From Quadrisphaera granulorum (GTDB taxonomy: Bacteria; Actinomycetota; Actinomycetes; Actinomycetales; Quadrisphaeraceae): DNA of 64,000 bases. Under the pieces are notes generated by a model, which did no database searches, was not told where the DNA came from, and saw only the letters and a list, made by a program, of their open reading frames with translations. How positions within the stretch are numbered: the stretch's first letter is position 1; every line of letters starts with the position of its first letter. Shown piece after piece: positions 1 through 64,000 of the stretch. The translations under genes and the position numbers were made by a program. The DNA is taken from NCBI RefSeq assembly GCF_003149145.1, contig NZ_QGDQ01000013.1:1-64000 (forward strand), given 5' to 3'.

Positions 1-251
1 GCGCGGGCGTTGAGCAGTTCCCGGAAGGCGAACAGCACCTGGGTGCGCTTGGCCAGGGACGTGTCACGCCAGGCGGGGAACGCCGCCTTCGCCGAGGCGA
101 CCGCGGCGTCCACATCAGCAGGCTCGGCCAGCACCACCAGGCGGGCCACCTGCCCGGTGGCGGGGTCGAAGACGTCGGCGGTGCGGGTAGAGGCACCAGA
201 GGTGGCAACCCCATCGATCCAGTGCTGCACCGTCTGCTGGGTCTCGCTCAT
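1..251 (-). CDS. mmsA: Methylmalonate-semialdehyde dehydrogenase (acylating), N-terminal part
   Basis: Partial gene that runs off the left end of the window; only about 83 N-terminal residues are present. It begins MSETQQTVQHWIDGV and continues with a TADVFDPATGQVARLV segment and an AAFPAWRDTSLAKRTQVLF segment, the usual start of CoA-acylating aldehyde dehydrogenases of the MmsA/IolA type. These convert malonate or methylmalonate semialdehyde to acetyl- or propionyl-CoA in valine, inositol or beta-alanine breakdown. The catalytic Cys lies outside the window. It is divergent from the PucR-type regulator at 457, which probably controls it. Other aldehyde dehydrogenases of the same branch cannot be excluded from this fragment. 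Confidence 0.8.
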   Translation of the reverse strand, partial: MSETQQTVQHWIDGVATSGASTRTADVFDPATGQVARLVVLAEPADVDAAVASAKAAFPAWRDTSLAKRTQVLFAFRELLNAR

Positions 252-456
252 GGCTCTCGCGCCTCAATCCTGCTCGGAGGGTCGGGGTGGAAGTTCTTGC
301 CGGGGATTGCCCGCCCAGGTGGGGGTGACCCGGGGGCTGGCTCCGGTGGCGTCGTGGGACACAGTGCGTGACGCGCACCTCGGCCATCCAGCGACAGATC
401 GTCGTTCTTTACCGCCACTACGCGTCATAACGTTGCCGCGCCGATAGCGTCCGCTC
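252..456. promoter_or_regulatory. Divergent promoter region mmsA / PucR-type regulator
   Basis: This 205-base gap separates two divergent genes, so both promoters and any PucR-type operator must lie here. I see no convincing long palindrome or clear -35/-10 pair. The stretch nearest the regulator (about 395-445) is the least GC-rich part. Function is inferred from gene orientation only. Confidence 0.4.
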
Positions 457-2262
457 GTGGCCATCACCGTCGCTGACGTCCTTGCCCTCCCGGCGGTCGC
501 CGCGGGCCGGCCACGGGTCCGCGTCGGCGGCCGCGCCCTGGACGCCGTCGTCCGCTGGGTGCACATCAGTGAGCTCACCGAGGTCGCGGGCCTACTGCGT
601 GGCGGCGAGCTGTTGCTGTCGACGGGTATGCGCCTGCGCGACGAAGGCCTCGACACGACCGCCTACCTCCGCTCCCTGCACGAGCGGGGGGTGGCCGGTC
701 TCGTCGTCGAGCTGAGTCCGTCGCTGCCCACCCTCCCGGACCGCCTCGTCGACGCCGCCCGCGAGCAGAAGTTCGCCCTGGTGGAACTCACCCGGGGGGT
801 GCGGTTCGTCGCGATCACGGAGGCCGTCCATGGTCAGTTGCTCCACGAGCAGTACGAGCGACTGCGGTTCAGCGAGGAAGTGCAGACCGCCTTCTCCGCC
901 CTCACCACGAGCGGGAGCCCCCACACCACCCAGGTGGTGCTCGACCGCGCCAGCGAGCTCCTCGGGTGCGCCGTGGTGCTGGAGGACCTGGCCCACCGGG
1001 CTCTCGGGCTGGCGGGGGGTGCCGCGGCGGAGGTGCTGGCCAGCTGGGCTCAGCGGTCGCGCCGGCTGCCGTTCTCCACCTCGACGGTCACCGGGGGACC
1101 GGAGGACTGGACGGCGTGCCCGGTCGGCCCGCCGGGGTCGCGGTGGGGCCGGGTCGTGGTTCCCGGAGCCGCCCTCGATGACCAACGGACGCTCATGGTG
1201 TTGGAGCGCGCCGCCGAGGCACTGACCGTGATCCGCTTGGTGAGCGGTGACTGCACCGACCCGGCACGCAGGGCGAGCGGCGAACTCCTGGCCGACCTGC
1301 TCGGCGCCGACCGTCGGCACGAGCCGACGCTGCGGGCGCGGGCGCGCGCGCTCGGCCTGCCCGTCCCCTGCGCACTGCTACCCCTCGCGGTGAAGCACCC
1401 GCGGCCCGCGAGCGCCGAGGGGCGATCGAGCAACGAGCGATCCGGCGGCGACCGATCCGCGGAGGACGCCGAGGCCGTGGGCCGGGCGCTGGAGCGGACG
1501 GGGCAGACGGGGCTGGTGGCCACCATCGGCCCGGGGACGACGGGCGTGCTCCTCGTGGTGCCCGGGACGGCGCGCGCCACCTCGGACGCCACCGCAGCGG
1601 CCGGTCAGGGCAGCGCCAGGGACGGGGACGACGACGGCGTGCACGCGGCCGCTGCCAGGGCGGCAGAGAGCCTGGCCCGCGCGCTGGCCACCGCGTCGTC
1701 CAGCGGGTCGGCTCGCACGGTTCCCGCCGTCGCCGTCGTCGTCCCTGTTGTTGCCGTGGCCCCGGTCACGTCGGCACTGGTGGAGGCAGGTGAGGGACTC
1801 CTCGAGGCGTGCGAGGTGGCGGAGGTGGCCTCGGCGTCGCCCGAGGCACCCCCAGCGGCCTCAGCACCTCCGGCGCCTCAGGGAACCGTGTACCGCCGGC
1901 AAGACCTGGGCGTGCGGTGGCTCCTGTGGCGGTTGCGCTCGGACCCCCAGCTGCAGTCCTACGTGGACGACCAGCTCGCCCCCCTGCTCCACGGCACCCC
2001 GCGGGACGTCGACGACCTCGCCCTACTGGAGGCGTTCCTCGCCAGCGGCGGGTCGATGACGCAGCTGGCGTCGGCACTGGACGCCAACCGCCCGTCGCTC
2101 TACGCGAGGGTTCGCCGCCTCTCCGAGCGACTGGACCGCGACCTCGGCGACCCGGAGACCAGGACGTCGCTCCAGGTGGCGCTCCTGGCGTACCGCGGCC
2201 TGGAGACGGCGTCGCACAGTCCAGGGAACCGAGGACACTCCGGATACTGGTCTGACCAGTAA
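457..2262 (+). CDS. PucR family transcriptional regulator
   Basis: 601 residues from a GTG start. Residues 5-125 are the PucR N-terminal domain (VADVLALPAVAAG, WVHISELTEVAGLLRGGELLL). The C-terminal end carries the PucR-type helix-turn-helix (LLEAFLASGGSMTQLASALD, NRPSLYARVRRLSERL, about 520-575). The middle is GAF/GGDEF-like and divergent, interrupted by low-complexity Ala/Ser/Gly stretches (about 320-345 and 375-415), so the protein is longer than a typical 500-550 residue member. Members sense catabolic intermediates. The divergent mmsA gene suggests control of an amino-acid, inositol or nucleobase-derived semialdehyde pathway. The effector cannot be told from sequence. Confidence 0.85.
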   Translation: MAITVADVLALPAVAAGRPRVRVGGRALDAVVRWVHISELTEVAGLLRGGELLLSTGMRLRDEGLDTTAYLRSLHERGVAGLVVELSPSLPTLPDRLVDAAREQKFALVELTRGVRFVAITEAVHGQLLHEQYERLRFSEEVQTAFSALTTSGSPHTTQVVLDRASELLGCAVVLEDLAHRALGLAGGAAAEVLASWAQRSRRLPFSTSTVTGGPEDWTACPVGPPGSRWGRVVVPGAALDDQRTLMVLERAAEALTVIRLVSGDCTDPARRASGELLADLLGADRRHEPTLRARARALGLPVPCALLPLAVKHPRPASAEGRSSNERSGGDRSAEDAEAVGRALERTGQTGLVATIGPGTTGVLLVVPGTARATSDATAAAGQGSARDGDDDGVHAAAARAAESLARALATASSSGSARTVPAVAVVVPVVAVAPVTSALVEAGEGLLEACEVAEVASASPEAPPAASAPPAPQGTVYRRQDLGVRWLLWRLRSDPQLQSYVDDQLAPLLHGTPRDVDDLALLEAFLASGGSMTQLASALDANRPSLYARVRRLSERLDRDLGDPETRTSLQVALLAYRGLETASHSPGNRGHSGYWSDQ

Positions 2263-2456
2263 TCCAAATACAAGTACAACGATCGGGGACGCCGCCGCCC
2301 TGGCCCGCCTGGTCCGTGCTGGTGACGCGCTGGGCGCTCAGCGCGCCGCGACGGCGAACATCTACCGCTACGACGAGGACGAGCTCACCGAGGAGGAGCG
2401 GGCCGCGCTGCGGCCCCTCGTCACCGCCCCGTGACGAGGGCCCAGCTCAGCCGCGC

Positions 2457-3476
2457 TCAGCCGATCCCGGCGTAGGAGTGGTTGCCGGGGAAGAACACGT
2501 TCACCACGACGTAGTTGATGATGATGCAGGCGAACCCGGCCATGGAAAGGTACGCGGCGCGGCGCCCGTTCCAGCCGCCGGTGGCGCGAGCGTGCAGGTA
2601 GGCGGCGTAGACCACCCAGATGATGAAGGTCCACACCTCCTTGGGGTCCCAGTTCCAGTACCGGCCCCAGGCGACCTCGGCCCAGATGGCTCCCGCCACC
2701 AGCGTGAAGCCCCACAGCGGGAACGAGATGGCGATGAGGCGGTAGGAGAGCTTCTCCAGATCGGTGGAGGTGGGCAGCGCCTCCATGAAGCGTCCGGCGC
2801 CGAGAGTCTCGCCCGCGGCCCGCTTGATCTCACGCCGCTCCTGCACGAGCTGCAGCACCGTGGTGGAGAACGCCAGCACGAACAGCGAGATGCTGATGAA
2901 CGCCACCGACACGTGGATGACCAGCCAGTAGCTCTGCAGCGCGGGCACGAGCGGCGCCGAGTCGGTGTAGAACACCGCGACCGCGAGCCCCAGGCTCAGC
3001 AGCACGGGCGCCAGCACGAACGTCGACAGCCAGCGCACGTCGCGCCGGGTCAGCACGAGCAGGTAGACGAGGACGACGACGGACGTGCCCGTCACCGAGA
3101 ACTCGTACATGTTGCCCCAGGGCGCCCGGTGCGCCGAGAGCCCGCGCGTCACCACACCGCCGATGTGCAGCAGCAGCGCGAGCACGGTGAGTGACACGGC
3201 GATGCGTGCGACCTTGCGGGAGGCGCCGTCCTCGGCCAGGGAGATCGGCTCCTCGGAGGCCGAGGTGCGGACCACGGTCGCGGTGCCGCCGCCCCCGGCC
3301 ACCCCGGCACTCATCTGCTGGCTCTTGCCCTGCTGCTTCTTGCGCATCCGCGCCGAGGCGCGGTCGCCGAGGGCGGCCAGGTCCATGGTGCTGGCGCCGA
3401 GGGCCAGGGTGTACACGGCCATGGCCGAGTAGACGAGGGCGTTGCTGGCCGAGGCCAGCGACTCGTCGACGCTCAC
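2457..3476 (-). CDS. ccsB: Cytochrome c biogenesis protein CcsB (CcsA/CcmC-like, heme handling)
   Basis: 339-residue polytopic membrane protein of System II cytochrome c maturation. It contains the tryptophan-rich WWD-type signature (WGRYWNWDPKEVWTFIIWVVY, about 262-285) that presents heme on the outer face of the membrane, with eight or so hydrophobic segments and conserved His in HRAPWGNMYEF and WLVIHVSVAF. The start overlaps the resB stop by 4 bases, so the two are translationally coupled; ResB and CcsB form the heme export and ligation complex. It is the last gene of the operon and converges on the PucR-type gene. A charged Lys/Gln/Arg-rich loop lies near residues 40-55. Confidence 0.93.
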   Translation of the reverse strand: MSVDESLASASNALVYSAMAVYTLALGASTMDLAALGDRASARMRKKQQGKSQQMSAGVAGGGGTATVVRTSASEEPISLAEDGASRKVARIAVSLTVLALLLHIGGVVTRGLSAHRAPWGNMYEFSVTGTSVVVLVYLLVLTRRDVRWLSTFVLAPVLLSLGLAVAVFYTDSAPLVPALQSYWLVIHVSVAFISISLFVLAFSTTVLQLVQERREIKRAAGETLGAGRFMEALPTSTDLEKLSYRLIAISFPLWGFTLVAGAIWAEVAWGRYWNWDPKEVWTFIIWVVYAAYLHARATGGWNGRRAAYLSMAGFACIIINYVVVNVFFPGNHSYAGIG

Positions 3477-5167
3477 GGCTCCTCCTGTCGCGGGGGTGAC
3501 TGGGTCTTGTCAGTGTCTCTGGAGCTCTGCTGCCCGGGGGTCCGTTCCGGGGAGCTGCTGGGCAGGCGCGCGAGGACGGCCGCCAGCACGGCATCAGCCT
3601 CGGCGGCCAAGCCGTGGTCTTCGCTGCGGGCCAGCGCTCCCACCTCCAGGAGGGTGCCACCGGCAGTTCCGCCAGATCCGCTACTGGCGGGCGCGGCGCG
3701 GACCCACAACCGGCGACGCGGCACGAACAGCGACGCGGTGAGTCCGACGATGGCGAGCATCGAGGAGATCAACGCGGCGGCACGGGCGGGGTCGTGCCGG
3801 ACGGTGAAGCCGGCGTACCTGTCGATCCTGTCGAGCGTCACCGAACCGAGCCCGTTGGGCAGCTGGTAGGTCTCGCCGACCTTCATGGCGAACCGCAGCG
3901 GCTGCCCGTCGGGGCTGGTCACCCGCTGCATGCGCGAGGTGTCGAGCTCGTAGACGTTCTGCGGCACGCCGTCGTCGATGCCGAGGTCTCCGGTGTACGC
4001 GAAGAACAGCACCTCCGGGTTGCGGAGGTCGGGGAAGGTCGAGACCGGCACTCCGGCGGGGTCCGCGGAGACTGTGGGAAGGAGCAGCCCTTGGAGGCCG
4101 AGGTCGTCCCCGGGCCCGGGGATCTTGATGACCCCGGTGGAGGTGTAGTCGGCGTCCTGCACGAGGAACGGCGTGCCCTGGGAGAAGACGACGTTGCCTG
4201 CCGCGTCACGCACGGTGACCACGGGGGCGTACCCGTTGCCCGCGAGGTAGACCGAAGCACCCCCGGCGCGCAGCGGCTCGTTGACGCGGATCTGGCGTTG
4301 CTGCGGCGCGTCACCCGGAGCGTCGATGAGGGTTACGTCGGCGGAGAAGCTGCGCGGCGCGCCGAACTGGTTGCCCGTGGCGTCCTCGTCGAAGGCGACG
4401 TGCAGAGCGTCGAGCGTGAAGGCGAACGGCGGGAGGGCCGCGCTGTCGACAAGGGCGCCCGGGTCCCAGCTGTCGTACGCGGCGACGGAGTTGGCGTAGG
4501 CCTTCCCCTGTTGAACGATCATCTGCGCGCGGTACCCGTACAACCCGCCGACGCCGATCGCGATGAGCACGCCCACCAGCGACAGGTGGAACAGCAGGTT
4601 GCCGGTCTCGCGCAGCTCCCCGCGCTGCCCGGCGAGCGAAGCGCCGCGGGCATCGGTGAAGTCCGCCGTGCGGTACCGGCGCGCGCGGAGCACCGCGCGG
4701 GCCGCCTCCAGCACCGCCGCGGGCGGGGCGTCGACCTGCACCGCGCGGTGCTCGGGCAGCCGAGCGAGACGGGCGGGGGTGCGCGGCGGCGCCTGGCGCA
4801 GGTTGGCCAGGTGCACCTTGGTCCGCGGCAGCACGCAGCCGACCAGGCTGATGAACAGCAGCAGGTAGACCGCGGAGAACCAGGGTGAGGAGTAGACGTC
4901 GAAGAGGCTGAGCCGGTCGAGCCAGGGGGCGCTCGCGGGGTTGTCCTCGAAGTACCGGGCGACGGCGACCTGGTCGATGTTGCGCTGCGGGAACAGCGAT
5001 CCCGGCACGGCCAGCACGGCGAGCAGCAGGAGCAGCAGCAGCGCCGTCCTCATGCTCGTCAGCTGGCGCCACATCCAGCGCAGCCACCCGATGAGGCCGA
5101 GCCCCACGGGCTGCGGGCTCTCCGGCGGCGGCTCAGCGGCCGTGCGCTGCTCCTCGACGGTGGTCAC
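3473..5167 (-). CDS. resB: Cytochrome c biogenesis protein ResB
   Basis: 564-residue ResB-family membrane protein. The N-terminal membrane part (GWLRWMWRQLTSMRTALLLLL, about 28-48) and further transmembrane segments near 95, 190 and 465 surround a large extracytoplasmic domain (about 210-460), the normal ResB layout. It works with CcsB to deliver heme to apocytochrome c. It follows ccdA by 28 bases and overlaps ccsB by 4 bases. The Ser/Gly-rich cytoplasmic tail after residue 480 looks unstructured. Length and order match other actinobacteria. Confidence 0.93.
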   Translation of the reverse strand: MTTVEEQRTAAEPPPESPQPVGLGLIGWLRWMWRQLTSMRTALLLLLLLAVLAVPGSLFPQRNIDQVAVARYFEDNPASAPWLDRLSLFDVYSSPWFSAVYLLLFISLVGCVLPRTKVHLANLRQAPPRTPARLARLPEHRAVQVDAPPAAVLEAARAVLRARRYRTADFTDARGASLAGQRGELRETGNLLFHLSLVGVLIAIGVGGLYGYRAQMIVQQGKAYANSVAAYDSWDPGALVDSAALPPFAFTLDALHVAFDEDATGNQFGAPRSFSADVTLIDAPGDAPQQRQIRVNEPLRAGGASVYLAGNGYAPVVTVRDAAGNVVFSQGTPFLVQDADYTSTGVIKIPGPGDDLGLQGLLLPTVSADPAGVPVSTFPDLRNPEVLFFAYTGDLGIDDGVPQNVYELDTSRMQRVTSPDGQPLRFAMKVGETYQLPNGLGSVTLDRIDRYAGFTVRHDPARAAALISSMLAIVGLTASLFVPRRRLWVRAAPASSGSGGTAGGTLLEVGALARSEDHGLAAEADAVLAAVLARLPSSSPERTPGQQSSRDTDKTQSPPRQEEP

Positions 5168-5195
5168 GCGCCCCCGACCTCCTTGCGCTGCCCCA

Positions 5196-5948
5196 TCAGA
5201 CCGGGGTCTCCCACCCGGCGATGCTGCCCTGCAGCGCGCCGAGCCACTGGTTCCACAGGCCGCTCACGAGCAGTACCCCGACGACGACCAGGGCGACGCC
5301 GCCCGCACGCGCGATGACCAGCCGACGGTGGCGCACCCACTCCAGGGCGCGGGCCGAGCGCCCTAGCCCGAGGGCCACGAGCACGAACGGCAGCCCGAGA
5401 CCCAGGCAGTAGGCCAGGCTCAGCAGCACCCCGCGCGTGGCGGTGCCGGCGTCGGTGGCGAGCGCCAGGACGACGGCGAGCGTCGGGCCGATGCAGGGGG
5501 TCCACCCCAGGCCGAAGGTCGCGCCGAGCAGCGGCGCGCCAACCAGACCGGCGGCAGGGCGCCAGCGCACCTTGGCTTCGCCCCGCAAACCGGGCACGAC
5601 ACCGAGGAAGGCCAGCCCCATGAGGACGACGACGACGCCCATCCAGCGGGTCAACTCGACCTGGTGCCCCACGAGGAAGGCCCCCAGCGAGCCGAAGGCG
5701 TACCCGTAGGCCACGAACACGGCCGTGAACCCGAGGACGAAGAGCACCGACCCGAGCAGCAGCCGCCCTCGGCGCTGCCGCTCGAGGTCGACACCGGTGA
5801 GCCCCGTGACGTAGCCGAGATACCCGGGCACCAGCGGCAGCACGCACGGCGAGGCGAAGCTCACCACGCCCGCCACCGCGGCCACGAGCGCCCCGACGAG
5901 GAGGGGCCCTCCCCCGGCAAGCTGCTGGAAGGTCGCGGCGGCGCTCAC
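5196..5948 (-). CDS. ccdA: Cytochrome c biogenesis protein CcdA (thiol-disulfide electron carrier)
   Basis: 250 residues with six hydrophobic segments. The motif FASPCVLPLVPGY (about 31-43) holds the first redox Cys and GATFGLGWTPCIGPTLA (about 142-158) the second, as in CcdA and the membrane domain of DsbD. It passes electrons across the membrane to ResA so that the haem-binding thiols of apocytochrome c are kept reduced. Its start overlaps the resA stop by 4 bases (5945-5948), which supports this start and translational coupling. Confidence 0.93.
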   Translation of the reverse strand: MSAAATFQQLAGGGPLLVGALVAAVAGVVSFASPCVLPLVPGYLGYVTGLTGVDLERQRRGRLLLGSVLFVLGFTAVFVAYGYAFGSLGAFLVGHQVELTRWMGVVVVLMGLAFLGVVPGLRGEAKVRWRPAAGLVGAPLLGATFGLGWTPCIGPTLAVVLALATDAGTATRGVLLSLAYCLGLGLPFVLVALGLGRSARALEWVRHRRLVIARAGGVALVVVGVLLVSGLWNQWLGALQGSIAGWETPV

Positions 5949-6607
5949 GCGCTGCCCCCGGCCCCGGAGTCGCCGTTGTCGGCGCGGCCGCTCACCACGT
6001 CATCGATGACCCCGCGCAGCACACTCTTCTGGGCGCGACCGACGATGCGCGCCGCGGGGCGGCCCTCGGTGTCGAGGACCACCGTGGACGGAACGGCCTG
6101 CGGCGGGATGGTGCCGCGCAGCGCCAGCAGCCCCTGCCCGGAGCCAGCATCGAGGACGCTCGGGTAAGGGATCCCGAACTCCCGCTCGAACGTCTGGGCC
6201 ACAGCGGCGTCGTCGCGGGTGTTGATGCCGAGCCATTGGACACCGGGGGTGTCGTTCGCGACAGCGGCCAGCTCGGGCGCCTCGACCCGGCACGGGGCGC
6301 AGGCGGCCCACCAGACGTTGATGACCACCACCTGGCCACGCCAGTCGGCGATGTCGAGGGTGGGGCCGTGGGACGTCGGCCCCGAGAGCACCACCGGCGC
6401 TGATCGCTGTGAGGCGGCCAGGATGGTCAGGTCTCCGGTGCCCGAGACGTAGCCCTGCTGGTTGCCGGTATCGCCGCCCGCCTGGCCCAGGCCGTCGCAG
6501 GCCGCGAGCGCGGCGGCCGCGGGCAGCGCGAGAGCGCCCGCCAGCAGTGCGCGCCGCGAAGGGCCGTGCTGTCGCGCAGCGCCGTGCTGCCCAGAGAACT
6601 CGCTCAC
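5945..6607 (-). CDS. resA: TlpA/ResA-type thioredoxin-fold lipoprotein
   Basis: 220 residues from GTG at 6607. The start is set by a 4-base GTGA overlap with the upstream phosphatase stop. The N-terminus has a twin-Arg stretch (PSRRALLAGALALP) followed by a lipobox-like ALAAC, so a Tat-exported lipoprotein is likely. The thioredoxin-like domain contains the CAPC active site (VWWAACAPCRVEAPEL, about 99-114) and a cis-Pro motif (AVPSTVVLD). It reduces apocytochrome c thiols using electrons from CcdA. Reading further upstream in frame is possible but would lie inside the phosphatase gene. Confidence 0.9.
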   Translation of the reverse strand: MSEFSGQHGAARQHGPSRRALLAGALALPAAAALAACDGLGQAGGDTGNQQGYVSGTGDLTILAASQRSAPVVLSGPTSHGPTLDIADWRGQVVVINVWWAACAPCRVEAPELAAVANDTPGVQWLGINTRDDAAVAQTFEREFGIPYPSVLDAGSGQGLLALRGTIPPQAVPSTVVLDTEGRPAARIVGRAQKSVLRGVIDDVVSGRADNGDSGAGGSA

Positions 6608-7251
6608 GCTGCGCCCGCCGTGTCGACGGCGCCCGGCAGCAGCGAGGCGGCAGGCTCGCGGTAGTCCACCCCCACCAGCGCCGTGCCGTCGAAGCGCAGG
6701 GTGGTGAGGCTGGCGAGGGTGCACTGGCGTTTGCGGGGGTCGTGCCAGAGGCGACGGCCCTCGGCGCGGCGGCGCGCGCTGTAGATGGGCAGCTGGTGGG
6801 CGACCAGCACGGTCTCGTGGCCGGCGTTGCGCGCGGCGGCCTCGCGGGCCACAGCCAGCACACGCTCGGCCTGCTCGGCGTACGGCTCGCCCCAGGAGGG
6901 CCGCAGCGGGTTGCGCAGCACCCACCAGTGGCGGGGGCGGGTCAGCGCGCCGTCGCCGACCCCGAACGTCAGGCCCTCGAAATGGTTGGCGGCCTCGATC
7001 AGCCGCTCGTCGGTGCCGACGGTCAGACCGAACGCCTCACCGAGGGGCGCGGCGGTCTCCTGTGCGCGCTGCAGCGGGGAGGCGATCACCTCGACGACGT
7101 CGGCGCCCTCCTCGCGCAGCGTGGTGGCCACGAGCCGGGCCATCTGCTGGCCGCGTTCGGAGAGGCGGTAGCCCGGGAGCCGGCCGTAGAGCACGCGTTG
7201 AGGGTTGTGGACCTCCCCGTGGCGCAGCAGGTGGACGGCGGTGAGGGCCAT
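6604..7251 (-). CDS. Histidine phosphatase family protein
   Basis: 215 residues starting MALTAVHLLRHGEVHNPQ. The RHGE catalytic signature is at residues 9-12 and the second active-site His falls in VLVAHQLPIYS (about 164). This places it in branch 1 of the histidine phosphatase (phosphoglycerate mutase-like) superfamily. A homologue is commonly found just before resA in actinobacterial cytochrome c maturation operons, but its substrate is not known to me. An upstream in-frame start adds 14 residues of poor coding character (MRPPAPRCGWDAGR), so ATG at 7251 is preferred. Confidence 0.88.
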   Translation of the reverse strand: MALTAVHLLRHGEVHNPQRVLYGRLPGYRLSERGQQMARLVATTLREEGADVVEVIASPLQRAQETAAPLGEAFGLTVGTDERLIEAANHFEGLTFGVGDGALTRPRHWWVLRNPLRPSWGEPYAEQAERVLAVAREAAARNAGHETVLVAHQLPIYSARRRAEGRRLWHDPRKRQCTLASLTTLRFDGTALVGVDYREPAASLLPGAVDTAGAA

Positions 7252-7355
7252 GCGCCCAGCATCCCATCCACACCTGGGTGCCGGAGGCCGCACGCCAGAG
7301 CGCTGCGCGCGACGTCACACCCGTCGGCGTGGCGCCGGCGCGGCATCCCGGCGTG

Positions 7356-8270
7356 TCAGGCCTGGATGCTGACGACTCCCAGGTCGCGGGTGGAGGTCAG
7401 CACCCCGCGCACGCCCTCGCCGGTGTAGCTGCCCGAGGTGGGAGCGACGTCGGCGTAGTCACGCCCGACGGCGATGGTGAGGTGCCCGGCGCCGGCGCGC
7501 TTGTCGTTGCAGGGGTCGAAGGCCACGGCCACCGCGCCGGGCTGCCCCTCGACGAGGCCGGGGACGACGACGTCGACCCACGCGTGCGTCCCGCCCTGCC
7601 CGATGAGGTGACCGGAGACGTACCGGGTGGGGATCCCGAGGTGACGCATCACCGAGATCATCACGTGCGCGTAGTCCTGGCAGACGCCGACGCCTCCGGC
7701 GAGGGCCTGCGCGGCCGTGGTGCGCGTCGTCGTCGTCCCGAACTCGTAGCGGAACCGGGCGTGCACGGCGGAGCAGACGCGTTCGGCCGTCTCCACGGGG
7801 TTCTCGGGGCGGCGCAGCGACTCGGCGAGTTCGATGATCGCGGCGTCGGGGGCGGTGAGGGACGTGGGCGCCAGGAGACGCGGGTCACGCAGGGCCGCCT
7901 TGGACACCACCGCGTGGGCCTCGTGGGGGGCCGCGGGCACCACGCGCTCGAGCACGGCGGTGAGGGCGAACTCCACGTGCTCGGCCACGGCGTCGGCCCG
8001 GACCCGGGTGACGATGTTGCCGAAGGCGTCGCGTCGGTCGGTGCGACGGGCGGCGCCGTCCTCCAGGCCGCTCACGCTCAGGCTGGCCACGCGACGGTGC
8101 ACGTCACCGTGGAGGACCGGCGGCAGCACCACGAGGCGCTGGCGCAGGTCGGCGACCGGAGCGTCGTACGTGTATCGGAACGTCTGCGCGAGGCGGTACG
8201 TCACGCGGGACGCGGCGTCCAGCTCAGCAGTCTGCGCGGTGAGCAGTGGAGCGGAGAGGGCGTCGAGCAT
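7356..8270 (-). CDS. Transglutaminase-like cysteine protease-fold protein
   Basis: 304 residues. An N-terminal beta domain (YRLAQTFRYTYDAPV) is followed by a transglutaminase core with the expected triad: Cys in GGVGVCQDYAHVMI (about 196), His in GGTHAWVDV (about 232) and Asp in AVAFDPCNDKR (about 253). The final part (GRDYADVAPTSGSYTGEG) is the usual tail of bacterial transglutaminase-like proteins. No signal peptide is seen, so it is probably cytoplasmic. Family members act as peptidases or amide-bond-modifying enzymes; the substrate is unknown. A GTG one codon upstream (8273) is an equally possible start. Confidence 0.88.
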   Translation of the reverse strand: MLDALSAPLLTAQTAELDAASRVTYRLAQTFRYTYDAPVADLRQRLVVLPPVLHGDVHRRVASLSVSGLEDGAARRTDRRDAFGNIVTRVRADAVAEHVEFALTAVLERVVPAAPHEAHAVVSKAALRDPRLLAPTSLTAPDAAIIELAESLRRPENPVETAERVCSAVHARFRYEFGTTTTRTTAAQALAGGVGVCQDYAHVMISVMRHLGIPTRYVSGHLIGQGGTHAWVDVVVPGLVEGQPGAVAVAFDPCNDKRAGAGHLTIAVGRDYADVAPTSGSYTGEGVRGVLTSTRDLGVVSIQA

Positions 8271-8397
8271 CACAGGAGGGCCCCTTCAGCAGGGCCGCAC
8301 CCAGCGACCGACGCCGTCATGCACGGATCCTGCACGTCTTCCGTTTCCGCGGTGTTGCGCCGCACCGGCACAGTCCGTCGATCGGTCGAAGATCCGT

Positions 8398-8418
8398 CCC
8401 CCTGAGTGATTCAGGGGG
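8398..8418 (-). terminator. Terminator-like hairpin downstream of hemL
   Basis: Perfect 8-base-pair stem CCCCCTGA / TCAGGGGG with a 5-base loop (GTGAT), lying just past the hemL stop and before the transglutaminase-like gene. There is no clean T-run, as is common in high-GC actinomycetes. Confidence 0.55.
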
Positions 8419-8425
8419 TCCGTTC

Positions 8426-9805
8426 TTACCCTCCCTGCGCCGCGGCCGCAGCTCGAGCGGCCACCGGAAGGGCCTCCAGGACGACGTTGACGGCGTCGTC
8501 GTCGTGGGAAGCCGAGCAGAACCACGACTCGTAGCAGGACGGCGGCAGGTGCACCCCGGCGTCGAGCATGGCGTGGAAGAACGCCGCGAACGCGCCGGCG
8601 TCCTGGGTGCGGGCGGTGTCGTAGTCGACCACGTCGACATCGGTGAAGAAGACGCTGAACATGCTGCCCGCCACCCCCAGGGTGTGGGGCACACCCTCGG
8701 CCGCCAGCGCGGCGGAGGCGGCGTCGCGGATGGTCGCGGCGACGGCGTCGACGCGGGCGTAGACCTCGTCGGTGCAGTGCTGCAGTGTCGCGAGACCCGC
8801 CGCCGAGGCCACCGGATTCCCCGAGAGCGTGCCCGCCTGGTAGACGGGTCCGGCCGGCGCCAGGTGGGCCATGACGTCAGCCCGGCCGCCGAACGCGGCC
8901 ACGGGGAACCCACCGCCCATGACCTTGCCGAAGGTGAACAGGTCCGGCGCCAGTGCCTGCTCCCCCGCCCCGTCGCCGAGGTCGACGCGCTGGCGGCCCT
9001 CCAGTCCGAACCAGCCGGCGCGGGAGAGGCGGAAGCCGGTCATCACCTCGTCGCTGATGAGCAGCGCGCCGGCGCGGCGGGTCTCGCGCAGCAGCGCCGC
9101 CGTCCACCCCGGAGCCGGGGGCACCACGCCCATGTTGCCGGCGGCGGCCTCGGTGATGACGCACGCGATCCGGTCACCGTGAACGGCGAACGCCTGCTCC
9201 AGGGCAGGGACGTCGTTGAAGGGCAGCACGAGCGTCTCGGCGGCGCTCTCCGGGGTGACACCGGGGGTGTCGGGCAGGGCGAACGTGGCCAGCCCGGAGC
9301 CGGCGGAGGCGAGCAGGGCGTCGACGTGGCCGTGGTAGCAACCGGCGAACTTCACCACCACGGGCCGGCCGGTGAAGCCGCGGGCGAGGCGGATGGCGCT
9401 CATGGTCGCCTCGGTGCCGGAGCTGACCAGGCGCACCTTCTCCAGCGGCTCCACGCGGGCCACCAGCTCCTCCGCGAGCAGCACCTCGCCCTCGCTGGGC
9501 GTGCCGAAGCTGAACCCCTTCTCGGCCGCGGCCACCACGGCCTCGCGGACCGCCGGGTGGCCGTGCCCCAGGATCATCGGGCCCCACGAGCCGATGAGGT
9601 CGACCCGGCGCACGCCGTCGGCATCGGTGAGCCACGGCCCGGACGCCGACGCGGTGAACCGCGGCGTGCCCCCGACCGCGCGGAACGCACGCACGGGGGA
9701 GTTGACCCCGCCGGGCAGCACCGCGCTCGCGCGGTCGAAGAGCGCCTGGGAAGCGGGAGCGGGCGTGAGGTCGGAGGGGACGCCGGTCGAGCTGGTCGCG
9801 GTCAC
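8426..9805 (-). CDS. hemL: Glutamate-1-semialdehyde 2,1-aminomutase
   Basis: 459 residues, class III PLP aminotransferase fold. It converts glutamate-1-semialdehyde to 5-aminolevulinate, the last step of the C5 pathway of tetrapyrrole synthesis. The PLP Lys is in [17 protein letters not shown] (about 290). Other signatures are [10 protein letters not shown] (33-42), [18 protein letters not shown] (about 130) and DEVMTGFR (about 253). The other C5 enzyme, HemA, and HemB-HemD are encoded at 16187-21499. The N-terminus has a short Thr/Ser-rich extension that may be unstructured. Confidence 0.96.
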
Positions 9806-9859
9806 CCCGCCATCCTCCCCGCGGGCGATTTCGACGACGACCGGGCCTAGCGTGCGGGT

Positions 9860-10612
9860 GTGATCGACGGCGCGCTGAACGGGGCCGCCGGCCTGCTGCT
9901 CGCCGCCGCGGGCCTGGGCGTGGCCGGCCTCGACCCCACCGGTGCCCTGCTCGCCGTGGCAGCGCTGGCTGCGGGTGCGCGCCGCCGCGCCGTCCTCCTC
10001 TTCGGCGGGCTCATCGTGGGCCTGTCGACGGCCCTCGGCGTGGTGCTTTCCCTCACGGCGGGTGCTTCGCTGGCCGGTGTCGACTGGGCTGGCGCGCTGC
10101 CCGGCGGCCCGCTGACCGCCGGGCTCGAAGCGCTCGCGGGCGTACTCGCGCTGGGGTGGGCGGTCGCGCGGCTGCGACGCCGAGCCGACCCGGCGGGCGA
10201 GGCGACCGAGGACGCCGCCGCGGGCGCGCGGCGTGGCCCCGGCGCGCTACTGGCGGGCGGAGCGGGCCTGGTGGGCGCCGCCGTCGCCTTCTCGGCCGGG
10301 TCGGTCCTCGACCCGTCCTTCGTCGGCGTCGTGGTGCTGGCCGGTCGTGGCGAGCCCCTGGCGGAGGTCGTGGCGGCGCACGTGGTCTGGTCGGTGGTGA
10401 GCCAGGCGCCGCTGGTGCTGCTGCTCGTGGCAGTAGTGCGCGGTGGGCACGACCGGGCGTCGGCGCTGTTCACCCGCTGGTGGGCACGGGTACGCCCTGC
10501 CGTGCGTCACCTCGTGACGGCGGCGCTGGCCCTGCTGGGCGCGGGGCTGCTGCTGGATGCCGCCTGGTACGCGGCCACGGGGCACTTCCTCGTGCTCGAC
10601 CCGAGCTTCTGA
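9860..10612 (+). CDS. Integral membrane protein, GAP/LysE-like
   Basis: 250 residues from GTG at 9860. It has about six hydrophobic segments (roughly 5-40, 45-70, 85-110, 130-160, 165-195 and 220-240) and an Arg-rich cytoplasmic loop ([18 protein letters not shown], about 107-125). The layout and the absence of motifs resemble small-molecule exporter families such as GAP/Sap or LysE, but I cannot place it with confidence. It is divergent from hemL and lies 37 bases upstream of the Er-VIT1 gene, so the two may be cotranscribed. Confidence 0.7.
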
Positions 10613-10649
10613 TCGTGCCCGCGAGCGATCCGGTGCCCCCGCGGCCATC

Positions 10650-11777
10650 ATGAGCGCCGTGACCGGCAACCCCAGCCCGACGTCGTCGCGCGACGTCCGG
10701 CGGTGGCGGCGGCTGCTCGCCGACGAGCAGTACGAGGCCACCGTGTACCGGCGCCTCGCCGCGCGGCGCGGCGGGGAAGACCGCGAGGTGCTGCTGGCCC
10801 TCGCCGAGGCCGAGGGTCGCCACGCGGCGCACTGGGCGGCGCTCATCGAGCAGAGCACGGGCGCTCCCCCGCGGCCCGGTCGGCCCAGCATCGGGTTGCG
10901 GCTGCTGGCCCTGCTGGCGCAGCGGTTCGGCTCGGTGTTCGTGCTGGCGCTGGCGCAGCAGGCCGAGGGCCGCTCGACGTACGGCCGCGACCCGCACGCG
11001 ACAGCCGCGATGGCCGCCGACGAGCAGGTGCACGGCGAGGTGGTCCGCGGACTGGCGGCCCGGGGGCGGGCCAGGGTCTCGGGGACCTTCCGCGCCGCGG
11101 TGTTCGGCGCCAACGACGGCCTGGTCTCCAACCTCGCGCTCGTGCTCGGCGTCGCCGGAGCAGGCACGAGCACCCAGGTGGTGCTGCTCACCGGCATCTC
11201 GGGGCTGCTGGCCGGGGCCCTGTCGATGGCGGCCGGTGAGTACGTCTCGGTGCGCTCCCAGCGTGAGCTCATCGCCGCCTCCGCGCCGGCCCCGAGCTCG
11301 GCGTCGGTGGTGGGCGCCCTCGACGTCGACGCTAACGAACTCGCCCTGGTCTACCGGGCCCGCGGCATGGAGGAGGCGGAAGCCGAGCGCCACGCCGCCG
11401 AGCAGCTGGCGGCGCTGTCCGGCGGTCAGCCGCGAGGCTCGGGGGCGCGGTCGCTGTCGCCGTCCCTGGGGGTTCAGCAGGACGACGGCGACGACGTCGT
11501 CGGCAGCGCCTGGGCCGCCGCGGGCTCCTCGTTCGTCTTCTTCGCCAGTGGGGCGCTGGTGCCCGTGCTGCCGTTCCTCGTGGGGCTGGAGGAGGCTGCG
11601 GCGCTGGTCACCGCGCTCGTGCTGGTCTCGCTGGCGCTGATGAGCACCGGCGCCGTCGTGGGCGTGCTGTCCGGCGGCCCGCTGCTGCTGCGGGGGCTGC
11701 GCCAGCTGGCCATCGGGCTGGGCGCCGCCGCCGTGACCTACCTGCTCGGGTTGGCCTTCGGCACGACCCTCGGCTGA
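10650..11777 (+). CDS. Er-VIT1 type iron/manganese transporter (rubrerythrin-like domain plus VIT1/CCC1)
   Basis: 375 residues. Residues 18-150 form a ferritin-like domain with ExxH-type metal ligands (DEQYEATVYRRLA, EAEGRHAAHW, DEQVHGEVVRGL). The rest is a VIT1/CCC1 transporter domain (FGANDGLVSNLALVLGVAGAG, GLLAGALSMAAGEYVSVRSQ, then three more membrane segments). Characterised members such as MbfA export Fe2+ or Mn2+ and protect against metal and peroxide stress. The ATG at 10650 is chosen because it starts right before the ferritin-like fold. Neighbouring hem genes make iron handling a reasonable theme, but this is inference. Confidence 0.88.
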   Translation: MSAVTGNPSPTSSRDVRRWRRLLADEQYEATVYRRLAARRGGEDREVLLALAEAEGRHAAHWAALIEQSTGAPPRPGRPSIGLRLLALLAQRFGSVFVLALAQQAEGRSTYGRDPHATAAMAADEQVHGEVVRGLAARGRARVSGTFRAAVFGANDGLVSNLALVLGVAGAGTSTQVVLLTGISGLLAGALSMAAGEYVSVRSQRELIAASAPAPSSASVVGALDVDANELALVYRARGMEEAEAERHAAEQLAALSGGQPRGSGARSLSPSLGVQQDDGDDVVGSAWAAAGSSFVFFASGALVPVLPFLVGLEEAAALVTALVLVSLALMSTGAVVGVLSGGPLLLRGLRQLAIGLGAAAVTYLLGLAFGTTLG

Positions 11778-11795
11778 GCCCGCTCCAGAGCAGCG

Positions 11796-12296
11796 TCAGC
11801 GCAGGTGCTCGGCCAGCGTGGCGCAGATCCGGCCGAGTGCCGCGACGTCCTTGGGCGAGAGCCTGTCGAACAGGTGCTCCCGCACTCCGGCGACATGCAG
11901 GGGCGCCGCGGCTTCCAGGGCAGCGAAGCCCGCAGGGGTCATGACGGCGAGCACGCCGCGGCGGTCCTCCGGGCAGGCGCGACGCTCGACGAGCCCGCGG
12001 GCCTCCAGGCGCGAGATGGCGTGCGTGAGGCGGCTCCGGGAGTGCACCAGGTCATCGGCGAGGTCGGACATCCGCAGGGACCGGTCGGGTGACTCCGAGA
12101 GCCTGACGAGCAGCTCGTAGTCGGCCAGGGACAGGTCGTGCTCGGACTCGTCCAGCTCCTGGCCGAGCCGGCGGCTCAGCAGCTGCGTGGCTTCGAGGTA
12201 GAGGCGCCAGATGCGTTGCTCGTCGGCGTCGAGCCAGCGGGTGTGGGCCTGATGCTCAGAGGTGGCCTCAGCGGTGTCCTCAGAGGTGGGGGTCAC
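11796..12296 (-). CDS. MarR family transcriptional regulator
   Basis: 166 residues from GTG at 12296. The winged-helix core is clear: LSLADYELLVRLSES, RMSDLADDLVHSRSRLTHAI, RLEARGLVERRACPEDRRGV (DxR wing motif, about 100-118). It is divergent from yceI with 120 bases between, and such MarR/YceI pairs are common in actinobacteria, so it probably represses yceI and itself. The effector is unknown. Confidence 0.9.
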   Translation of the reverse strand: MTPTSEDTAEATSEHQAHTRWLDADEQRIWRLYLEATQLLSRRLGQELDESEHDLSLADYELLVRLSESPDRSLRMSDLADDLVHSRSRLTHAISRLEARGLVERRACPEDRRGVLAVMTPAGFAALEAAAPLHVAGVREHLFDRLSPKDVAALGRICATLAEHLR

Positions 12297-12325
12297 GGGG
12301 GAAAGCCTTCCAGACCGGGAACAAA

Positions 12326-12343
12326 GTTGAATGTTGAAGCATT
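12326..12343. promoter_or_regulatory. Candidate MarR operator between marR-type gene and yceI
   Basis: This is the only AT-rich stretch in the 120-base divergent gap. It contains two direct TTGAA copies 7 bases apart (12327 and 12334) and an AATG-N6-CATT inverted repeat (12330-12343). Its position between the divergent genes fits a MarR dimer site, but the match is to general form rather than a known consensus. Confidence 0.4.
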
Positions 12344-12416
12344 GTGCGTCACAGTGGACGTGCAGCGCGACCTGCGACGCACGAACCGCAGATCGACACC
12401 ACCACCTGGAGGACCC

Positions 12417-12968
12417 ATGACCACCACCCTGCCCGCCGGTCTCGTCGCTGGTACCTACACCGTCGACCCGTCGCACTCCGAGGTCGGCTTCACCGCCCGC
12501 CACGCGATGGTGACCAAGGTGCGCGGCCGCTTCTCCGACGTCGCGGGCACCGTGGTGCTGGCCGAGGACGCCTCCCTGATCTCCGTCGAGGCCACGATCC
12601 AGGTCGCGAGCATCGACACGCGCAGCGCCGACCGCGACGGCCACCTCAAGAGCGCCGACTTCTTCGACGTCGAGACCTACCCGACCATGACCTACCGCTC
12701 CAGCGCGGTACAGGTGACCGGTGACGGCTTCGTCGTCGACGGCGAGCTCACCCTCCACGGCGTGACCAAGCCCGTGCAGCTCGAGGTGACCGCCGAGGGG
12801 GTGGCCACCGACCCGTTCGGCAACTCCCGCGCCGGCTTCTCCGCCGAGGCCGAGATCAACCGCAAGGACTTCGGGCTGACCTGGAACGCGGCCCTGGAGA
12901 CCGGCGGCGTGCTCGTCAGCGAGAAGATCAAGATCACGCTCGACATCTCGGCCATCAAGCAGGCCTGA
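12417..12968 (+). CDS. YceI family protein
   Basis: 183 residues. The start ATG at 12417 follows a GGAGG ribosome site (12408-12412). The YceI lipocalin-like signature is present: YTVDPSHSEVGFTARHAMVTKVRG (about 14-37), SADFFDVETYPTM (about 80-92), DGELTLHGVTKPV and a C-terminal NRKDFGLTWNAALETGG-VLVS. YceI proteins bind isoprenoid-type lipids in a beta-barrel. No signal peptide is seen here, so it is likely cytoplasmic. The gene ends in a strong hairpin (12987-13020). Confidence 0.92.
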   Translation: MTTTLPAGLVAGTYTVDPSHSEVGFTARHAMVTKVRGRFSDVAGTVVLAEDASLISVEATIQVASIDTRSADRDGHLKSADFFDVETYPTMTYRSSAVQVTGDGFVVDGELTLHGVTKPVQLEVTAEGVATDPFGNSRAGFSAEAEINRKDFGLTWNAALETGGVLVSEKIKITLDISAIKQA

Positions 12969-12986
12969 CCCTCCCGCCAGCCCCTT

Positions 12987-13020
12987 CCTTCCCGCACTTT
13001 CCTCGGCAAGTGCGGGAAGG
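12987..13020. terminator. Strong bidirectional terminator hairpin (copy 1 of paired repeat)
   Basis: A perfect 13-base-pair stem (CCTTCCCGCACTT / AAGTGCGGGAAGG) with an 8-base loop TCCTCGGC, located between the convergent genes yceI and the F420-type oxidoreductase. The inner 22 bases are a copy of the repeat that recurs at 13034, 42362 and 42403. Confidence 0.75.
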
Positions 13021-13055
13021 GAGTGGCCTTTGGCGCACTTTCCTCGGCAAGTGCG
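12987..13055. repeat. Paired palindromic repeat, locus 1 (two copies, 41-base period)
   Basis: Two identical 22-base units of form CGCACTT-N8-AAGTGCG (loop TCCTCGGC) start at 12993 and 13034, exactly 41 bases apart, with a 19-base spacer of unrelated sequence. The left flank reads CCTTCC. The same pair with the same spacing occurs in reverse orientation at 42361-42424, also between convergent genes. This resembles bipartite REP/BIME-type elements. Each unit can fold into a 7-base-pair (or longer) hairpin. Confidence 0.85.
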
Positions 13056-13094
13056 AGAGGGAACAGAGCTGGGCCGGGGGACGACGACGCGCGC

Positions 13095-13616
13095 TCAGCC
13101 AATGACGACGGCCCGGAACACCGGGTGCTTCGGAGCCGCCGCGAGAAGCGCCTCATCAGTGGCGTCCGCGCTGACGCCGTCGAAGAACGCCCCCACCTCC
13201 CACGCCCATCGCCGCAGGTACTCCCGCAGCACGGCCACCTTCTCGGCATCCGCCAGCTCCACCGCCTCGAACACCTCGACGCGACGCCCGAGCCGCAGCT
13301 CGCCACCGCCGGCAGCCCGCAGGTTCCGCACCCACTGCGTGGTGCCCCGGGGAGCGACGAGGTAGACCTGCCCTCCGGCCCGCAGCGGGTTGACCGGCAC
13401 CGTGCGCCACTCACCACTGGCCCGCCCGCGCACCGCGAGCACCCGCGACCCAGCCAGCGGCAGACCCCAGCGAGTCAGGCGCTCGACCAGCGGGTTGCCC
13501 ACGCGCACCGTGAACCACCCGGGGGCCAGGTAGCGCGTCGATCCGACAGAACGCCCCTTCTCGCCCGAGCCCTTCTCGCGAGCACCGGATCGATTCGAGA
13601 GCGCTGATCTCTTCAT
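13095..13616 (-). CDS. Deazaflavin (F420)-dependent nitroreductase family protein
   Basis: 173 residues. The split-barrel DUF385/DDN-type signature is visible: NPLVERLTRWGLPLAGSRVLAVRGRASGEWRTVPVNPL (about 40-77) and GQVYLVAPRGTTQWVRNLRAAGGGELRLGRR (about 82-112). Family members reduce nitro or enone groups with F420H2 in mycobacteria and relatives. The N-terminal 25 residues are charged and probably flexible. It is divergent from a TetR-type gene 87 bases away, which probably controls it. Confidence 0.88.
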   Translation of the reverse strand: MKRSALSNRSGAREKGSGEKGRSVGSTRYLAPGWFTVRVGNPLVERLTRWGLPLAGSRVLAVRGRASGEWRTVPVNPLRAGGQVYLVAPRGTTQWVRNLRAAGGGELRLGRRVEVFEAVELADAEKVAVLREYLRRWAWEVGAFFDGVSADATDEALLAAAPKHPVFRAVVIG

Positions 13617-13703
13617 GGCGCGAGCGTCCCAGCGGCGCGCGCCAGCGTCAAGAGCAGTGCTCTCACAGAGGGGCGGCGCTCACGTCTGTGCAACCATGGA
13701 GGG

Positions 13704-14495
13704 GTGTCCGTCGTCCTCACCGCCCGCGAGCGGGCCCGCCGAGAGGTGACCTCCGAAATCCTGGCAGCCGCACGGCGCCAACTGGGGGAGGTCGGCGCCG
13801 CCGCGCTGTCGGTGCGGGCCGTGGCCCGTGAACTCGGACTGGCGTCGTCAGCCGTCTACCGCTACTTCGCCACTCGCGACGAGCTGCTCACCGCACTCAT
13901 CGTCGAGGCCTACGACAGCAGCGGAGACGCCGTGGAGCGCGCCTGCGCGGCAGGAGGCGAGCGCACCCCCCGAGACCGGTTCGTCGCCGGGTGCCGCGCC
14001 CTGCGGGACTGGGCCCGCACCCACCCGCACGAGTACGCCCTCGTCTACGGCTCCCCGGTGCCCGGGTACCGGGGCAACGAGAAGACGACGGCGGCCGGCT
14101 CGCGCTCACCCCTGGCGTTGCTGGCCGTCCTTGCCGACAGGGCGCCCCACTCCGCCGGGCACACCGGCAGCGACAGCGACGCAGGCGAGAAGCCCAAGAA
14201 GGCCAAGAAGGGCGAGAAGCCGAAGAAGTCCGAGCAACCGGCCGGCCTCGCACCCACGGGCAGCCGCCCCCTGTCTGCGCTCCTGGAGGAGCAGGCCGGA
14301 CTGGTGGTCGCGGAGGGGGGTGAGCGCCTGCACGGGATGACTCCCGAGGTGGTGGTGGCCGGTGCACGCGCCTGGACGGCGCTCCTGGGGCTGGTGAGCA
14401 GCGAGCTGTTCGGGCAGCTGGGCAACACGTTCGACCCGGCCGATGACTTCTCCGAGGTCACCTTCGCCGGACTCGCCGACGATCTCGGGCTCTGA
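13704..14495 (+). CDS. TetR family transcriptional regulator (WHG-type C-terminal domain)
   Basis: 263 residues from GTG at 13704, preceded by GGAGGGG. Residues 10-60 are the TetR helix-turn-helix (AARRQLGEVGAAALSVRAVARELGL, SAVYRYFATRDELL). The ligand domain resembles the TetR_C_13/WHG family (FVAGCRALRDWARTHPHEYALVYGSPVPGY). A Lys-rich insert of about 17 residues (EKPKKAKKGEKPKKSEQ, about 161-177) interrupts the ligand domain and is unusual. Divergent orientation suggests repression of the F420-type oxidoreductase at 13095. Confidence 0.9.
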   Translation: MSVVLTARERARREVTSEILAAARRQLGEVGAAALSVRAVARELGLASSAVYRYFATRDELLTALIVEAYDSSGDAVERACAAGGERTPRDRFVAGCRALRDWARTHPHEYALVYGSPVPGYRGNEKTTAAGSRSPLALLAVLADRAPHSAGHTGSDSDAGEKPKKAKKGEKPKKSEQPAGLAPTGSRPLSALLEEQAGLVVAEGGERLHGMTPEVVVAGARAWTALLGLVSSELFGQLGNTFDPADDFSEVTFAGLADDLGL

Positions 14496-14586
14496 TCCGC
14501 CCGTCGGCCACCCCTCGCGGCCTTACCCTCGGAAGGACGGCCCCGGCACCGGGTCCGGTCCTGTGCGCTCCGGAGGTGGTGGTTCC

Positions 14587-15495
14587 GTGAGCCGGCACCG
14601 CGCTCCGTCGCCCGTGACGCGCCGCGGCGCGCTGGTGGCTGGCGCCGCCTGGGTGGCCGGTGCGTTCGCAGCCTCGTCGGGAGTCGGCGCCCGCCCACCG
14701 TCCACCGCGACTCCCCTGAGCGCGTCATCGGAACAGCTCACGGCGGTCCAGGTTCAAGACCCTCCGCCGGCGAGCGGTCAGCTGTCAGCCACGGCGCCGC
14801 CGACCACGTCGGCGACCGAAGCGCCTCCCAGCCCCAGCCAGACGCCCAGCGCAACAACCAGCCCGACACCCAACGCGACGAACGCGGCATCGAGCACGAC
14901 GGCGCTCGACAGGTCGGCCCACTCCACGACGGACGCGGCCAGCCCCTGGGTGGTGGTCAACAAGCAGCATCCCGTGACGCCCCTCGACTACGAGCCGGCA
15001 CAGATCGTGAAGGTCGCCGGGGAGCGCGTCAGCGCCGCGGCGGCACCGGACCTGGAGGCACTGCTGCAGCACAGCCGCGACGACGGCGTCGCGCTGACGC
15101 TGGTCAGCGGCTTCCGGGACTACGAGTACCAGGCCCAGGTCCACCGCCGCTCGGTAGCACGCAACGGCCAGGCCGGCGCCGACAGGTACAGCGCCCGCGC
15201 TGGGCACAGCGAGCACCAGACGGGCCTCGCCGTCGACTTCTCCTCCGCCGACGGCAGGGCAACCCTGAGCCCGCGCTTCGCCCGCACCGACGAGGGCCTA
15301 TGGCTGGCCGAGCATGCGGGCGGCCACGGCTGGTTGCTGCGGTACACCGAAGCCGACCAGGCGGTCACCGGGTACAACCCCGAGCCGTGGCACTTCCGCT
15401 GGGTGGGTGTCGAGCTCACCACGGCGATGGCGCAGGCGGGCGTGGCCACGCTGGAGGAGTTCTTCGGGGTCAGCGGCGGCGCCCAGTACGCATGA
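14587..15495 (+). CDS. M15 family D-alanyl-D-alanine carboxypeptidase (VanY-like), exported
   Basis: 302 residues from GTG at 14587, preceded by GGAGGTGG. The N-terminus has a twin-Arg signal (VTRRGALVAGAAWVAGAFA), then a Ser/Thr/Pro/Ala-rich linker (about 40-120) that probably spans the wall. The catalytic domain shows WVVVNKQHPV, LTLVSGFRDYEYQ, the zinc motif SEHQTGLAVDF (about 208-218) and EPWHFRW (about 266-272), so the His, Asp and His ligands are all present. It trims the terminal D-Ala of peptidoglycan stem peptides. Alternative upstream in-frame starts lie in the TetR gene. Confidence 0.9.
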   Translation: MSRHRAPSPVTRRGALVAGAAWVAGAFAASSGVGARPPSTATPLSASSEQLTAVQVQDPPPASGQLSATAPPTTSATEAPPSPSQTPSATTSPTPNATNAASSTTALDRSAHSTTDAASPWVVVNKQHPVTPLDYEPAQIVKVAGERVSAAAAPDLEALLQHSRDDGVALTLVSGFRDYEYQAQVHRRSVARNGQAGADRYSARAGHSEHQTGLAVDFSSADGRATLSPRFARTDEGLWLAEHAGGHGWLLRYTEADQAVTGYNPEPWHFRWVGVELTTAMAQAGVATLEEFFGVSGGAQYA

Positions 15496-15515
15496 GCCCC
15501 ACGTGACGTGAGCAG

Positions 15516-15543
15516 AGCCCGCCCGGCGCGGGCCGGGCGGGCT
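15516..15543. terminator. Bidirectional terminator hairpin
   Basis: A perfect 12-base-pair stem (AGCCCGCCCGGC / GCCGGGCGGGCT) with a 4-base loop between the convergent VanY-like and hsp20 genes. Confidence 0.75.
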
Positions 15544-15565
15544 GAACCTCAGGTCAGGGTCTTGA

Positions 15566-16054
15566 TCAGGACGTAGCCGAGGAGCCCACGGCCTCGCGCG
15601 ACTGCGGCGAGCCCTGCACCACCTCGTGATGGGTCGAGTCGCTCGTGCGGCTGACCTCTACGCGACGCGGCTGCGCCGAGGGCGCCACCGGCACCAGCAG
15701 GTGCAGCACACCGTCGCGGTAGTCGGCGCTGACGCCTGCGGCGTCGAGACCGTCACCGATCTGCAGCTGCCGGATGAACTGGCCGTGCGGGCGCTCGGCG
15801 ATGATCACCTCGCGTGAACCCGCGGCGCGCGTGGCGCGGTCGGCGCGGACGGTGATGACGTTGCGCTCGGTGGTCACGTCCACGCTGGACGGGTCGACAC
15901 CGGGCAGGTCGAGCTCGACGTGGTAGCCGGCGTCGTCCTTCCAGACGTCCATCGGCATGCGCATCGGGGTACGGGCGCCACTGACCAGCTGCTGAGCCAT
16001 GCGGTCGAGCTGGCGGAAGGGGTCACCGAAGGGGTCGAACTGCATGACGGTCAC
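15566..16054 (-). CDS. Hsp20/alpha-crystallin small heat shock protein
   Basis: 162 residues from GTG at 16054. An AGGAGG site 5 bases upstream fits this start better than the internal ATG at 16045. The alpha-crystallin domain spans about 40-130 (DVWKDDAGYHVELDLPGVDPSSVDV, VITVRADR, then GVLHLLVPVAP with the C-terminal strand). It acts as an ATP-independent holdase. A HAIR-like palindrome at 16160-16182 suggests HspR control. Confidence 0.92.
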   Translation of the reverse strand: MTVMQFDPFGDPFRQLDRMAQQLVSGARTPMRMPMDVWKDDAGYHVELDLPGVDPSSVDVTTERNVITVRADRATRAAGSREVIIAERPHGQFIRQLQIGDGLDAAGVSADYRDGVLHLLVPVAPSAQPRRVEVSRTSDSTHHEVVQGSPQSREAVGSSATS

Positions 16055-16159
16055 GGGATCCTCCTCACCGGATCGGGAGCACGGACCGGGTTCGCGGCCC
16101 GTGGGCACCCTCTGCGGTGCCACCCGTGATGTACCCCGCGGCGCGACGACCTAAACCAC

Positions 16160-16182
16160 AGTTGAGTCGAATCCAGTCAACT
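16160..16182. promoter_or_regulatory. HAIR-like (HspR) operator upstream of hsp20
   Basis: AGTTGA and TCAACT form perfect outer arms, and the core reads TTGAGT-N7-AGTCAA. The known HspR site (HAIR) is CTTGAGT-N7-ACTCAAG, so the left half is nearly exact and the right half differs by a swap of two bases. It lies 106 bases before the hsp20 start and just past the hemB stop. Confidence 0.6.
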
Positions 16183-16186
16183 CTCG

Positions 16187-17167
16187 TCAGCCCCGGCGCA
16201 GCAGGTCCGCAACCTCCGTGGCCCAGTAGGTGAGGGTCGCTGTGGCGCCTGCACGCTGGATGGCGGTGAGCGACTCGAGGATCGCGCGCTGTCGGTCGAT
16301 CATCCCGGCGGCCGCAGCAGCCTCGACCATCGCGTACTCCCCGGAGACCTGGTATGCCCACACCGGCACGTCCACGGCGGCGGCCACGTCCGACAGCACG
16401 TCGAGGTAGGGCAGCGCGGGCTTGACCATGACGACGTCAGCGCCCTCGGCGATGTCCAGGCGAACCTCGCGCAGCGCTTCGCGGCGGTTGCCCGGGTCCA
16501 TCTGGTACGCGCGCCGATCTCCCTGCAGGGTCGACTCGACGGCCTCCCGGAACGGCCCGTAGAAAGCCGAGGCGTACTTGGCCGCGTAGGCCAGCAGGAC
16601 GACGTCGCTGCGCCCCACAGCGTCCAGCGCGGAGCGCACGACGCCGGTCTGGCCATCCATCATCCCGCTCAGGCCCAGCAGCGAGGCTCCCGCCTCCGCC
16701 TGGGCCAGCGCCATCGACGCGTACCGCTCGAGTGTGGCGTCGTTGTCGACGCGGCCCGCCTCGTCAAGGACACCGCAGTGGCCGTGATCGGTGAACTCGT
16801 CGAGGCAGAGGTCGGCCATGACCACGCAGTCGGAGCCGACGGCCTCGTCGAGCGCGCGCAGGGCAGTGTTGAGGATGCCCTCCGGGTCGTCGGCGCCCGA
16901 ACCGCGCGCGTCGCGCACGGCCGGCACGCCGAAGACCATGATCCCGCCGACGCCGGCGGCCACGGCCTCGTGCGCGGCGTCGACCAGGGACGTCATGGTG
17001 TGCTGCACCACGCCCGGCATCGACTGCATGGGCGAGGGCTCGCGCAGGCCCTCCTTGACGAACACCGGCAGCACGAGGCGCTGGCGGGCCAGGTGCTCGC
17101 CGGCGCTGAGCGACCGCAGCGCCGGCGTGGCGCGCAGGCGCCGCGGTCGCTCAGCAGGGAACGGCAT
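16187..17167 (-). CDS. hemB: Delta-aminolevulinic acid dehydratase (porphobilinogen synthase)
   Basis: 326 residues. It condenses two 5-aminolevulinate molecules to porphobilinogen. The Schiff-base Lys is in VMVKPALPYLD (about 248) and the second Lys in LAYAAKYASAFYGPF (about 198). The metal site reads DLCLDEFTDHGHCG (about 118-131), with Asp at the middle Cys position of the zinc form, so metal use may differ from the classic three-Cys enzymes. Start ATG at 17167 gives the normal FPAERPRRLR N-terminus. It follows hemD by 20 bases as the last gene of the rex-hem operon. Confidence 0.96.
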   Translation of the reverse strand: MPFPAERPRRLRATPALRSLSAGEHLARQRLVLPVFVKEGLREPSPMQSMPGVVQHTMTSLVDAAHEAVAAGVGGIMVFGVPAVRDARGSGADDPEGILNTALRALDEAVGSDCVVMADLCLDEFTDHGHCGVLDEAGRVDNDATLERYASMALAQAEAGASLLGLSGMMDGQTGVVRSALDAVGRSDVVLLAYAAKYASAFYGPFREAVESTLQGDRRAYQMDPGNRREALREVRLDIAEGADVVMVKPALPYLDVLSDVAAAVDVPVWAYQVSGEYAMVEAAAAAGMIDRQRAILESLTAIQRAGATATLTYWATEVADLLRRG

Positions 17168-17187
17168 GGGGCGTGATCCCCCGTGCC

Positions 17188-18942
17188 TCAGCGACGACGG
17201 CGGGCGCCGGCGCGGCGCTCGCTGGGACGCAGCACGGGCTCGCCGGCTTCCTCCGCCTGGGCACGCAGCTGCGCGCCGTAGGCGGCGAGGGCGTCGACCA
17301 GCGAGGCGGTGCTGGCGTGCTCGGCCTGCACGTCGACGCGCAGCCCCAGCTCGGTGGCCGTGGCACACGTCGCCGGGCCGATGCAGGCCACCACGGTGCT
17401 CGGGTGCGGCTTGCCGGCGATGCCGACGAGGTTGCGCACGGTCGAGGACGACGTGAACACGACGGCGTCGAAGGCGCCCGTCTTGATCGCGTCACGCACG
17501 GGCGCGGGCGGCGGAGCCGCCCGGACGGTGCGGTAGGCGGTGACGTCGTCGACCTGCCACCCGATCTGCTGCAGCCCCTCGACGAGGGTGTCGGTGGCGA
17601 TGTCGGCGCGGGGCAGGAAGACCCTGTCGATCGGGTCGAGCACCTCGTCGTAGGGCGGCCACTCGGCCAGCAGGCCCGCGGCAGACTGCTCGCCCTCCGG
17701 CACGAGGTCGGGCTCGATGCCCCAGGCGCGCAGCTCGGCGGCCGTGACGCCGCCCACCGCCGCGACCTTGAGCCCGGAGAACGCGCGAGCGTCCAGGCCG
17801 TACTCGGCGAACTTGTCCTTGACGGCGCGGACGGCGTTCACCGAGGTGAAGCCGACCCACTCGTAGCGACCGGTGACCAGCCCGCGGACAGCCTTCTCCA
17901 TCTGGTGGGGGCTGCGCGGCGGCTCGACGGCGATGGTCGGCACGACCTCGCTGACGGCGCCGACAGCGGCCAGCCGCTCGACCGTGGTCGAGGACTGCGC
18001 CTGCGTGCGGGGCACCAGCACGCGCCAGCCGAACAGCGGGCGGGACTCGAACCAGGCGAGCTTGTCGCGCTTGGCCACACCAGGGCCGAGCACGGCCACG
18101 AGCGGCTCGGGCAGGTGGTCGCCCTCGGCGGCCAGCACATCGGGCAGCGTCGCAAGGGTCGCGGAGACCGACCGCTGCGCGGTGGTGGTGCCGCCGGCGG
18201 TGACGACGACCTCCTGCGAGCCCGTACGCCCGGAGGCCAGCAGCGCCTTGGCGGCACCGACGACGTCCTCGGCCGAGCCGGTGACGATCACGGTGCCGGG
18301 CACACCGGACACCGCGTCGACAGCGGCCTCACCCTGCGTGGCGTCGAGCACGTGGACGTCGCTGGCGCGGGAGGTGCTGGTGGCGATCCCGGCGTACAGC
18401 GGCACGGCAGTGGCCACGGACACCCCGGGCACCACCTCGACGGCGACACCGGCGCGGCGCACGGCGGCCAGCTCGTCGGCCAGCTGCGGAGAGCTCGCGG
18501 CGTCACCGCTGAACAGCCGCACCACGGCGCGGCCCGCGCGGGCGGCGGAGAGCGAGAGCTTGGCGCGCGCGGCGCCCGTCAGGGGGGCGCTCCCCTCGGG
18601 CGCGGCGGTCGCGAGGACCTCGACGCCGTCGCGGCAGTGCCGGTGCACCGCGGCCAGCGCCGCGGACTCGGGAGCACCGGTGCTCTCGGCCTCTGCCCCG
18701 CGGTCGAGGACGACGACGTCGGCCGCGGCGAGCAGCTCCGCCGCGCGCAGGGTGAGCAGGCCGGGATCGCCCGGGCCGGCACCCACGAAGGCGATGGCGG
18801 GCACGGGCGTCGAGACGGACGACACGTGGGTGCTGCCCGTCGTCGAGGCGGGCGCACTGCTGGTGGTGGAGGTGGCGCCGGCGCGGACCGCAGCGTCAGG
18901 TGCTGCGTCGGGGAGCGTCGGGGCGGAGGTTGGCGGGGTCAC
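17188..18942 (-). CDS. hemD: Bifunctional uroporphyrinogen-III C-methyltransferase / uroporphyrinogen-III synthase
   Basis: 584 residues with two domains. Residues 48-295 are a SUMT (CobA-like) methyltransferase, starting with FVGAGPGDPGLLTLRAAELL and containing VVRLFSGDAASSPQLADELA and VEVVPGVSVATAVP. Residues 320-570 are HemD (GWRVLVPRTQAQSSTTVERL, EWVGFTSVNAVRAV, AVVFTSSSTVRNLVG). The fusion, usual in actinobacteria, closes the tetrapyrrole ring and can branch to sirohaem or cobalamin precursors. The first 45 residues are an Ala/Thr/Ser-rich extension. The start overlaps the hemC stop by 4 bases. Some SUMT motifs look weaker than in free-standing enzymes, so methyltransferase activity is inferred. 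Confidence 0.93.
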   Translation of the reverse strand: MTPPTSAPTLPDAAPDAAVRAGATSTTSSAPASTTGSTHVSSVSTPVPAIAFVGAGPGDPGLLTLRAAELLAAADVVVLDRGAEAESTGAPESAALAAVHRHCRDGVEVLATAAPEGSAPLTGAARAKLSLSAARAGRAVVRLFSGDAASSPQLADELAAVRRAGVAVEVVPGVSVATAVPLYAGIATSTSRASDVHVLDATQGEAAVDAVSGVPGTVIVTGSAEDVVGAAKALLASGRTGSQEVVVTAGGTTTAQRSVSATLATLPDVLAAEGDHLPEPLVAVLGPGVAKRDKLAWFESRPLFGWRVLVPRTQAQSSTTVERLAAVGAVSEVVPTIAVEPPRSPHQMEKAVRGLVTGRYEWVGFTSVNAVRAVKDKFAEYGLDARAFSGLKVAAVGGVTAAELRAWGIEPDLVPEGEQSAAGLLAEWPPYDEVLDPIDRVFLPRADIATDTLVEGLQQIGWQVDDVTAYRTVRAAPPPAPVRDAIKTGAFDAVVFTSSSTVRNLVGIAGKPHPSTVVACIGPATCATATELGLRVDVQAEHASTASLVDALAAYGAQLRAQAEEAGEPVLRPSERRAGARRRR

Positions 18943-20012
18943 AGATGCACCCTCTCCGGCGGCGCGGTGGCCGCCGTGTCGTGAGCGTTCGAGGCTGGCT
19001 GCGGTGCTGCGCTGCTGGTGCGCGGGGTCTCGGGATGGACGGGGTCTGCGGAGCTGGTGGAGCTGCTGGAGGGCGCGAGCGGCGCCAGGGCCGGGGATCC
19101 GGAGGCGAGCAACTGCTCGGCCACGCGGCGGCCGAGGTCAGCGGCCTGTTCGCGGGGGCCGGAGCCCGTGCGGACAACGGTCGCCGAACCGTCGAGGGCC
19201 GCGACGAGCCCGGTGAGCCGGAGCTCGCCGTCGGCGTCGGTCACGGCGAGGGCTCCCACGGGGGCGGCGCAGCCGGCCTCCAGCGCGGCGAGCAGTGCCC
19301 GCTCGGCGATGGTGGCGGCACGGCTGGAGGCGTCGTCCAGGAGCGCGCAGACCGCGCGGACGTCCGCGTCGTCGGAGCGGCACTCCACCGCCAGCGCGCC
19401 CTGCCCGGGGGCGGGCAGCAGCCGGTCGGTGTCGAGCACGTCGGTGGCCTCGTCGGCACGGCCCAGGCGCAGCAGGCCCGCCCGCGCGAGCACGACGGCG
19501 TCGAGCTGGCCGTCGGCCACGAAGCGCAGGCGCGTGTCGACGTTGCCGCGCACGTCGACGACCTCCAGGTCAGGACGCAGGGCCCGCAGCTGGGCGGCAC
19601 GCCGGGGCGACCCGGTGCCGACACGGGCGCCGGCGGGCAGGCCGTCCAGGGACCGTCCCCCGGAAGCGACGAGGACGTCGCGCGGGTCTTCCCGCGGCGG
19701 GACGGCCGCCACGACCAGCCCGTCCGCCGGTGCGGTGGGCAGATCCTTGAGGGAGTGGACGGCAAGGTCCACGCGGCCCGCGAGCAATGCGTCGCGCAGC
19801 GCCGTCGCGAAGACGCCGGTGCCACCGAGGCTGGACAGCGGGGCGCGCGAGACGTCGCCCTCGGTGGTGACCTCGACGAGCTCGACGGCGCGGCCGGTGC
19901 GCTCGCGCAGCGCCTGCGCGACGTGCTCGGACTGGGTGCGGGCCAGCGCGCTGCGGCGGGTACCGAGACGCAGCACCGCGCCACCCACCGCGCTGTCCAA
20001 GGCGCCGCTCAC
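18939..20012 (-). CDS. hemC: Hydroxymethylbilane synthase (porphobilinogen deaminase)
   Basis: 357 residues. It polymerises four porphobilinogens to hydroxymethylbilane. Signatures include LRLGTRRSALARTQSEHVA (about 14-32), VDLAVHSLKDLPT (about 82-94), VGTGSPRRAAQLRALRPDL and the cofactor-binding Cys in LEAGCAAPVGALAV (about 250). The C-terminal 55 residues are a Ser/Ala/Pro-rich tail not seen in short members. It overlaps hemA and hemD by 4 bases on each side. Confidence 0.96.
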   Translation of the reverse strand: MSGALDSAVGGAVLRLGTRRSALARTQSEHVAQALRERTGRAVELVEVTTEGDVSRAPLSSLGGTGVFATALRDALLAGRVDLAVHSLKDLPTAPADGLVVAAVPPREDPRDVLVASGGRSLDGLPAGARVGTGSPRRAAQLRALRPDLEVVDVRGNVDTRLRFVADGQLDAVVLARAGLLRLGRADEATDVLDTDRLLPAPGQGALAVECRSDDADVRAVCALLDDASSRAATIAERALLAALEAGCAAPVGALAVTDADGELRLTGLVAALDGSATVVRTGSGPREQAADLGRRVAEQLLASGSPALAPLAPSSSSTSSADPVHPETPRTSSAAPQPASNAHDTAATAPPERVHL

Positions 20013-21499
20013 GAGGTGCCCCCCTCGACCGGCACGACATCCTGCGCAGAAGTCTGGGCAGGCGTCTGAGCCGCGACGGCCCGCAGCACCTCGGCCACGC
20101 TGCCGCCCCCGGTGGAGGCGCTGCCGGCGCTGGACACCGTCGGGGCGACCGACCCGGCGCCCAGGCCGGCGAGGCCGCCCAGGCCAGAGGTCGGGCCGTC
20201 GAGGTCGAACAGCTCGCGCAGCACCGCGGCGTACCCGGCGCCGTCCGCGCCGTCGGCCGCCAGCGCCTTCACACGCACGGTGGGCGTGTGGAGGAGCTTC
20301 TCGGTCACGCGGTGCACGGCCAGTTCGGCCTCCGCGACGACCCGCGGATCGACCTCGGGCCCGAGGCGTCCGCGCAGGCGGGCGACCTCCCCCTCGACGA
20401 CGTCGCGGGCGAGGGAGCGCAGGGCGGCGACGGTGGGCGCCACGGCGGCTGCGCGCTGCTCGCCGAGGTACCCGGCGACCTCGTCGGCGACGACGGCGCG
20501 GGCGGCGCTGACGCTCCCGGCGACCCCGGACAGGGCCGGGTCGTCTCCGGGACCTTCGGCGAGCCGACGGCGCAGCGCGTCGAGTCCGACGAGCTCCACA
20601 CCGGGCAGGTCACCGGCGGCAAGGTCGACGTCGTGCGGGAGAGCGAGGTCGACCAGGAGCTGCGGAGCTGCCTCACCGTCAACGCTGCGCTCGGCGCGCG
20701 CGGCGGCGATGTCCGCGGCGTCCAGCACGGTGCCGACCGCGCCGGTGCACGAGACCACGACGTCGGCCGTGGCGAGCACGGCGCGCAGGGCGGCATCGTC
20801 GTCGAGGCCCAGCCAGGTGCCGCCCACAGCTGCCGCCAGCCGCTCGGCGCGCGCCGGGGTGCGGTTGGCGACGGCGATCGAGCCGACGCCCAGGCGCTGC
20901 AGGGTGGTTGCGGCGAGCGCGCTCATCGAGCCCGCCCCGATGACGAGGGCGCGTGCGTCGGCCAGCGGCCCGACGACGCTCTCGGCGCCTTCCAGCGCAG
21001 CTTCCACGAGGGAGCGCCCCGCCTTGTCGAGGCCGGTCTCGCTGTGGACGCGCTTACCGACCCGCAGCGCCCGCTGGACCAGCTGGTCGAGCACGCGGCC
21101 GACGGTGCCGTCTTCCTGGCCGCGGCGCAGGGAGGTCCGCACCTGCCCGAGCACCTGGGACTCGCCGAGCGCCATCGAGTCGAGCCCGGCGGAAACATTG
21201 AACAGGTGCTCCACGGCGCGGTCGCCGTAGGCGAAGATCAGCGACTCGGCGAGCTCGGCCAGCGGCAGGCCGGAACGCTGCGCGAGGGCGCCGGAGAGGT
21301 CCTGCACGCCGAGGTGGAAGGAAGGCACCACCGCGTACACCTCGACGCGATTGCAGGTGGCCAGCACCGCCGCCTCCAGCACCGTCCCGCCGCACAGATC
21401 GCGAGCCAGCGCCCGGGCGCCCTCCGCGTCCAGCGCGGCGCGCTCCAGCAGGCTGATCGGCGCTGTCCGGTGGGACATCCCGACGAAGAGCAGGCTCAC
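20009..21499 (-). CDS. hemA: Glutamyl-tRNA reductase
   Basis: 496 residues. It reduces Glu-tRNA(Glu) to glutamate-1-semialdehyde, the committed step of the C5 pathway. The catalytic Cys is in VLATCNRVEVYA (about 50), with LLFVGMSHRTAPISLLERA at the N-terminus, LGESQVLGQVR (about 111-121), and an NADPH Rossmann motif ALVIGAGSMSALAATTL (about 185). The C-terminal dimerisation region is long and followed by a Gly/Ser/Ala-rich tail. It overlaps rex and hemC by 4 bases. Confidence 0.96.
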   Translation of the reverse strand: MSLLFVGMSHRTAPISLLERAALDAEGARALARDLCGGTVLEAAVLATCNRVEVYAVVPSFHLGVQDLSGALAQRSGLPLAELAESLIFAYGDRAVEHLFNVSAGLDSMALGESQVLGQVRTSLRRGQEDGTVGRVLDQLVQRALRVGKRVHSETGLDKAGRSLVEAALEGAESVVGPLADARALVIGAGSMSALAATTLQRLGVGSIAVANRTPARAERLAAAVGGTWLGLDDDAALRAVLATADVVVSCTGAVGTVLDAADIAAARAERSVDGEAAPQLLVDLALPHDVDLAAGDLPGVELVGLDALRRRLAEGPGDDPALSGVAGSVSAARAVVADEVAGYLGEQRAAAVAPTVAALRSLARDVVEGEVARLRGRLGPEVDPRVVAEAELAVHRVTEKLLHTPTVRVKALAADGADGAGYAAVLRELFDLDGPTSGLGGLAGLGAGSVAPTVSSAGSASTGGGSVAEVLRAVAAQTPAQTSAQDVVPVEGGTS

Positions 21500-22269
21500 C
21501 GAGCCACCTCCGCGTGCACGCCGCGGGCTCCACGCCCACCGACTCCCGCGGCGACAAGCGTTTCAGGCAGCACCACGACAGGCTCCTCGCCGTCGGCTGC
21601 CGCGCGGCGGCGTTCGCGGAAGGCGAGGATGCCCAGTTCGGTGGACAGGTCGACCCGGCGCAGCTCGACGCCGGCCGGCACCTGCAGCTCCACGGGCGCG
21701 AACGACAGCACGCTGGTGATGCCGGCGGCGACGACGGCGTCGCAGGCGGCCTGCGCGGACGCGGCGGGCACCGCGAGGACGGCGATGCGCACGCCCAGCT
21801 CGCTGACGAGGCGCACGATGCGCTCGGCAGGCTGGACCTCGAGGCCGGCGACCTGCTCGCCCACCACGGACGGGTCACTGTCGACGAGAGCGACGACCCG
21901 GGTGCCCAGGGGGGCGAAGCCTCCGTAGTTGGCCAGGGCGTGCCCGAGGCTGCCGATCCCGACGATGACGACGCGCCACTCCTCGGCCAGGCCCAGGCAG
22001 CGACCCACGTGCTGGACGAGGTGCCCGACGTCATACCCGACCCCCCGGACGCCGTAGCTGCCGAGGTGCGAGAGATCCTTGCGGAGCGTGGCCGAACCGA
22101 CCCCGGCCGCCAGGGCGAGCTCCTCGCTGGACACCGTGGTGACCCCGCGCTCACCGAGGCCGGTGAGCACGCGCAGGTACACGGGTAGCCGGGCCACCGT
22201 GGCGTCGGGGACTCCCCTGGTGCCGTCGCGCGGAGCGCGCAGCGGCGGAGCGGGGTGCGGGTCTGTCAC
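21496..22269 (-). CDS. rex: Redox-sensing transcriptional repressor Rex
   Basis: 257 residues. The N-terminal winged helix (TVARLPVYLRVLTGL, VSSEELALAAGVGSATLRKDLSHLGSYG, about 22-75) is followed by a Rossmann NAD(H) domain (RVVIVGIGSLGHALANYGGF, about 98-117; FAPVELQVPAGVELRRVDLSTELGILAF, about 200-227). Rex releases DNA when NADH rises and in Streptomyces controls cydAB, nuo and the rex-hemACD operon. It is the first gene here and overlaps hemA by 4 bases, so it probably controls its own heme operon. Confidence 0.95.
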   Translation of the reverse strand: MTDPHPAPPLRAPRDGTRGVPDATVARLPVYLRVLTGLGERGVTTVSSEELALAAGVGSATLRKDLSHLGSYGVRGVGYDVGHLVQHVGRCLGLAEEWRVVIVGIGSLGHALANYGGFAPLGTRVVALVDSDPSVVGEQVAGLEVQPAERIVRLVSELGVRIAVLAVPAASAQAACDAVVAAGITSVLSFAPVELQVPAGVELRRVDLSTELGILAFRERRRAAADGEEPVVVLPETLVAAGVGGRGARGVHAEVAR

Positions 22270-22381
22270 GGTGGGGCAGGGCTCCTGCTGGCAGTCTGCT
22301 GGCGTGCGGCAGGGAACCCGGCACTACCAGGCTCCCCGTTGCCCCCACCACGCGGTGGTGCGGGCAGCCCAGACTAGGCAC

Positions 22382-22406
22382 TTGTGAAGGGCAGAACAAA
22401 GTTCAC
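22382..22406. promoter_or_regulatory. Weak candidate Rex-like inverted repeat upstream of rex
   Basis: TTGTGAA and TTCAC form an inverted repeat 113 bases or more upstream of the rex start, in the least GC-rich part of the gap. The known actinobacterial Rex site is TTGTGAAC-N2-GTTCACAA in compact form; here 13 bases separate the half sites, so the match is poor. A separate perfect palindrome CACCAC-GCG-GTGGTG lies at 22346-22360. Either could be the operator. Confidence 0.25.
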
Positions 22407-22522
22407 GCGCGCCGCAGCCCCTCAGAGCTGGCTCAGCGCCCGCTGACTGCGCACCCCGTGTCCGCCCCGGGCCCACTCAGTGCCCACTCCAGGCCCGCTC
22501 CGGGCCCCCGGGGAAGCTCCGC

Positions 22523-22765
22523 TCAGTTGCGCAGCGCGGTGAGCAGCTCCGCCTCGTCGACGCGCCAGTGCGCGTGGTGGCGCCCGTCAACCGTGACCAC
22601 CGGCACGAGGTCGCTGTAGCGGGCGACGAGCTCGGCGTCGTCGTCGACGTCGACCTCCCGCCAGGTGGCACCCGCGCTCGCGCAGGCCCGCGCGACCTGC
22701 TCGCGGGCGATGTCACACAGGTGGCAGCCGCGGCGGCCGTACAGCACCACGCGCTCGGAGTCCAC
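22523..22765 (-). CDS. Glutaredoxin family (thioredoxin-fold) small protein
   Basis: 80 residues with the redox motif CHLC at 14-17 (VVLYGRRGCHLCDIAREQV), the cis-Pro segment DLVPVVTVDG (about 52-61) and a C-terminal helix. It resembles the DUF836/glutaredoxin-like proteins that often sit near rex or bS22 genes in actinobacteria. It probably handles thiol-disulfide exchange; the partner is unknown. Confidence 0.88.
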   Translation of the reverse strand: MDSERVVLYGRRGCHLCDIAREQVARACASAGATWREVDVDDDAELVARYSDLVPVVTVDGRHHAHWRVDEAELLTALRN

Positions 22766-22835
22766 GGCCGCGAGGCTACCCAGGGCCCTCAGCCGGCCCT
22801 CCGGTGACCCTCGCCTGAGCCCCCGGACACGCAGA

Positions 22836-22865
22836 AGACCCGCACCGCGAGGGCGGTGCGGGTCT
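22836..22865 (-). terminator. Terminator hairpin downstream of bS22 gene
   Basis: A perfect 13-base-pair stem (AGACCCGCACCGC / GCGGTGCGGGTCT) with loop GAGG, 13 bases beyond the bS22 stop. It would stop transcripts from the highly expressed small gene. Confidence 0.8.
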
Positions 22866-22878
22866 GCAGCGAGTGCGC

Positions 22879-22977
22879 CTACTTCTTGTTGCGGCGCTGG
22901 TGGCGCGTCTTGCGCAGCAGCTTGCGGTGCTTCTTCTTCGCCATGCGCTTGCGGCGCTTCTTGATGACCGAACCCAT
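22879..22977 (-). CDS. Small ribosomal subunit protein bS22 (AURKAIP1/COX24-like)
   Basis: A 32-residue, extremely basic protein, [12 protein letters not shown] followed by [20 protein letters not shown]. It matches the actinobacterial bS22 sequence pattern ([18 protein letters not shown]), a protein of the 30S subunit homologous to mitochondrial AURKAIP1. It lies between glutaredoxin and bldC, its usual context. The gene is short and easily missed by automatic calling. Confidence 0.93.
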
Positions 22978-23080
22978 GGTGCCTCAGATCGCTCGGGGCA
23001 GCGGTGCGCGCTGCCTGCGGATGCTCCTGCGCCCCAGCGTACCGACTGCACGCACGACGCCCGGAACGGTCATCGGGGGG

Positions 23081-23287
23081 TCACATCGCCTCGGTCTCCA
23101 CGAAGGAGTGCGACAGGTACTGGTCGACGGCCGTCTCCGGCACACGGAAGGAGCGGCCCACGCGCACGGCGGGCATCTCTCCGGAGTGCACCAGGCGGTA
23201 CACCGTCATCTTCGACACGCGCATCATCGTGGCGACCTCGGCCACGGTGAGGAAGCGCACTCCGCTGAAGTCGCGGTCCATCGCCAT
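23081..23287 (-). CDS. bldC: BldC-family MerR-like DNA-binding protein
   Basis: 68 residues, a lone MerR-type winged helix (RFLTVAEVATMMRVSKMTVYRLVHSGEMPAVRVGRSFRVPE, about 11-51). BldC of Streptomyces binds direct repeats cooperatively and controls timing of development. Start ATG at 23287 has GGAGG 4 bases upstream; a second ATG two codons on is also possible. The context with bS22 is the same as in Streptomyces. Confidence 0.9.
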   Translation of the reverse strand: MAMDRDFSGVRFLTVAEVATMMRVSKMTVYRLVHSGEMPAVRVGRSFRVPETAVDQYLSHSFVETEAM

Positions 23288-23674
23288 GGTTCCTCCCGGT
23301 CGTCCCTGGACCCTGAGCTCCAGGGGCCTCTGTCAACTCACAGTAGTGGCACGTGTGACTTCTGGGGAAGTCGTTGCGAGAGTTACAAGCGTGGAAGACA
23401 CCCTGGTGGCGGCGTGTCCAGCACCAGCCAGACCTCCACCCAGACCTCTGCCTAGACGTCTGCGAGGCCATGGTGCTGACCGGCAGCGCCGCGCGCGGCA
23501 AGATGCTTCGACCGGCGAGCAATACCACGGCGTGTCGCTGCGCCGCGCGGGAAACGCCCCCCTGACGAGATCCGTGCCGCAGGGTCGGCGATGACCCCCT
23601 TCACGACCCCTCGAGACCGGACGATGACCCGGAAAAATGTTGGTCACGAGTCGGTGACGGCAACGCGCGGGGCC
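23288..23674. other. Intergenic region between bldC and acuC
   Basis: This 387-base stretch holds no convincing gene. Near bldC there is a 7-base-pair hairpin CCCTGGA-N8-TCCAGGG (23304-23325) in its probable 5' leader, a short ACTTC-N4-GAAGT palindrome near 23357-23370 and a locally AT-richer patch (23330-23400) where the bldC promoter should lie. The rest, to the acuC stop, has no signal I can name. Confidence 0.5.
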
Positions 23675-24856
23675 TCAGCCGAACCAGGGATCGAGCCCGT
23701 GGTTGGGAAAAACGGCCCGGCGCGTGGCCAGAACGGCCCGGTCGACGGGGTCCGAGGGGTCCGCGCCGGCCTCCCACGGGGAGTACCAGGCCGGACTGCC
23801 GTCGGTCATCGACGCCGGCGGGTCCCAGCCTCGGGCGATGACGTCCTCCCGCCACGCCTCGGGCACCAGCGTCGCGGGCGGCACCGGGGCGTGAGCCGCG
23901 ATGCCCAGCAGGTGGGCCCAGACGCGGGGGACGACGTCGACCAGGTCGTAGCCACCGCCGCCGGTGGCCACCCAGCGGCCCCCGCACACCTCGTGGGCGA
24001 GGTCGTGCAGGGACCGCGCGGCGGAGCGCTGGGCGTCGACGCTCACCGCGAGGTTGGCCAGCGGGTCCTGAGCGTGGGCGTCGGCTCCGTGCTGGGTGAC
24101 GAGGACGTCGGGGGCGAACGCGCGCAGGAGCGGAGGCACCACGGCGTGCAGCGCCCGCAGCCAGCCGGCGTCCTGTGTGCCCGCGGGGAGCGCCACGTTG
24201 ACGGCGCTGCCCTCCGCGCCGGCGCCGCCGGTCTCCTCGGGCCAGCCCGTGCCGGGGAACAGCGTGCGGCCCGATTCGTGCAGGGACATCGTCATGACGC
24301 GGGGGTCGTCCCAGAAGGCCGCCTCGACGCCGTCGCCGTGGTGCACGTCGAGGTCGACGTAGGCGACGCGGCGCGCCCCCTGGTCCAGCAGGTGGTTGAT
24401 GGCCACCGCAACGTCGTTGTAGATGCAGAAGCCGCTGGCGCGATCGGGCATCGCATGGTGCATGCCGCCGCTGACGTTGACGGCGTGCTCGGCTGCGCCG
24501 GACCACACGGCCTCGGCGCAGTCGACGCTGGCGGCCACCACCCGCGCGGACGTCTCGTGCATCCCCGCGAAGACCGGGTCGTCATCGGTGCCGAGACCGT
24601 GGGCGACGTCGACGAGGCGCGGGTCGGCCGAGACCCGGCGCACCGCGGCGACGTAGGCCGGTGAGTGCACGGTGGAGATGAGCTCGTCGGGGGCGATCCG
24701 GACCCCGGCGACGCGAACGCCGGGGGCATCGAGAAGCCCGAGCTCGCGGGCAAGCCGCGCCGTCAGCTCCAGTCGCAGCGGCGCCATCGGGTGTCCCGGG
24801 CCGAAGTCGTGCGCCGCGAGGGCGTCGTCCCAGACCACCAGGGTGCGATCCACCAC
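23675..24856 (-). CDS. acuC: Acetoin utilization protein AcuC (histone deacetylase family)
   Basis: 393 residues. Class I HDAC-like zinc enzyme: GGMHHAMPDRASGFCIYNDVAVAI (about 130-153), DLDVHHGDGVEAAFWDDPRV (about 168-187) and VTQHGADAHAQDPLANLAVS (about 249-268), so the Asp, His and Asp metal ligands are present. It probably removes acetyl groups from acetyl-CoA synthetase, as AcuC does in Bacillus. No acuA or acuB is close by. Confidence 0.92.
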   Translation of the reverse strand: MVDRTLVVWDDALAAHDFGPGHPMAPLRLELTARLARELGLLDAPGVRVAGVRIAPDELISTVHSPAYVAAVRRVSADPRLVDVAHGLGTDDDPVFAGMHETSARVVAASVDCAEAVWSGAAEHAVNVSGGMHHAMPDRASGFCIYNDVAVAINHLLDQGARRVAYVDLDVHHGDGVEAAFWDDPRVMTMSLHESGRTLFPGTGWPEETGGAGAEGSAVNVALPAGTQDAGWLRALHAVVPPLLRAFAPDVLVTQHGADAHAQDPLANLAVSVDAQRSAARSLHDLAHEVCGGRWVATGGGGYDLVDVVPRVWAHLLGIAAHAPVPPATLVPEAWREDVIARGWDPPASMTDGSPAWYSPWEAGADPSDPVDRAVLATRRAVFPNHGLDPWFG

Positions 24857-24903
24857 CCGTGCACGCTAGCGGCACCGGCGAGGATCACCAGCGCCAGGCT
24901 CAC

Positions 24904-24962
24904 CCGGTGGCCTACTCGACTGGCCCACTCGACTGGCCTCATCGACCGGCCTGCTCGACCGC
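24904..24962. repeat. 13-base tandem repeat, about four copies
   Basis: Successive units beginning CGACTGGCC or CGACCGGCC recur every 13 bases (starts at 24917, 24930, 24943 and 24956) with a degenerate copy before them. The array runs up to the stop codon of the sugar-isomerase-like gene. It may be length-variable between strains. Confidence 0.7.
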
Positions 24963-25748
24963 TCACCGCACGGCGACGCCACCCAGATGCTCGCGGGCGA
25001 ACGCCAGCGCCGCCGCGAGGGCAGCGCGCCGCTCGTCGGGGCCGCGGCTACGGCGGGTGGTCACCTCGACGCAGGCGTCACCCTGCCAGTCCTTCGCGGC
25101 CAGGTAGGCGAGCAGCTCGGCCACCGGCTGGGAGCCCTGGCCGGGCAGCAGGTGCTCGTCCTTCGGGGAGCCGTTGCCGTCGGTGAGGTGCAGGTGGACG
25201 AGCCGATCGCCCATGCGCTGTGCCAGCTCCAGGCAGCTCAGGCCCGAGGTGGCTGCATGGGAGACGTCGAGGAGCAGAGCGTCGTAGTCGAGCTCGCAGG
25301 GGTCCCACCCCGGCAGATAGGCGGCGAACTCGCGCCCGCCGGCACGCCAGGGATACATGTTCTCGACGGCGAGCGTCACGCCCTCGGCCTGCGCGATGCG
25401 CCGCACGCCCGCCTCGAAGCCGGTGGCGTAGTCCTTCTGCCAGCGAAACGGCGGATGCACCACCACCGTGCGTGCTCCCAGTCGCTTGGCCATCTGCGCG
25501 GCCCGCTCGACCTTCGGCCACGGCTCCTTGCCCCACACTCGCTGCGTCAGCAGCAGGGTGGGGGCGTGCACGGACGTCACCGGCACACCGAAGTGGTCGG
25601 AGAGCTCGGCGATGGCGTCCTCGTCCTGGCTGACGGGATCTGTCCAGACCATGACCTCGACACCGTCATAACCGATCCGGGCAGCCATCTCGAACGCGTC
25701 GGCGACCCCCTGGGGGTACACCGACGCCGTCGACAGCGTCACGGCCAT
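24963..25748 (-). CDS. Sugar phosphate isomerase/epimerase (xylose isomerase-like TIM barrel)
   Basis: 261 residues from ATG at 25748; a GTG two codons upstream is possible. The AP_endonuc_2 fold is seen in AFEMAARIGYDGVEVMVWTD (about 18-37), VTSVHAPTLLLTQRVWG, TVVVHPPFRWQKDYA, VTLAVENMYPW, LLLDVSHAATSGLSCLEL and LVHLHLTDGNGSPKDEH (metal-binding His, Glu and Asp in these blocks). Actinobacterial relatives usually sit near acuC and proC or ppx genes; the substrate is not known to me. Confidence 0.85.
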   Translation of the reverse strand: MAVTLSTASVYPQGVADAFEMAARIGYDGVEVMVWTDPVSQDEDAIAELSDHFGVPVTSVHAPTLLLTQRVWGKEPWPKVERAAQMAKRLGARTVVVHPPFRWQKDYATGFEAGVRRIAQAEGVTLAVENMYPWRAGGREFAAYLPGWDPCELDYDALLLDVSHAATSGLSCLELAQRMGDRLVHLHLTDGNGSPKDEHLLPGQGSQPVAELLAYLAAKDWQGDACVEVTTRRSRGPDERRAALAAALAFAREHLGGVAVR

Positions 25749-25832
25749 AGGCACCGGATCACCCTACGGGCGGGCCGTCGAGTCCACCCTGCGGAGGGTT
25801 GGCTCGCCAACCAGCAGCCGTCCCAGCAGCTG

Positions 25833-26423
25833 TCAGGGCAGGTCGCGCAGGAGGACCGGGTAGAAGAGGTCGAACCTGCGGTTGCGCTGGTGGGACACGT
25901 CGTCCCAGCTCATGGGCAGGGTGATCGGCTCGCTGAACCGCTGGTACGTCAGGTCCACGTAGCGGCTGCTGGGAGCGACGATGTCCTCCAGGGAGAACAG
26001 GGTCCGCTCGAACCAGGCGCTGTGCTGGGCGAACCACGCGCAGGTGCGCTCGAGGATCCGCCCGGCCGGGCGCCAGCCGTCGGTGAGCCAGTCGCAGAGC
26101 ATCTCGAGCCAGCTGTACGGCGTCTCAGGCTCCATCGCCGAGGCGACCTCGAGCAGCTCGCTGCGCAGGGCCACCTCGGTGCGGGTGGATGCCCGCCGGT
26201 CACCGCGGGCGTGCTCGATCCGGTGCGTGATGACGCGCTCGGGGGTGAAGACGACGAACAGGGACGCGTAGACGCGCGGGTCCGGGTCGAAGCGCACGTC
26301 CCAGAACTCGACGTCGTCGTCGAGCAGCAGCTCCACGAGGGGCGTGAGCAGCCCGGTCTTGGGGCGGCGCCAGGGCAGGGGCGCGAGGAACTCGTCGACC
26401 AGCACCGCGGCTCTCTCGCTCAC
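25833..26423 (-). CDS. Conserved protein of unknown function
   Basis: 196 residues, rich in aromatic residues and without membrane segments or signal peptide. It starts MSERAAVLVDEFLAPLPWRR and contains a hydrophobic core around DDVEFWDVRFDPDPRVYASLFVVFTPERVITHRIEHARGD, then many Trp (YSWLEMLCDWLTDGWRPAG, CAWFAQHSAWFERTLF) and ends YPVLLRDLP. Codon use is typical of the window, so it is a real gene, but I do not recognise a family. It stands alone between the isomerase-like gene and araA. Confidence 0.75.
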   Translation of the reverse strand: MSERAAVLVDEFLAPLPWRRPKTGLLTPLVELLLDDDVEFWDVRFDPDPRVYASLFVVFTPERVITHRIEHARGDRRASTRTEVALRSELLEVASAMEPETPYSWLEMLCDWLTDGWRPAGRILERTCAWFAQHSAWFERTLFSLEDIVAPSSRYVDLTYQRFSEPITLPMSWDDVSHQRNRRFDLFYPVLLRDLP

Positions 26424-26463
26424 CTGTCATGGATCGGCGTCAGACCCGCCCCGACCTGAGCGT

Positions 26464-26516
26464 GCGCCCGGCGCGCCGTCGTCCCCCATCAGGGAGACAG
26501 GCGACGCGCCGGGCGC
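26464..26516 (-). terminator. Terminator-like stem-loop downstream of araA
   Basis: GCGCCCGGCGCG (26464-26475) pairs perfectly with CGCGCCGGGCGC (26505-26516), a 12-base-pair stem with a 29-base loop, between the araA stop and the unknown gene at 25833. Confidence 0.55.
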
Positions 26517-26530
26517 GCAGCGAACCGCCG

Positions 26531-28069
26531 TCAGACGCCGCGCTGCAGCACGCGGTAGGCGCTCTCCCAGCGGAGCTCGCGCTTGAAGGAGCGCGTCGTC
26601 GTCCCCGTGCCGATGACCGCGAGCTCCGTGCCGACGACGTCGGCCAGGTCTTCGAGGACCTCCACACCGAACTGCGTCGTCATCACCGTGTGGTGGGGGC
26701 CGCCGGCCTCCAGCCAGCACTCGGTGGAGGTGCGCCAGTCGGGCAGGGGCTCCCAGACGGCGCGGGCGACGGGCAGGTTGGGCAGGTCCTGCGGCGGGGT
26801 CACCACGCGCACCTCGTTGGCCACGAGGCGGAACCGCTCGCCCAGGTCGCACCAGCCGACGATGACGGCGTCGCCCGGGTCAGCGGTGTGGACCATGCGG
26901 ACCGGGTCCTCACGGCCACCGATGCCGAGCGGGTGCACCTCGATGCGCGTCGTGGCGGTGGTGATGGTCGGGCAGACCTCGAGCATGTGCGCGCCCAGGA
27001 TCCTCTGGGGCGCCCCGGGCGCGAGGTCGTAGGTGTAGTCCTCCATGAACGCCGTGCCACCGGGCAGGCCGGCGCCCGCGGCCTTGAGCACACGCGTCAG
27101 GGCCGCGGTCTTCCAGTCGCCCTCCCCGGCGAAGCCGTAGCCGTCACCCAGGAGGCGCTGCACGGCCAGGCCGGGCAGCTGGCGCAGGGAGCCGAGGTCT
27201 TCGAAGTTGGTGGTGAACGCCTCGGCGCCGTTGGCCTCCAGCACGCGACGCAGCGCCACCTCGATCTTGGCGCCGTAGTGCAGCGACTCGGCACGCTCGG
27301 CGCCGGGCAGCAGCTCGGGGGCCACCTCGTAGCGGTCGGCGTACTCGGCCACCACGGCGTCGGCCTCGGCGTCGGAGACCTGAAGGACGACGTCCGCGAG
27401 AGCGTTCACGCCGAGGGCCTCGACATCGACGCCCCAGCGGATCTGGGCCTCCACCTTGTCGCCCTCGGTCACGGCGACGTTGCGCATGGTGTCGCCAAAG
27501 CGCACGAGCTTCAGCGAGCGCGCCACGGACGCGGCGACGGCGGCGCGGGCCCACTCCCCCACGCGCTGCTGGACGCCGGGGTCACCGGCGTAGCCGGCCA
27601 CCGTCGTGCGGCTGGAACGCAGCCGCGACAGGACGTACCCGAACTCCCGGTCGCCATGGGCGGCCTGGTTGAGGTTCATGAAGTCCATGTCGATGGTCGC
27701 CCACGGCAGCGCCGGGTCGGCCTGGGTGTGCAGGTGCAGCAGCGGCTTGGACAGCACGGACAGGCCGGCGATCCACATCCGCGCCGGACTGAAGGTGTGC
27801 ATCCAGGTGATGACACCGGCCACGGAGTCGTCGGCGCTGGCCTCGAGCATGACGCGACGGATGGCGTCGGAGCTCTTCACCACGGGCTTCCACACCACGC
27901 GGACGGGCACCGCGTCCGCGCCGTCGAGGAGGGCGGCGACGCGCTGGCTCTGCTCGGCCACCTGGGCGAGGGTCTCCTCGCCGTAGAGGTCCTGGCTGCC
28001 GGTGAGGAACCAGACCTCGCGGCCGGAGAACGGGTCGAGCAGGGGTGAGGTGCTGGTCGTGCTGGTCAT
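26531..28069 (-). CDS. araA: L-arabinose isomerase
   Basis: 512 residues. It interconverts L-arabinose and L-ribulose. The opening [21 protein letters not shown] (about 14-34) and [19 protein letters not shown] (about 94-112) are typical, and metal ligands are expected in [13 protein letters not shown] (Glu, about 317), [14 protein letters not shown] (about 340), EVCPTI and [12 protein letters not shown] (His, about 459). It follows araD by 64 bases. An AraR-type palindrome stands before araD. Confidence 0.96.
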
Positions 28070-28133
28070 GGGCGGTGTGCTCAGCCTTCCGGGGTGGGGT
28101 GGCGCTGCAGGTTCTGGGTCCGCGTCGTCGCGG

Positions 28134-28814
28134 TCAGCGCTGGCCGTAAACGTTCTGGTAGCGGTTGTAGAGCTTGTCGACGGCGTCGGTCGGGATCGGC
28201 AGCGGCTCGCCGTGCTGGCGCGACAGGTGGACCGTGCGGGCGACGTCCTCGGTCATGACGGCGGCCTTGACCGCGGAGCGGGCGTCCTTGCCGATGGTGA
28301 AGACGCCGTGGTTCTGCATGAGGACGGCCGGGCTGCGGGAGCCCTGGAGGGTCGCGACGACCCCGCGACCGATGGAGTCGTCACCGATGATCGCGAACGG
28401 CCCCACGGGGATCGGACCGCCGAACTCGTCGGCCATCGCCGTGAGCACGCACGGGATCGGCTCGCCGCGGGCGGCCCACGCCGTGGCGTAGGGGCTGTGG
28501 GTGTGCACCTGGCCGCCGACGTCGGCGCGGGAGCGGTACACGAAGGCGTGGGCGGCGGTGTCGGAGCTGGGCGCGTGCTCGCCGTCGACGAGGTTGCCGT
28601 CGAGGTCACAGACGACGACGCCGCGCCAGTCGAGGCTCTCGTAGTCGACGCCGGAGGCCTTGATGACAAAGAGGTCCTCGCCCGGGACGCGGGCCGAGAC
28701 GTTGCCGGCGGTCCAGGTGACCAGCTGGTAGCGGACCAGGTGGCCGTGCAGCGCGGCCACCTCCTCGCGCAGGCGGCGGTGCGTGCCGCGCTCACTACGG
28801 GCAGGGGTGCTCAT
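28134..28814 (-). CDS. araD: L-ribulose-5-phosphate 4-epimerase
   Basis: 226 residues, class II aldolase fold. It converts L-ribulose 5-phosphate to D-xylulose 5-phosphate. Zinc ligands are in [15 protein letters not shown] (two His, about 99-101) and [13 protein letters not shown] (His, about 167). [29 protein letters not shown] is the N-terminal substrate region. No araB-type ribulokinase gene follows in this window, so the kinase must be elsewhere. Confidence 0.95.
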
Positions 28815-28872
28815 GGGGTGCTCCTCGTCGGGCGGACTCCGGCCCGTCGTGGACGCCGGCGGCCACCGCGAT

Positions 28873-28886
28873 TGTGAGCGCTCACA
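28873..28886. promoter_or_regulatory. LacI-type operator upstream of araD
   Basis: A perfect 14-base palindrome TGTGAGCGCTCACA 59 bases before the araD start and just past the stop of the LacI-type regulator gene. It has the CG centre typical of LacI-family sites. A near-identical 16-base palindrome stands before chvE at 41254. Confidence 0.85.
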
Positions 28887-28896
28887 TCACGCTGGG

Positions 28897-29970
28897 TCAA
28901 CCCTGCCGAGTCCGCCTGGGTGGCGCCGTGCTCGCGCGCAGCACGAGCTCCGGCTCGACCCGGCCCACCCGGGCCGGCTCGCCCCGCAGGCGTGCCAGCA
29001 GCACCTCCAGGCACCGCCGGCCGAGAGCGTCGAAGTCCTGACGGACGGTGGTGAGAGGAGGCACGAGGTAGGCCGCCTCGGGGACGTCGTCGAATCCGAC
29101 GACGCTGACGTCGTCGGGAATCCGCAGCCCCCGCTGCCACAGGGCGCCCATCAGGCCGATGGCCAGCTGGTCGTTGCCGGTGAAGACCGCCGTCGCCCCG
29201 CGCTCGACCAGCACCGCCGCAGCGCGGTACCCGGCGGCGGCGCCCCAGTCACCCGGCACCACCGGCGGCGCTGAGACCCCCGCCGCGAGCAGCTCGGCCC
29301 GCCAGCCCGCCTCCCGGGCGCGGGCCTCGAGCCAGTCGCTCGGACCGCTCACGTGGTGCACCGTGGCGTGACCGAGGTCGAGCAGGTGACGGACGGCGCG
29401 CCGGGCGCCCTCTTCCTGGTCGACGCTGGCGGACGGTAGTCCTGCGGCGTCACCCCCCGGACGTGGGTCCGCGAGCGGTGCCTCCAGCGTGACGACGGGG
29501 ACGGCGGCGTCCAGCGCCTCCACCGCGGCCACGGCCGCGTCGTCCGGAGCGATCACCACGAGCCCGTCGACGCCGAGGTCGCGCAGGTGGTCCACCGCGT
29601 CGCGCACCTCCCGGCGCCCCACGGTCGGCAACAGGACCACCGAGGTGGAGTACCCCGCGGCCCGCGCGGCGTGCTCGACCCCGAGCAGCGCACTCGTGGG
29701 GCCGAACTCCGCCGTACTCGCGCTGATGAGGCCGATCGTCCGCGTCGAGCGGGTCACCAGGGCCCGGGCCGCGGTGTTCACGCGGTAGTCGAGCTCGGCG
29801 ATGGCCTGCTCCACGCGCCGGCGGGTCTCGTCGCGGACGCTGGGGTGGCCGTTGACCACGCGGGAGACCGTCTGCAGCGAGACTCCGGCGCGCGCCGCGA
29901 CGTCGGCCATGACGGGGACGCGCCCCGGTCCGGGCTCTGCCTCGGTGGCCTGTCGAGACGGACCGGTCAC
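28897..29970 (-). CDS. LacI family transcriptional regulator (probable arabinose regulator)
   Basis: 357 residues. GTG at 29970 is chosen because GGGAGG lies 5 bases upstream; the adjacent ATG at 29973 is only 2 bases away. The helix-turn-helix is VPVMADVAARAGVSLQTVSRVVNGHPSVRDETRRRVEQAI (about 20-58), then the hinge LDYRVNTAARALVTRST and a periplasmic-binding-protein-like sensor (TIGLISASTAEFGPTS, DGLVVIAPDD, VVTLEAP, GFDDVPEAAYLVPPLTTVRQD). It is directly upstream of araDA and likely represses both araDA and the chvE transporter operon. Confidence 0.9.
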   Translation of the reverse strand: MTGPSRQATEAEPGPGRVPVMADVAARAGVSLQTVSRVVNGHPSVRDETRRRVEQAIAELDYRVNTAARALVTRSTRTIGLISASTAEFGPTSALLGVEHAARAAGYSTSVVLLPTVGRREVRDAVDHLRDLGVDGLVVIAPDDAAVAAVEALDAAVPVVTLEAPLADPRPGGDAAGLPSASVDQEEGARRAVRHLLDLGHATVHHVSGPSDWLEARAREAGWRAELLAAGVSAPPVVPGDWGAAAGYRAAAVLVERGATAVFTGNDQLAIGLMGALWQRGLRIPDDVSVVGFDDVPEAAYLVPPLTTVRQDFDALGRRCLEVLLARLRGEPARVGRVEPELVLRASTAPPRRTRQG

Positions 29971-30102
29971 CATCACCTCCCGCGCCTGCTCCGACCTCCC
30001 ACCAGCGCCTCTGCTGTTCACAGCGACGCGGAGCCGCGGCGAGCTGTGATGGTAGGGCGTGGGGGCTGGCGCGCAGCACGCGCGCAGAGCACAGTGTCGA
30101 CC

Positions 30103-30480
30103 ATGAGCACGACGCACGCCGAGACGCGGCGCCCCGGGCCCCCGGGCCGCGGCGCCATCCGCAAGCCGATCCTCTCCCCCGCCTCCGTGGCGCTCTTCCT
30201 GCTGTTCCTCGGCGGCGCCGTCCTCGCGACGATCGTCCCCGCGGGCATCGCCCCGCCGGAGGACCTCGCCGGCAGCACCCTCACCGAGGCCTGGCAGGCG
30301 TTCGGGGTGTCCGTGGTCGGCCTGCTGATCATGGCCATCGCCTCCGGGTTCCTCTACGCCCGCACCAAGGAGATCGCGATGCTCGTCCTCGCGATCGCGC
30401 CGACCACGGCCGGCTTCGTGGGCGCCGTCGTCCTGCTGGCGATGCACGGGTTCGCCGCCGCGTACCCCGACGCGTACTGA
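30103..30480 (+). CDS. Small membrane protein of unknown function
   Basis: 125 residues with three hydrophobic segments (SVALFLLFLGGAVLATIVPAGI, about 29-50; AFGVSVVGLLIMAIASGFLY, about 66-86; and IAMLVLAIAPTTAGFVGAVVLLAMHGF, about 92-118) and a basic N-terminus (ETRRPGPPGRGAIRKP). I do not recognise a family. It is divergent from the LacI-type gene and followed by a terminator-like hairpin. A GTG three codons upstream is an alternative start. Confidence 0.7.
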   Translation: MSTTHAETRRPGPPGRGAIRKPILSPASVALFLLFLGGAVLATIVPAGIAPPEDLAGSTLTEAWQAFGVSVVGLLIMAIASGFLYARTKEIAMLVLAIAPTTAGFVGAVVLLAMHGFAAAYPDAY

Positions 30481-30503
30481 CGACCCGCCAGCTGACCGAC
30501 AGG

Positions 30504-30539
30504 TGACCGCCAGCCCGGCTGTCGGCCGGCTGGCGGTCA
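30504..30539 (+). terminator. Terminator hairpin after the 125-residue membrane protein gene
   Basis: A perfect 12-base-pair stem (TGACCGCCAGCC / GGCTGGCGGTCA) with a 12-base loop, 23 bases past the stop and 42 bases before radA. Confidence 0.75.
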
Positions 30540-30581
30540 GCCCTCGGCCGGCTGTCGGTGGCAGCGCCTAGCGTCGTCGTC

Positions 30582-32018
30582 GTGAGCACCCGCACCGCCC
30601 GAGCCCCTCGCGCCGAGCACCGCTGCGCGGAATGCGGCTGGTCCACCCCGCGCTGGGTCGGGCGGTGCGGGCAGTGCCAGGCGTGGGGCTCGCTCACCGA
30701 GGCGACCCCGCTGCTGGCCGGCGCACCCCGGGGTGCCGGTGCACCGGCGCCCGCCGCTCCCGCCCGGGCCGCCCGGCGGGCCTCCGAGGTGGTGGCGCAA
30801 GGCCGCCTGGAGCGGCTGCCCACGGGGTTGGCCGAGGTCGACAGGGTGGTCGGCGGGGGCCTGGTGCCCGGTCAGGTGCTGCTGCTCGCCGGAGAGCCGG
30901 GCGCCGGCAAGAGCACCCTGCTGCTCGCCGTGGCCGACGCCGTCGCCGCGGCGGCGGGCCCCGGAGCCGTCGTGCTCTACGTCTCGGCCGAGGAGTCCGT
31001 CGAGCAGATCGCCGTGCGTGCCCGCCGCACCGGCGCCCGCTCCGAGACGCTCCTGCTCGCTGACGACACCGACCTCGGCGCCGTCCTCGGCCACGTCGAG
31101 CAGCTCGCGGCCTCCTCCGAGCGGCTGGCCCTGCTCGTGGTCGACTCGGTGCAGACGGTGTCCTCCTCCGAGGTGGAGGGGCGCCCGGGCGGCGTGGCCC
31201 AGGTGATGGCCGTGGCGAGCGCCCTGACCCGGCTCGCTAAGGAGCGCGGCCTGCCCGTGTGCCTGGTCGGGCAGGTCACCAAGGAGACCACCGTGGCGGG
31301 CCCGCGGTCGCTGGAGCACCTCGTCGACACCACCCTCACCCTCGAGGGAGACCGCCACACCGCGCTGCGCCTGCTGCGCGCGGTGAAGAACCGCTACGGC
31401 CCCGCCGACGAGGTCGCCTGCTTCGAGCAGACCGACACGGGCCTGCGCGAGGTGCCCGACCCCAGCTCCCTGTTCCGGGGCACCCGCGAGGTCGCCGTCC
31501 CCGGCACCTGCACCACCGTCACCCTCGAGGGCCGGCGGGCCCTGCTCGCCGAGGTCCAGGCGCTGGTCTCCGGCACGCAGGCCCCGATTCCCCGGCGGGC
31601 CGTCTCCGGTCTGGACACCGCCCGCACCGCCATGCTCACCGCCGTCACCGAGAAGAACACCACCCTCACTCTCCACGCCAAGGAGCTCTACGTCGCCGCC
31701 GCCGGCGGAATGCGCCTGGCAGACCCCGCCACCGACCTCGCCGTGTGCCTCGCGGTCGCGTCCGCGGGCATGGAGCGGCCGCTGCCCCTCGACGTCGCCG
31801 CCCTCGGCGAGGTGGCGCTCGCGGGCGACGTACGGCCCGTGCCGGGCCTGCAGGCCCGCGCCGCCGAGGCGGTGCGCCTGGGCCACACCCGCCTGCTCGT
31901 GCCCCCGGGCGCCGCCGACCTCCTCGATACGCGCACGCGGGCCGCGGCCCGGCTGGAGGTGGTCGCCTCCCTCGGTGACGCGGTGCGCCTCCTCCTGTCA
32001 GACCCATCGACGACGTAG
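30582..32018 (+). CDS. radA: DNA repair protein RadA
   Basis: 478 residues from GTG at 30582. The N-terminal zinc finger (HRCAECGWSTPRWVGRCGQC) is followed by the RecA-like ATPase with Walker A GEPGAGKST (about 104) and the RadA-specific KNRYG motif (about 268), then a Lon-like C-terminal domain. RadA promotes branch migration in recombination. It is followed 75 bases on by disA, the usual actinobacterial pairing; RadA restrains DisA in Bacillus and mycobacteria. Eight upstream in-frame codons are ruled out as weak. Confidence 0.95.
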   Translation: MSTRTARAPRAEHRCAECGWSTPRWVGRCGQCQAWGSLTEATPLLAGAPRGAGAPAPAAPARAARRASEVVAQGRLERLPTGLAEVDRVVGGGLVPGQVLLLAGEPGAGKSTLLLAVADAVAAAAGPGAVVLYVSAEESVEQIAVRARRTGARSETLLLADDTDLGAVLGHVEQLAASSERLALLVVDSVQTVSSSEVEGRPGGVAQVMAVASALTRLAKERGLPVCLVGQVTKETTVAGPRSLEHLVDTTLTLEGDRHTALRLLRAVKNRYGPADEVACFEQTDTGLREVPDPSSLFRGTREVAVPGTCTTVTLEGRRALLAEVQALVSGTQAPIPRRAVSGLDTARTAMLTAVTEKNTTLTLHAKELYVAAAGGMRLADPATDLAVCLAVASAGMERPLPLDVAALGEVALAGDVRPVPGLQARAAEAVRLGHTRLLVPPGAADLLDTRTRAAARLEVVASLGDAVRLLLSDPSTT

Positions 32019-32093
32019 CCGATGTGCGGGCTAGCTGGGGGACAGCGCTGCGCTCGGGACGGCCTTCCGGTGGCGCTCCACTAGGATCGCGGC

Positions 32094-33194
32094 GTGGACG
32101 AACGCGAGGAGGAAGCCCTCCTGCGGGCCACATTGGCCGTCGTCGCGCCGGGCACGGCCCTGCGTGACGGTCTGGAGCGCATCCTGCGCGGCCGTACGGG
32201 CGCCCTCGTCGTCCTCGGTCACGACGCCACCGTCGAGCAGCTCTGCACCGGCGGGTTCAACCTCGACGTCGACTTCTCCGCCACTCGCCTGCGCGAGCTG
32301 GCCAAGATGGACGGCGCCATCGTGTGCGACCGCGCCGTCACCCGCATCGTGCGCGCCGCCGTGCAGCTCGTGCCGGACCCCTCCATCGAGACCAGCGAGT
32401 CCGGCACCAGGCACCGCACCGCCGAGCGCACGGCCAAGCAGACGGGGCTGCCGGTGGTCTCCGTGAGCGCCTCGATGAACATCGTCGCGCTCTACGTGGG
32501 CTCCCGCCGTCACGTCGTGGAGGGCTCCGACTCGATCCTCGCCCGCGCCAACCAGGCCCTGGCCACCCTGGAGCGGTACCGCTCCCGCCTCGACGAGGTC
32601 ACCGGCACGCTCTCGGCGCTGGAGATCGAAGACCTCGTGACCCTGCGCGACGTCGCCAGCGTGCTGCAGCGCCTGGAGATGGTGCGGCGGATCTCCGCGG
32701 AGATCTCCGGCTACGTGGTGGAGCTCGGCGCCGACGGGCGCCTGCTGTCGCTGCAGCTCGACGAGCTGGTCAGCGGCATCGGCGGAGACCGAGAGCTCGT
32801 GGTGCGCGACTACCTGACCGGCCCCGCCGGCAGTGAGACCACCGTGCGCACCGGCCGCACCGTCGAGGGGGTGCTGGAAGACCTGTCCGCTCTCACGGAC
32901 TCGCGCCTGGTCGACCTCGAAGCGCTCTCGCGAGTGCTGGGCCTGCTGGGCGACGGAGACACCCTGGACTCCCCCGCGTCCCCGCGCGGCTACCGCCTGC
33001 TGTCGAAGGTGCCGCGCCTGCCCGCCGTCGTCGTCGAGCGCCTCGTGACCCACTACGACGGCCTGCAGAAGCTGCTGGCCGCCAGCACGGACGACCTGAT
33101 GGGCGTCGGCGGGGTCGGCGAGCATCGCGCGCGGGCGGTCCGTGAGGGTCTGAGTCGCCTGGCGGAGTCGAGCATCCTCGAGCGCTACGTCTAA
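32094..33194 (+). CDS. disA: DNA integrity scanning protein DisA (diadenylate cyclase)
   Basis: 366 residues from GTG. The DAC domain carries DGA ([11 protein letters not shown], about 71) and RHR ([19 protein letters not shown], about 105), which make c-di-AMP from ATP. A helical linker (about 150-280) and a C-terminal helix-hairpin-helix region ([22 protein letters not shown]) bind branched DNA. Octamers scan DNA and stop synthesis at recombination intermediates. It lies directly after radA. Confidence 0.96.
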
Positions 33195-33304
33195 CTACCA
33201 CCGGCATGAAGATGATTAAGAGGACGTCAGTCACTCCATGCCGGCGCCACCGCGCTGGGGCCTGACAGGAGAACACGCCGAGAGGCATCGGAGGGCAAAG
33301 CACG

Positions 33305-34117
33305 ATGTCCGGCGAAAACCCGATCGTTTACCGGGAGGAACGGGTTCACCCCACATTGGCCGAGTGGGTCTCCTGCGTGTGGACCTATGAGCGGCAGTAT
33401 GAGATCGATGACGTCGAGGCCATCCTTCCCGACGGCTGGGTCGAGCTTGTCGTGCAGCTCGGCGCCCCTTACCGGGACCAACAAGGTGAGCTGCCTGCCT
33501 GTGCGGCGATTGGCACACTCGACCATCCGTTGGCATTGACGGCCAAGGGCCTTGTGAGGTGTTGGTCCGTGCGGTTTCCCTGGTGGGGTCTGGCGCCTTT
33601 CGGAGATGTCGGTGCCTTCGACGGGCGACAGTGGGCCCCTGCGAGCGAGGTTTTCGATGCCGGCCTCGTCGCCGGCGTTGTCGCTGCCGCCGGCTCCGCG
33701 CATCCGGTGGACGAGCTCAACCGGGTTCTGCTCGCACACCTCCTGGCTTGGCCGATTAGTGCTGACGCTGCGCGAAACGCCGGACGCCACATCACGAACA
33801 ACGCAGCGACATTGACCGTGGAACAGCTCGCCCTAGCGTGCGCGGCATCACAGCGCACGCTCCAGCGGGACTTCCGGAAGACACTAGACGCGACTCCCGC
33901 GCAGATGATTGCGCGTGTCAAATTCGAGCGAGCCCGCCGCCTACTCATGGACGAGACCCTCCCGATTGCTCGCGTGGCAGCGGAAGCCGGTTACGTGGAC
34001 CAACCGCACTTGAATCGCGCCTTCGCGAGGTTCGCCCAGCTCACACCGCGCGATTACCGCAGGCAGTTCCAGCGCGCGACCGGCCAGGACGGAATCGTCG
34101 CACTGGTCCAAGACTGA
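33305..34117 (+). CDS. AraC family transcriptional regulator
   Basis: 270 residues. An N-terminal DUF6597-like sensor (VYREERVHPTLAEWVSCVWTYER, ILPDGWVELVVQLGAPY) is followed by a two-helix-turn-helix domain (LTVEQLALACAASQRTLQRDFRK, about 170-192; IARVAAEAGYVDQPHLNRAFARFAQLTPRDYRRQF, about 218-252). Base composition is clearly lower in G+C than the flanking disA gene (many ATT, TTG, GTT and AAA codons), and it starts a three-gene cassette with VOC and DUF1801 genes. The signal is unknown; lateral acquisition is likely. Confidence 0.88.
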   Translation: MSGENPIVYREERVHPTLAEWVSCVWTYERQYEIDDVEAILPDGWVELVVQLGAPYRDQQGELPACAAIGTLDHPLALTAKGLVRCWSVRFPWWGLAPFGDVGAFDGRQWAPASEVFDAGLVAGVVAAAGSAHPVDELNRVLLAHLLAWPISADAARNAGRHITNNAATLTVEQLALACAASQRTLQRDFRKTLDATPAQMIARVKFERARRLLMDETLPIARVAAEAGYVDQPHLNRAFARFAQLTPRDYRRQFQRATGQDGIVALVQD

Positions 34118-34182
34118 GCGCGGTGGGCGACGCGAAGCTTGCCTCCTCAGTGATTGCGACTCACAGTCAGGGAGAGCCCCCA

Positions 34183-34566
34183 GTGCCGTCGATCCCACTC
34201 TTCAAAGTCCTGGTTCACGATCTTGATGAGGCAGTCGACTTTTACACCGGCAAGCTCGGCATGGACGTTATTGAGGATGAGCGACTCGGCGACTACCGCT
34301 GGGTCTTGGTCGGTTACTCGCAACAGCCCGGGTTCGGGATCAACCTAGATCTCGCGACCAGCAACGTCGAGAAGGATCTCGTCGGACGCCAGGCCGCCGG
34401 ACTGCCGCTGTTCAGCATCGCCACAGACGATTGCCGCAGAGACCACGAAGTCATGACCGCGAAGGGCGTGAAGTTCGAGGGACCACCCGAGTCGCAGCCC
34501 TGGGGAACAGCGGTGACACTCCACGACGTCTCAGGAAACCGCATCCACCTCAGCCAGGACGCATGA
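34183..34566 (+). CDS. VOC family (glyoxalase/bleomycin-resistance-like) protein
   Basis: 127 residues from GTG at 34183, with GGAGAG at 34171. A typical glyoxalase-fold pattern is seen: FKVLVHDLDEAVDFYTGKLGMDVIEDE (about 6-32), a VGYSQQPGFGINLDL strand, and SQPWGTAVTLHDVSGNRIHLSQ (C-terminal Glu-type position here is His). Its stop overlaps the start of the DUF1801 gene by 4 bases (ATGA). Function is unknown; the AraC/VOC/DUF1801 set resembles small detoxification or antibiotic-binding cassettes. Confidence 0.88.
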   Translation: MPSIPLFKVLVHDLDEAVDFYTGKLGMDVIEDERLGDYRWVLVGYSQQPGFGINLDLATSNVEKDLVGRQAAGLPLFSIATDDCRRDHEVMTAKGVKFEGPPESQPWGTAVTLHDVSGNRIHLSQDA

Positions 34567-34913
34567 CAAGCGCCGACGTCGATCGGTATCTCGCCGGCCT
34601 GACGACGCCATGGCCAGCAGAAGCGGCTAAGGCCGCGGTCGCCGCTATCCGTACCGGCGGCAAGTTTGAGGAGGCGATCAAGTGGAGTCATCCATACTTT
34701 GCCTGCTCAGGGCGCGCTGTCCTGAAGCTCCATGTGGCCCGTGGCTGGATCAACATCTTCTTCTACCGAGGCGCGGAGCTCAACGACCCAGACCACCTCC
34801 TCAGCAACGGGGGAACCAGCGGCATGCGACGGCTTCGCCTCGAGCGTGACGCGCCCCTCCCCGTGGTCCAGATTCAAGAGCTGAGTCGCCAGGCAGCAAA
34901 CATCAGTCACTGA
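34563..34913 (+). CDS. DUF1801 domain-containing protein
   Basis: 116 residues. The YdhG/DUF1801 pattern is visible: DVDRYLAGLTTPWPAEAAKAAVAAIR (about 5-30), FEEAIKWSHPYFACSGRAVLKLHVARGWINIFFYRG (about 36-71) and a C-terminal helix. It is translationally coupled to the VOC gene by a 4-base overlap and shares its lower G+C content. The family has an iron-binding-like fold with unknown role. Confidence 0.85.
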   Translation: MTSADVDRYLAGLTTPWPAEAAKAAVAAIRTGGKFEEAIKWSHPYFACSGRAVLKLHVARGWINIFFYRGAELNDPDHLLSNGGTSGMRRLRLERDAPLPVVQIQELSRQAANISH

Positions 34914-35013
34914 TGACACCTGTCAGCCAGACCGAGACTGCTGCGGTGTGGCCCAGGCCACCGGAGGCGTCTCAGAGCGGGTGGTTCGGCGCGCTCCGGG
35001 GGATGATCCCTGC

Positions 35014-36852
35014 GTGAGCGACAACCGCCCCGCGACCGACCTCCGGAGCGCGGACGCCCCCGAGCTGGTGCTCGGACCCATGCTCCGCCACGTCGACGCG
35101 ACGAGCGCCACCGTGTGGGTGGAGACGAGCGGCCCCTGCACGGTGTGCGTCGAGGTGGGGGCGGGTGTGCTCGACGTCCCCGTCACAGCCTCCGGGGCGA
35201 CCTGGGGTGTCCACGGCCACCACTACGCGATCCTCGTGGTGCACGGGCTTCCCGAGGGCAGCGAGCTGCCCTACCGCGTGCTGCTGGGCTCGGCGGGGCT
35301 GTCGAGCAGTCCGTCGGGAGCGGCAGACGCGCCTCAGATGCGGTGCGTCTGGCCGCCCACCGAGGACGACGACGCCGCGGCGTTCGCGGCGTTCCCCCCG
35401 AGCACCCTCCGTACCGCGCGCTCCGACGGCAAGCTGCGGCTGGCGTTCGGCTCCTGCCGACGCTCGGAACCCCTCGATGCCGCCGGTGTGGCCGCGGTGG
35501 GACCTGACGCCCTCGTAGAGCTGGCCCACCGCACGGCTGAGGCCGCCCGCAGCGAGGGCTCCTTCGAGCGGCCCGACGTGCTGCTCATGCTGGGTGACCA
35601 GCTCTACGCCGACGAGCCCTCCGAGCCGATCAAGGAGCGGTTAGAGCGCGCCCGCCGCGACCCCGACGTGGCCGATCACCCCGAGGTCGCCGAGGAGATC
35701 TGCACCTTCGAGGAGTACACGTGGCTGTACACCGAGAGCTGGAGCGCCCCTCCGGTGCGGTGGCTGCTCTCCACGATGCCCACGTGCATGCTCCTGGACG
35801 ACCACGACCTGCGCGACGACTGGAACACCTCCCAGGCCTGGCGCGAGGAAATGCGTCGCAAGCCCTGGTTCGACGACAGGGTGCGCGGCGCCCTCGGCAG
35901 CTACTGGGTCTACCAGCACCTGGGCAACCTCAGCCCCGCCGAGCTCGACCGCGAGCAGCTGCTCGCGGCCGTCACGGCAGCTGAGGACGACGACGCGCGC
36001 ACCGCGCTCCTCGACGACTACGCCGAGCGCGCCGACACCGACCCGGACGCCGCGCGCTGGAGCTACGTACGCGACTTCGGGCGCACCGGGACGCACGGCG
36101 GAGAAGGCGGAGAAGCAGGCGGCGGGGTGCGGCTGGTGGCCGTCGACTGCCGCTGCTCACGCCGCCTGGACCCGGGAAACCGGGCGATCCTCGACGACGC
36201 CGAGTGGGCGTGGGTCCAGGAGCAGGCGCAGCCCGGCGCCCCGGTCGACCACCTGCTGCTGGCCAGCACGCTGCCGGTGCTCATGGTGCCGGCGTTCTCC
36301 GACATCGAGGCGTGGAACGAGGCCCTCGTGGCGGGGCGGTGGGGGCGATGGCTGCGCCGGCCCGCGGAGGCGCTGCGCCAGGCGATCGACCTGGAGCACT
36401 GGCCGGCGTTCGGGACGTCCCTGCACGACCTCCTGCGGCTGCTCGCCGGCGTCGCCGGGACCACGCGCCCGCCGTCGTCGATCCTCATGCTCTCCGGCGA
36501 CGTGCACTGCAGCTACACGGCGCGGGCGCAGCTCGACGGTGTGGTCGGGAGCCCTACCGCCGTCCACCAGCTGGTGATGTCGCCGTTCCGCAACCCCCTC
36601 AAGCCCGCGCTGCGGGTGGCCAACCGGCTCGCCGACATCGCTCCCGTGCGGGCCCTGGCGGGCCTGCTGGCCCGCACGGCGGGCGTGGAGCGGCCGCCGG
36701 CCACCTGGGAGGTGGAGGAGGGGCCGTGGTTCGACAACGGGGTGATGACGGTGGTGCTCGACGGGCGCAGCGCCCGTCTCGAGGTCGACCACGTCAGGGT
36801 CGACCGTGACGGACGCTGGCAGCGGCGCACGCACCACCGCACGCTCGCCTGA
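35014..36852 (+). CDS. PhoD-like alkaline phosphatase family protein
   Basis: 612 residues from GTG at 35014. It has an N-terminal Fn3-like domain (LGPMLRHVDATSATVWVETSG, about 16-36), then the metallophosphatase core with LRLAFGSCRRSE, LLMLGDQLYADEP (about 190-202), CMLLDDHDLRDDWNT (about 264-278), HLLLASTLPVLM and MLSGDVHCSYTARA (about 492-505). The metal-binding Asp, Asn and His positions are present. There is no signal peptide, so it may act in the cytoplasm, unlike secreted PhoD. An upstream GTG would add 22 residues of weak coding character. Confidence 0.88.
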   Translation: MSDNRPATDLRSADAPELVLGPMLRHVDATSATVWVETSGPCTVCVEVGAGVLDVPVTASGATWGVHGHHYAILVVHGLPEGSELPYRVLLGSAGLSSSPSGAADAPQMRCVWPPTEDDDAAAFAAFPPSTLRTARSDGKLRLAFGSCRRSEPLDAAGVAAVGPDALVELAHRTAEAARSEGSFERPDVLLMLGDQLYADEPSEPIKERLERARRDPDVADHPEVAEEICTFEEYTWLYTESWSAPPVRWLLSTMPTCMLLDDHDLRDDWNTSQAWREEMRRKPWFDDRVRGALGSYWVYQHLGNLSPAELDREQLLAAVTAAEDDDARTALLDDYAERADTDPDAARWSYVRDFGRTGTHGGEGGEAGGGVRLVAVDCRCSRRLDPGNRAILDDAEWAWVQEQAQPGAPVDHLLLASTLPVLMVPAFSDIEAWNEALVAGRWGRWLRRPAEALRQAIDLEHWPAFGTSLHDLLRLLAGVAGTTRPPSSILMLSGDVHCSYTARAQLDGVVGSPTAVHQLVMSPFRNPLKPALRVANRLADIAPVRALAGLLARTAGVERPPATWEVEEGPWFDNGVMTVVLDGRSARLEVDHVRVDRDGRWQRRTHHRTLA

Positions 36853-36864
36853 CGGCAGGCACAG

Positions 36865-36897
36865 CGAAGGGCCCCGGCGGAGTGCCGGGGCCCTTCG
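36865..36897. terminator. Bidirectional terminator hairpin
   Basis: A perfect 14-base-pair stem (CGAAGGGCCCCGGC / GCCGGGGCCCTTCG) with a 5-base loop, lying between the convergent PhoD-like and gguB genes. On each strand the stem ends in a short T-containing stretch. Confidence 0.85.
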
Positions 36898-36919
36898 TGA
36901 CACAGCTCAGCGCCAGCTA

Positions 36920-38149
36920 TCAGCGGGTGCCGGAACGGCGCTTGTTGTAGACGTCGAAGGCGACGGCCAGCAGCAGCACGAGGCCGCGGATGATGAACTG
37001 CCACTCCTGGCCGAGGCTCAGGATGATCATGCCGTTGTTGATGACAGCGACGAGCAGACCACCGACCATGGCGCCGACGATGGTGCCGACGCCGCCGGTG
37101 ACAGCTGCGCCGCCGATGAAGGCAGCGGCGATGGCGTCGAGCTCGGCGCCGGTGCCGGCGGCGGGCTGGGCGCCGTTGGTGTACGCGGAGAAGATGACAC
37201 CCGCGACACCGGCAAGGAAGCCCATGTTCACGAAGATCCAGAAGTTGACCTTCCGGACGTTGACACCGGACAGCATGGCCGCGGAGAGGTTGCCGCCGAT
37301 GGCGTAGACCTGGCGCCCGAACACCGTGGACTTGGTGATCACGACGTAAGCCATGATCAGGAATGCCAGCGTGATGAGGACGATCGGCAGACCGCGGGCG
37401 GTGGCGAGCTGCCAGGCGAACCACATGACGACGGCGCCGACAACCACGATCTTCAGCAGCAGCACGGGCAGCGCCTCGACCACCTGCTGGTACTTGATGC
37501 GCGCTCGGCGGGTGCGCAGCTGCTGTGCGACGAACCCGGCGACGGCTACCGCACCGATGAGCAGGGTGAAGGCGTCGTATCCGTAGCCGCCCATGAGGCC
37601 ATTGAGATACCCGGTGGCGAGGTCCTGGTACGACTGCGGGAACCCTGACAGCGAGATGTTCTCCAGGACCAGGTAGTCCAGACCCCGGAAGAGCAGCATG
37701 CCCGCGAGCGTCACGATGAACGCCGGGACACCGACGTAGGCCACCCAAAAGCCCTGCCAGGCTCCGATGACGATGCCCACGGCGAGACCGGCGAGCGCGG
37801 CAACCCACCAGGGCTGCTCATAGGTGATGGCGAGTCGGGCGGCTACGGCACCGACCACCGCCAGCACGGAGCCGACCGACAGGTCGATGTGCCCGGCAAC
37901 GATGACGATGAGCATGCCGATGGCCAGGACCAGCACGTAGGCGTACTGGGTGACGATCGTGGAGACGTTGCGCGCGGCCAGGCTCTGGCCGTCGGTGAGG
38001 ATGGCGAACAGCGCCACGACCAGGACGAAAGCGATGTAGATGCCGCTCTGACGCAGATTGGCCGTGAGAGCCACCAGGGGGTTGGCGCTGCCGGTCTTGG
38101 GTTGGGGCGCCTGCGACGCCGGTGCGGGCGCGGTGGCCTGGGTGCTCAT
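36920..38149 (-). CDS. gguB: Multiple-monosaccharide ABC transporter permease (GguB type)
   Basis: 409 residues with about ten membrane segments in the BPD_transp_2 layout. Typical motifs are [21 protein letters not shown] (about 88-108), [48 protein letters not shown] (about 295-320) and [31 protein letters not shown]. It forms the channel of the ChvE-dependent importer. It overlaps the ATPase gene by 4 bases and is the last gene of the operon. Confidence 0.93.
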
Positions 38150-39843
38150 GCGAGGTCCTCGGGGTTCTGGCTGGACAGGGGCGAGCGCGACTGCTCGGAC
38201 TGCTGCGGGGCGCCGGGTACGGCGGGCGCCTCGGCGGAGGTGCCCACCGTGGCGCCGCCGGAAGCGACCGGAGCGCCGGAACGCACGGGAATGCGTTCGA
38301 GGGTCATCAGTGCCATGAGGCGCTCCTGGGTGGCCTCGGCGATCGGGACGTCACCGGTGATCCGGCCCTGCGACAGGGTGTAGATGCGGTCGCAGATGCC
38401 CAGCAGCTCCGGCAGCTCCGAGGAGATGACGATGACGGCCTTGCCTGCCGCGACCAGCTTGTTGATGATCACGTAGATCTCGTACTTGGCGCCCACGTCG
38501 ATCCCGCGGGTCGGCTCGTCGAGGATGAGGACGTCGGGGTCAGCGAAGATCCACTTTGAGAGCACGACCTTCTGCTGGTTGCCGCCCGAGAGCTTGCCGG
38601 TCACGGACATCACGGTCGGCGCCTTGATGTTCATGTCCCGACGGGACTGCTCGGCGACGGCGATCTCCTCCTGGGAATTCACCAGCCCCCCGCCTCCGGC
38701 CAGCTTCTCCAGCGCCGCGGCGGAGACGTTCCGCTTGATGTCGTCGATGAGGTTGAGGCCGTACTTCTTGCGGTCCTCGGTGGCGTAGGCGATGCCGTGC
38801 TTGATGGCCTCTCGCACGTTGCGCGCCTGGATCTCCTCGCCGCGCTTGTAGAGGCGGCCGCCGAGGTAGCGCCCGTAGGAGCGGCCGAAGATGCTCATGG
38901 CCAGCTCCGTGCGGCCGGCACCCATGAGGCCGGCGATGCCGATGACCTCGCCGGCCCGGACGGAGAGGTTGGCGCCCTCGACGACGAGACGGTCCTGGGT
39001 GGCGTGGCCGACCGTCCAGTCCTCCACGCGCAGCACCTCCTCGCCGGGGTGACTCTCGCGCTCGGGGTAGCGACTCTCGAGGTCGCGGCCGACCATGCCG
39101 CGAATGATGCGCTCCTGCGTCACCTCACCGGCGGCGATGTCGAGCGTCTCGATCGTCCTGCCGTCGCGGATGATCGTCGTCGACTGGGCAATCGAGATGA
39201 TCTCGTTCAGCTTGTGGCTGATGATGATGCAGGTGATGCCCTCGGCCTGCAGCTGACGCAGCAGGCCGAGCAGGTGCTCGGAGTCGTTGTCGTTGAGGGC
39301 GGCCGTCGGCTCGTCGAGGATGAGCAGCTTGACGTCCTTGGTGAGCGCCTTCGCGATCTCGATGAGCTGCTGCTTGCCCACGCCGAGCTGCCCCACCGGA
39401 GTGGTGGGGTTCTCCTTGAGCCCGACGCGCCGCAGCAGCTTGCCGGCCTCGCCGTTGGCGCGGTTCCAGTCGATGAGCCCGCCGCGGCCCTTGATCTCGT
39501 TCCCGAGGAAGATGTTCTCGGCGATGGACAGGTAGGGCACCAGGGCGAGCTCCTGGTGGATGATCACGATGCCCGCGTGCTCTGACTCGTTGATGTTGCT
39601 GAATCGCGCAACCTGGCCCTCGAAGACGATCTCCCCGTCGTAGGTGCCGTACGGGTAGACGCCCGAGAGCACCTTCATGAGGGTCGACTTGCCGGCGCCG
39701 TTCTCGCCGCAGATGGCGTGGACCTCTCCACGACGGACCTTGAGCGTCACGTCGGACAGGGCCTTGACGCCGGGGAACGTCTTGGTGATAGAGCGCATCT
39801 CCAGGATGACGTCACTGGAGGGAGTGCTGCTGGTCGTCGTCAC
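38146..39843 (-). CDS. gguA: Multiple-monosaccharide ABC transporter ATP-binding protein (GguA type)
   Basis: 565 residues with two ABC domains. The first has Walker [11 protein letters not shown] (about 42-51), signature [18 protein letters not shown] and Walker [12 protein letters not shown]. The second has the degenerate [13 protein letters not shown], signature [14 protein letters not shown] and [21 protein letters not shown]. This double layout is normal for pentose/hexose importers such as XylG and GguA. GTG at 39843 has GAGGTG 6 bases upstream and is preferred to the GTG three codons before. The last 45 residues are an Ala/Ser/Pro-rich tail. Confidence 0.93.
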
Positions 39844-39958
39844 TGTGCCCACCTCGTGGTTTCCACGCCTGTGCGGCGCACGGTCCGGGCCTCACGGCAG
39901 CCGACCGCTCCGCGCCCCCGTGCGGGGCGCGGAGCAGCCGGCTGCGCAGGAGGTCGGG

Positions 39959-41107
39959 TTACTTCTGGCCCTTGTCGACCTGGGCCTGGGTGTAGTAGCC
40001 GCTGTCGACCAGCACGGACTTGACGTTGTCCTTGGTGACGACGGTCGACTCGAGGAGGTACGACGGCACGACCTTGTTGCCGTTGTCGTAGTCCTTCGTG
40101 TTGTTGGCCTCCGGCTCCTTGCCGGACAGGTAGTCACCGGTGACCTTGATGGCCTCGTCGGCGAGCTTGCGCGTGTCCTTGAAGATCGTGGAGTACTGCT
40201 TGCCGTCGTTGATGAGCTTGACGTTGTCGATGTCGGCGTCCTGCCCGGTGACGATCGGGAACGCCTTGCCGCCGCTGCCGTAGCCGGCGTTGGTCAGGGC
40301 CGTGATCACGCCGCGGCTGATGATGTCGGCCGGGGCCAGCACGCCATTCAGGGTGATGTTGGCGTCGGACGACGTCAGCAGGGTTTCCATGCGCCGCTGC
40401 GCGACGTCCGTCTTCCACTGCTGCGTGGCGATCTGGTTGATGTCCGTCTGGCCGGACGGGATCTTGATCGTGCCCTTGTCGATGTAGGGCTTGAGGACGG
40501 ACATGGCGCCGTCGTAGAAGAACTTGGCGTTGTTGTCGTCCAGGGAGCCAGCGAAGAGCTCCACGTTGAACGGACCAGCCGCGGAGGCGTTCTCCGACCC
40601 GTCGGCGTTGAGGACGCCCAGGCCGGTCAGCAGCGACGTGCCCTGCTGGACGCCGACCTTGAAGTTGTCGAACGAGACGTAGAAGTCGACGTTCGCACTG
40701 CCGCGGATGAGGCGGTCGTAGGAGATGACCTTGATGCCGGCGGCCGCGGCGTCGGCGAGCTGGCTGCTCAGCGCGGTGCCGTCGATCGAGGCGATGATGA
40801 GGACCTTGTCCCCATTGTTGATCATCGTGGTGAGCTGCGACGCCTGGGTGGGGATGTCGTCGTTGGCGTACTGCAGGTCGACCTTGTAGCCGAGCTTCTC
40901 GAGGCCGGCCTTGACGTTGTTGCCGTCATCGATCCAGCGCTGGGAGGTCTGGGTGGGCATCGCGACACCGACGGTCACATCAGCCGGGGCGGCGGTGCCG
41001 CCGCTGGTCTCACCAGCGGCGGGGGAACCGGCGCCGCCGCCACCACAGGCCGACAGGCCCAGGGCCAGGGCTGCTCCGACGGCCACGAGTGCGAAACGCT
41101 TGTTCAC
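39959..41107 (-). CDS. chvE: Multiple-monosaccharide ABC transporter substrate-binding lipoprotein (ChvE type)
   Basis: 382 residues from GTG at 41107, with AGAGAGG 6 bases upstream. A lipobox LGLSAC (about 18-23) makes it a lipoprotein. The sugar-binding fold begins TVGVAMPTQTSQRWIDDG and contains LIIASIDGTALSSQLADAAAAGIKVISYDRLIRGS (about 125-158). ChvE-family proteins bind arabinose, galactose and glucose-type sugars. It leads the operon chvE-gguA-gguB. A LacI-type palindrome at 41254 lies about 150 bases before the start. Confidence 0.93.
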   Translation of the reverse strand: MNKRFALVAVGAALALGLSACGGGGAGSPAAGETSGGTAAPADVTVGVAMPTQTSQRWIDDGNNVKAGLEKLGYKVDLQYANDDIPTQASQLTTMINNGDKVLIIASIDGTALSSQLADAAAAGIKVISYDRLIRGSANVDFYVSFDNFKVGVQQGTSLLTGLGVLNADGSENASAAGPFNVELFAGSLDDNNAKFFYDGAMSVLKPYIDKGTIKIPSGQTDINQIATQQWKTDVAQRRMETLLTSSDANITLNGVLAPADIISRGVITALTNAGYGSGGKAFPIVTGQDADIDNVKLINDGKQYSTIFKDTRKLADEAIKVTGDYLSGKEPEANNTKDYDNGNKVVPSYLLESTVVTKDNVKSVLVDSGYYTQAQVDKGQK

Positions 41108-41253
41108 GCGGTACCTCTCTGTGCCTCGAGGCCCGCCCTGGCTCCAGCGCCCGGACGTGGCCTTGGCACCGGCTCCGAGGAGCCGGTGATCGCAGTTGAC
41201 CTCGAGCGGGGCGCCTTTGCTGCACCGCACTGTCGTTTCCTGCGCAGGGTCGA

Positions 41254-41269
41254 TTGTGAACGCTCACAA
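41254..41269. promoter_or_regulatory. LacI-type operator upstream of chvE
   Basis: TTGTGAACGCTCACAA is a near-perfect 16-base palindrome with one mismatch pair. It matches the perfect palindrome before araD (28873) at 13 of 14 core positions, so one regulator probably binds both. It is about 147 bases before the chvE start codon. Confidence 0.8.
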
Positions 41270-41384
41270 CCCAGGGCGGTCAAGGGCTCTCAGCCACTCG
41301 GTAGGTCACGATCCGGTCACGCCCCACACAGTCCGGTCGGGGACCGGCGCAGGAGCGGCGCAGAGCGCCGGGTGACCATGGGGC

Positions 41385-42302
41385 GTGCCTTCGCTCCGCC
41401 CCAGCGCGCCGGACCGTGCGGATCTCGTCGCGCGCGTGCTCGCCTGGTATGCCGAGCACGCGCGCGACCTGCCCTGGCGCCGGCCGGGGCCGCCCGAGAA
41501 GAGGGCGTGGCCGGTGCTCGTCAGCGAGGTGATGCTCCAGCAGACGCCCGTCGCCCGAGTGGAACCCGTGTGGCGTGCGTGGCTGCACCGCTGGCCAGAG
41601 CCTGCTGCGCTGGCCGCCGAGCCCGCCGGCGAAGCCGTGCGGGCGTGGGGCCGGCTGGGCTATCCCCGCCGGGCCCTGCGCCTGCACGCGGCAGCAGGCG
41701 CCGTCGTCGAGCGGCACGGCGGGCGGGTGCCGTCGGACCAGGCAGAGCTGCGGGCGCTGCCGGGGGTCGGCGCGTACACCGCCGCCGCGGTGGGCGCATT
41801 CGCCTTCGACCAGCGGGTAGCGGTGGTCGACACCAACGTCCGCCGCGTGCTCGCGCGTACCGTGCAGGGCAAGGCGCAGCCGGCGCCGGCGCTGACCGCC
41901 GCCGAGACGGCCCTGGCGGTCGCGGTGCTGCCTGAGGCGCCCTCGGACGACCCCGTCCTGCCGGCCCGCTGGTCTGTCGCCGTGATGGAACTGGGAGCCC
42001 TGGTCTGCACCGCGCGGGCGCCGCGATGCGGCGCGTGCCCCGTCGTCGACCTGTGTGCCTGGCAACGCGCCGGGGCGCCCCCGGACGACGGGCCGGCGCG
42101 GCGCGGTCAAGCCTGGCATGGCACCGACCGGCAGGTGCGGGGCCGGCTGCTCGCCCTGTTGCGGGAGGCGCCCGGTCCCCTCGACGCCGCGGCCCTCTCG
42201 GTCGCTTGGGACGACGACGCCCAGCGCGAGCGCTGCCTGGCCTCTCTCGTGACCGACGGGCTCGTCGTCCCCGCCGAGGGTGGGTGGGCCCTGCCGGGCT
42301 GA
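41385..42302 (+). CDS. mutY: A/G-specific adenine glycosylase
   Basis: 305 residues. It removes adenine opposite 8-oxoguanine. Signatures are DLPWRRPGPP (about 28-37), SEVMLQQTPVARV (catalytic Glu, about 47-59), helix-hairpin-helix LPGVGAYTAAAVGAFAFDQ (about 124-142) with catalytic Asp in VVDTNVRRVLAR, and an iron-sulfur loop C-x6-C-x2-C-x5-C (CTARAPRCGACPVVDLC, about 205-222). It lacks the C-terminal NUDIX-like domain of longer MutY proteins, as is usual in actinobacteria. Confidence 0.94.
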   Translation: MPSLRPSAPDRADLVARVLAWYAEHARDLPWRRPGPPEKRAWPVLVSEVMLQQTPVARVEPVWRAWLHRWPEPAALAAEPAGEAVRAWGRLGYPRRALRLHAAAGAVVERHGGRVPSDQAELRALPGVGAYTAAAVGAFAFDQRVAVVDTNVRRVLARTVQGKAQPAPALTAAETALAVAVLPEAPSDDPVLPARWSVAVMELGALVCTARAPRCGACPVVDLCAWQRAGAPPDDGPARRGQAWHGTDRQVRGRLLALLREAPGPLDAAALSVAWDDDAQRERCLASLVTDGLVVPAEGGWALPG

Positions 42303-42360
42303 ACGCGGGGCAAACATGCCTCCGCCCGGTGTGAGCGCTCCCACCCACCCGCCCCCCATT

Positions 42361-42384
42361 CCGCACTTGCCGAGGAAAGTGCGG
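42361..42384. terminator. Hairpin (copy 3 of paired repeat) after mutY
   Basis: CCGCACTT-N8-AAGTGCGG, an 8-base-pair perfect stem with loop GCCGAGGA, located between the convergent mutY and GNAT genes. Probably serves as a terminator. Confidence 0.6.
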
Positions 42385-42424
42385 TTCCCGAGCCGTCGGT
42401 GGCGCACTTGCCGAGGAAAGTGCG
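42361..42424. repeat. Paired palindromic repeat, locus 2 (two copies, 41-base period, reverse orientation)
   Basis: Two units of form CGCACTT-N8-AAGTGCG start at 42362 and 42403, again exactly 41 bases apart with a 19-base spacer that differs from locus 1. The loop is GCCGAGGA, the reverse complement of the TCCTCGGC loop at locus 1, so the element is inverted. Reading the other strand, the left flank again contains CCCTTCC. Both loci sit between convergent genes. Confidence 0.85.
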
Positions 42425-42494
42425 GGAAGGGCGGGGCGGGAAGAGCGGGGGCTAGAGAAGCGGGGGCGGGAAGAGAGAGGCGAACGCTGGGAGG

Positions 42495-43088
42495 TCAGCG
42501 CAGGCGCAGCAGCATCCTCGTGTTGCCGAGGGTGTTGGGCTTCACGCGCGCGAGGTCGAGGAACTCGGCCACGCCGTCGTCGTGGGAGCGCAGCAGCTCG
42601 GCGTAGACCTCCGGCGCCACGGGCGTTCCCTCGATGACCTCGAACCCCATCCGCGCGAAGAAGGGCACCTCAAAGGTGAGGCAGAAGACGCGAGAGACGC
42701 CGGTCTCGCGCGCGTCGTCGAGCAGCGCCGACACGATGGCCGAGCCCACGCCGTGTCCCCGTGCCGAGGGTGCGACGGCGAGCGTGCGGACCTCGGCGAG
42801 GTCCTCCCACATGACGTGAAGCGCACCGCACCCGACGACGACGCCGTCGAGCTCGGCCACGCGCATCTCCGGGACGCTCTCGTAGGTCGCCACAGCGTGC
42901 TTGGCCACGAGCACCCCGCGCTCGGCCAGCGGCTCCGTGAGGGCCCTCACGGCCCGCACGTCGCTGGCGCGTGCCCGTCGCACATGCACCCGCCCAGAGG
43001 CCTCCTGTAGGGCGCTGCGAGCCTCCTCGCCGGCAGCAGCCGTACCGGCAGCCTCGCCGTCGGCGCTGCCGGCCGCGGAAGACGTCAC
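42495..43088 (-). CDS. GNAT N-acetyltransferase, amino-acid (ArgA-like) type
   Basis: 197 residues from GTG at 43088. An acidic Ala/Gly-rich leader (about 1-30) precedes the GNAT core: VHVRRARASDVRAVRALTEPLAERGVLV (about 34-61), VVGCGALHVMWEDLAEVRTLAVAP and the acetyl-CoA loop SARGHGVGSAIVSALLDDARE (about 107-127), then FFARMGFEVIEGTPVAPEV. This resembles the stand-alone amino-acid N-acetyltransferase that makes N-acetylglutamate for arginine synthesis in actinobacteria. Substrate is inferred. Confidence 0.85.
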   Translation of the reverse strand: MTSSAAGSADGEAAGTAAAGEEARSALQEASGRVHVRRARASDVRAVRALTEPLAERGVLVAKHAVATYESVPEMRVAELDGVVVGCGALHVMWEDLAEVRTLAVAPSARGHGVGSAIVSALLDDARETGVSRVFCLTFEVPFFARMGFEVIEGTPVAPEVYAELLRSHDDGVAEFLDLARVKPNTLGNTRMLLRLR

Positions 43089-43140
43089 GCCGTGGTGCGG
43101 TGCTGGCACCGCCCCATCGTGCCCGACAGGACCCCCGGGA

Positions 43141-43184
43141 CGGCGAAGAGCCCCCGACCCGGGCGGGTCGGGGGCTCTTCGCCG
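43141..43184 (-). terminator. Very strong terminator hairpin downstream of clpC
   Basis: A perfect 20-base-pair stem, left arm 43141-43160 and right arm 43165-43184, with a 4-base loop GGGC. The arms begin CGGCGAAGAG and end CTCTTCGCCG. It lies between the clpC stop and the GNAT gene, so it should stop the highly expressed clpC transcript. Confidence 0.85.
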
Positions 43185-43233
43185 TGGGCTGGGCCTCAGC
43201 TGGTGACGGGGCCCGTGCGGCGACGGCCTGCGA

Positions 43234-45762
<2,529 letters not shown>

Positions 45763-46031
45763 GCTGCGCTCCTCGCGAGCGTGGGCGGTGCGGAGCCCTG
45801 TCCACCGGCTGCCACCGGGGACGGAACGACCTCACTGACCCTGACGATGCTATCCCCGGGGTGCGACGCCGGTGGGGGCTCGCGGCCACCACCTGGTCGG
45901 TGCGGGTGGGGAGGACCGGGTCGGCCTCCCGTCACAGTGAGCAACGCTGGCAGGTCAGAGGCCTGTTCCGGGGTGGGGCGCACCGGCTGTTCGCTGGTGG
46001 CGGACGCTGCGGCCAGACCCATGACCAGCTC

Positions 46032-47051
46032 ATGGCCGACTCACGACCGGCTTACGACCCCCTCAAGGAGAACGGCCGCAGCACCGAAGATCACCTCGTG
46101 GAGCAGCCCCGCCATCCGAGCCCGCCCTCACGGGCGGGCTGGCTGCGCCGTCACCCGCTGCGGGCGCTGGAGGCCGCGATGGTCGGCCTGGGTGTGGCGA
46201 CCGGCTTCGCGTTTCCGCCGGTGGTGGCGGTCACCGGCACCGCTCCGTGGTCGGCAGTATCGGCCCCCGTCTTCATGCTGGTCTGCATCGCCGCCGGCGT
46301 GCTCGTCGGAGGCGCCAACGCCGCGCTGGTCAGGCTCGTGCTGGTCAGGCACCTGCGCGAGGTCGCCCTCCATACCCGGCTGGTGGAGCAGGCGGCAGGG
46401 TGGGCCACCGCGACCGGCGACGACGAACCGCTGCGCGCCAGCCACCTGCGCCTGGCCGAGGACGCCGACGACGCACTCGGCACCGTGCCCGCCTCGCTCA
46501 ACGCGCTCGTCGAGACGGTCGCGCACGGTGTCCGCGAGCGCGCCCGCCTCGAAGCGGAGCTGCGGCACCGAGCCACCCATGACGCGCTCACCGGCCTGGC
46601 GGGACGCGCCCACCTGGTCGAGGTGCTCGAGGGAGCGCTGGCTGCAGGGTCTGCCACTCCACCTGCGGTGCTGTTCGTGGACCTCGACGGCTTCAAGGCC
46701 ATCAACGACACCCACGGCCACCACGCCGGGGACGCCGTGCTGCGGGCGGTCGCCGAGCGACTGCGCGACGCCTTGTCGGCCGACGACGTCCCCTCGCGGT
46801 TCGGCGGAGACGAGTTCGTGGTGCTGGTCGCCGACGGCGACCTCGACCGGGCCCGTGCCGCGGTGCACCAGGTGTGGGCCAGGCCGGTGCACGTCGCCGG
46901 GCAGGCCCTGCCCGTGGCCGGGAGCTGCGGCGGGGTCCGCGCGCTGCCCTACGAGACCGCCGACGCCCTCCTGCAGCGGGCCGACGCCGCGATGTACGCC
47001 GCCAAGCAGGCGCGCAAGCGCGCTGCTCAGGCGCCCGTCGCCGCCCGGTAG
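46032..47051 (+). CDS. GGDEF domain diguanylate cyclase, membrane-anchored
   Basis: 339 residues from ATG at 46032. The start is uncertain because upstream in-frame sequence is weakly coding. Two membrane segments (about 40-60 and 75-100) are followed by a coiled HAMP-like linker (about 105-180) and a GGDEF domain (HRATHDALTGLAGRAHLVEV, VLFVDLDGFKAINDTHGHHAGD, RFGGDEFVVLV). The GGDEF motif is intact, so c-di-GMP synthesis is likely. No I-site RxxD is obvious before it. It lies between clpC and lsr2 and its 3' end overlaps lsr2 by 25 bases in convergent orientation. Confidence 0.87.
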   Translation: MADSRPAYDPLKENGRSTEDHLVEQPRHPSPPSRAGWLRRHPLRALEAAMVGLGVATGFAFPPVVAVTGTAPWSAVSAPVFMLVCIAAGVLVGGANAALVRLVLVRHLREVALHTRLVEQAAGWATATGDDEPLRASHLRLAEDADDALGTVPASLNALVETVAHGVRERARLEAELRHRATHDALTGLAGRAHLVEVLEGALAAGSATPPAVLFVDLDGFKAINDTHGHHAGDAVLRAVAERLRDALSADDVPSRFGGDEFVVLVADGDLDRARAAVHQVWARPVHVAGQALPVAGSCGGVRALPYETADALLQRADAAMYAAKQARKRAAQAPVAAR

Positions 47052-47356
47052 GCCTGGATGAGGGCGGCCGGCACCCGGCCGCGCTCGTTGACGGTGTGGC
47101 CGTTCTCGCGGGCCCAGACCCGGACCGCGGCGACGTCGATGCCTGCGCCGGAGGCGGCCCGGGCGGGGCGGCTCGCCGTCGTCGTCGTCCTGCGGGCATG
47201 CCCCACCCACACGGCGAAGGCGTCGCGCAGCTGCGCGGCGTGCTCGGCGGACAGGTCGATCTCGTAGTCGGCGCCGTCGAGGGAGAACGCGACGGTCTGG
47301 TCGGCGGGGCCACCGTCGAGATCGTCGACGAGCACCACCTGCATCGTGCGGGCCAC
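47027..47356 (-). CDS. lsr2: Lsr2-family nucleoid-associated protein
   Basis: 109 residues from GTG at 47356. An N-terminal oligomerisation domain (VVLVDDLDGGPADQTVAFSLDGADYEIDLS, about 6-35) and a C-terminal DNA-binding domain with RGR AT-hook-like motif (VRVWARENGHTVNERGRVPA, about 78-97) are both clear. Lsr2 binds AT-rich minor grooves and silences foreign genes. It begins 1 base after the stop of the 56-residue membrane protein gene (47358), so coupling is likely. It overlaps the end of the GGDEF gene by 25 bases. Confidence 0.93.
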   Translation of the reverse strand: MARTMQVVLVDDLDGGPADQTVAFSLDGADYEIDLSAEHAAQLRDAFAVWVGHARRTTTTASRPARAASGAGIDVAAVRVWARENGHTVNERGRVPAALIQAYRAATGA

Positions 47357-47357
47357 G

Positions 47358-47528
47358 TCAGCTTCCCTCGCCCGCGGCACGTTCAGCGGCGGCACGCTCG
47401 GCCTCGGCGCGGTCGAGGGCGGCCATCGCCTCACGCTCGTTGCGGTCGGCCCGGAGCACCGCGCGCATGACGAACCAGAACAGCAGCGCCACCCCGATGG
47501 GGGGCGTCAGCGCGGCGACGGCGGCCAT
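47358..47528 (-). CDS. Small membrane protein (56 residues) upstream of lsr2
   Basis: The ORF starts ATG at 47528 and encodes one membrane segment (LTPPIGVALLFWFVMRAVL, about 7-25) followed by a charged helix (RADRNEREAMAALDRAEAERAAAERAA), with stop at 47358-47360. A similar short gene often sits between lysS and lsr2 in actinobacteria. It is short, so only position, codon character and one-base spacing to lsr2 support it. Function is unknown. Confidence 0.7.
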   Translation of the reverse strand: MAAVAALTPPIGVALLFWFVMRAVLRADRNEREAMAALDRAEAERAAAERAAGEGS

Positions 47529-47579
47529 CACGGGAGGAACGCTACCCCGAGGTCGCGAGGCAGTCTCCGCCCGCGAGCG

Positions 47580-49145
47580 TCAGGCCTCGGGCTTGACTAG
47601 CGGGAACAGGATGGTCTCGCGGATGCCCAGGCCGGTCAGGGCCATGAGCAGCCTGTCGATCCCCATGCCGACGCCGCCGGCGGGGGGCATGCCGACCTCC
47701 ATGGCGCGCAGGAAGTCCTCGTCGACGGGCATCGCCTCGTCGTCGCCGGCGGCGCCCAGGCGGGCCTGCGCCTCCAGGCGCTCGCGCTGGACCACCGGGT
47801 CGTTGAGCTCGGAGTAGCCGGTGGCCAGCTCGAAGCCGCGCACGTACAGGTCCCACTTCTCCACCACGCCGGGCACGGACCGGTGCGACTTGACCAGCGG
47901 GGAGGTCTCCAGGGGGAAGTCACGCACGAAGGTGGGAGCCACCAGGTGGTCACCCACGAGGTGCTCCCAGAGCTCCTCGACGAGCTTGCCTGCAGTGGCC
48001 GACGGAGCAACGCCCACGCCGACGCGGTCGCAGCGCTCCGCGAGCAGCGAGCGCGGCGTCTCGGGAGTGATCGGCTCGCCGAGGGCCTCCGAGAGCGTCG
48101 GGTACATCGACAGCTGCGCCCACGTGCCGCCGAGGTCGTACTCGGAGCCGTCGGCCAGGAGCACCGTGGTGGAGCCGACGGCGTCACGCGCGGCCGTCTG
48201 GATGAGGTTGCGGGTGCGCTCGGCCATGAGGTCGTAGTCGGCGTAGGCCTCGTAGAACTCCAGCATCGCGAACTCCGGGGAGTGCGAGGAGTCGGCGCCC
48301 TCGTTGCGGAAGTTGCGGTTGATCTCGAAGACCCGGTCCAGGCCGCCGACCACGGCGCGCTTGAGGAACAGCTCCGGCGCGATGCGCAGGTACAGCTCGA
48401 TGTCGAAGGCGTTGGAGTGTGTGACGAACGGCCGCGCCGCGGCGCCGCCGTGCAGCGTCTGGAGCATCGGGGTCTCGAGCTCGAGGTAGTCCAGGCTGTC
48501 GAAGGTGTTCCGCAGCGACTTCACGACGGCGGCGCGGGTGCGGACCACGGCCCGGGCCTCGGGCCGCACGATGAGGTCGACGTAGCGCTGGCGGACCCGC
48601 ACCTCCTCACTGGTGCCCTTGTGGAGCACCGGCAAGGGCCGCAGCGCCTTGGTGGCCATGGTCCAGGAGCTGGCGAGCACGCTCAGCTCACCGCGCTTGG
48701 ACTGGATGACCCGCCCGGTCGCGGAGATGACGTCGCCCAGGTCGACGTCGGCCTTCCACGCCGCGAGCGCCTCTTCGCCCACCTCGGCGAGGCTGAGCAT
48801 CAGCTGCAGCCGCGTGCCGTCGCCGTCCTGCAGCGTGGCGAACGCGAGCTTGCCGGTGCCGCGCTGGAACACGACGCGACCGGCGATGGAGACGACGACG
48901 TCGGTCTCCTCCCCCGCGGCCAGCCCGGCGTGCGCCTCACGCACCTCCGCCAGCGACGCGGTGCGCGGCACCGAGATCGGGTACGGCTCGACCCCGGCGT
49001 CCAGCAGCCGCTGGCGCTTCTCGCGACGCACCCGGAGCTGCTCGGGGAGCTGCTCCCGCTCCAGCTGGGCCTCGGCCTCGGCTGCTGCGACGGCGTCGTC
49101 GGCGAGCGGGCTGCTGCTGGGCGTGGTGGGCGGGACCTCGGGCAC
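47580..49145 (-). CDS. lysS: Lysine--tRNA ligase, class II
   Basis: 521 residues from GTG at 49145; homologues vary at the N-terminus, so the start is uncertain. OB-fold tRNA-anticodon domain (about 60-160) precedes the class II catalytic core: FRNEG motif 2 (about 276), [24 protein letters not shown] (about 420) and motif 3 [15 protein letters not shown] (about 490). [24 protein letters not shown] is the conserved lysS start region. The N-terminal 25 residues are low complexity. Confidence 0.95.
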
Positions 49146-49210
49146 GGTGGTCGAGGGTATCCCTGGGGCCTGGGGGCTTCCCGCCGCGGCGGCGGGTCTG
49201 CTGGGATCGG

Positions 49211-50086
49211 GTGGTGGCACCTCCCGAGGACAGGCCCGAGGCCGACGACGAGGCACGGCGCACCTCCTTCGGCACGCTCGTGGACGCCGAGCGGTACGAC
49301 AGGCTGCGCCCCGACCATCCCGACGAGGCCGTCGCGTGGCTCACCGGCAGCTCCGCGGGCCCCGGACAACTACCCGGACAGCCCAGCGAGCGGCCCCTGG
49401 ACGTGCTGGATCTGGCCGCCGGCACCGGCAAGGTCTCGCGGGCCCTGGCCCGCCAGGGCCACCGGGTAGTGGCCGTCGATCCGAGCGAAGGCATGCTCGC
49501 GGTGCTGCGCCAGTCCCTGGCCTCCATCCCGAACGCCCGGGTGGAGCTGCGGGTGGGCACCGCCGAGCACGTCCCCCTGCCGGACGGCTCCGTCGACGCC
49601 GTCGTCGTGGGCCAGGCATGGCACTGGCTGCGGCCCGCGGCCGCGGCCGCGGAGGTGGCGCGGGTGCTGCGTCCGGGCGGGGTGCTCGGCCTGTCGTGGG
49701 TGGTGCGTGACCTGCGCGTGCCGTGGGCCGCGCAGCTGGAGACCCTGCTGGGCGGCGAGGGCCTCGGGGAGGCCACCGGAGCCGACGAGGCGACCCACGG
49801 TGCCAGCATCCGTGATCTCGCCGACACCGACTGGTGGCCGCGGGTTCCGCTGCACCGCGGGGGACAGCACGCCGTGCGCGAGCGCGCGTCGTTCCCTGCG
49901 GTGCAGCACCTGGCGTCGGTGGACGACGTCGTCGACCTGGCCTCGACGTACTCGGGGCTGGCGGTCAGCGACCGCCGGGAAGGGCTGCTGCGGCAGGTCC
50001 GGGAGCTGGCGACCGCGGCGGCCCAGCCCGACGGGTCGGTGCTGCTGCCGCAGGTGTGCCACTGCTTCCGCTACCGGATCCCCTGA
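49211..50086 (+). CDS. Class I SAM-dependent methyltransferase
   Basis: 291 residues from GTG at 49211 (the next GTG codon is equally plausible). Motif I is [34 protein letters not shown] (about 61-94), with [12 protein letters not shown] (about 132) and [21 protein letters not shown] (about 147). This belongs to the methyltransferase type 11 family. It is divergent from lysS with 65 bases between. Substrate is unknown. Confidence 0.87.
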
Positions 50087-50087
50087 T

Positions 50088-50112
50088 CCGGCCCGGGGTT
50101 GCCACGGGCCGG
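50088..50112. terminator. Bidirectional terminator-like hairpin
   Basis: An 8-base-pair stem (CCGGCCCG / CGGGCCGG) with a 9-base loop, between the convergent methyltransferase and panC genes. Confidence 0.55.
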
Positions 50113-50143
50113 CCTGCGGGTCAGCGGGCCGTCACCAGGCTGG

Positions 50144-51073
50144 TCAGCGGGACGCGCCGACCACCAGCGGCGCGTTGTCGATGAGCCGGGTGGGCCCGAC
50201 CCGCGCGGCCACCGCCAGCAGCGCCGGGCCGCGGAAGTGCTCCGGCACGTCGGCGAGGGTGTCGGGGTCGACGAGCGCCAGGTAGTCGACACGCGCCAGC
50301 GGCTCGCGCACCAGCACGTCGCGGGCGGCGCGGCGCACGGCGCTGGCGCCCTCCGGTGCGGCCCGCTCCCCCGCGGCCAGCGCCCGTGACAGCACCAGGG
50401 CCACCTCCCGGTCGAGCGGAGACAGGTGCGCGTTGCGACTCGACAGGGCCAGCCCGTCGGGGTCGCGCACGGTCGGCACGGACACCACCTCCACCCCCAG
50501 GTCGAGGTCGCGCACCATGCGCCGCACGAGCAGCAGCTGCTGGGCGTCCTTCTGCCCGAACAGCGCGACGTCGGGGCGGACCAGGTGCATGAGCTTGGCC
50601 ACCACCGTGAGCACCCCGTCGAAGTGCCCCGGCCGCGCGGCACCCTCGAGCACGGTGCCCAGCTCCCCGGAGGACACCCGGACCGCCGGGTCGCCGTCGG
50701 GGTAGACCACGTCGGGCGACGGCGCGAACACGACGTCGGCGCCGACGTCGCCGAGCAGGGCCAGGTCGGCGTCGAGCGTGCGCGGGTAGCGCGCGAGGTC
50801 GGCGCCGGCCCCGAACTGCAGCGGATTGAGGAAGATCGTCACGACGACGCTCGCCGCACGCTCGCGGGCGACCTCCACGAGCGCCGCGTGGCCGGCGTGC
50901 AGTGCCCCCATGGTCATGACGACGGCGACCGGCCCGGGCAGCTCGGCCCGGGCCGCCGCCAGCTCGGCGCGCGTGCGCACGAGCAGGGGGGCGCCGTCGC
51001 GGGAGACGGCGCCGGGCTGGGCCGTGTGCTGGGCCGTGTGGTCGGTTGCGCGGGCCGCTGCGGGTGTGGTCAT
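50144..51073 (-). CDS. panC: Pantoate--beta-alanine ligase
   Basis: 309 residues. It joins pantoate and beta-alanine with ATP. Signatures: [17 protein letters not shown] (about 51-67), [11 protein letters not shown] (about 77), [37 protein letters not shown] (about 143-174) and LSSRNAHL (KMSKS-like, about 210). The first 25 residues are a variable leader. It overlaps the DUF2520 gene by 4 bases, so the two are coupled. Confidence 0.95.
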
Positions 51074-52011
51074 CGGGTCTCTCCGCTCTCGAGGGCGTCG
51101 GCGACGTCGTCGGCGGCCAGGCCGGTCAGCCGGCCGTCGGCGCGGGCGCGCGCTGCGGTGGCCTGGGCCAGGGCGAGGTGGGTGGCGGGCACGTCGAACC
51201 CGATGGCGCCCTCGCTGGCGGCCTCCGCCAGCACGGCGCGGTGGGTGCGCAGGGTGCCGGCGTCGCCGCGCGCCACGGGGCCGGTGAGCGCACCGTCGCC
51301 GGAGCGCAGGGCGCCGTCGAGCGCCGCCTGCAGGAGGGGGCCGAGCACCCGGTCGGGGCGCTCCAGCCCTGCCGCGCGCAGGACCTCGGCGGCCTGCGCC
51401 ACGAGCGTCACGAGGTGGTTGCTGCCGTGGGACAGGGCCGCGTGGTAGAGACCACGGTCGGCCTCCTCGACCACCACCGGCTCGGCGCCGATCTCCACCA
51501 CGAGCGCCTGCGCCACCGGCAGCACCGGCGCCGCGGCCGTCACGCCCACCACGGCATCGGCCAGGCGCGCCAGGTCGAGGCTGGTGCCGCTGAACGTCAT
51601 GGCCGGGTGCAGGGCCAGCGGGATCGCCCCCGCGGCGCGCGCGGGCTCGAGCACCGCGGTGCCGTGCCGGCCGCTGGTGTGCACCACGAGCTGTCCCGCC
51701 TGCCAGCTGCCGGTGGCCGCCAGGCCCGCGACCAGGTCACCCAGGACGTCGTCCGGGACGGCGAGCAGCACGAGCTCCGCGCGCTCAACCACCTCCGGCA
51801 CCTCCAGCACCGGCACCCCCGGCAGCAGCACCGCGGCGCGCTCGCGGCTGGCCTCGGACACCGCCGAGACCCCGACCACCGCGTGGCCGGCGGCGCGCAG
51901 GGCCGCGCCCAGCACGGCACCGACCCGACCGGCACCCACGACGCCGACGCCCAGGCGGCCCGGGGCAGGACGGCGGCGGGCGCGGCGACCTGCGTCGTCG
52001 TCGTCGAGCAC
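51070..52011 (-). CDS. Rossmann-like and DUF2520 domain-containing protein
   Basis: 313 residues. An N-terminal Rossmann motif [29 protein letters not shown] (about 20-48), then [14 protein letters not shown] and [12 protein letters not shown] (about 118), and a C-terminal DUF2520 region ([47 protein letters not shown]). It is directly before panC and no panE homologue is in the window, so it may supply pantoate by reducing ketopantoate; that role is inference. Translation is coupled to panC. Confidence 0.82.
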
Positions 52012-52066
52012 CCCTCGAGCCTACGGTCGGGCCAGCGGCGGGCCTGCTGCGGCTAGGGTCGCCGAC

Positions 52067-52816
52067 GTGGGACGGCACGAGCGCGTGGCCGAGCTGGCAC
52101 GCCTGGACGTCGAGGGGCTCGTCGTGGCCGACATCGGCTGCGGCAGCGGCCGCACGGTGCGGGCGCTGCTCGACGCGGCGCCGGGCCGGCATGCCCCGAG
52201 ACTCGTCCACGCGCTCGACCACGTCTCCGCCCTCGACGACGACCTGCTCGCCGACGCCCGCGTGCGCAGCCGCATCACCGACCTCGACGGGCCGCTGCCG
52301 TGGCGCGACGGCGAACTCGACCGGGTGGTCTCGCTCAACACCGCCGAGCACCTGGGCGACCCGGTCGCTCACCTCGCCGAGGTGCACCGCGTGCTGCGCC
52401 CCGGAGGCCTGTGCGTGCTCGCGCACTCCGACTGGGACACCGCGCTGTTCACCAGCACCGATGACCAGCTCACCCGCACCCTCGTGGACAGGTTCACCGC
52501 CGCCGCGCACGGGCCAGGCCGCTCCGACGGCTTCATGGGCCGCAAGCTGCTGGCGCTCGCGGCGACCGCCGCGCGCCGCGGAGCGGGGTGGACCGTGGAG
52601 ACCGCGACGTCGTGGGCTGACCCGCACCGGCGGTTCGACCAGGGGTCGCTGGCGTGGAAGGTCGCCACCGGCGTCCTGGCCTCCGCTCAGAGCGACCCGG
52701 TGCTCGCCGCGCGCGCCGCGGGCTGGATGGAAGAGCTGCGGGGGCTGGCGGCGGCGGGCCAGTTCCTATTCACGGTGACCGACGTCGCCGTCGTCCTGCG
52801 CCGCGACGACAGCTAG
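52067..52816 (+). CDS. Class I SAM-dependent methyltransferase
   Basis: 249 residues from GTG at 52067. Motif I VADIGCGSGRTVRALLDA (about 20-37), ELDRVVSLNTAEHLGDPVAHLAEVHRVLRPGGLCVLAHSDWD (about 83-124) are typical of methyltransferase type 11 proteins. It is divergent from the DUF2520 gene with 55 bases between and convergent with PH-domain genes. Substrate unknown. Confidence 0.85.
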   Translation: MGRHERVAELARLDVEGLVVADIGCGSGRTVRALLDAAPGRHAPRLVHALDHVSALDDDLLADARVRSRITDLDGPLPWRDGELDRVVSLNTAEHLGDPVAHLAEVHRVLRPGGLCVLAHSDWDTALFTSTDDQLTRTLVDRFTAAAHGPGRSDGFMGRKLLALAATAARRGAGWTVETATSWADPHRRFDQGSLAWKVATGVLASAQSDPVLAARAAGWMEELRGLAAAGQFLFTVTDVAVVLRRDDS

Positions 52817-52822
52817 CCCGAG

Positions 52823-54262
52823 CTAGCCCGCCTGCTCCATCCACCGCTCCGGGCCAGCCGCGGCACGGGCGGTGCGGGCGCGGAGGGCCTGCTCGTCGAG
52901 CAGCGCGACCGCCTGCTCCTGGGTGAGGTGCTCCGCACGCGGGCGGACCGGCCCCGGCGTCGAGTGCAGCGCCAGCGTGGCCAGGCCCAGGCGCCGCTGC
53001 AGAGGGCCCTGCTCCACCGCGAGCGACTGCGTGCGCGCATGCGGGACGACGTCGAGCTCGCGGCGCAGCCGGCCGCTGCGCAGGAGCAGCGCGTGCTCGG
53101 TGACCAGCGCACCGCGGCGCCGCCAGGAGACGGGGTCGACCCAGCGGGCGGCGCGCGGCGCGACGAGCCAGCCGCCGTCGGGGGACGTGCCGCGCAGGCC
53201 CTCGTCGAGGCCCCAGTTCTGGCCCGAGTTCTGGCCCACACTCAGGCCAGCGTTGAGGCCGGGGGCGTGGAGATCGTCATGGAGGGCCGGTAGGACGAGG
53301 GACAGCACGCGGCGCACCTCGTCGACGCTGGCCACCGGCAGCAGGGTGCTGGCGTCCTGGCTCTGCTCGCCCTCCCCCGCGAAGCCCGCGACGTTGACCT
53401 GCACCCGCCACCACCCGAAGGCGCGCCACAGCAGCGGCTGGCTGAGGCGTACCGCTTGCACGCGCCCGGGGGGCACGGTCTGGGTGCGGCTCTCCAGCAG
53501 CCCCGAGCGCAGCCGGACCCCGTCCGGCGAGGTGGCCACCCGCCAGTTGGCGCTCCGGGACAGCGACGTCCACACGCTGCCGGCAACGCCGATCAGGGGT
53601 GCCGCGGCCCCGAAGGCCACGCCGAGTTCCTGCGTGGTCACCACCCCGACGACGACGCCGACGGCCAGCACGACGAGCGTCACCGTGGCGCCGGACAGTG
53701 CCACCGAACCGGCGACCCTCCCGAAGGGCACCTCCACCACCTGCTGCTCGGGGGCCTCGGGGGCGGCGTCGCCCTCGAAGTCCAGCCCCGCCGAGCGCGC
53801 CAGGAGGAGGTTGCGCAGTCGCTGGGCGTCCGCCTCGCGCAGGTACGCGAGCCGCACCTGGGAGCCCGCGCCGCCGGCCACCTCCACGCGCAGCTCCGCG
53901 AAGCCCAGTAGCCGGGCCACGAGCGGCTGCACGACGTCGACGGCCTGCAGCCTGTCGAGCCTCGCGACCCGCTGCCGCTTGGCGATGACGCCGCTGTGCA
54001 GGCGCACCGCTTCGTCGTCCACCGTGAAGCGGGTCGCGCGCCAGGACAGCGCCGACAGGGCCACCGCCAGGACGACGCACGCCGCCAGAGCCCCCACCGC
54101 GATGAGCAGCTCGACGTGGCCGGGAAGCCCCCGGTCCGCGAAGGCGCTACGGCCGCGCTCCTGGGCGTAGAGGAACAGCAGCAGAACGAGCACACGCCAG
54201 CTCCGCAGGACCGGCGTGATCGGGTGGAGACGCTCCCAGCGGGACGTCTCAGGGCTGCTCAC
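52823..54262 (-). CDS. PH domain-containing membrane protein (YdbT type)
   Basis: 479 residues from GTG at 54262. The start is set by a 4-base overlap with the upstream PH-domain gene. Two N-terminal membrane segments (about 20-70), a bacterial PH domain (RATRFTVDDEAVRLHSGVIAKRQRVARLDRLQAVDVVQPL, about 70-110), two more segments (about 185-230), then further PH repeats. This is the usual large partner of the YdbS/YdbT pair; function is unknown. Confidence 0.85.
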   Translation of the reverse strand: MSSPETSRWERLHPITPVLRSWRVLVLLLFLYAQERGRSAFADRGLPGHVELLIAVGALAACVVLAVALSALSWRATRFTVDDEAVRLHSGVIAKRQRVARLDRLQAVDVVQPLVARLLGFAELRVEVAGGAGSQVRLAYLREADAQRLRNLLLARSAGLDFEGDAAPEAPEQQVVEVPFGRVAGSVALSGATVTLVVLAVGVVVGVVTTQELGVAFGAAAPLIGVAGSVWTSLSRSANWRVATSPDGVRLRSGLLESRTQTVPPGRVQAVRLSQPLLWRAFGWWRVQVNVAGFAGEGEQSQDASTLLPVASVDEVRRVLSLVLPALHDDLHAPGLNAGLSVGQNSGQNWGLDEGLRGTSPDGGWLVAPRAARWVDPVSWRRRGALVTEHALLLRSGRLRRELDVVPHARTQSLAVEQGPLQRRLGLATLALHSTPGPVRPRAEHLTQEQAVALLDEQALRARTARAAAGPERWMEQAG

Positions 54263-54744
54263 AGCCCCGCCAGGCGCGCCTCGCCGCGGCGGGAGAGCCT
54301 GTCGCGCAGGCGCGCCGCCTCCTCGGGCGGCAGCCCCGGGATCGTGGCATCGCTGCTGGCCGACGCCGTGTGCAACTGCACGGTGGCGATGCGCAGCCAC
54401 CGCTCCAGCGGCCCCGCGGACACGTCGACGTACTGCATCCGCCCATAGGGCACCACCGACAGGGAGCGGAAGAGGATGCCGCGCCGGACGAGCAGATCGT
54501 CCTCGCGTTCGGCGTAGCCGATGGCTCTCACCTGACGCCCCACCAACCACCACTGCCAGGCGCCCAGCGCGAACAGCGCCGCGCCCGCCGCGATCCACCA
54601 CGGTGACCACCACAGCGTGGCCACCACCGCGACAACCACCAGAGACACCACAGTCCCCGCGGTCGAGACGACGCGACGAGCGACGACCAACCGCGGGGAC
54701 ACCGACGTCCACTCCACGCCGGGCAGGTCGAACGGGCTGCTCAC
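54259..54744 (-). CDS. PH domain-containing membrane protein (YdbS type)
   Basis: 161 residues. Two membrane segments (about 25-65: TVVSLVVVAVVATLWWSPWW) followed by one bacterial PH domain (RAIGYAEREDDLLVRRGILFRSLSVVPYGRMQYVDVSAGPLERWLRIATVQLHTAS). It overlaps the YdbT-like gene by 4 bases. This pair is a frequent neighbour of the folate genes in actinobacteria. Confidence 0.88.
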   Translation of the reverse strand: MSSPFDLPGVEWTSVSPRLVVARRVVSTAGTVVSLVVVAVVATLWWSPWWIAAGAALFALGAWQWWLVGRQVRAIGYAEREDDLLVRRGILFRSLSVVPYGRMQYVDVSAGPLERWLRIATVQLHTASASSDATIPGLPPEEAARLRDRLSRRGEARLAGL

Positions 54745-54795
54745 CCCACCAGCGTCCTCCCCGTTCGTTCGAGGACGCCAGACGGGTGCCCCCCG

Positions 54796-55566
54796 TCAGG
54801 CGGCAGGCGCCGTCGCCCGAAAGGACCCGGTGTCCGGGCCGGTGCCCACGCTCCACAGCCGCTGCAGCTGGGCGATCTCCAGGGCTCTCTGCTCCGGAGC
54901 GACGAGGGAGGTCGGCGAGCTGACGTGGACCTCCACCTCGCCGTCCTGCGCACCGATCCGGACCAGCACCTCGGGACGACCGACGACGACGTCGAGGTGG
55001 CGGGTGTCGGCGACGGCTGCCACGCGCTCGTCGTCGTCGCCGTCATCCTGGTGGTCCGCCTCGGCCTCGGCGGCGCTGCGCGGCGCCGGGATGAGGGCGG
55101 GCAGGATGGCGGCGGCCGCCGCGGGGCCGGTCAGGGTGGCCTCGGCGCGCGCCACCGGCGCCACCGCCAGGGCGCGGAACGCTGCGGGCGAGGGTGCGGC
55201 GGCGTCGACGGCGGGGTCGAGTCTGACCAGGGCGTCGTCGTCGTGGAGGACAAGGACGTCGTCACCCGAGGCGGTGCGGGCATCGATCGGAGCAGCGGGC
55301 CAGAGCTGCTCGAACCCGGCGACGTGGCGGCCGCGGACACGGCCGCTGCGCGCGCGGTGGCGGGCCCGCAGACCGGAAAGGGTCAGCGGCACGCCGGCGG
55401 CAGCGAGGCCGGCGACACCGAGGACGGGGTTCTGAGCGGTGGCGGCGACGGCTGCGACGACGCAGCCGGCGAGAGCGCCCACGGGGACCGTGGTGGCGGT
55501 GACAAGGCTGCGCGCGGCCCAGGTGAGGGGGGCGGTGGATGCGCGGTGGCGGGCGGTGGAGGCCAT
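54796..55566 (-). CDS. Membrane protein of unknown function
   Basis: 256 residues from ATG at 55566. Two N-terminal membrane segments (about 15-70: LVTATTVPVGALAGCVVAAVAATAQN, VLGVAGLAAAGVPLTLSG) are followed by an Arg-rich linker and a soluble acidic domain (DDVLVLHDDDALVRLDP, EAEADHQDDGDDDE). I do not recognise the family. It ends 51 bases before the YdbS-like gene and may belong to its operon. A 16-residue upstream extension is possible. Confidence 0.7.
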   Translation of the reverse strand: MASTARHRASTAPLTWAARSLVTATTVPVGALAGCVVAAVAATAQNPVLGVAGLAAAGVPLTLSGLRARHRARSGRVRGRHVAGFEQLWPAAPIDARTASGDDVLVLHDDDALVRLDPAVDAAAPSPAAFRALAVAPVARAEATLTGPAAAAAILPALIPAPRSAAEAEADHQDDGDDDERVAAVADTRHLDVVVGRPEVLVRIGAQDGEVEVHVSSPTSLVAPEQRALEIAQLQRLWSVGTGPDTGSFRATAPAA

Positions 55567-55715
55567 GTGTGAAACATAGGACTCGTGCGCCCCGCAAGGC
55601 TCACGACACGCCACGCGTCACTGACATCTCATGAGTCACATCCGCAACGCGGTCGGGCGCGTCGGATTCTGCGCTCCGGCGACCCGACTGGGTAGACCCA
55701 CGCCACTCCCTCAAT

Positions 55716-55766
55716 GGCACCGGGTGGCCCCGTGCCAGTAGGAGTGGCACAGGGCCACCCCGTGCC
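55716..55766. repeat. Large compound inverted repeat
   Basis: Two 22-base arms (55716-55737 and 55745-55766) are inverted complements with 2 mismatches, separated by the 7-base loop GTAGGAG. Each arm is itself palindrome-like (GGCAC...GTGCC around GGG-TGG-CCC). CTCCCT and AGGGAG extend the outer flanks. It lies between the binding-protein stop (55806) and the gene starting at 55566. It may end the transporter transcript or bind a regulator. Confidence 0.8.
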
Positions 55767-55805
55767 CTTCAAGGGAGGGAGACGGAGCGACCGAGGGAAG
55801 CCCGG

Positions 55806-56777
55806 TCAGCCCTTGATGAGGCCCTTGTCCTGCAGGTACGTCTTGGCGACGTCGGCCGGGAGCAGACGCTCGCCGTCGACCTGGCCATTGAGGGCCTTGA
55901 GGTCGGCCGTGGTCAGCACCGACGCCAGCTTGTTGAGCGCCTCCGTGAGCCGGGGGTCATTGACGACCTCCTTGCTCACCGCCGGCACGAGGTTGTCGGC
56001 AAGCTGGAGCTTCTTGTCGTCCTCCAGCACCACGAGGCCGTACTGGTCGAGCGTCCCAGAGGTCGACGCGACCAGTCCCAGCTGGGCCTCGCCGTTCTGA
56101 ACGGCCTGCTTGGTAGCGGGTGAGTCGAAGTCCGTCGGCAGGACGGACGAGATCTTGATGCCGTAGGTGCCCTGGAGGCCGGGCTGGCAGAACGGGCGCT
56201 GTGGGCACTCCTCGGTGGCGGCCAGCACCACCGGCTGCCCCAGCGCGCCGAGGTCGGACAGGGTCTTGAGGTTGTTCTGGCTCGCGTACTTCTGGGTGAC
56301 CGCGAAGGCGTTCTGGTCGGCCGCCTTCGCGGGCTCGAGGAGGGTGACGCCCTGCGCGTTGGCCAGCGGTTGCGCCGCGGCCACGGTCGCGGCAGCGTCG
56401 TTGGTGGCGATGGGCGCAGCGCTCTTGCCGTTCTTCTGCTGGTTGAGGTACTCGGCGAGCGTCGCGGCGTACTCGGGGACGACGTCGATGTTGCCCTTGG
56501 CCAGCTCACCGAAATACACCTCGCGGTTCTTCGAGGTCACGAGCTGGGTCTTGTACCCGGCGCCCTGCAGCAGCTGCGCATAGAGCTGCTCCATGATCGA
56601 GGCCTCGGTGAAGTCGGGACCCCCAACGACAATTGTTTGCGTGGCGCCACCGCTGGTGGACGTCGCCGTCGACCCCTGCTGGACGTCGTTCGCGGCGCAC
56701 GAACTCAGCGCGAGGACCGCACTGGCGACACCGGCGAGCAGGAGGGACGCGCGCGAGCGCGTGCGGAACGAGGTCAC
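55806..56777 (-). CDS. Osmoprotectant (glycine betaine-type) ABC transporter substrate-binding lipoprotein
   Basis: 323 residues from GTG at 56777. Signal and lipobox LALSSC (about 22-27). OpuAC-type domain: IVVGGPDFTEASIMEQLYAQLLQGAGY (about 49-75), VYFGELAKGNIDVVPEYAATLAEYL (about 88-112), then VLAATEECPQRPFCQPGLQGTYGIKI and DNLVPAVSKEVVNDPRLTEALNKLA. These bind quaternary ammonium compounds such as glycine betaine, choline or carnitine. The two permeases lie upstream on the same strand. Ligand not determinable from sequence. Confidence 0.88.
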   Translation of the reverse strand: MTSFRTRSRASLLLAGVASAVLALSSCAANDVQQGSTATSTSGGATQTIVVGGPDFTEASIMEQLYAQLLQGAGYKTQLVTSKNREVYFGELAKGNIDVVPEYAATLAEYLNQQKNGKSAAPIATNDAAATVAAAQPLANAQGVTLLEPAKAADQNAFAVTQKYASQNNLKTLSDLGALGQPVVLAATEECPQRPFCQPGLQGTYGIKISSVLPTDFDSPATKQAVQNGEAQLGLVASTSGTLDQYGLVVLEDDKKLQLADNLVPAVSKEVVNDPRLTEALNKLASVLTTADLKALNGQVDGERLLPADVAKTYLQDKGLIKG

Positions 56778-56913
56778 GGGTGACCGCCTTCTGTGTCCCG
56801 CGACCCGGGATGGGCCGCGCGTGTCGGGCGGAAGCATGCCCGACGGCCGCCGAGGTGCTCGGCGATCCGGCGGCGTGAGCCCCCGCAGCCCGCGCGGTGC
56901 TGCGTGCACGGAC

Positions 56914-56941
56914 TGTCAGGCATGGAACCCCATGCCTGACA
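56914..56941. repeat. Perfect 12-base-pair inverted repeat in transporter operon
   Basis: TGTCAGGCATGG and CCATGCCTGACA with a 4-base loop AACC, in the 185-base gap between the permease gene (ending 56963) and the binding-protein gene (starting 56777). It is richer in A+T than its surroundings. It could be a partial terminator that tunes stoichiometry, an mRNA stabilising stem or a regulator site. Confidence 0.8.
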
Positions 56942-56962
56942 CCTGCGCGCTCCGGGGGTGGG

Positions 56963-57670
56963 TCACGATGTCGTAACGGCTCGCCGCTGAGCAGTGCGGC
57001 GGGCACGGGCCACAGGGTCGGCGCGGTGGCCTGCCCACGCCAGTCCGTACTCCACCACCAGGGCGAAGGCCGCGATGAGCAGCGTGCCGGCCAGCGCGGC
57101 GGACAGGTCGATGCCGGCGCTGCCGGTGGCGCGCGTGATGATCCGCCCCAAGCCGCCGAAGGCGAACAGCGCGGCGATGGACGTCGTCGCGACAACCTGG
57201 ACGGCGGCCTGGCGCACCCCGTTCATGAGCAGCGGTGTGGCCAGCGGCAGCTCGACCCGGCGCAGCACCTCACCCTCCGACATACCCATGCCACGGGCGG
57301 CGTCGACGACGCCGCGGTCAACCTCGCGCAGGCCCGTGTAGGCGTTGGTGAGGATCGGGGGGATCGCGAAGAGCGTGAGGCAGAGGATGAGCGTCCACCA
57401 GGTGCGCCCGAACCCCGGCACGAGGAGCAGAACGCCGAGCAGCGCGAGCACCGGCACCGCCCGGCCGGCGTTGCCAACCTGCTGGGCCAGCACGCCGCCG
57501 CGGCCCGTGTGCCCGAGCCAGACGCCCACGGGCAGCGCCACGAGGCACGCCAGGCCGAGCGCCGCCGCCGAGTACCCGAGGTGCTGGAGGAAGAGCGTCG
57601 GAACGCCCGCCTCACCGCGCCAGTTAGCAGGGTCGGCGAACCACGCGGGGATGCCGGTCAGCCAGCCCAT
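56963..57670 (-). CDS. Osmoprotectant ABC transporter permease
   Basis: 235 residues from ATG at 57670. Six membrane segments and the BPD_transp_1 EAA-type loop (VDAARGMGMSEGEVLRRVELPLATPLLMNGVRQAAVQVVATTSIAALF, about 130-178). The start overlaps the upstream permease stop by 1 base. It forms the channel with the product of the 57670-58410 gene. Confidence 0.92.
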   Translation of the reverse strand: MGWLTGIPAWFADPANWRGEAGVPTLFLQHLGYSAAALGLACLVALPVGVWLGHTGRGGVLAQQVGNAGRAVPVLALLGVLLLVPGFGRTWWTLILCLTLFAIPPILTNAYTGLREVDRGVVDAARGMGMSEGEVLRRVELPLATPLLMNGVRQAAVQVVATTSIAALFAFGGLGRIITRATGSAGIDLSAALAGTLLIAAFALVVEYGLAWAGHRADPVARARRTAQRRAVTTS

Positions 57671-58410
57671 CAGCGCACCCCCCGGCGCCACGGGGTCGCC
57701 AGCCGCTGGGCGCCGAGCAGCAGCAGGTCGAACGCGACGGCGAGCACCACGCACAGCACCGACGCGGTGAGCACCTGGGCGTTGAAGTTGGAGGAGTAGC
57801 CGCTAGTGATGAGGTTGCCCAGGCCCCCGTTGCCGATCACAGCCCCCACCGTCGCAAGCGCCACGGTGGACACCGCCGCCACGCGCAGCCCGGCCATGGC
57901 CGCGGGCAGAGCCAACGGAGCCTCGACCCGCCACAGCGTGCGCCAGGACGACAGACCCATGCCGGCTGCGGCATCGCGGACCTCCGGGTCGACGCCGTCC
58001 AGGCCTACGAGGATGTTCCGCACGAGGATGGTCAGCGAGTACAGCGCCAGGGCGATGACCACGGTTGTCGACGTCAGACCCGTCATAGGCACGAGCAGGA
58101 TGAACAGCGCCAGCGACGGGATCGTGTAGATGGCGGTGGTGACGCCCAGCGTCAGGCCCCGCGCCCGCCTCACCCGGTGCGCGAGCACCGCCAGCGGCAC
58201 CGCCAGCAGCGCTCCAGCAAGCAGGGACACCAGCACGAGGTAGAGGTGCTGCTCGACGGCTTCCAGGAGCACGTCCGCGCGGGTCTGCACGTACAGCGGG
58301 CAGATCCAGTCGTTGCGGACCAGGCAGTTGTCGGGGAGGGTCGCGGTGTGGACACCCCCGCTCAGCGAGCCGACCGACAGCAGGTGGGGCGCAGCCGCGG
58401 TCAAGGGCAC
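57670..58410 (-). CDS. Osmoprotectant ABC transporter permease
   Basis: 246 residues from GTG at 58410, the first start available after the ATPase gene region. An N-terminal extracytoplasmic segment with two Cys (LPDNCLVRNDWICPLYV, about 26-42) precedes membrane segments and the EAA loop (VDPEVRDAAAGMGLSSWRTLWRVEAPLALPAAMAGLR, about 139-175). Its 5' end overlaps that of the divergent ATPase gene, so their starts are antisense to each other. Confidence 0.88.
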   Translation of the reverse strand: MPLTAAAPHLLSVGSLSGGVHTATLPDNCLVRNDWICPLYVQTRADVLLEAVEQHLYLVLVSLLAGALLAVPLAVLAHRVRRARGLTLGVTTAIYTIPSLALFILLVPMTGLTSTTVVIALALYSLTILVRNILVGLDGVDPEVRDAAAGMGLSSWRTLWRVEAPLALPAAMAGLRVAAVSTVALATVGAVIGNGGLGNLITSGYSSNFNAQVLTASVLCVVLAVAFDLLLLGAQRLATPWRRGVR

Positions 58411-59604
58411 GGCGGGGACGCTACCCCCGGCAGCACCATCCGGCTCGACGGCGTCGAGAAGCGCTACCCGGACGGCACGCTCGCCGTCGGCCACCTCGAC
58501 CTGGCCATCGAGGCCGGGGAGATGGTGGCCCTCGTCGGCCCCAGCGGCTGCGGGAAGTCGACCACGCTGCGGATGGTCAACCGGCTGATCGAGCCGACCG
58601 CCGGGCGCATCGAGATCGGCGGACAGGACGTCACCCGCGTCAATCCGGTGAAGCTGCGCCGCGAGATCGGCTACGTCATCCAGCGCGTCGGGCTGTTCCC
58701 CCACCTCACGGTGGCCGCGAACATCGCCACCGTGCCGCAGCTGCTCGGCTGGGACCGCCGGCGCACCAGCGCCCGTGTGGAGGAGATGCTCGAGCTGGTG
58801 GGGCTGCCCGCCTCCCAGTACGCCGACAGGTACCCTCACGAGCTGTCCGGCGGTCAGCAGCAGCGCGTGGGGGTGGCGCGGGGGCTCGCGGCCGACCCGC
58901 CGGTGCTCCTCATGGACGAACCGTTCGGCGCCGTCGACCCGATCGCCCGCGACCGCCTGCAGGGCGAGTTCCGCAGGATCCAGGCCGAGCTCGGCAAGAC
59001 CGTGCTCGTGGTCACCCACGACATCGACGAGGCCGTCCGTCTGGCGGACCGCATCGCCGTCTTCAGCCAGGGCGGGAAGCTCGAGCAGTTCGCCGACCCG
59101 GCCACCGTGCTCGGGGCACCCGCCAACGAGTTCGTGGCCGACTTCGCCGGCTCCGACCGCGGGCTGCGGCGCCTGGCCGTCACCCCGGTGGACGCGCAAG
59201 ACCTCGCCCATCCCGCCACGGTGCTTGTCGACGACGACGTCGCGACCGCCCGGACCGCGATGGCCGGTGCCCCCGAGCCGTACGCCGTGGTGCTGGACAG
59301 GTCCGGCTCGCTGCGCGGCTGGGTGTCGCTGCGGCACCTCGGCGAAGGCAGGGCAGGCGAACCGACGGGGTCAGACGCGACGCTGGTCGGCGAGCTGGTG
59401 CGCCGCTTCGACGAGACGATCAGCGTGGGTGACTCGCTGCGCAAGGGCCTGTCGGAGATCGTCCAGCACGACGCCGGCTGGCTGCCCGTGCTCGACGGAG
59501 ATCGCTATGTCGGGGTGCTGACGCCCGACGGTGTCTACTCGGCGCTGCGCCGCACGGCGCCGTCGCCGTCAGTGTCGGCGGAACGGGACGACGTCCCCGC
59601 CTGA
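58384..59604 (+). CDS. Osmoprotectant ABC transporter ATP-binding protein with CBS domains
   Basis: 406 residues from GTG at 58384; GTG at 58348 with GGGAGGG 8 bases upstream is an alternative. Walker A is VGPSGCGKSTTLRM (about 55), Q-loop VIQRVGLFPHLTV, signature LSGGQQQRVGVARGL, Walker B PVLLMDEPFGAVDP and the H-loop VVTHDIDEAVRL. Paired CBS domains occupy about 275-395 (LDRSGSLRGWVSLRHLGEG, WLPVLDGDRYVGVLTPDGVYSAL), as in OpuA-type ATPases that sense ionic strength. It is divergent from the permeases, with overlapping starts, which is unusual. Confidence 0.88.
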   Translation: MGRSRGQGHGGDATPGSTIRLDGVEKRYPDGTLAVGHLDLAIEAGEMVALVGPSGCGKSTTLRMVNRLIEPTAGRIEIGGQDVTRVNPVKLRREIGYVIQRVGLFPHLTVAANIATVPQLLGWDRRRTSARVEEMLELVGLPASQYADRYPHELSGGQQQRVGVARGLAADPPVLLMDEPFGAVDPIARDRLQGEFRRIQAELGKTVLVVTHDIDEAVRLADRIAVFSQGGKLEQFADPATVLGAPANEFVADFAGSDRGLRRLAVTPVDAQDLAHPATVLVDDDVATARTAMAGAPEPYAVVLDRSGSLRGWVSLRHLGEGRAGEPTGSDATLVGELVRRFDETISVGDSLRKGLSEIVQHDAGWLPVLDGDRYVGVLTPDGVYSALRRTAPSPSVSAERDDVPA

Positions 59605-60131
59605 CCGCGGTTCCCCCGACCCTGCTGACCCTGCTGCCGGCCCTGCTGCCGGCCCTGCTGGCGGTGGGGCGGCGCGCCAGGACCGGCGGCGTCGTCGTCG
59701 GGAGGGAGCCGGCACCAGCGCTCGACCACCACCCCGGCCACGAGCAGCAGCAGGGAGGCGGCCAGGGCCGCCAGCGCCAGGAGCATCCGGTCACGCCGGA
59801 CCTCGATGTCGAGCATCGGCAGCAGCAGCGCCACGAACCCGCCGTACGCCCCGGCCAGGGCAGCGCCGGTCACACCGGCGGCCTGCGCCAGCACTACAGT
59901 GCGCGCCGCACGGAGCGGATCGAGCGGGTGGTCGCGGTGGCCCTGGTTCCAGCGCCGCACCGGCCTCCCCACCGATAGCACCGTCGCGGCCAGCACGAGG
60001 AGCAGGACGGGCACGGTCCACGGCATCGGTACGGAAGCGCCGGTGCTGTCGAAGATGTCGAGCGCGGCCCACGTCACCACCCCGGCCACGACGACGACCA
60101 CGAGCAGCACCCGGGTGCGTAGCGGGCTCAC
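59535..60131 (-). CDS. DUF3180 family membrane protein
   Basis: 198 residues from GTG at 60131. The start is set by a 4-base overlap with the folBK stop. Four membrane segments (about 10-30, 40-60, 85-115, 120-150) match the actinobacterial DUF3180 family, which follows folK in many genomes. The last 45 residues are a Gln/Gly/Arg-rich tail (QQGRQQGRQQGQQGRG) encoded by a short tandem repeat. It overlaps the ATPase 3' end by 70 bases in convergent orientation. Function is unknown. Confidence 0.85.
   Translation of the reverse strand: MSPLRTRVLLVVVVVAGVVTWAALDIFDSTGASVPMPWTVPVLLLVLAATVLSVGRPVRRWNQGHRDHPLDPLRAARTVVLAQAAGVTGAALAGAYGGFVALLLPMLDIEVRRDRMLLALAALAASLLLLVAGVVVERWCRLPPDDDAAGPGAPPHRQQGRQQGRQQGQQGRGNRGQAGTSSRSADTDGDGAVRRSAE
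59620..59664. repeat. Imperfect 9-12 base tandem repeat in DUF3180 C-terminus
   Basis: Four imperfect CCCTGCTG units run in tandem and code for the repeated Gln-Gln-Gly-Arg tail of the DUF3180 protein. It is likely to vary in copy number. Confidence 0.7.
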
Positions 60132-61186
60132 GCGCCACTCCCGGCGTCGCTGGTTGACCCGGTGGCGCGAGCGGCCCCGGAGCGCCAACCGCGCGGGTTG
60201 GAGCCGGGCAGGACGATATCGGGCCGGCTGCGCACGTCGGCGACCGCCGACGGGTCGGCGGCAGCGAGCTCGGCGAGCACGTCGGCTACCCGGCCCGCGC
60301 CGGGCAGCACGTCATCGGGGGCCAGCCGTGCCCACGGCACGAGCACGAACGCCCGGACGCCGGCGCGCGGGTGCGGCAGCTGCAGCGCCGGGGCGCCGCC
60401 GTCGCCGTCATCAGGACCGGGACCGTCCGCAGCGACCAGCACCCCGCAGGTGAGGACGTCGACGTCGAGCGTCCGCGCACCCCATCGCGGTTCCACCGCG
60501 CGCACGGCGGCGCCGCGGCCGTGCGCGGCCTCCACCGCGCGGCAGGCGCGCAGGAGGTCGCGCGGTGACAGCGCGCTGCGCAGCCTCACGACGGCGTTGA
60601 GGTAGTCGGGCTGAGGCTCCGAGCCCGGCAGGCCCACGGCGGCGGTCTCGACGACACCGGAGACACCGACGACCTCCAGCCCGTCGGTGGCGGCGAGGTC
60701 GGCGACGGCCGCGGCGAGCACCGCTGCGCGATCACCGAGGTTGGAACCGAGCGCCACCACCGCGTCGACGGGGCGCGCCGGGGTGGCATCGAGCAGGTCG
60801 GCGCGGCGGCGGACCACGGTGATGACGACGTCGTCGAAGGGCACCCCCACGGGCGCCTGCGGCTTGTGGACGGCGACGGCGACGGCGCTCACCCCCGCGT
60901 GCGCCAAGCAGGCCGCTGCGACGCGGCCGGCGAGGACCTCGATGAGGTTCACCGGCTCCCCTGAGAGCACGGCGACGACGTCGGCGGCCACCAGGGAGTA
61001 GTCGACGGCGTCGCCGAGGTCGTCGGTGACGGCTGCGGTGCGCGTGTCGACGGCGAGGTCGATGTCGGCGATGAAGACCTGCCCGAGTTCACGCTCGGCG
61101 TCCAGTACGCCGTGGCGACCGCGGGCGCGCAGGCCACGCAGCGAGACGACGTCACCGGCCAGCTCACCACTGAGGAGCCCGCTCAC
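60128..61186 (-). CDS. folK: Bifunctional dihydroneopterin aldolase (FolB) / HPPK (FolK)
   Basis: 352 residues from GTG at 61186, overlapping the folP stop by 4 bases. Residues 13-130 are FolB (VVSLRGLRARGRHGVLDAERELGQVFIADIDLAVDT, VNLIEVLAGRVAAACL, VAVHKPQAPVGVPFDDV). Residues 140-320 are FolK (VDAVVALGSNLGDRAAVLAAAVADL; YLNAVVRLRSALSPRDLLRACRAVEAAHGR; RWGARTLDVDVLTCG). The fused protein makes 6-hydroxymethyl-dihydropterin pyrophosphate for folate. The fusion is widespread in actinobacteria. Confidence 0.94.
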   Translation of the reverse strand: MSGLLSGELAGDVVSLRGLRARGRHGVLDAERELGQVFIADIDLAVDTRTAAVTDDLGDAVDYSLVAADVVAVLSGEPVNLIEVLAGRVAAACLAHAGVSAVAVAVHKPQAPVGVPFDDVVITVVRRRADLLDATPARPVDAVVALGSNLGDRAAVLAAAVADLAATDGLEVVGVSGVVETAAVGLPGSEPQPDYLNAVVRLRSALSPRDLLRACRAVEAAHGRGAAVRAVEPRWGARTLDVDVLTCGVLVAADGPGPDDGDGGAPALQLPHPRAGVRAFVLVPWARLAPDDVLPGAGRVADVLAELAAADPSAVADVRSRPDIVLPGSNPRGWRSGAARATGSTSDAGSGA

Positions 61187-62034
61187 GCCGTCGCCCCCCA
61201 GCGAGCGGCGACACGCACGGCGTCGGCGCTGCCGCGCACCGCGTGCACACGCACGCCCCACGCCCCGGCAGCAGCGGCCAGGGCAGTCACCGCGGTGGTG
61301 GCGTCATCGCGCTCGTCCGCGGGGCGCCCGTCGAGAAGTGCCCCGAGGAACCGCTTGCGGGAGGCGCCGACGAGCACGCGGCCCCAGGCGGCCACGAGCT
61401 CGGGCAGCGCGGCCAGGAGTGCCCAGTCATGCTCGGCGCGCTTGGCGAAGCCGAGGCCCGGGTCGGCCACGAGCTGGTCGGGCTGGGCGCCGGCCGCCAC
61501 GAAGGCCGCCAGGCGGGCGTCCAGCTCGGCGCGGACCTGCGCGACGACGTCGTCGTAGGTGGCGAGGTCGTTCATGGTGGCGGAGTGGCCGCGCCAGTGG
61601 CCGACCACGCAGGTGGCGCCGGTGGCGGCAACCAGCGGGGCCATGGCCGGGTCGGCCTGGCCGCCGCTGACGTCGTTCACGATGAGCGCCCCCGCTTCCA
61701 GCGCCGCGGCGGCCACGCTCGCGCGCATGGTGTCGATGCTGACCACCACGCCCTGAGCGGCCAGGCCGGAGACCACGGGCAGCACCCGCGCCAGCTCCTC
61801 AGCCTCCTCGACGCGCGCGGCGCCGGGCCGCGTGGACTCACCGCCGACGTCGACGACGTCGGCGCCGTCGGCCACCAGGGCCAGACCGTGGGCCACGGCG
61901 GCGTCGGAGGCGAGGTGCAGGCCGCCGTCGCTGAAGGAGTCGGGCGTGGTGTTGACGACGCCCCACACGAGGGTCCGGTCGGTGTTCGACAGCAGAGTCG
62001 GCGGCGTCGGGTGGGTCGTCGCTGGGGTGGTCAC
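61183..62034 (-). CDS. folP: Dihydropteroate synthase
   Basis: 283 residues. Pterin-binding TIM-barrel: WGVVNTTPDSFSDGGLHL (about 24-41), DVVDVGGESTRPGA (about 59-72), VVSIDTMRASVAAAALEAGALIVNDVSGG (about 96-124), LVADPGLGFAKRAEHDWALLAALPEL and LVGASRKRFLGALL. It condenses the pterin with p-aminobenzoate and is the sulfonamide target. It ends in a 4-base overlap with folBK. Confidence 0.95.
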   Translation of the reverse strand: MTTPATTHPTPPTLLSNTDRTLVWGVVNTTPDSFSDGGLHLASDAAVAHGLALVADGADVVDVGGESTRPGAARVEEAEELARVLPVVSGLAAQGVVVSIDTMRASVAAAALEAGALIVNDVSGGQADPAMAPLVAATGATCVVGHWRGHSATMNDLATYDDVVAQVRAELDARLAAFVAAGAQPDQLVADPGLGFAKRAEHDWALLAALPELVAAWGRVLVGASRKRFLGALLDGRPADERDDATTAVTALAAAAGAWGVRVHAVRGSADAVRVAARWGATA

Positions 62035-62041
62035 GGGACCC

Positions 62042-62650
62042 TCAGCGGCCCAGGACGAGGGTCAGCGCCTCCGCGCGGGTGGCGGCGTCGCGCATGCCAC
62101 CGCGCACGGCCGAGGTCCTCGTCCGTGCCCCGGGTGCCCGTACCCCACGCACGGACATGCACAGGTGCTCACAGTCGACGACGACGAGCACGCCGCGGGC
62201 GTGGAGGTGCTCCACGAGGGCGTCTGCCACCTGCGTCGTGAGTCGCTCCTGCACCTGCGGGCGACGGGCGTACACGTCGACGAGGCGGGCCAACTTGGAC
62301 AGCCCCGTGATGCGGCCGTCGGCGCTCGGCACGTAGGCGACGTGCGCCACCCCCGTGAACGGCAGGAGGTGGTGCTCGCAGACCGAAGAAACCGGGATGT
62401 CACGCACGGCGACGATCTCGTCGTGGCCGATGTCGAAGGACGTCGCGAGCACCTCGGCCGGGTCTTGCCGCAGGCCCGCGAACAGCTCCACGCACGCACG
62501 GGCCACGCGGTCGGGCGTGGCCTGCAGGCCGTCGCGGTCGGGGTCTTCCCCGATCGCCAGGAGCAGCTCGCGCACCGCAGCGCGAGCCCGCTCGAGGTCT
62601 ACCGGACCGACGGAACCGACCGCGGCGGCGCCGGGTGCGGGCGCCGCCAC
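62042..62650 (-). CDS. folE: GTP cyclohydrolase I
   Basis: 202 residues from GTG at 62650, two bases after the ftsH stop. Core motifs: [24 protein letters not shown] (about 26-49), [20 protein letters not shown] (zinc Cys and His, about 87-106), [23 protein letters not shown] (about 112-134) and [28 protein letters not shown] (second zinc Cys). It opens GTP to start folate synthesis. Confidence 0.95.
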
Positions 62651-62652
62651 GC

Positions 62653-64000
62653 TCAGGCCTGCGAGCCGGGGTCGGGGCGGAACGGATCGGAGCGGAAGCT
62701 CTCGGGAGCCCGCACCCCGCCCGCGAGGTGATCCTCGCCCGCAGCGGCGGCCTCGTCCTGCGGTGCCATCGGCCGTGCGTGCCCGTTCTGGGACGCGGCG
62801 ATCTCCTTCTTGGACATCACCGGGGGCCGCTGGTCGACGTGGCGACGCTCGCTGGAGAGCCACACCGGACGCAGCGGGCGCTTCTGCACCGGAGCAAACA
62901 CCTCGGCCAGCTGTTCGGCGTTGAGGGTCTCCTCCTCCAGAAGGCGCGTCACGAGGGTGTCGAGCACCTGGCGGTGCTCCATGAGGATCTCCCACGCTTC
63001 GTCGTGGGCGTTCTCGATGAGGCGGCGGACCTCCTCGTCGACGATCGCGGCGACCCCTTCGGAGTAGTCGCGCTCGTGGCCCATGTCGCGTCCGAGGAAG
63101 ACCTCGCCGCTGCCGCTGCCCAGCTTGATGGCGCCCACACGCTCGCTCATGCCGTACTGCGTGACCATCTTGCGGGCCATGTCGGTGGCCTTCTCGATGT
63201 CGTTGCTGGCGCCGGTGGTCGGGTCGTGGAAGACCAGCTCCTCCGCGACGCGACCGCCCAGGGCGTACGCCAGCTGGTCGAGGATCTCGTTGCGAGTGGT
63301 GGAGTACTTGTCGTCGACGGGGAGCACCATCGTGTAACCGAGCGCGCGACCGCGCGGGAGGATCGTCACCTTGGTCACCGGGTCGGTGTGCCGCAGCGCC
63401 GCAGCCACCAGGGCGTGTCCGCCCTCGTGGTAAGCGGTGATCTTCTTCTCCTTCTCGTTCATCAGCCGGGTCCGCTTCTGCGGTCCGGCGATGACTCTGT
63501 CGATCGCCTCGTCGAGCTCGCGGTTGCCGATGACCTGGCCGTTCGTGCGGGCCGTGAGCAGCGCTGCCTCGTTGAGCACGTTGGCCAGGTCGGCACCCGA
63601 GAAGCCAGGGGTACGGCGTGCGACGGCGAGCAGGTCGACGTCGGGAGCGACGGGCTTGCCCTTGGCGTGCACCTTGAGGATCTGGTGGCGGCCGTTCATG
63701 TCGGGCGCCTCGACGGCGATCTGCCGGTCGAAGCGGCCCGGGCGCAGCAGCGCCGGGTCGAGGATGTCGGGCCGGTTGGTGGCCGCGATGAGGATGACGT
63801 TGGTCTTGACGTCGAAGCCGTCCATCTCCACCAGGAGCTGGTTCAGCGTCTGCTCGCGCTCGTCGTGACCGCCGCCCATGCCGGCGCCGCGGTGGCGGCC
63901 GACGGCATCGATCTCGTCGACGAAGATGATCGCGGGGGCGTTGTTCTTGGCCTGCTCGAACAGGTCGCGGACGCGGGACGCGCCGACACCGACGAACATC
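62653..64000 (-). CDS. ftsH: ATP-dependent zinc metalloprotease FtsH, C-terminal part
   Basis: Partial gene; the start is beyond the right end. About 449 residues cover the second part of the AAA domain (Walker [13 protein letters not shown], second region of homology [17 protein letters not shown]), the zinc-binding HEGGH motif ([14 protein letters not shown]) and the metalloprotease domain ([31 protein letters not shown]). The C-terminus has a long variable tail after the protease domain. Membrane-bound FtsH degrades damaged membrane and regulatory proteins. It precedes folE by 2 bases. Confidence 0.96.

Follow-up and report, generated by a model that had tools for sequence, protein, structure and literature searches.

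A candidate REP-like family of regularly spaced palindromes near gene 3' ends in Quadrisphaera granulorum and its relatives

Introduction

Between two convergent genes of Quadrisphaera granulorum, a member of the Actinomycetota, lie two identical palindromes of 22 bases whose starts are exactly 41 bases apart, and the same pair, inverted, recurs between two other convergent genes of the same stretch of DNA (hereafter the window: 64,000 nucleotides, positions 1 to 64,000 of contig NZ_QGDQ01000013.1 in assembly GCF_003149145.1). What sort of element retains both its sequence and its period when the sequence between its units changes? An earlier note, made from the letters of the window, had proposed a bipartite element of the REP/BIME kind, or a protein that binds both units, in preference to chance terminators. 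The persistence of REP-like elements without a transposase, and whether their role is exercised as DNA or as RNA, is a long-standing question.

Results

Two Phased Pairs in the Window

The four units that had been noted are all present and exact, and in both pairs they stand 41 bases apart, start to start, on either side of 19-base spacers that differ between the two loci. The parts of these loci and the genes that converge upon them are as follows.

12417-12968, + strand: gene of a YceI-like protein, left convergent neighbor of locus 1; 24 bases from its stop to unit 1
12987-12992: CCTTCC, outer pyrimidine flank of locus 1; pairs with GGAAGG at 13015-13020 to give unit 1 a longer stem
12993-13014, + strand: palindromic unit 1 of locus 1; exact match, 22 bases, sequence CGCACTTTCCTCGGCAAGTGCG; family A, core TCCTCGGC
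13015-13033: spacer of locus 1, 19 bases long; its positions 3 and 17 are A and T
13034-13055, + strand: palindromic unit 2 of locus 1; exact, again CGCACTTTCCTCGGCAAGTGCG; starts 41 bases after the start of unit 1
13080-13089: GACGACGACG, on the outer side of locus 1; tags of this type are enriched next to arrays
13095-13616, - strand: gene of the F420H2-dependent quinone reductase family, right convergent neighbor of locus 1; 39 bases from unit 2 to its stop
41436-42302, + strand: gene of an HhH-GPD base excision repair protein (MutY/EndoIII type), left convergent neighbor of locus 2
42362-42383, - strand: palindromic unit 1 of locus 2; exact reverse complement of the locus 1 unit
42384-42402: 19-base spacer of locus 2; two mismatches against the spacer of another array of the host genome (L144)
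42403-42424, - strand: palindromic unit 2 of locus 2; exact reverse complement, 41 bases after unit 1
42495-42959, - strand: gene of a GNAT acetyltransferase, right convergent neighbor of locus 2

The inverted pair had been rightly recognized, with its start placed one base early (at 42361 instead of 42362), and the extension of the first stem by the CCTTCC and GGAAGG flanks, from 12987 to 13020, is confirmed. A search of the window for CGCACT-N10-AGTGCG with at most one mismatch gave four matches against 0.68 expected, a number that none of 100 shuffles reached; the search for CGCACTT-N8-AAGTGCG with three mismatches allowed gave four against 3.04 expected, a count that by itself is not significant.

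The predicted fold of locus 1 is strong (-50.3 kcal/mol, z -5.0). This favors an element that would act at the RNA level, its tandem hairpins serving as bidirectional terminators or as stabilizers of 3' ends with no DNA-binding protein involved; against such an element, a consensus scan for intrinsic terminators found no run of T following the stem at locus 1 or locus 2. The Rfam search of the 64-kb window returned no match at the gathering score, and a known RNA family was rejected after 15 microRNA-family matches in four stretches (best E 1.6e-6), all below the gathering score, were judged to be chance hairpin likeness. An origin from a plasmid or phage was also rejected: the locus 1 stretch has no match in plasmids or phages and the family A pattern occurs in none of the viral contigs, where the pattern of a second family, B (described below), has one match, a lone palindrome. 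By eye, three further convergent gaps of the window (15495-15566, 36852-36920 and 50086-50144) hold single GC-rich inverted repeats without units.

Copy Number and Spread among Genomes

The earlier expectation of many copies proved correct: the host genome (G000; 4.88 Mb in 86 contigs) has 91 exact matches to GCACTTNCCNNGGNAAGTGC, rather than the four of the window, and the reversed-pattern control has none. Its units follow the consensus CGCACTTTCCGCGGCAAGTGCG, of which those of the window are the T11 variant, and are at least 95% uniform at 21 of the 22 positions. Across the six genomes of the genus (the host and its relatives G001-G005) the strict-pattern copies number 91, 50, 33, 1, 0 and 0, the strict pattern understating G003 and G004. 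Among 296 genomes sampled evenly across the class, a stricter paired pattern was present in the host genome only, the sample holding no other family member. The named genomes rich in copies, among the matches listed, are Amycolatopsis marina and A. palatopharyngis, and a few loci occur in the deposit "Streptomyces sp. NP160", whose genus label may be wrong. For the analyses below, 53 stretches of the host, 38 of G001, 24 of G002 and 10 of G003 yielded 131 arrays of one to four units each; those of G001-G003 are among the matches listed, and at least two further G001 arrays lie outside the set (C1:142039 and C11:154325).

Such strong differences in copy number among relatives, together with the near identity of the host units, are features that one would expect of selfish REP-like replicators, spread by some transposase or conversion process and devoid of any host function. 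A search for a RAYT gene near the copies had been proposed; a profile search for the Y1_Tnp family (PF01797) found none in the six genus genomes or in three further records (two Amycolatopsis and NP160), and the positive control for the same profile gave matches in 5 of 14 named genomes. The negative result, which covers the Y1_Tnp family, counts against replicators of this kind.

A Fixed Period with Mostly Free Spacers

The finder of array clusters extends only at 40-43 bases, and the unbiased counts given here come from separate searches with open spacing. Between 31 and 61 bases the host genome has 39 pairs, every one at 41 (31 pairs) or 42 (8 pairs), and the reversed control has none; the spacing is not random. 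When only GCAC-N12-GTGC was required, in the 539 kb of analyzed stretches, 102 of the 106 pairs spaced 22-66 bases apart fell at 41 (67) or 42 (35), with exceptions at 26, 29, 39 and 40; beyond that range there is one pair at 67, and spacings of 82-84 are those of next-nearest neighbors. The period is shared by relatives. Two copies of CGCAC-N12-GTGCG at spacings of 28-58 occur as 46 pairs in six relatives (31 in G002, 6 in G003, 3 in G004, 6 in G008, a member of another genus of the same family, and none in G005 or G009), and in the four that have them 44 stand at 41 or 42; the exceptions, 43 and 45, are both in G004, and the reversed control gave one pair in G008 and none in the other relatives. 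The constancy of the period with a changing spacer is thereby borne out both genome-wide and in relatives. The orientation of the units, which the asymmetric core reveals, is free, with +-, ++ and -- pairs all at 41/42.

The spacers are not wholly without pattern. Positions 3 and 17 of the 19-base spacers are A or T in 95% of cases (82 spacers, both strands), position 3 being A in 70% and T in 25%. Complementarity between spacer ends does not exceed that of shuffles, and a cloverleaf formed by pairing of outer flanks or spacer ends was rejected on the same ground. The A/T period peaks at 10.25 (80 pairs), a value to which the 41-base period itself contributes by construction. In the Amycolatopsis set (80 loci, including a few NP160 and single-match loci) spacings cluster near 33, 42.5, 52.5 and 63, that is, about 10 bases apart; the linkers of 33 and 52/53 are unrelated by eye, and those of 42/43 and 63 are partly conserved, so that the latter spacings are not independent. 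In A. marina and A. palatopharyngis (L031-L133) the arrays consist of two or three CGCACTTTCCCGGGAAAGTGCG units with about four classes of linker length.

A spacing of almost exactly four helix turns suggests that the units are read by a DNA-binding protein, and helical phasing of sites separated by free linker sequence, the mark of an array of DNA-binding sites, is what we find. The spacing is still best accounted for by the putative protein, postulated in the note, that would bind both units, its role being predicted from sequence. The RNA-level element leaves a fixed 41/42 period with variable spacers unexplained, and selfish replicators do not predict it.

Position Relative to Genes

The predicted preference for convergent gaps is clear: 72 of the 131 arrays are convergent, against a baseline of 8 of 48 non-overlapping gaps, taken from the window alone. 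The remainder comprise 43 tandem arrays, 6 divergent, 7 inside called open reading frames and 3 at the edges of stretches; genes were called by codon usage and not taken from annotation, so some of those classed as divergent or intragenic may be miscalled. The median distance to the stop codon is 19.5 bases for convergent arrays (144 ends, 73% at 30 bases or less); tandem arrays lie a median of 25 bases behind the upstream stop and 91 ahead of the next start. In short, palindromes of 22 bases occur in runs of one to four with a period of 41-42 bases, mostly no more than 30 bases from stops. At one place (L145:1824-1845, L210, L258) a called reading frame, menD-like by eye, contains a unit or pair, at the matching position in three genomes.

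This position directly behind stops speaks for hairpins acting in RNA, as does the fact that in 44 of the 72 convergent gaps 35 bases or fewer are left on each side, which leaves little room for another terminator. The gap of locus 1 bears on the same point. In five relatives it contains no unit within six mismatches and holds instead a long hairpin of the AGAAGACC or GGAGGCCC type, about 15-45 bases behind the stop, so that the earlier dismissal of terminators was too strong. The intact locus 1 array, present in the host alone among the six genomes, is at the same time a point for selfish replicators.

Short tags occur beside the arrays. CGTCGTC on the left, or GACGACG on the right, is found 10-40 bases outward in 48 of 262 flanks; the opposite orientation accounts for 2, and about 13 would be expected from background. 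Repeats of this type stand at 13080-13089 of the window and in the flanks of L146, L151, L163 and L180. GTGG (28) and GTAG (6) are found in only part of all the inner flanks.

Evolution at Shared Sites

Single linkage gave 30 groups of shared sites with arrays in at least two of G000-G003, though in 6 of the 30 a single genome contributes more than one array, so that some may be merged sites. At shared sites the unit, the period and the slot are retained, and the spacer sequence and the number of units change. The comparison embraced 69 orthologous pairs, including some cross-pairs where one stretch has two arrays; 33 with unequal unit number give no identity, and the means are based on 34 of the remaining 36. 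On this basis the identity of orthologous units is hardly distinguishable from that of random units (0.929 versus 0.932 for G000/G001, 0.902 versus 0.906 for G000/G002, 0.876 versus 0.878 for G001/G002). The spacers, in the same order, reach 0.68, 0.63 and 0.61 versus 0.54 at random, and the 20-base outer flanks, at 0.69, 0.66 and 0.70 versus 0.65, are hardly above it. Because units at shared sites are only as alike as random units, while spacers keep a likeness specific to the site, the evolution is concerted: units change together across whole genomes. Position 15 illustrates this, being C in 98 of 103 host and 84 of 91 G001 units and A or G in 51 of 55 G002 units.

Concerted evolution at shared sites, with a consensus that differs by species, would also be expected of an exchange signal like the DNA uptake sequences, whose copies stay alike through preferential uptake and recombination. 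The units do sit in paired 3'-end hairpins, and they include AAGTGCG, which belongs to the Haemophilus uptake core. Nonetheless, some 90 copies are few for an uptake signal, the fixed 41/42 period is not predicted by one, and we regard this explanation as very improbable.

The spacers show how far doublets may have been copied. Most look independent; yet among 135 spacers there are 75 pairs with four mismatches or fewer, versus 7.9 by column shuffles. Four of these pairs join spacers of a single array, 6 join those of a single orthologous group and 65 come from unrelated arrays, the last figure to be set against a first-order Markov control with a mean of 38.7 and a maximum of 71. Seven unrelated pairs differ by only two mismatches, including the pair formed by locus 2 and L144, both in the host genome, and similar spacers occur at the unrelated sites L238 and L256. 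Such near copies suggest that copying may at times have included the entire doublet, and both they and the tandem 41/42-base duplications with identical or near-identical spacers at six loci (L192, L183, L254, L288, L293, L297) speak for selfish replicators. However, most spacers appear not to have been copied along with their units and the 30 groups of shared sites retain arrays across species, and we consider a purely selfish origin somewhat unlikely.

A Second Family in the Same Slot

Families A (TTTCCGCGGCAAG core, period 41/42) and B (CTCGCGCACCCGAG core, period 42) have their outer arms, length and period in common. Family B, with core CGCACTCGCGCACCCGAGTGCG, is represented by 17 pairs in G002 and 4 in G003, all 21 at 42 bases, with spacers such as GCTTC...GAAGG.

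L274:2373-2436 and L283-L299: examples of family B in stretches of G002 and G003

The two families can occupy one orthologous gap. Where the host has its A pair at locus 2, G002 has a B pair at 42 and G003 a single decayed A-like unit with 6 mismatches (L275:2375); in G001, G004 and G005 this gap has no unit within 6 mismatches. In G008 palindromes of further cores also stand at 41/42. Just ahead of the B array in L296 and L297, from two genomes, there is a related palindrome of the GTACTTTCC...GGCAAGTAC type.

DNA Site or RNA Hairpin

The stems themselves provide evidence on both sides. A T:C mismatch inside the stem is conserved in 97 of 103 host and 82 of 91 G001 units, and the RNA-level element accounts neither for it nor for the genome-wide shift of the unit consensus. 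Changes in the arms of G000-G003 are mostly uncompensated: 130 are one-sided and 10 two-sided, and of these ten, seven are compensated versus about 4.6 in shuffles. In G008, on the other hand, there is covariation at the inner stem positions of 14 distinct units (53 of 70 versus 43.6 shuffled, sd 2.9), the largest value in 2000 shuffles being 53, and the six units of G004 tend in the same direction (25 of 30 versus 22.5). At least six contiguous complementary flank bases occur in 15 of 103 host, 15 of 92 G001 and 7 of 55 G002 units, versus 2-4% in shuffles; stems are thus lengthened by at least six flank pairs in about 15% of G000-G002 units, 4-8 times the shuffled level. Flank pairing is raised overall in G002 (z 3.1), and the lengthened stems of G003 (2 of 16) are within shuffles. 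Both the covariation and the lengthened stems favor an RNA element or a cruciform. Weighing these points with the missing T-runs and the fixed period, we judge an element acting through RNA alone to be unlikely. In our judgement the period is best explained by DNA recognition and the slot by hairpins, and the two may operate together.

Discussion

The reading that we favor, tentatively and with less than even confidence, is that the arrays form a lineage-restricted REP/BIME-like family of phased palindromes at gene 3' ends, the predicted sites of a dyad-symmetric DNA-binding protein. A unit with its A/T flanks, about 30 bp, would be the putative site of such a protein, and neighboring dimers would lie on one face of the DNA, about four helical turns apart. 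The resulting protein-DNA block at transcript ends could stop or insulate converging transcription and confine supercoils. RNA hairpins would probably add to 3'-end formation, the arrays doubling as bidirectional 3'-end structures. In favor of the protein-site reading we count the period, the A/T positions of spacers whose ends show no excess of pairing, the spacing classes of Amycolatopsis, the likeness of orthologous to random units, the mostly one-sided arm changes, and the place of the arrays behind stops with little room left in convergent gaps. Several observations count against it: the uniformity of the units exceeds what binding would require and could reflect recent copying, and to this are added the covariation in G008, the lengthened stems and the near copy of the locus 2 spacer at L144.

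How do the arrays compare with known systems? According to Di Nocera (2013; PMC3733652), the REPs of the GTAG and CGTC super-families are extragenic palindromes of 20-40 bases in many copies, mainly in convergent and unidirectional gaps and often <20 bases from stop codons, and the CGTC families have no dedicated transposase; untagged REP-like families of M. tuberculosis are mentioned there, and a word search of the main text of that paper gave no occurrence of actinobacteria, Streptomyces, Frankia or Amycolatopsis. The host arrays resemble REPs in being imperfect palindromes of 22 bases at 91 sites, extragenic and near 3' ends in convergent and unidirectional gaps, and they resemble the CGTC families in the lack of a dedicated transposase detectable by the Y1_Tnp search. 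They differ in that the period is fixed, the units may point either way and the spacers vary, and in that the CGTCGTC tag lies 10-40 bases outward, whereas the REP tag is at the palindrome end. As no Y1 (HUH) tyrosine transposase was found in the genus, we class the arrays as REP-like and not as a RAYT/REP system. Candidate REPs of Actinomycetota are already in print, in a RepRanger table of palindromic extragenic candidates from three genomes (PMC12306157), in which we found no mention of this unit, of a fixed period or of these genera. The open-access literature searched contained no description of this palindrome family.

The BIMEs of enterobacteria are arrays of regularly spaced palindromes for which binding by proteins such as gyrase, IHF or Pol I has been proposed. 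The host arrays likewise have several palindromes at regular spacing, and the Amycolatopsis arrays, with their classes of linker length, are the most alike; in the host genus, by contrast, linkers are mostly free in sequence and fixed in length, and no RAYT was found. The organization first proposed, REP/BIME-like, agrees with the size, copy number, position and regular spacing of the units. REPINs are doublets of short palindromes, variable in copy number between strains, that are copied whole with their inner sequence; the host doublets resemble them in form and in variable copy number, but their spacers mostly differ between copies and their units occur in either orientation. With intrinsic bidirectional terminators the arrays share the slot, the hairpin potential and the plain hairpin of the relatives' locus 1 gap, and they depart from these in having no U-tract, a concerted sequence and phased repeats.

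A more ambitious interpretation, which we hold to be quite unlikely, is that the arrays constitute a code of phased sites extending over the chromosome and read by one putative protein at transcript ends, in species-specific dialects (families A and B) able to fill the same orthologous gap. If this were true, site and protein would co-evolve, forming a termination or domain-boundary system; we know of no description of such a co-evolving system in bacteria. Whichever interpretation holds, the genus offers a natural system in which a fixed period is combined with mostly free spacers, units evolve in concert, two dialects occupy one slot and strict-pattern copies range from 91 to 0, and in which the DNA-phasing and RNA-hairpin models give differing and simple predictions.
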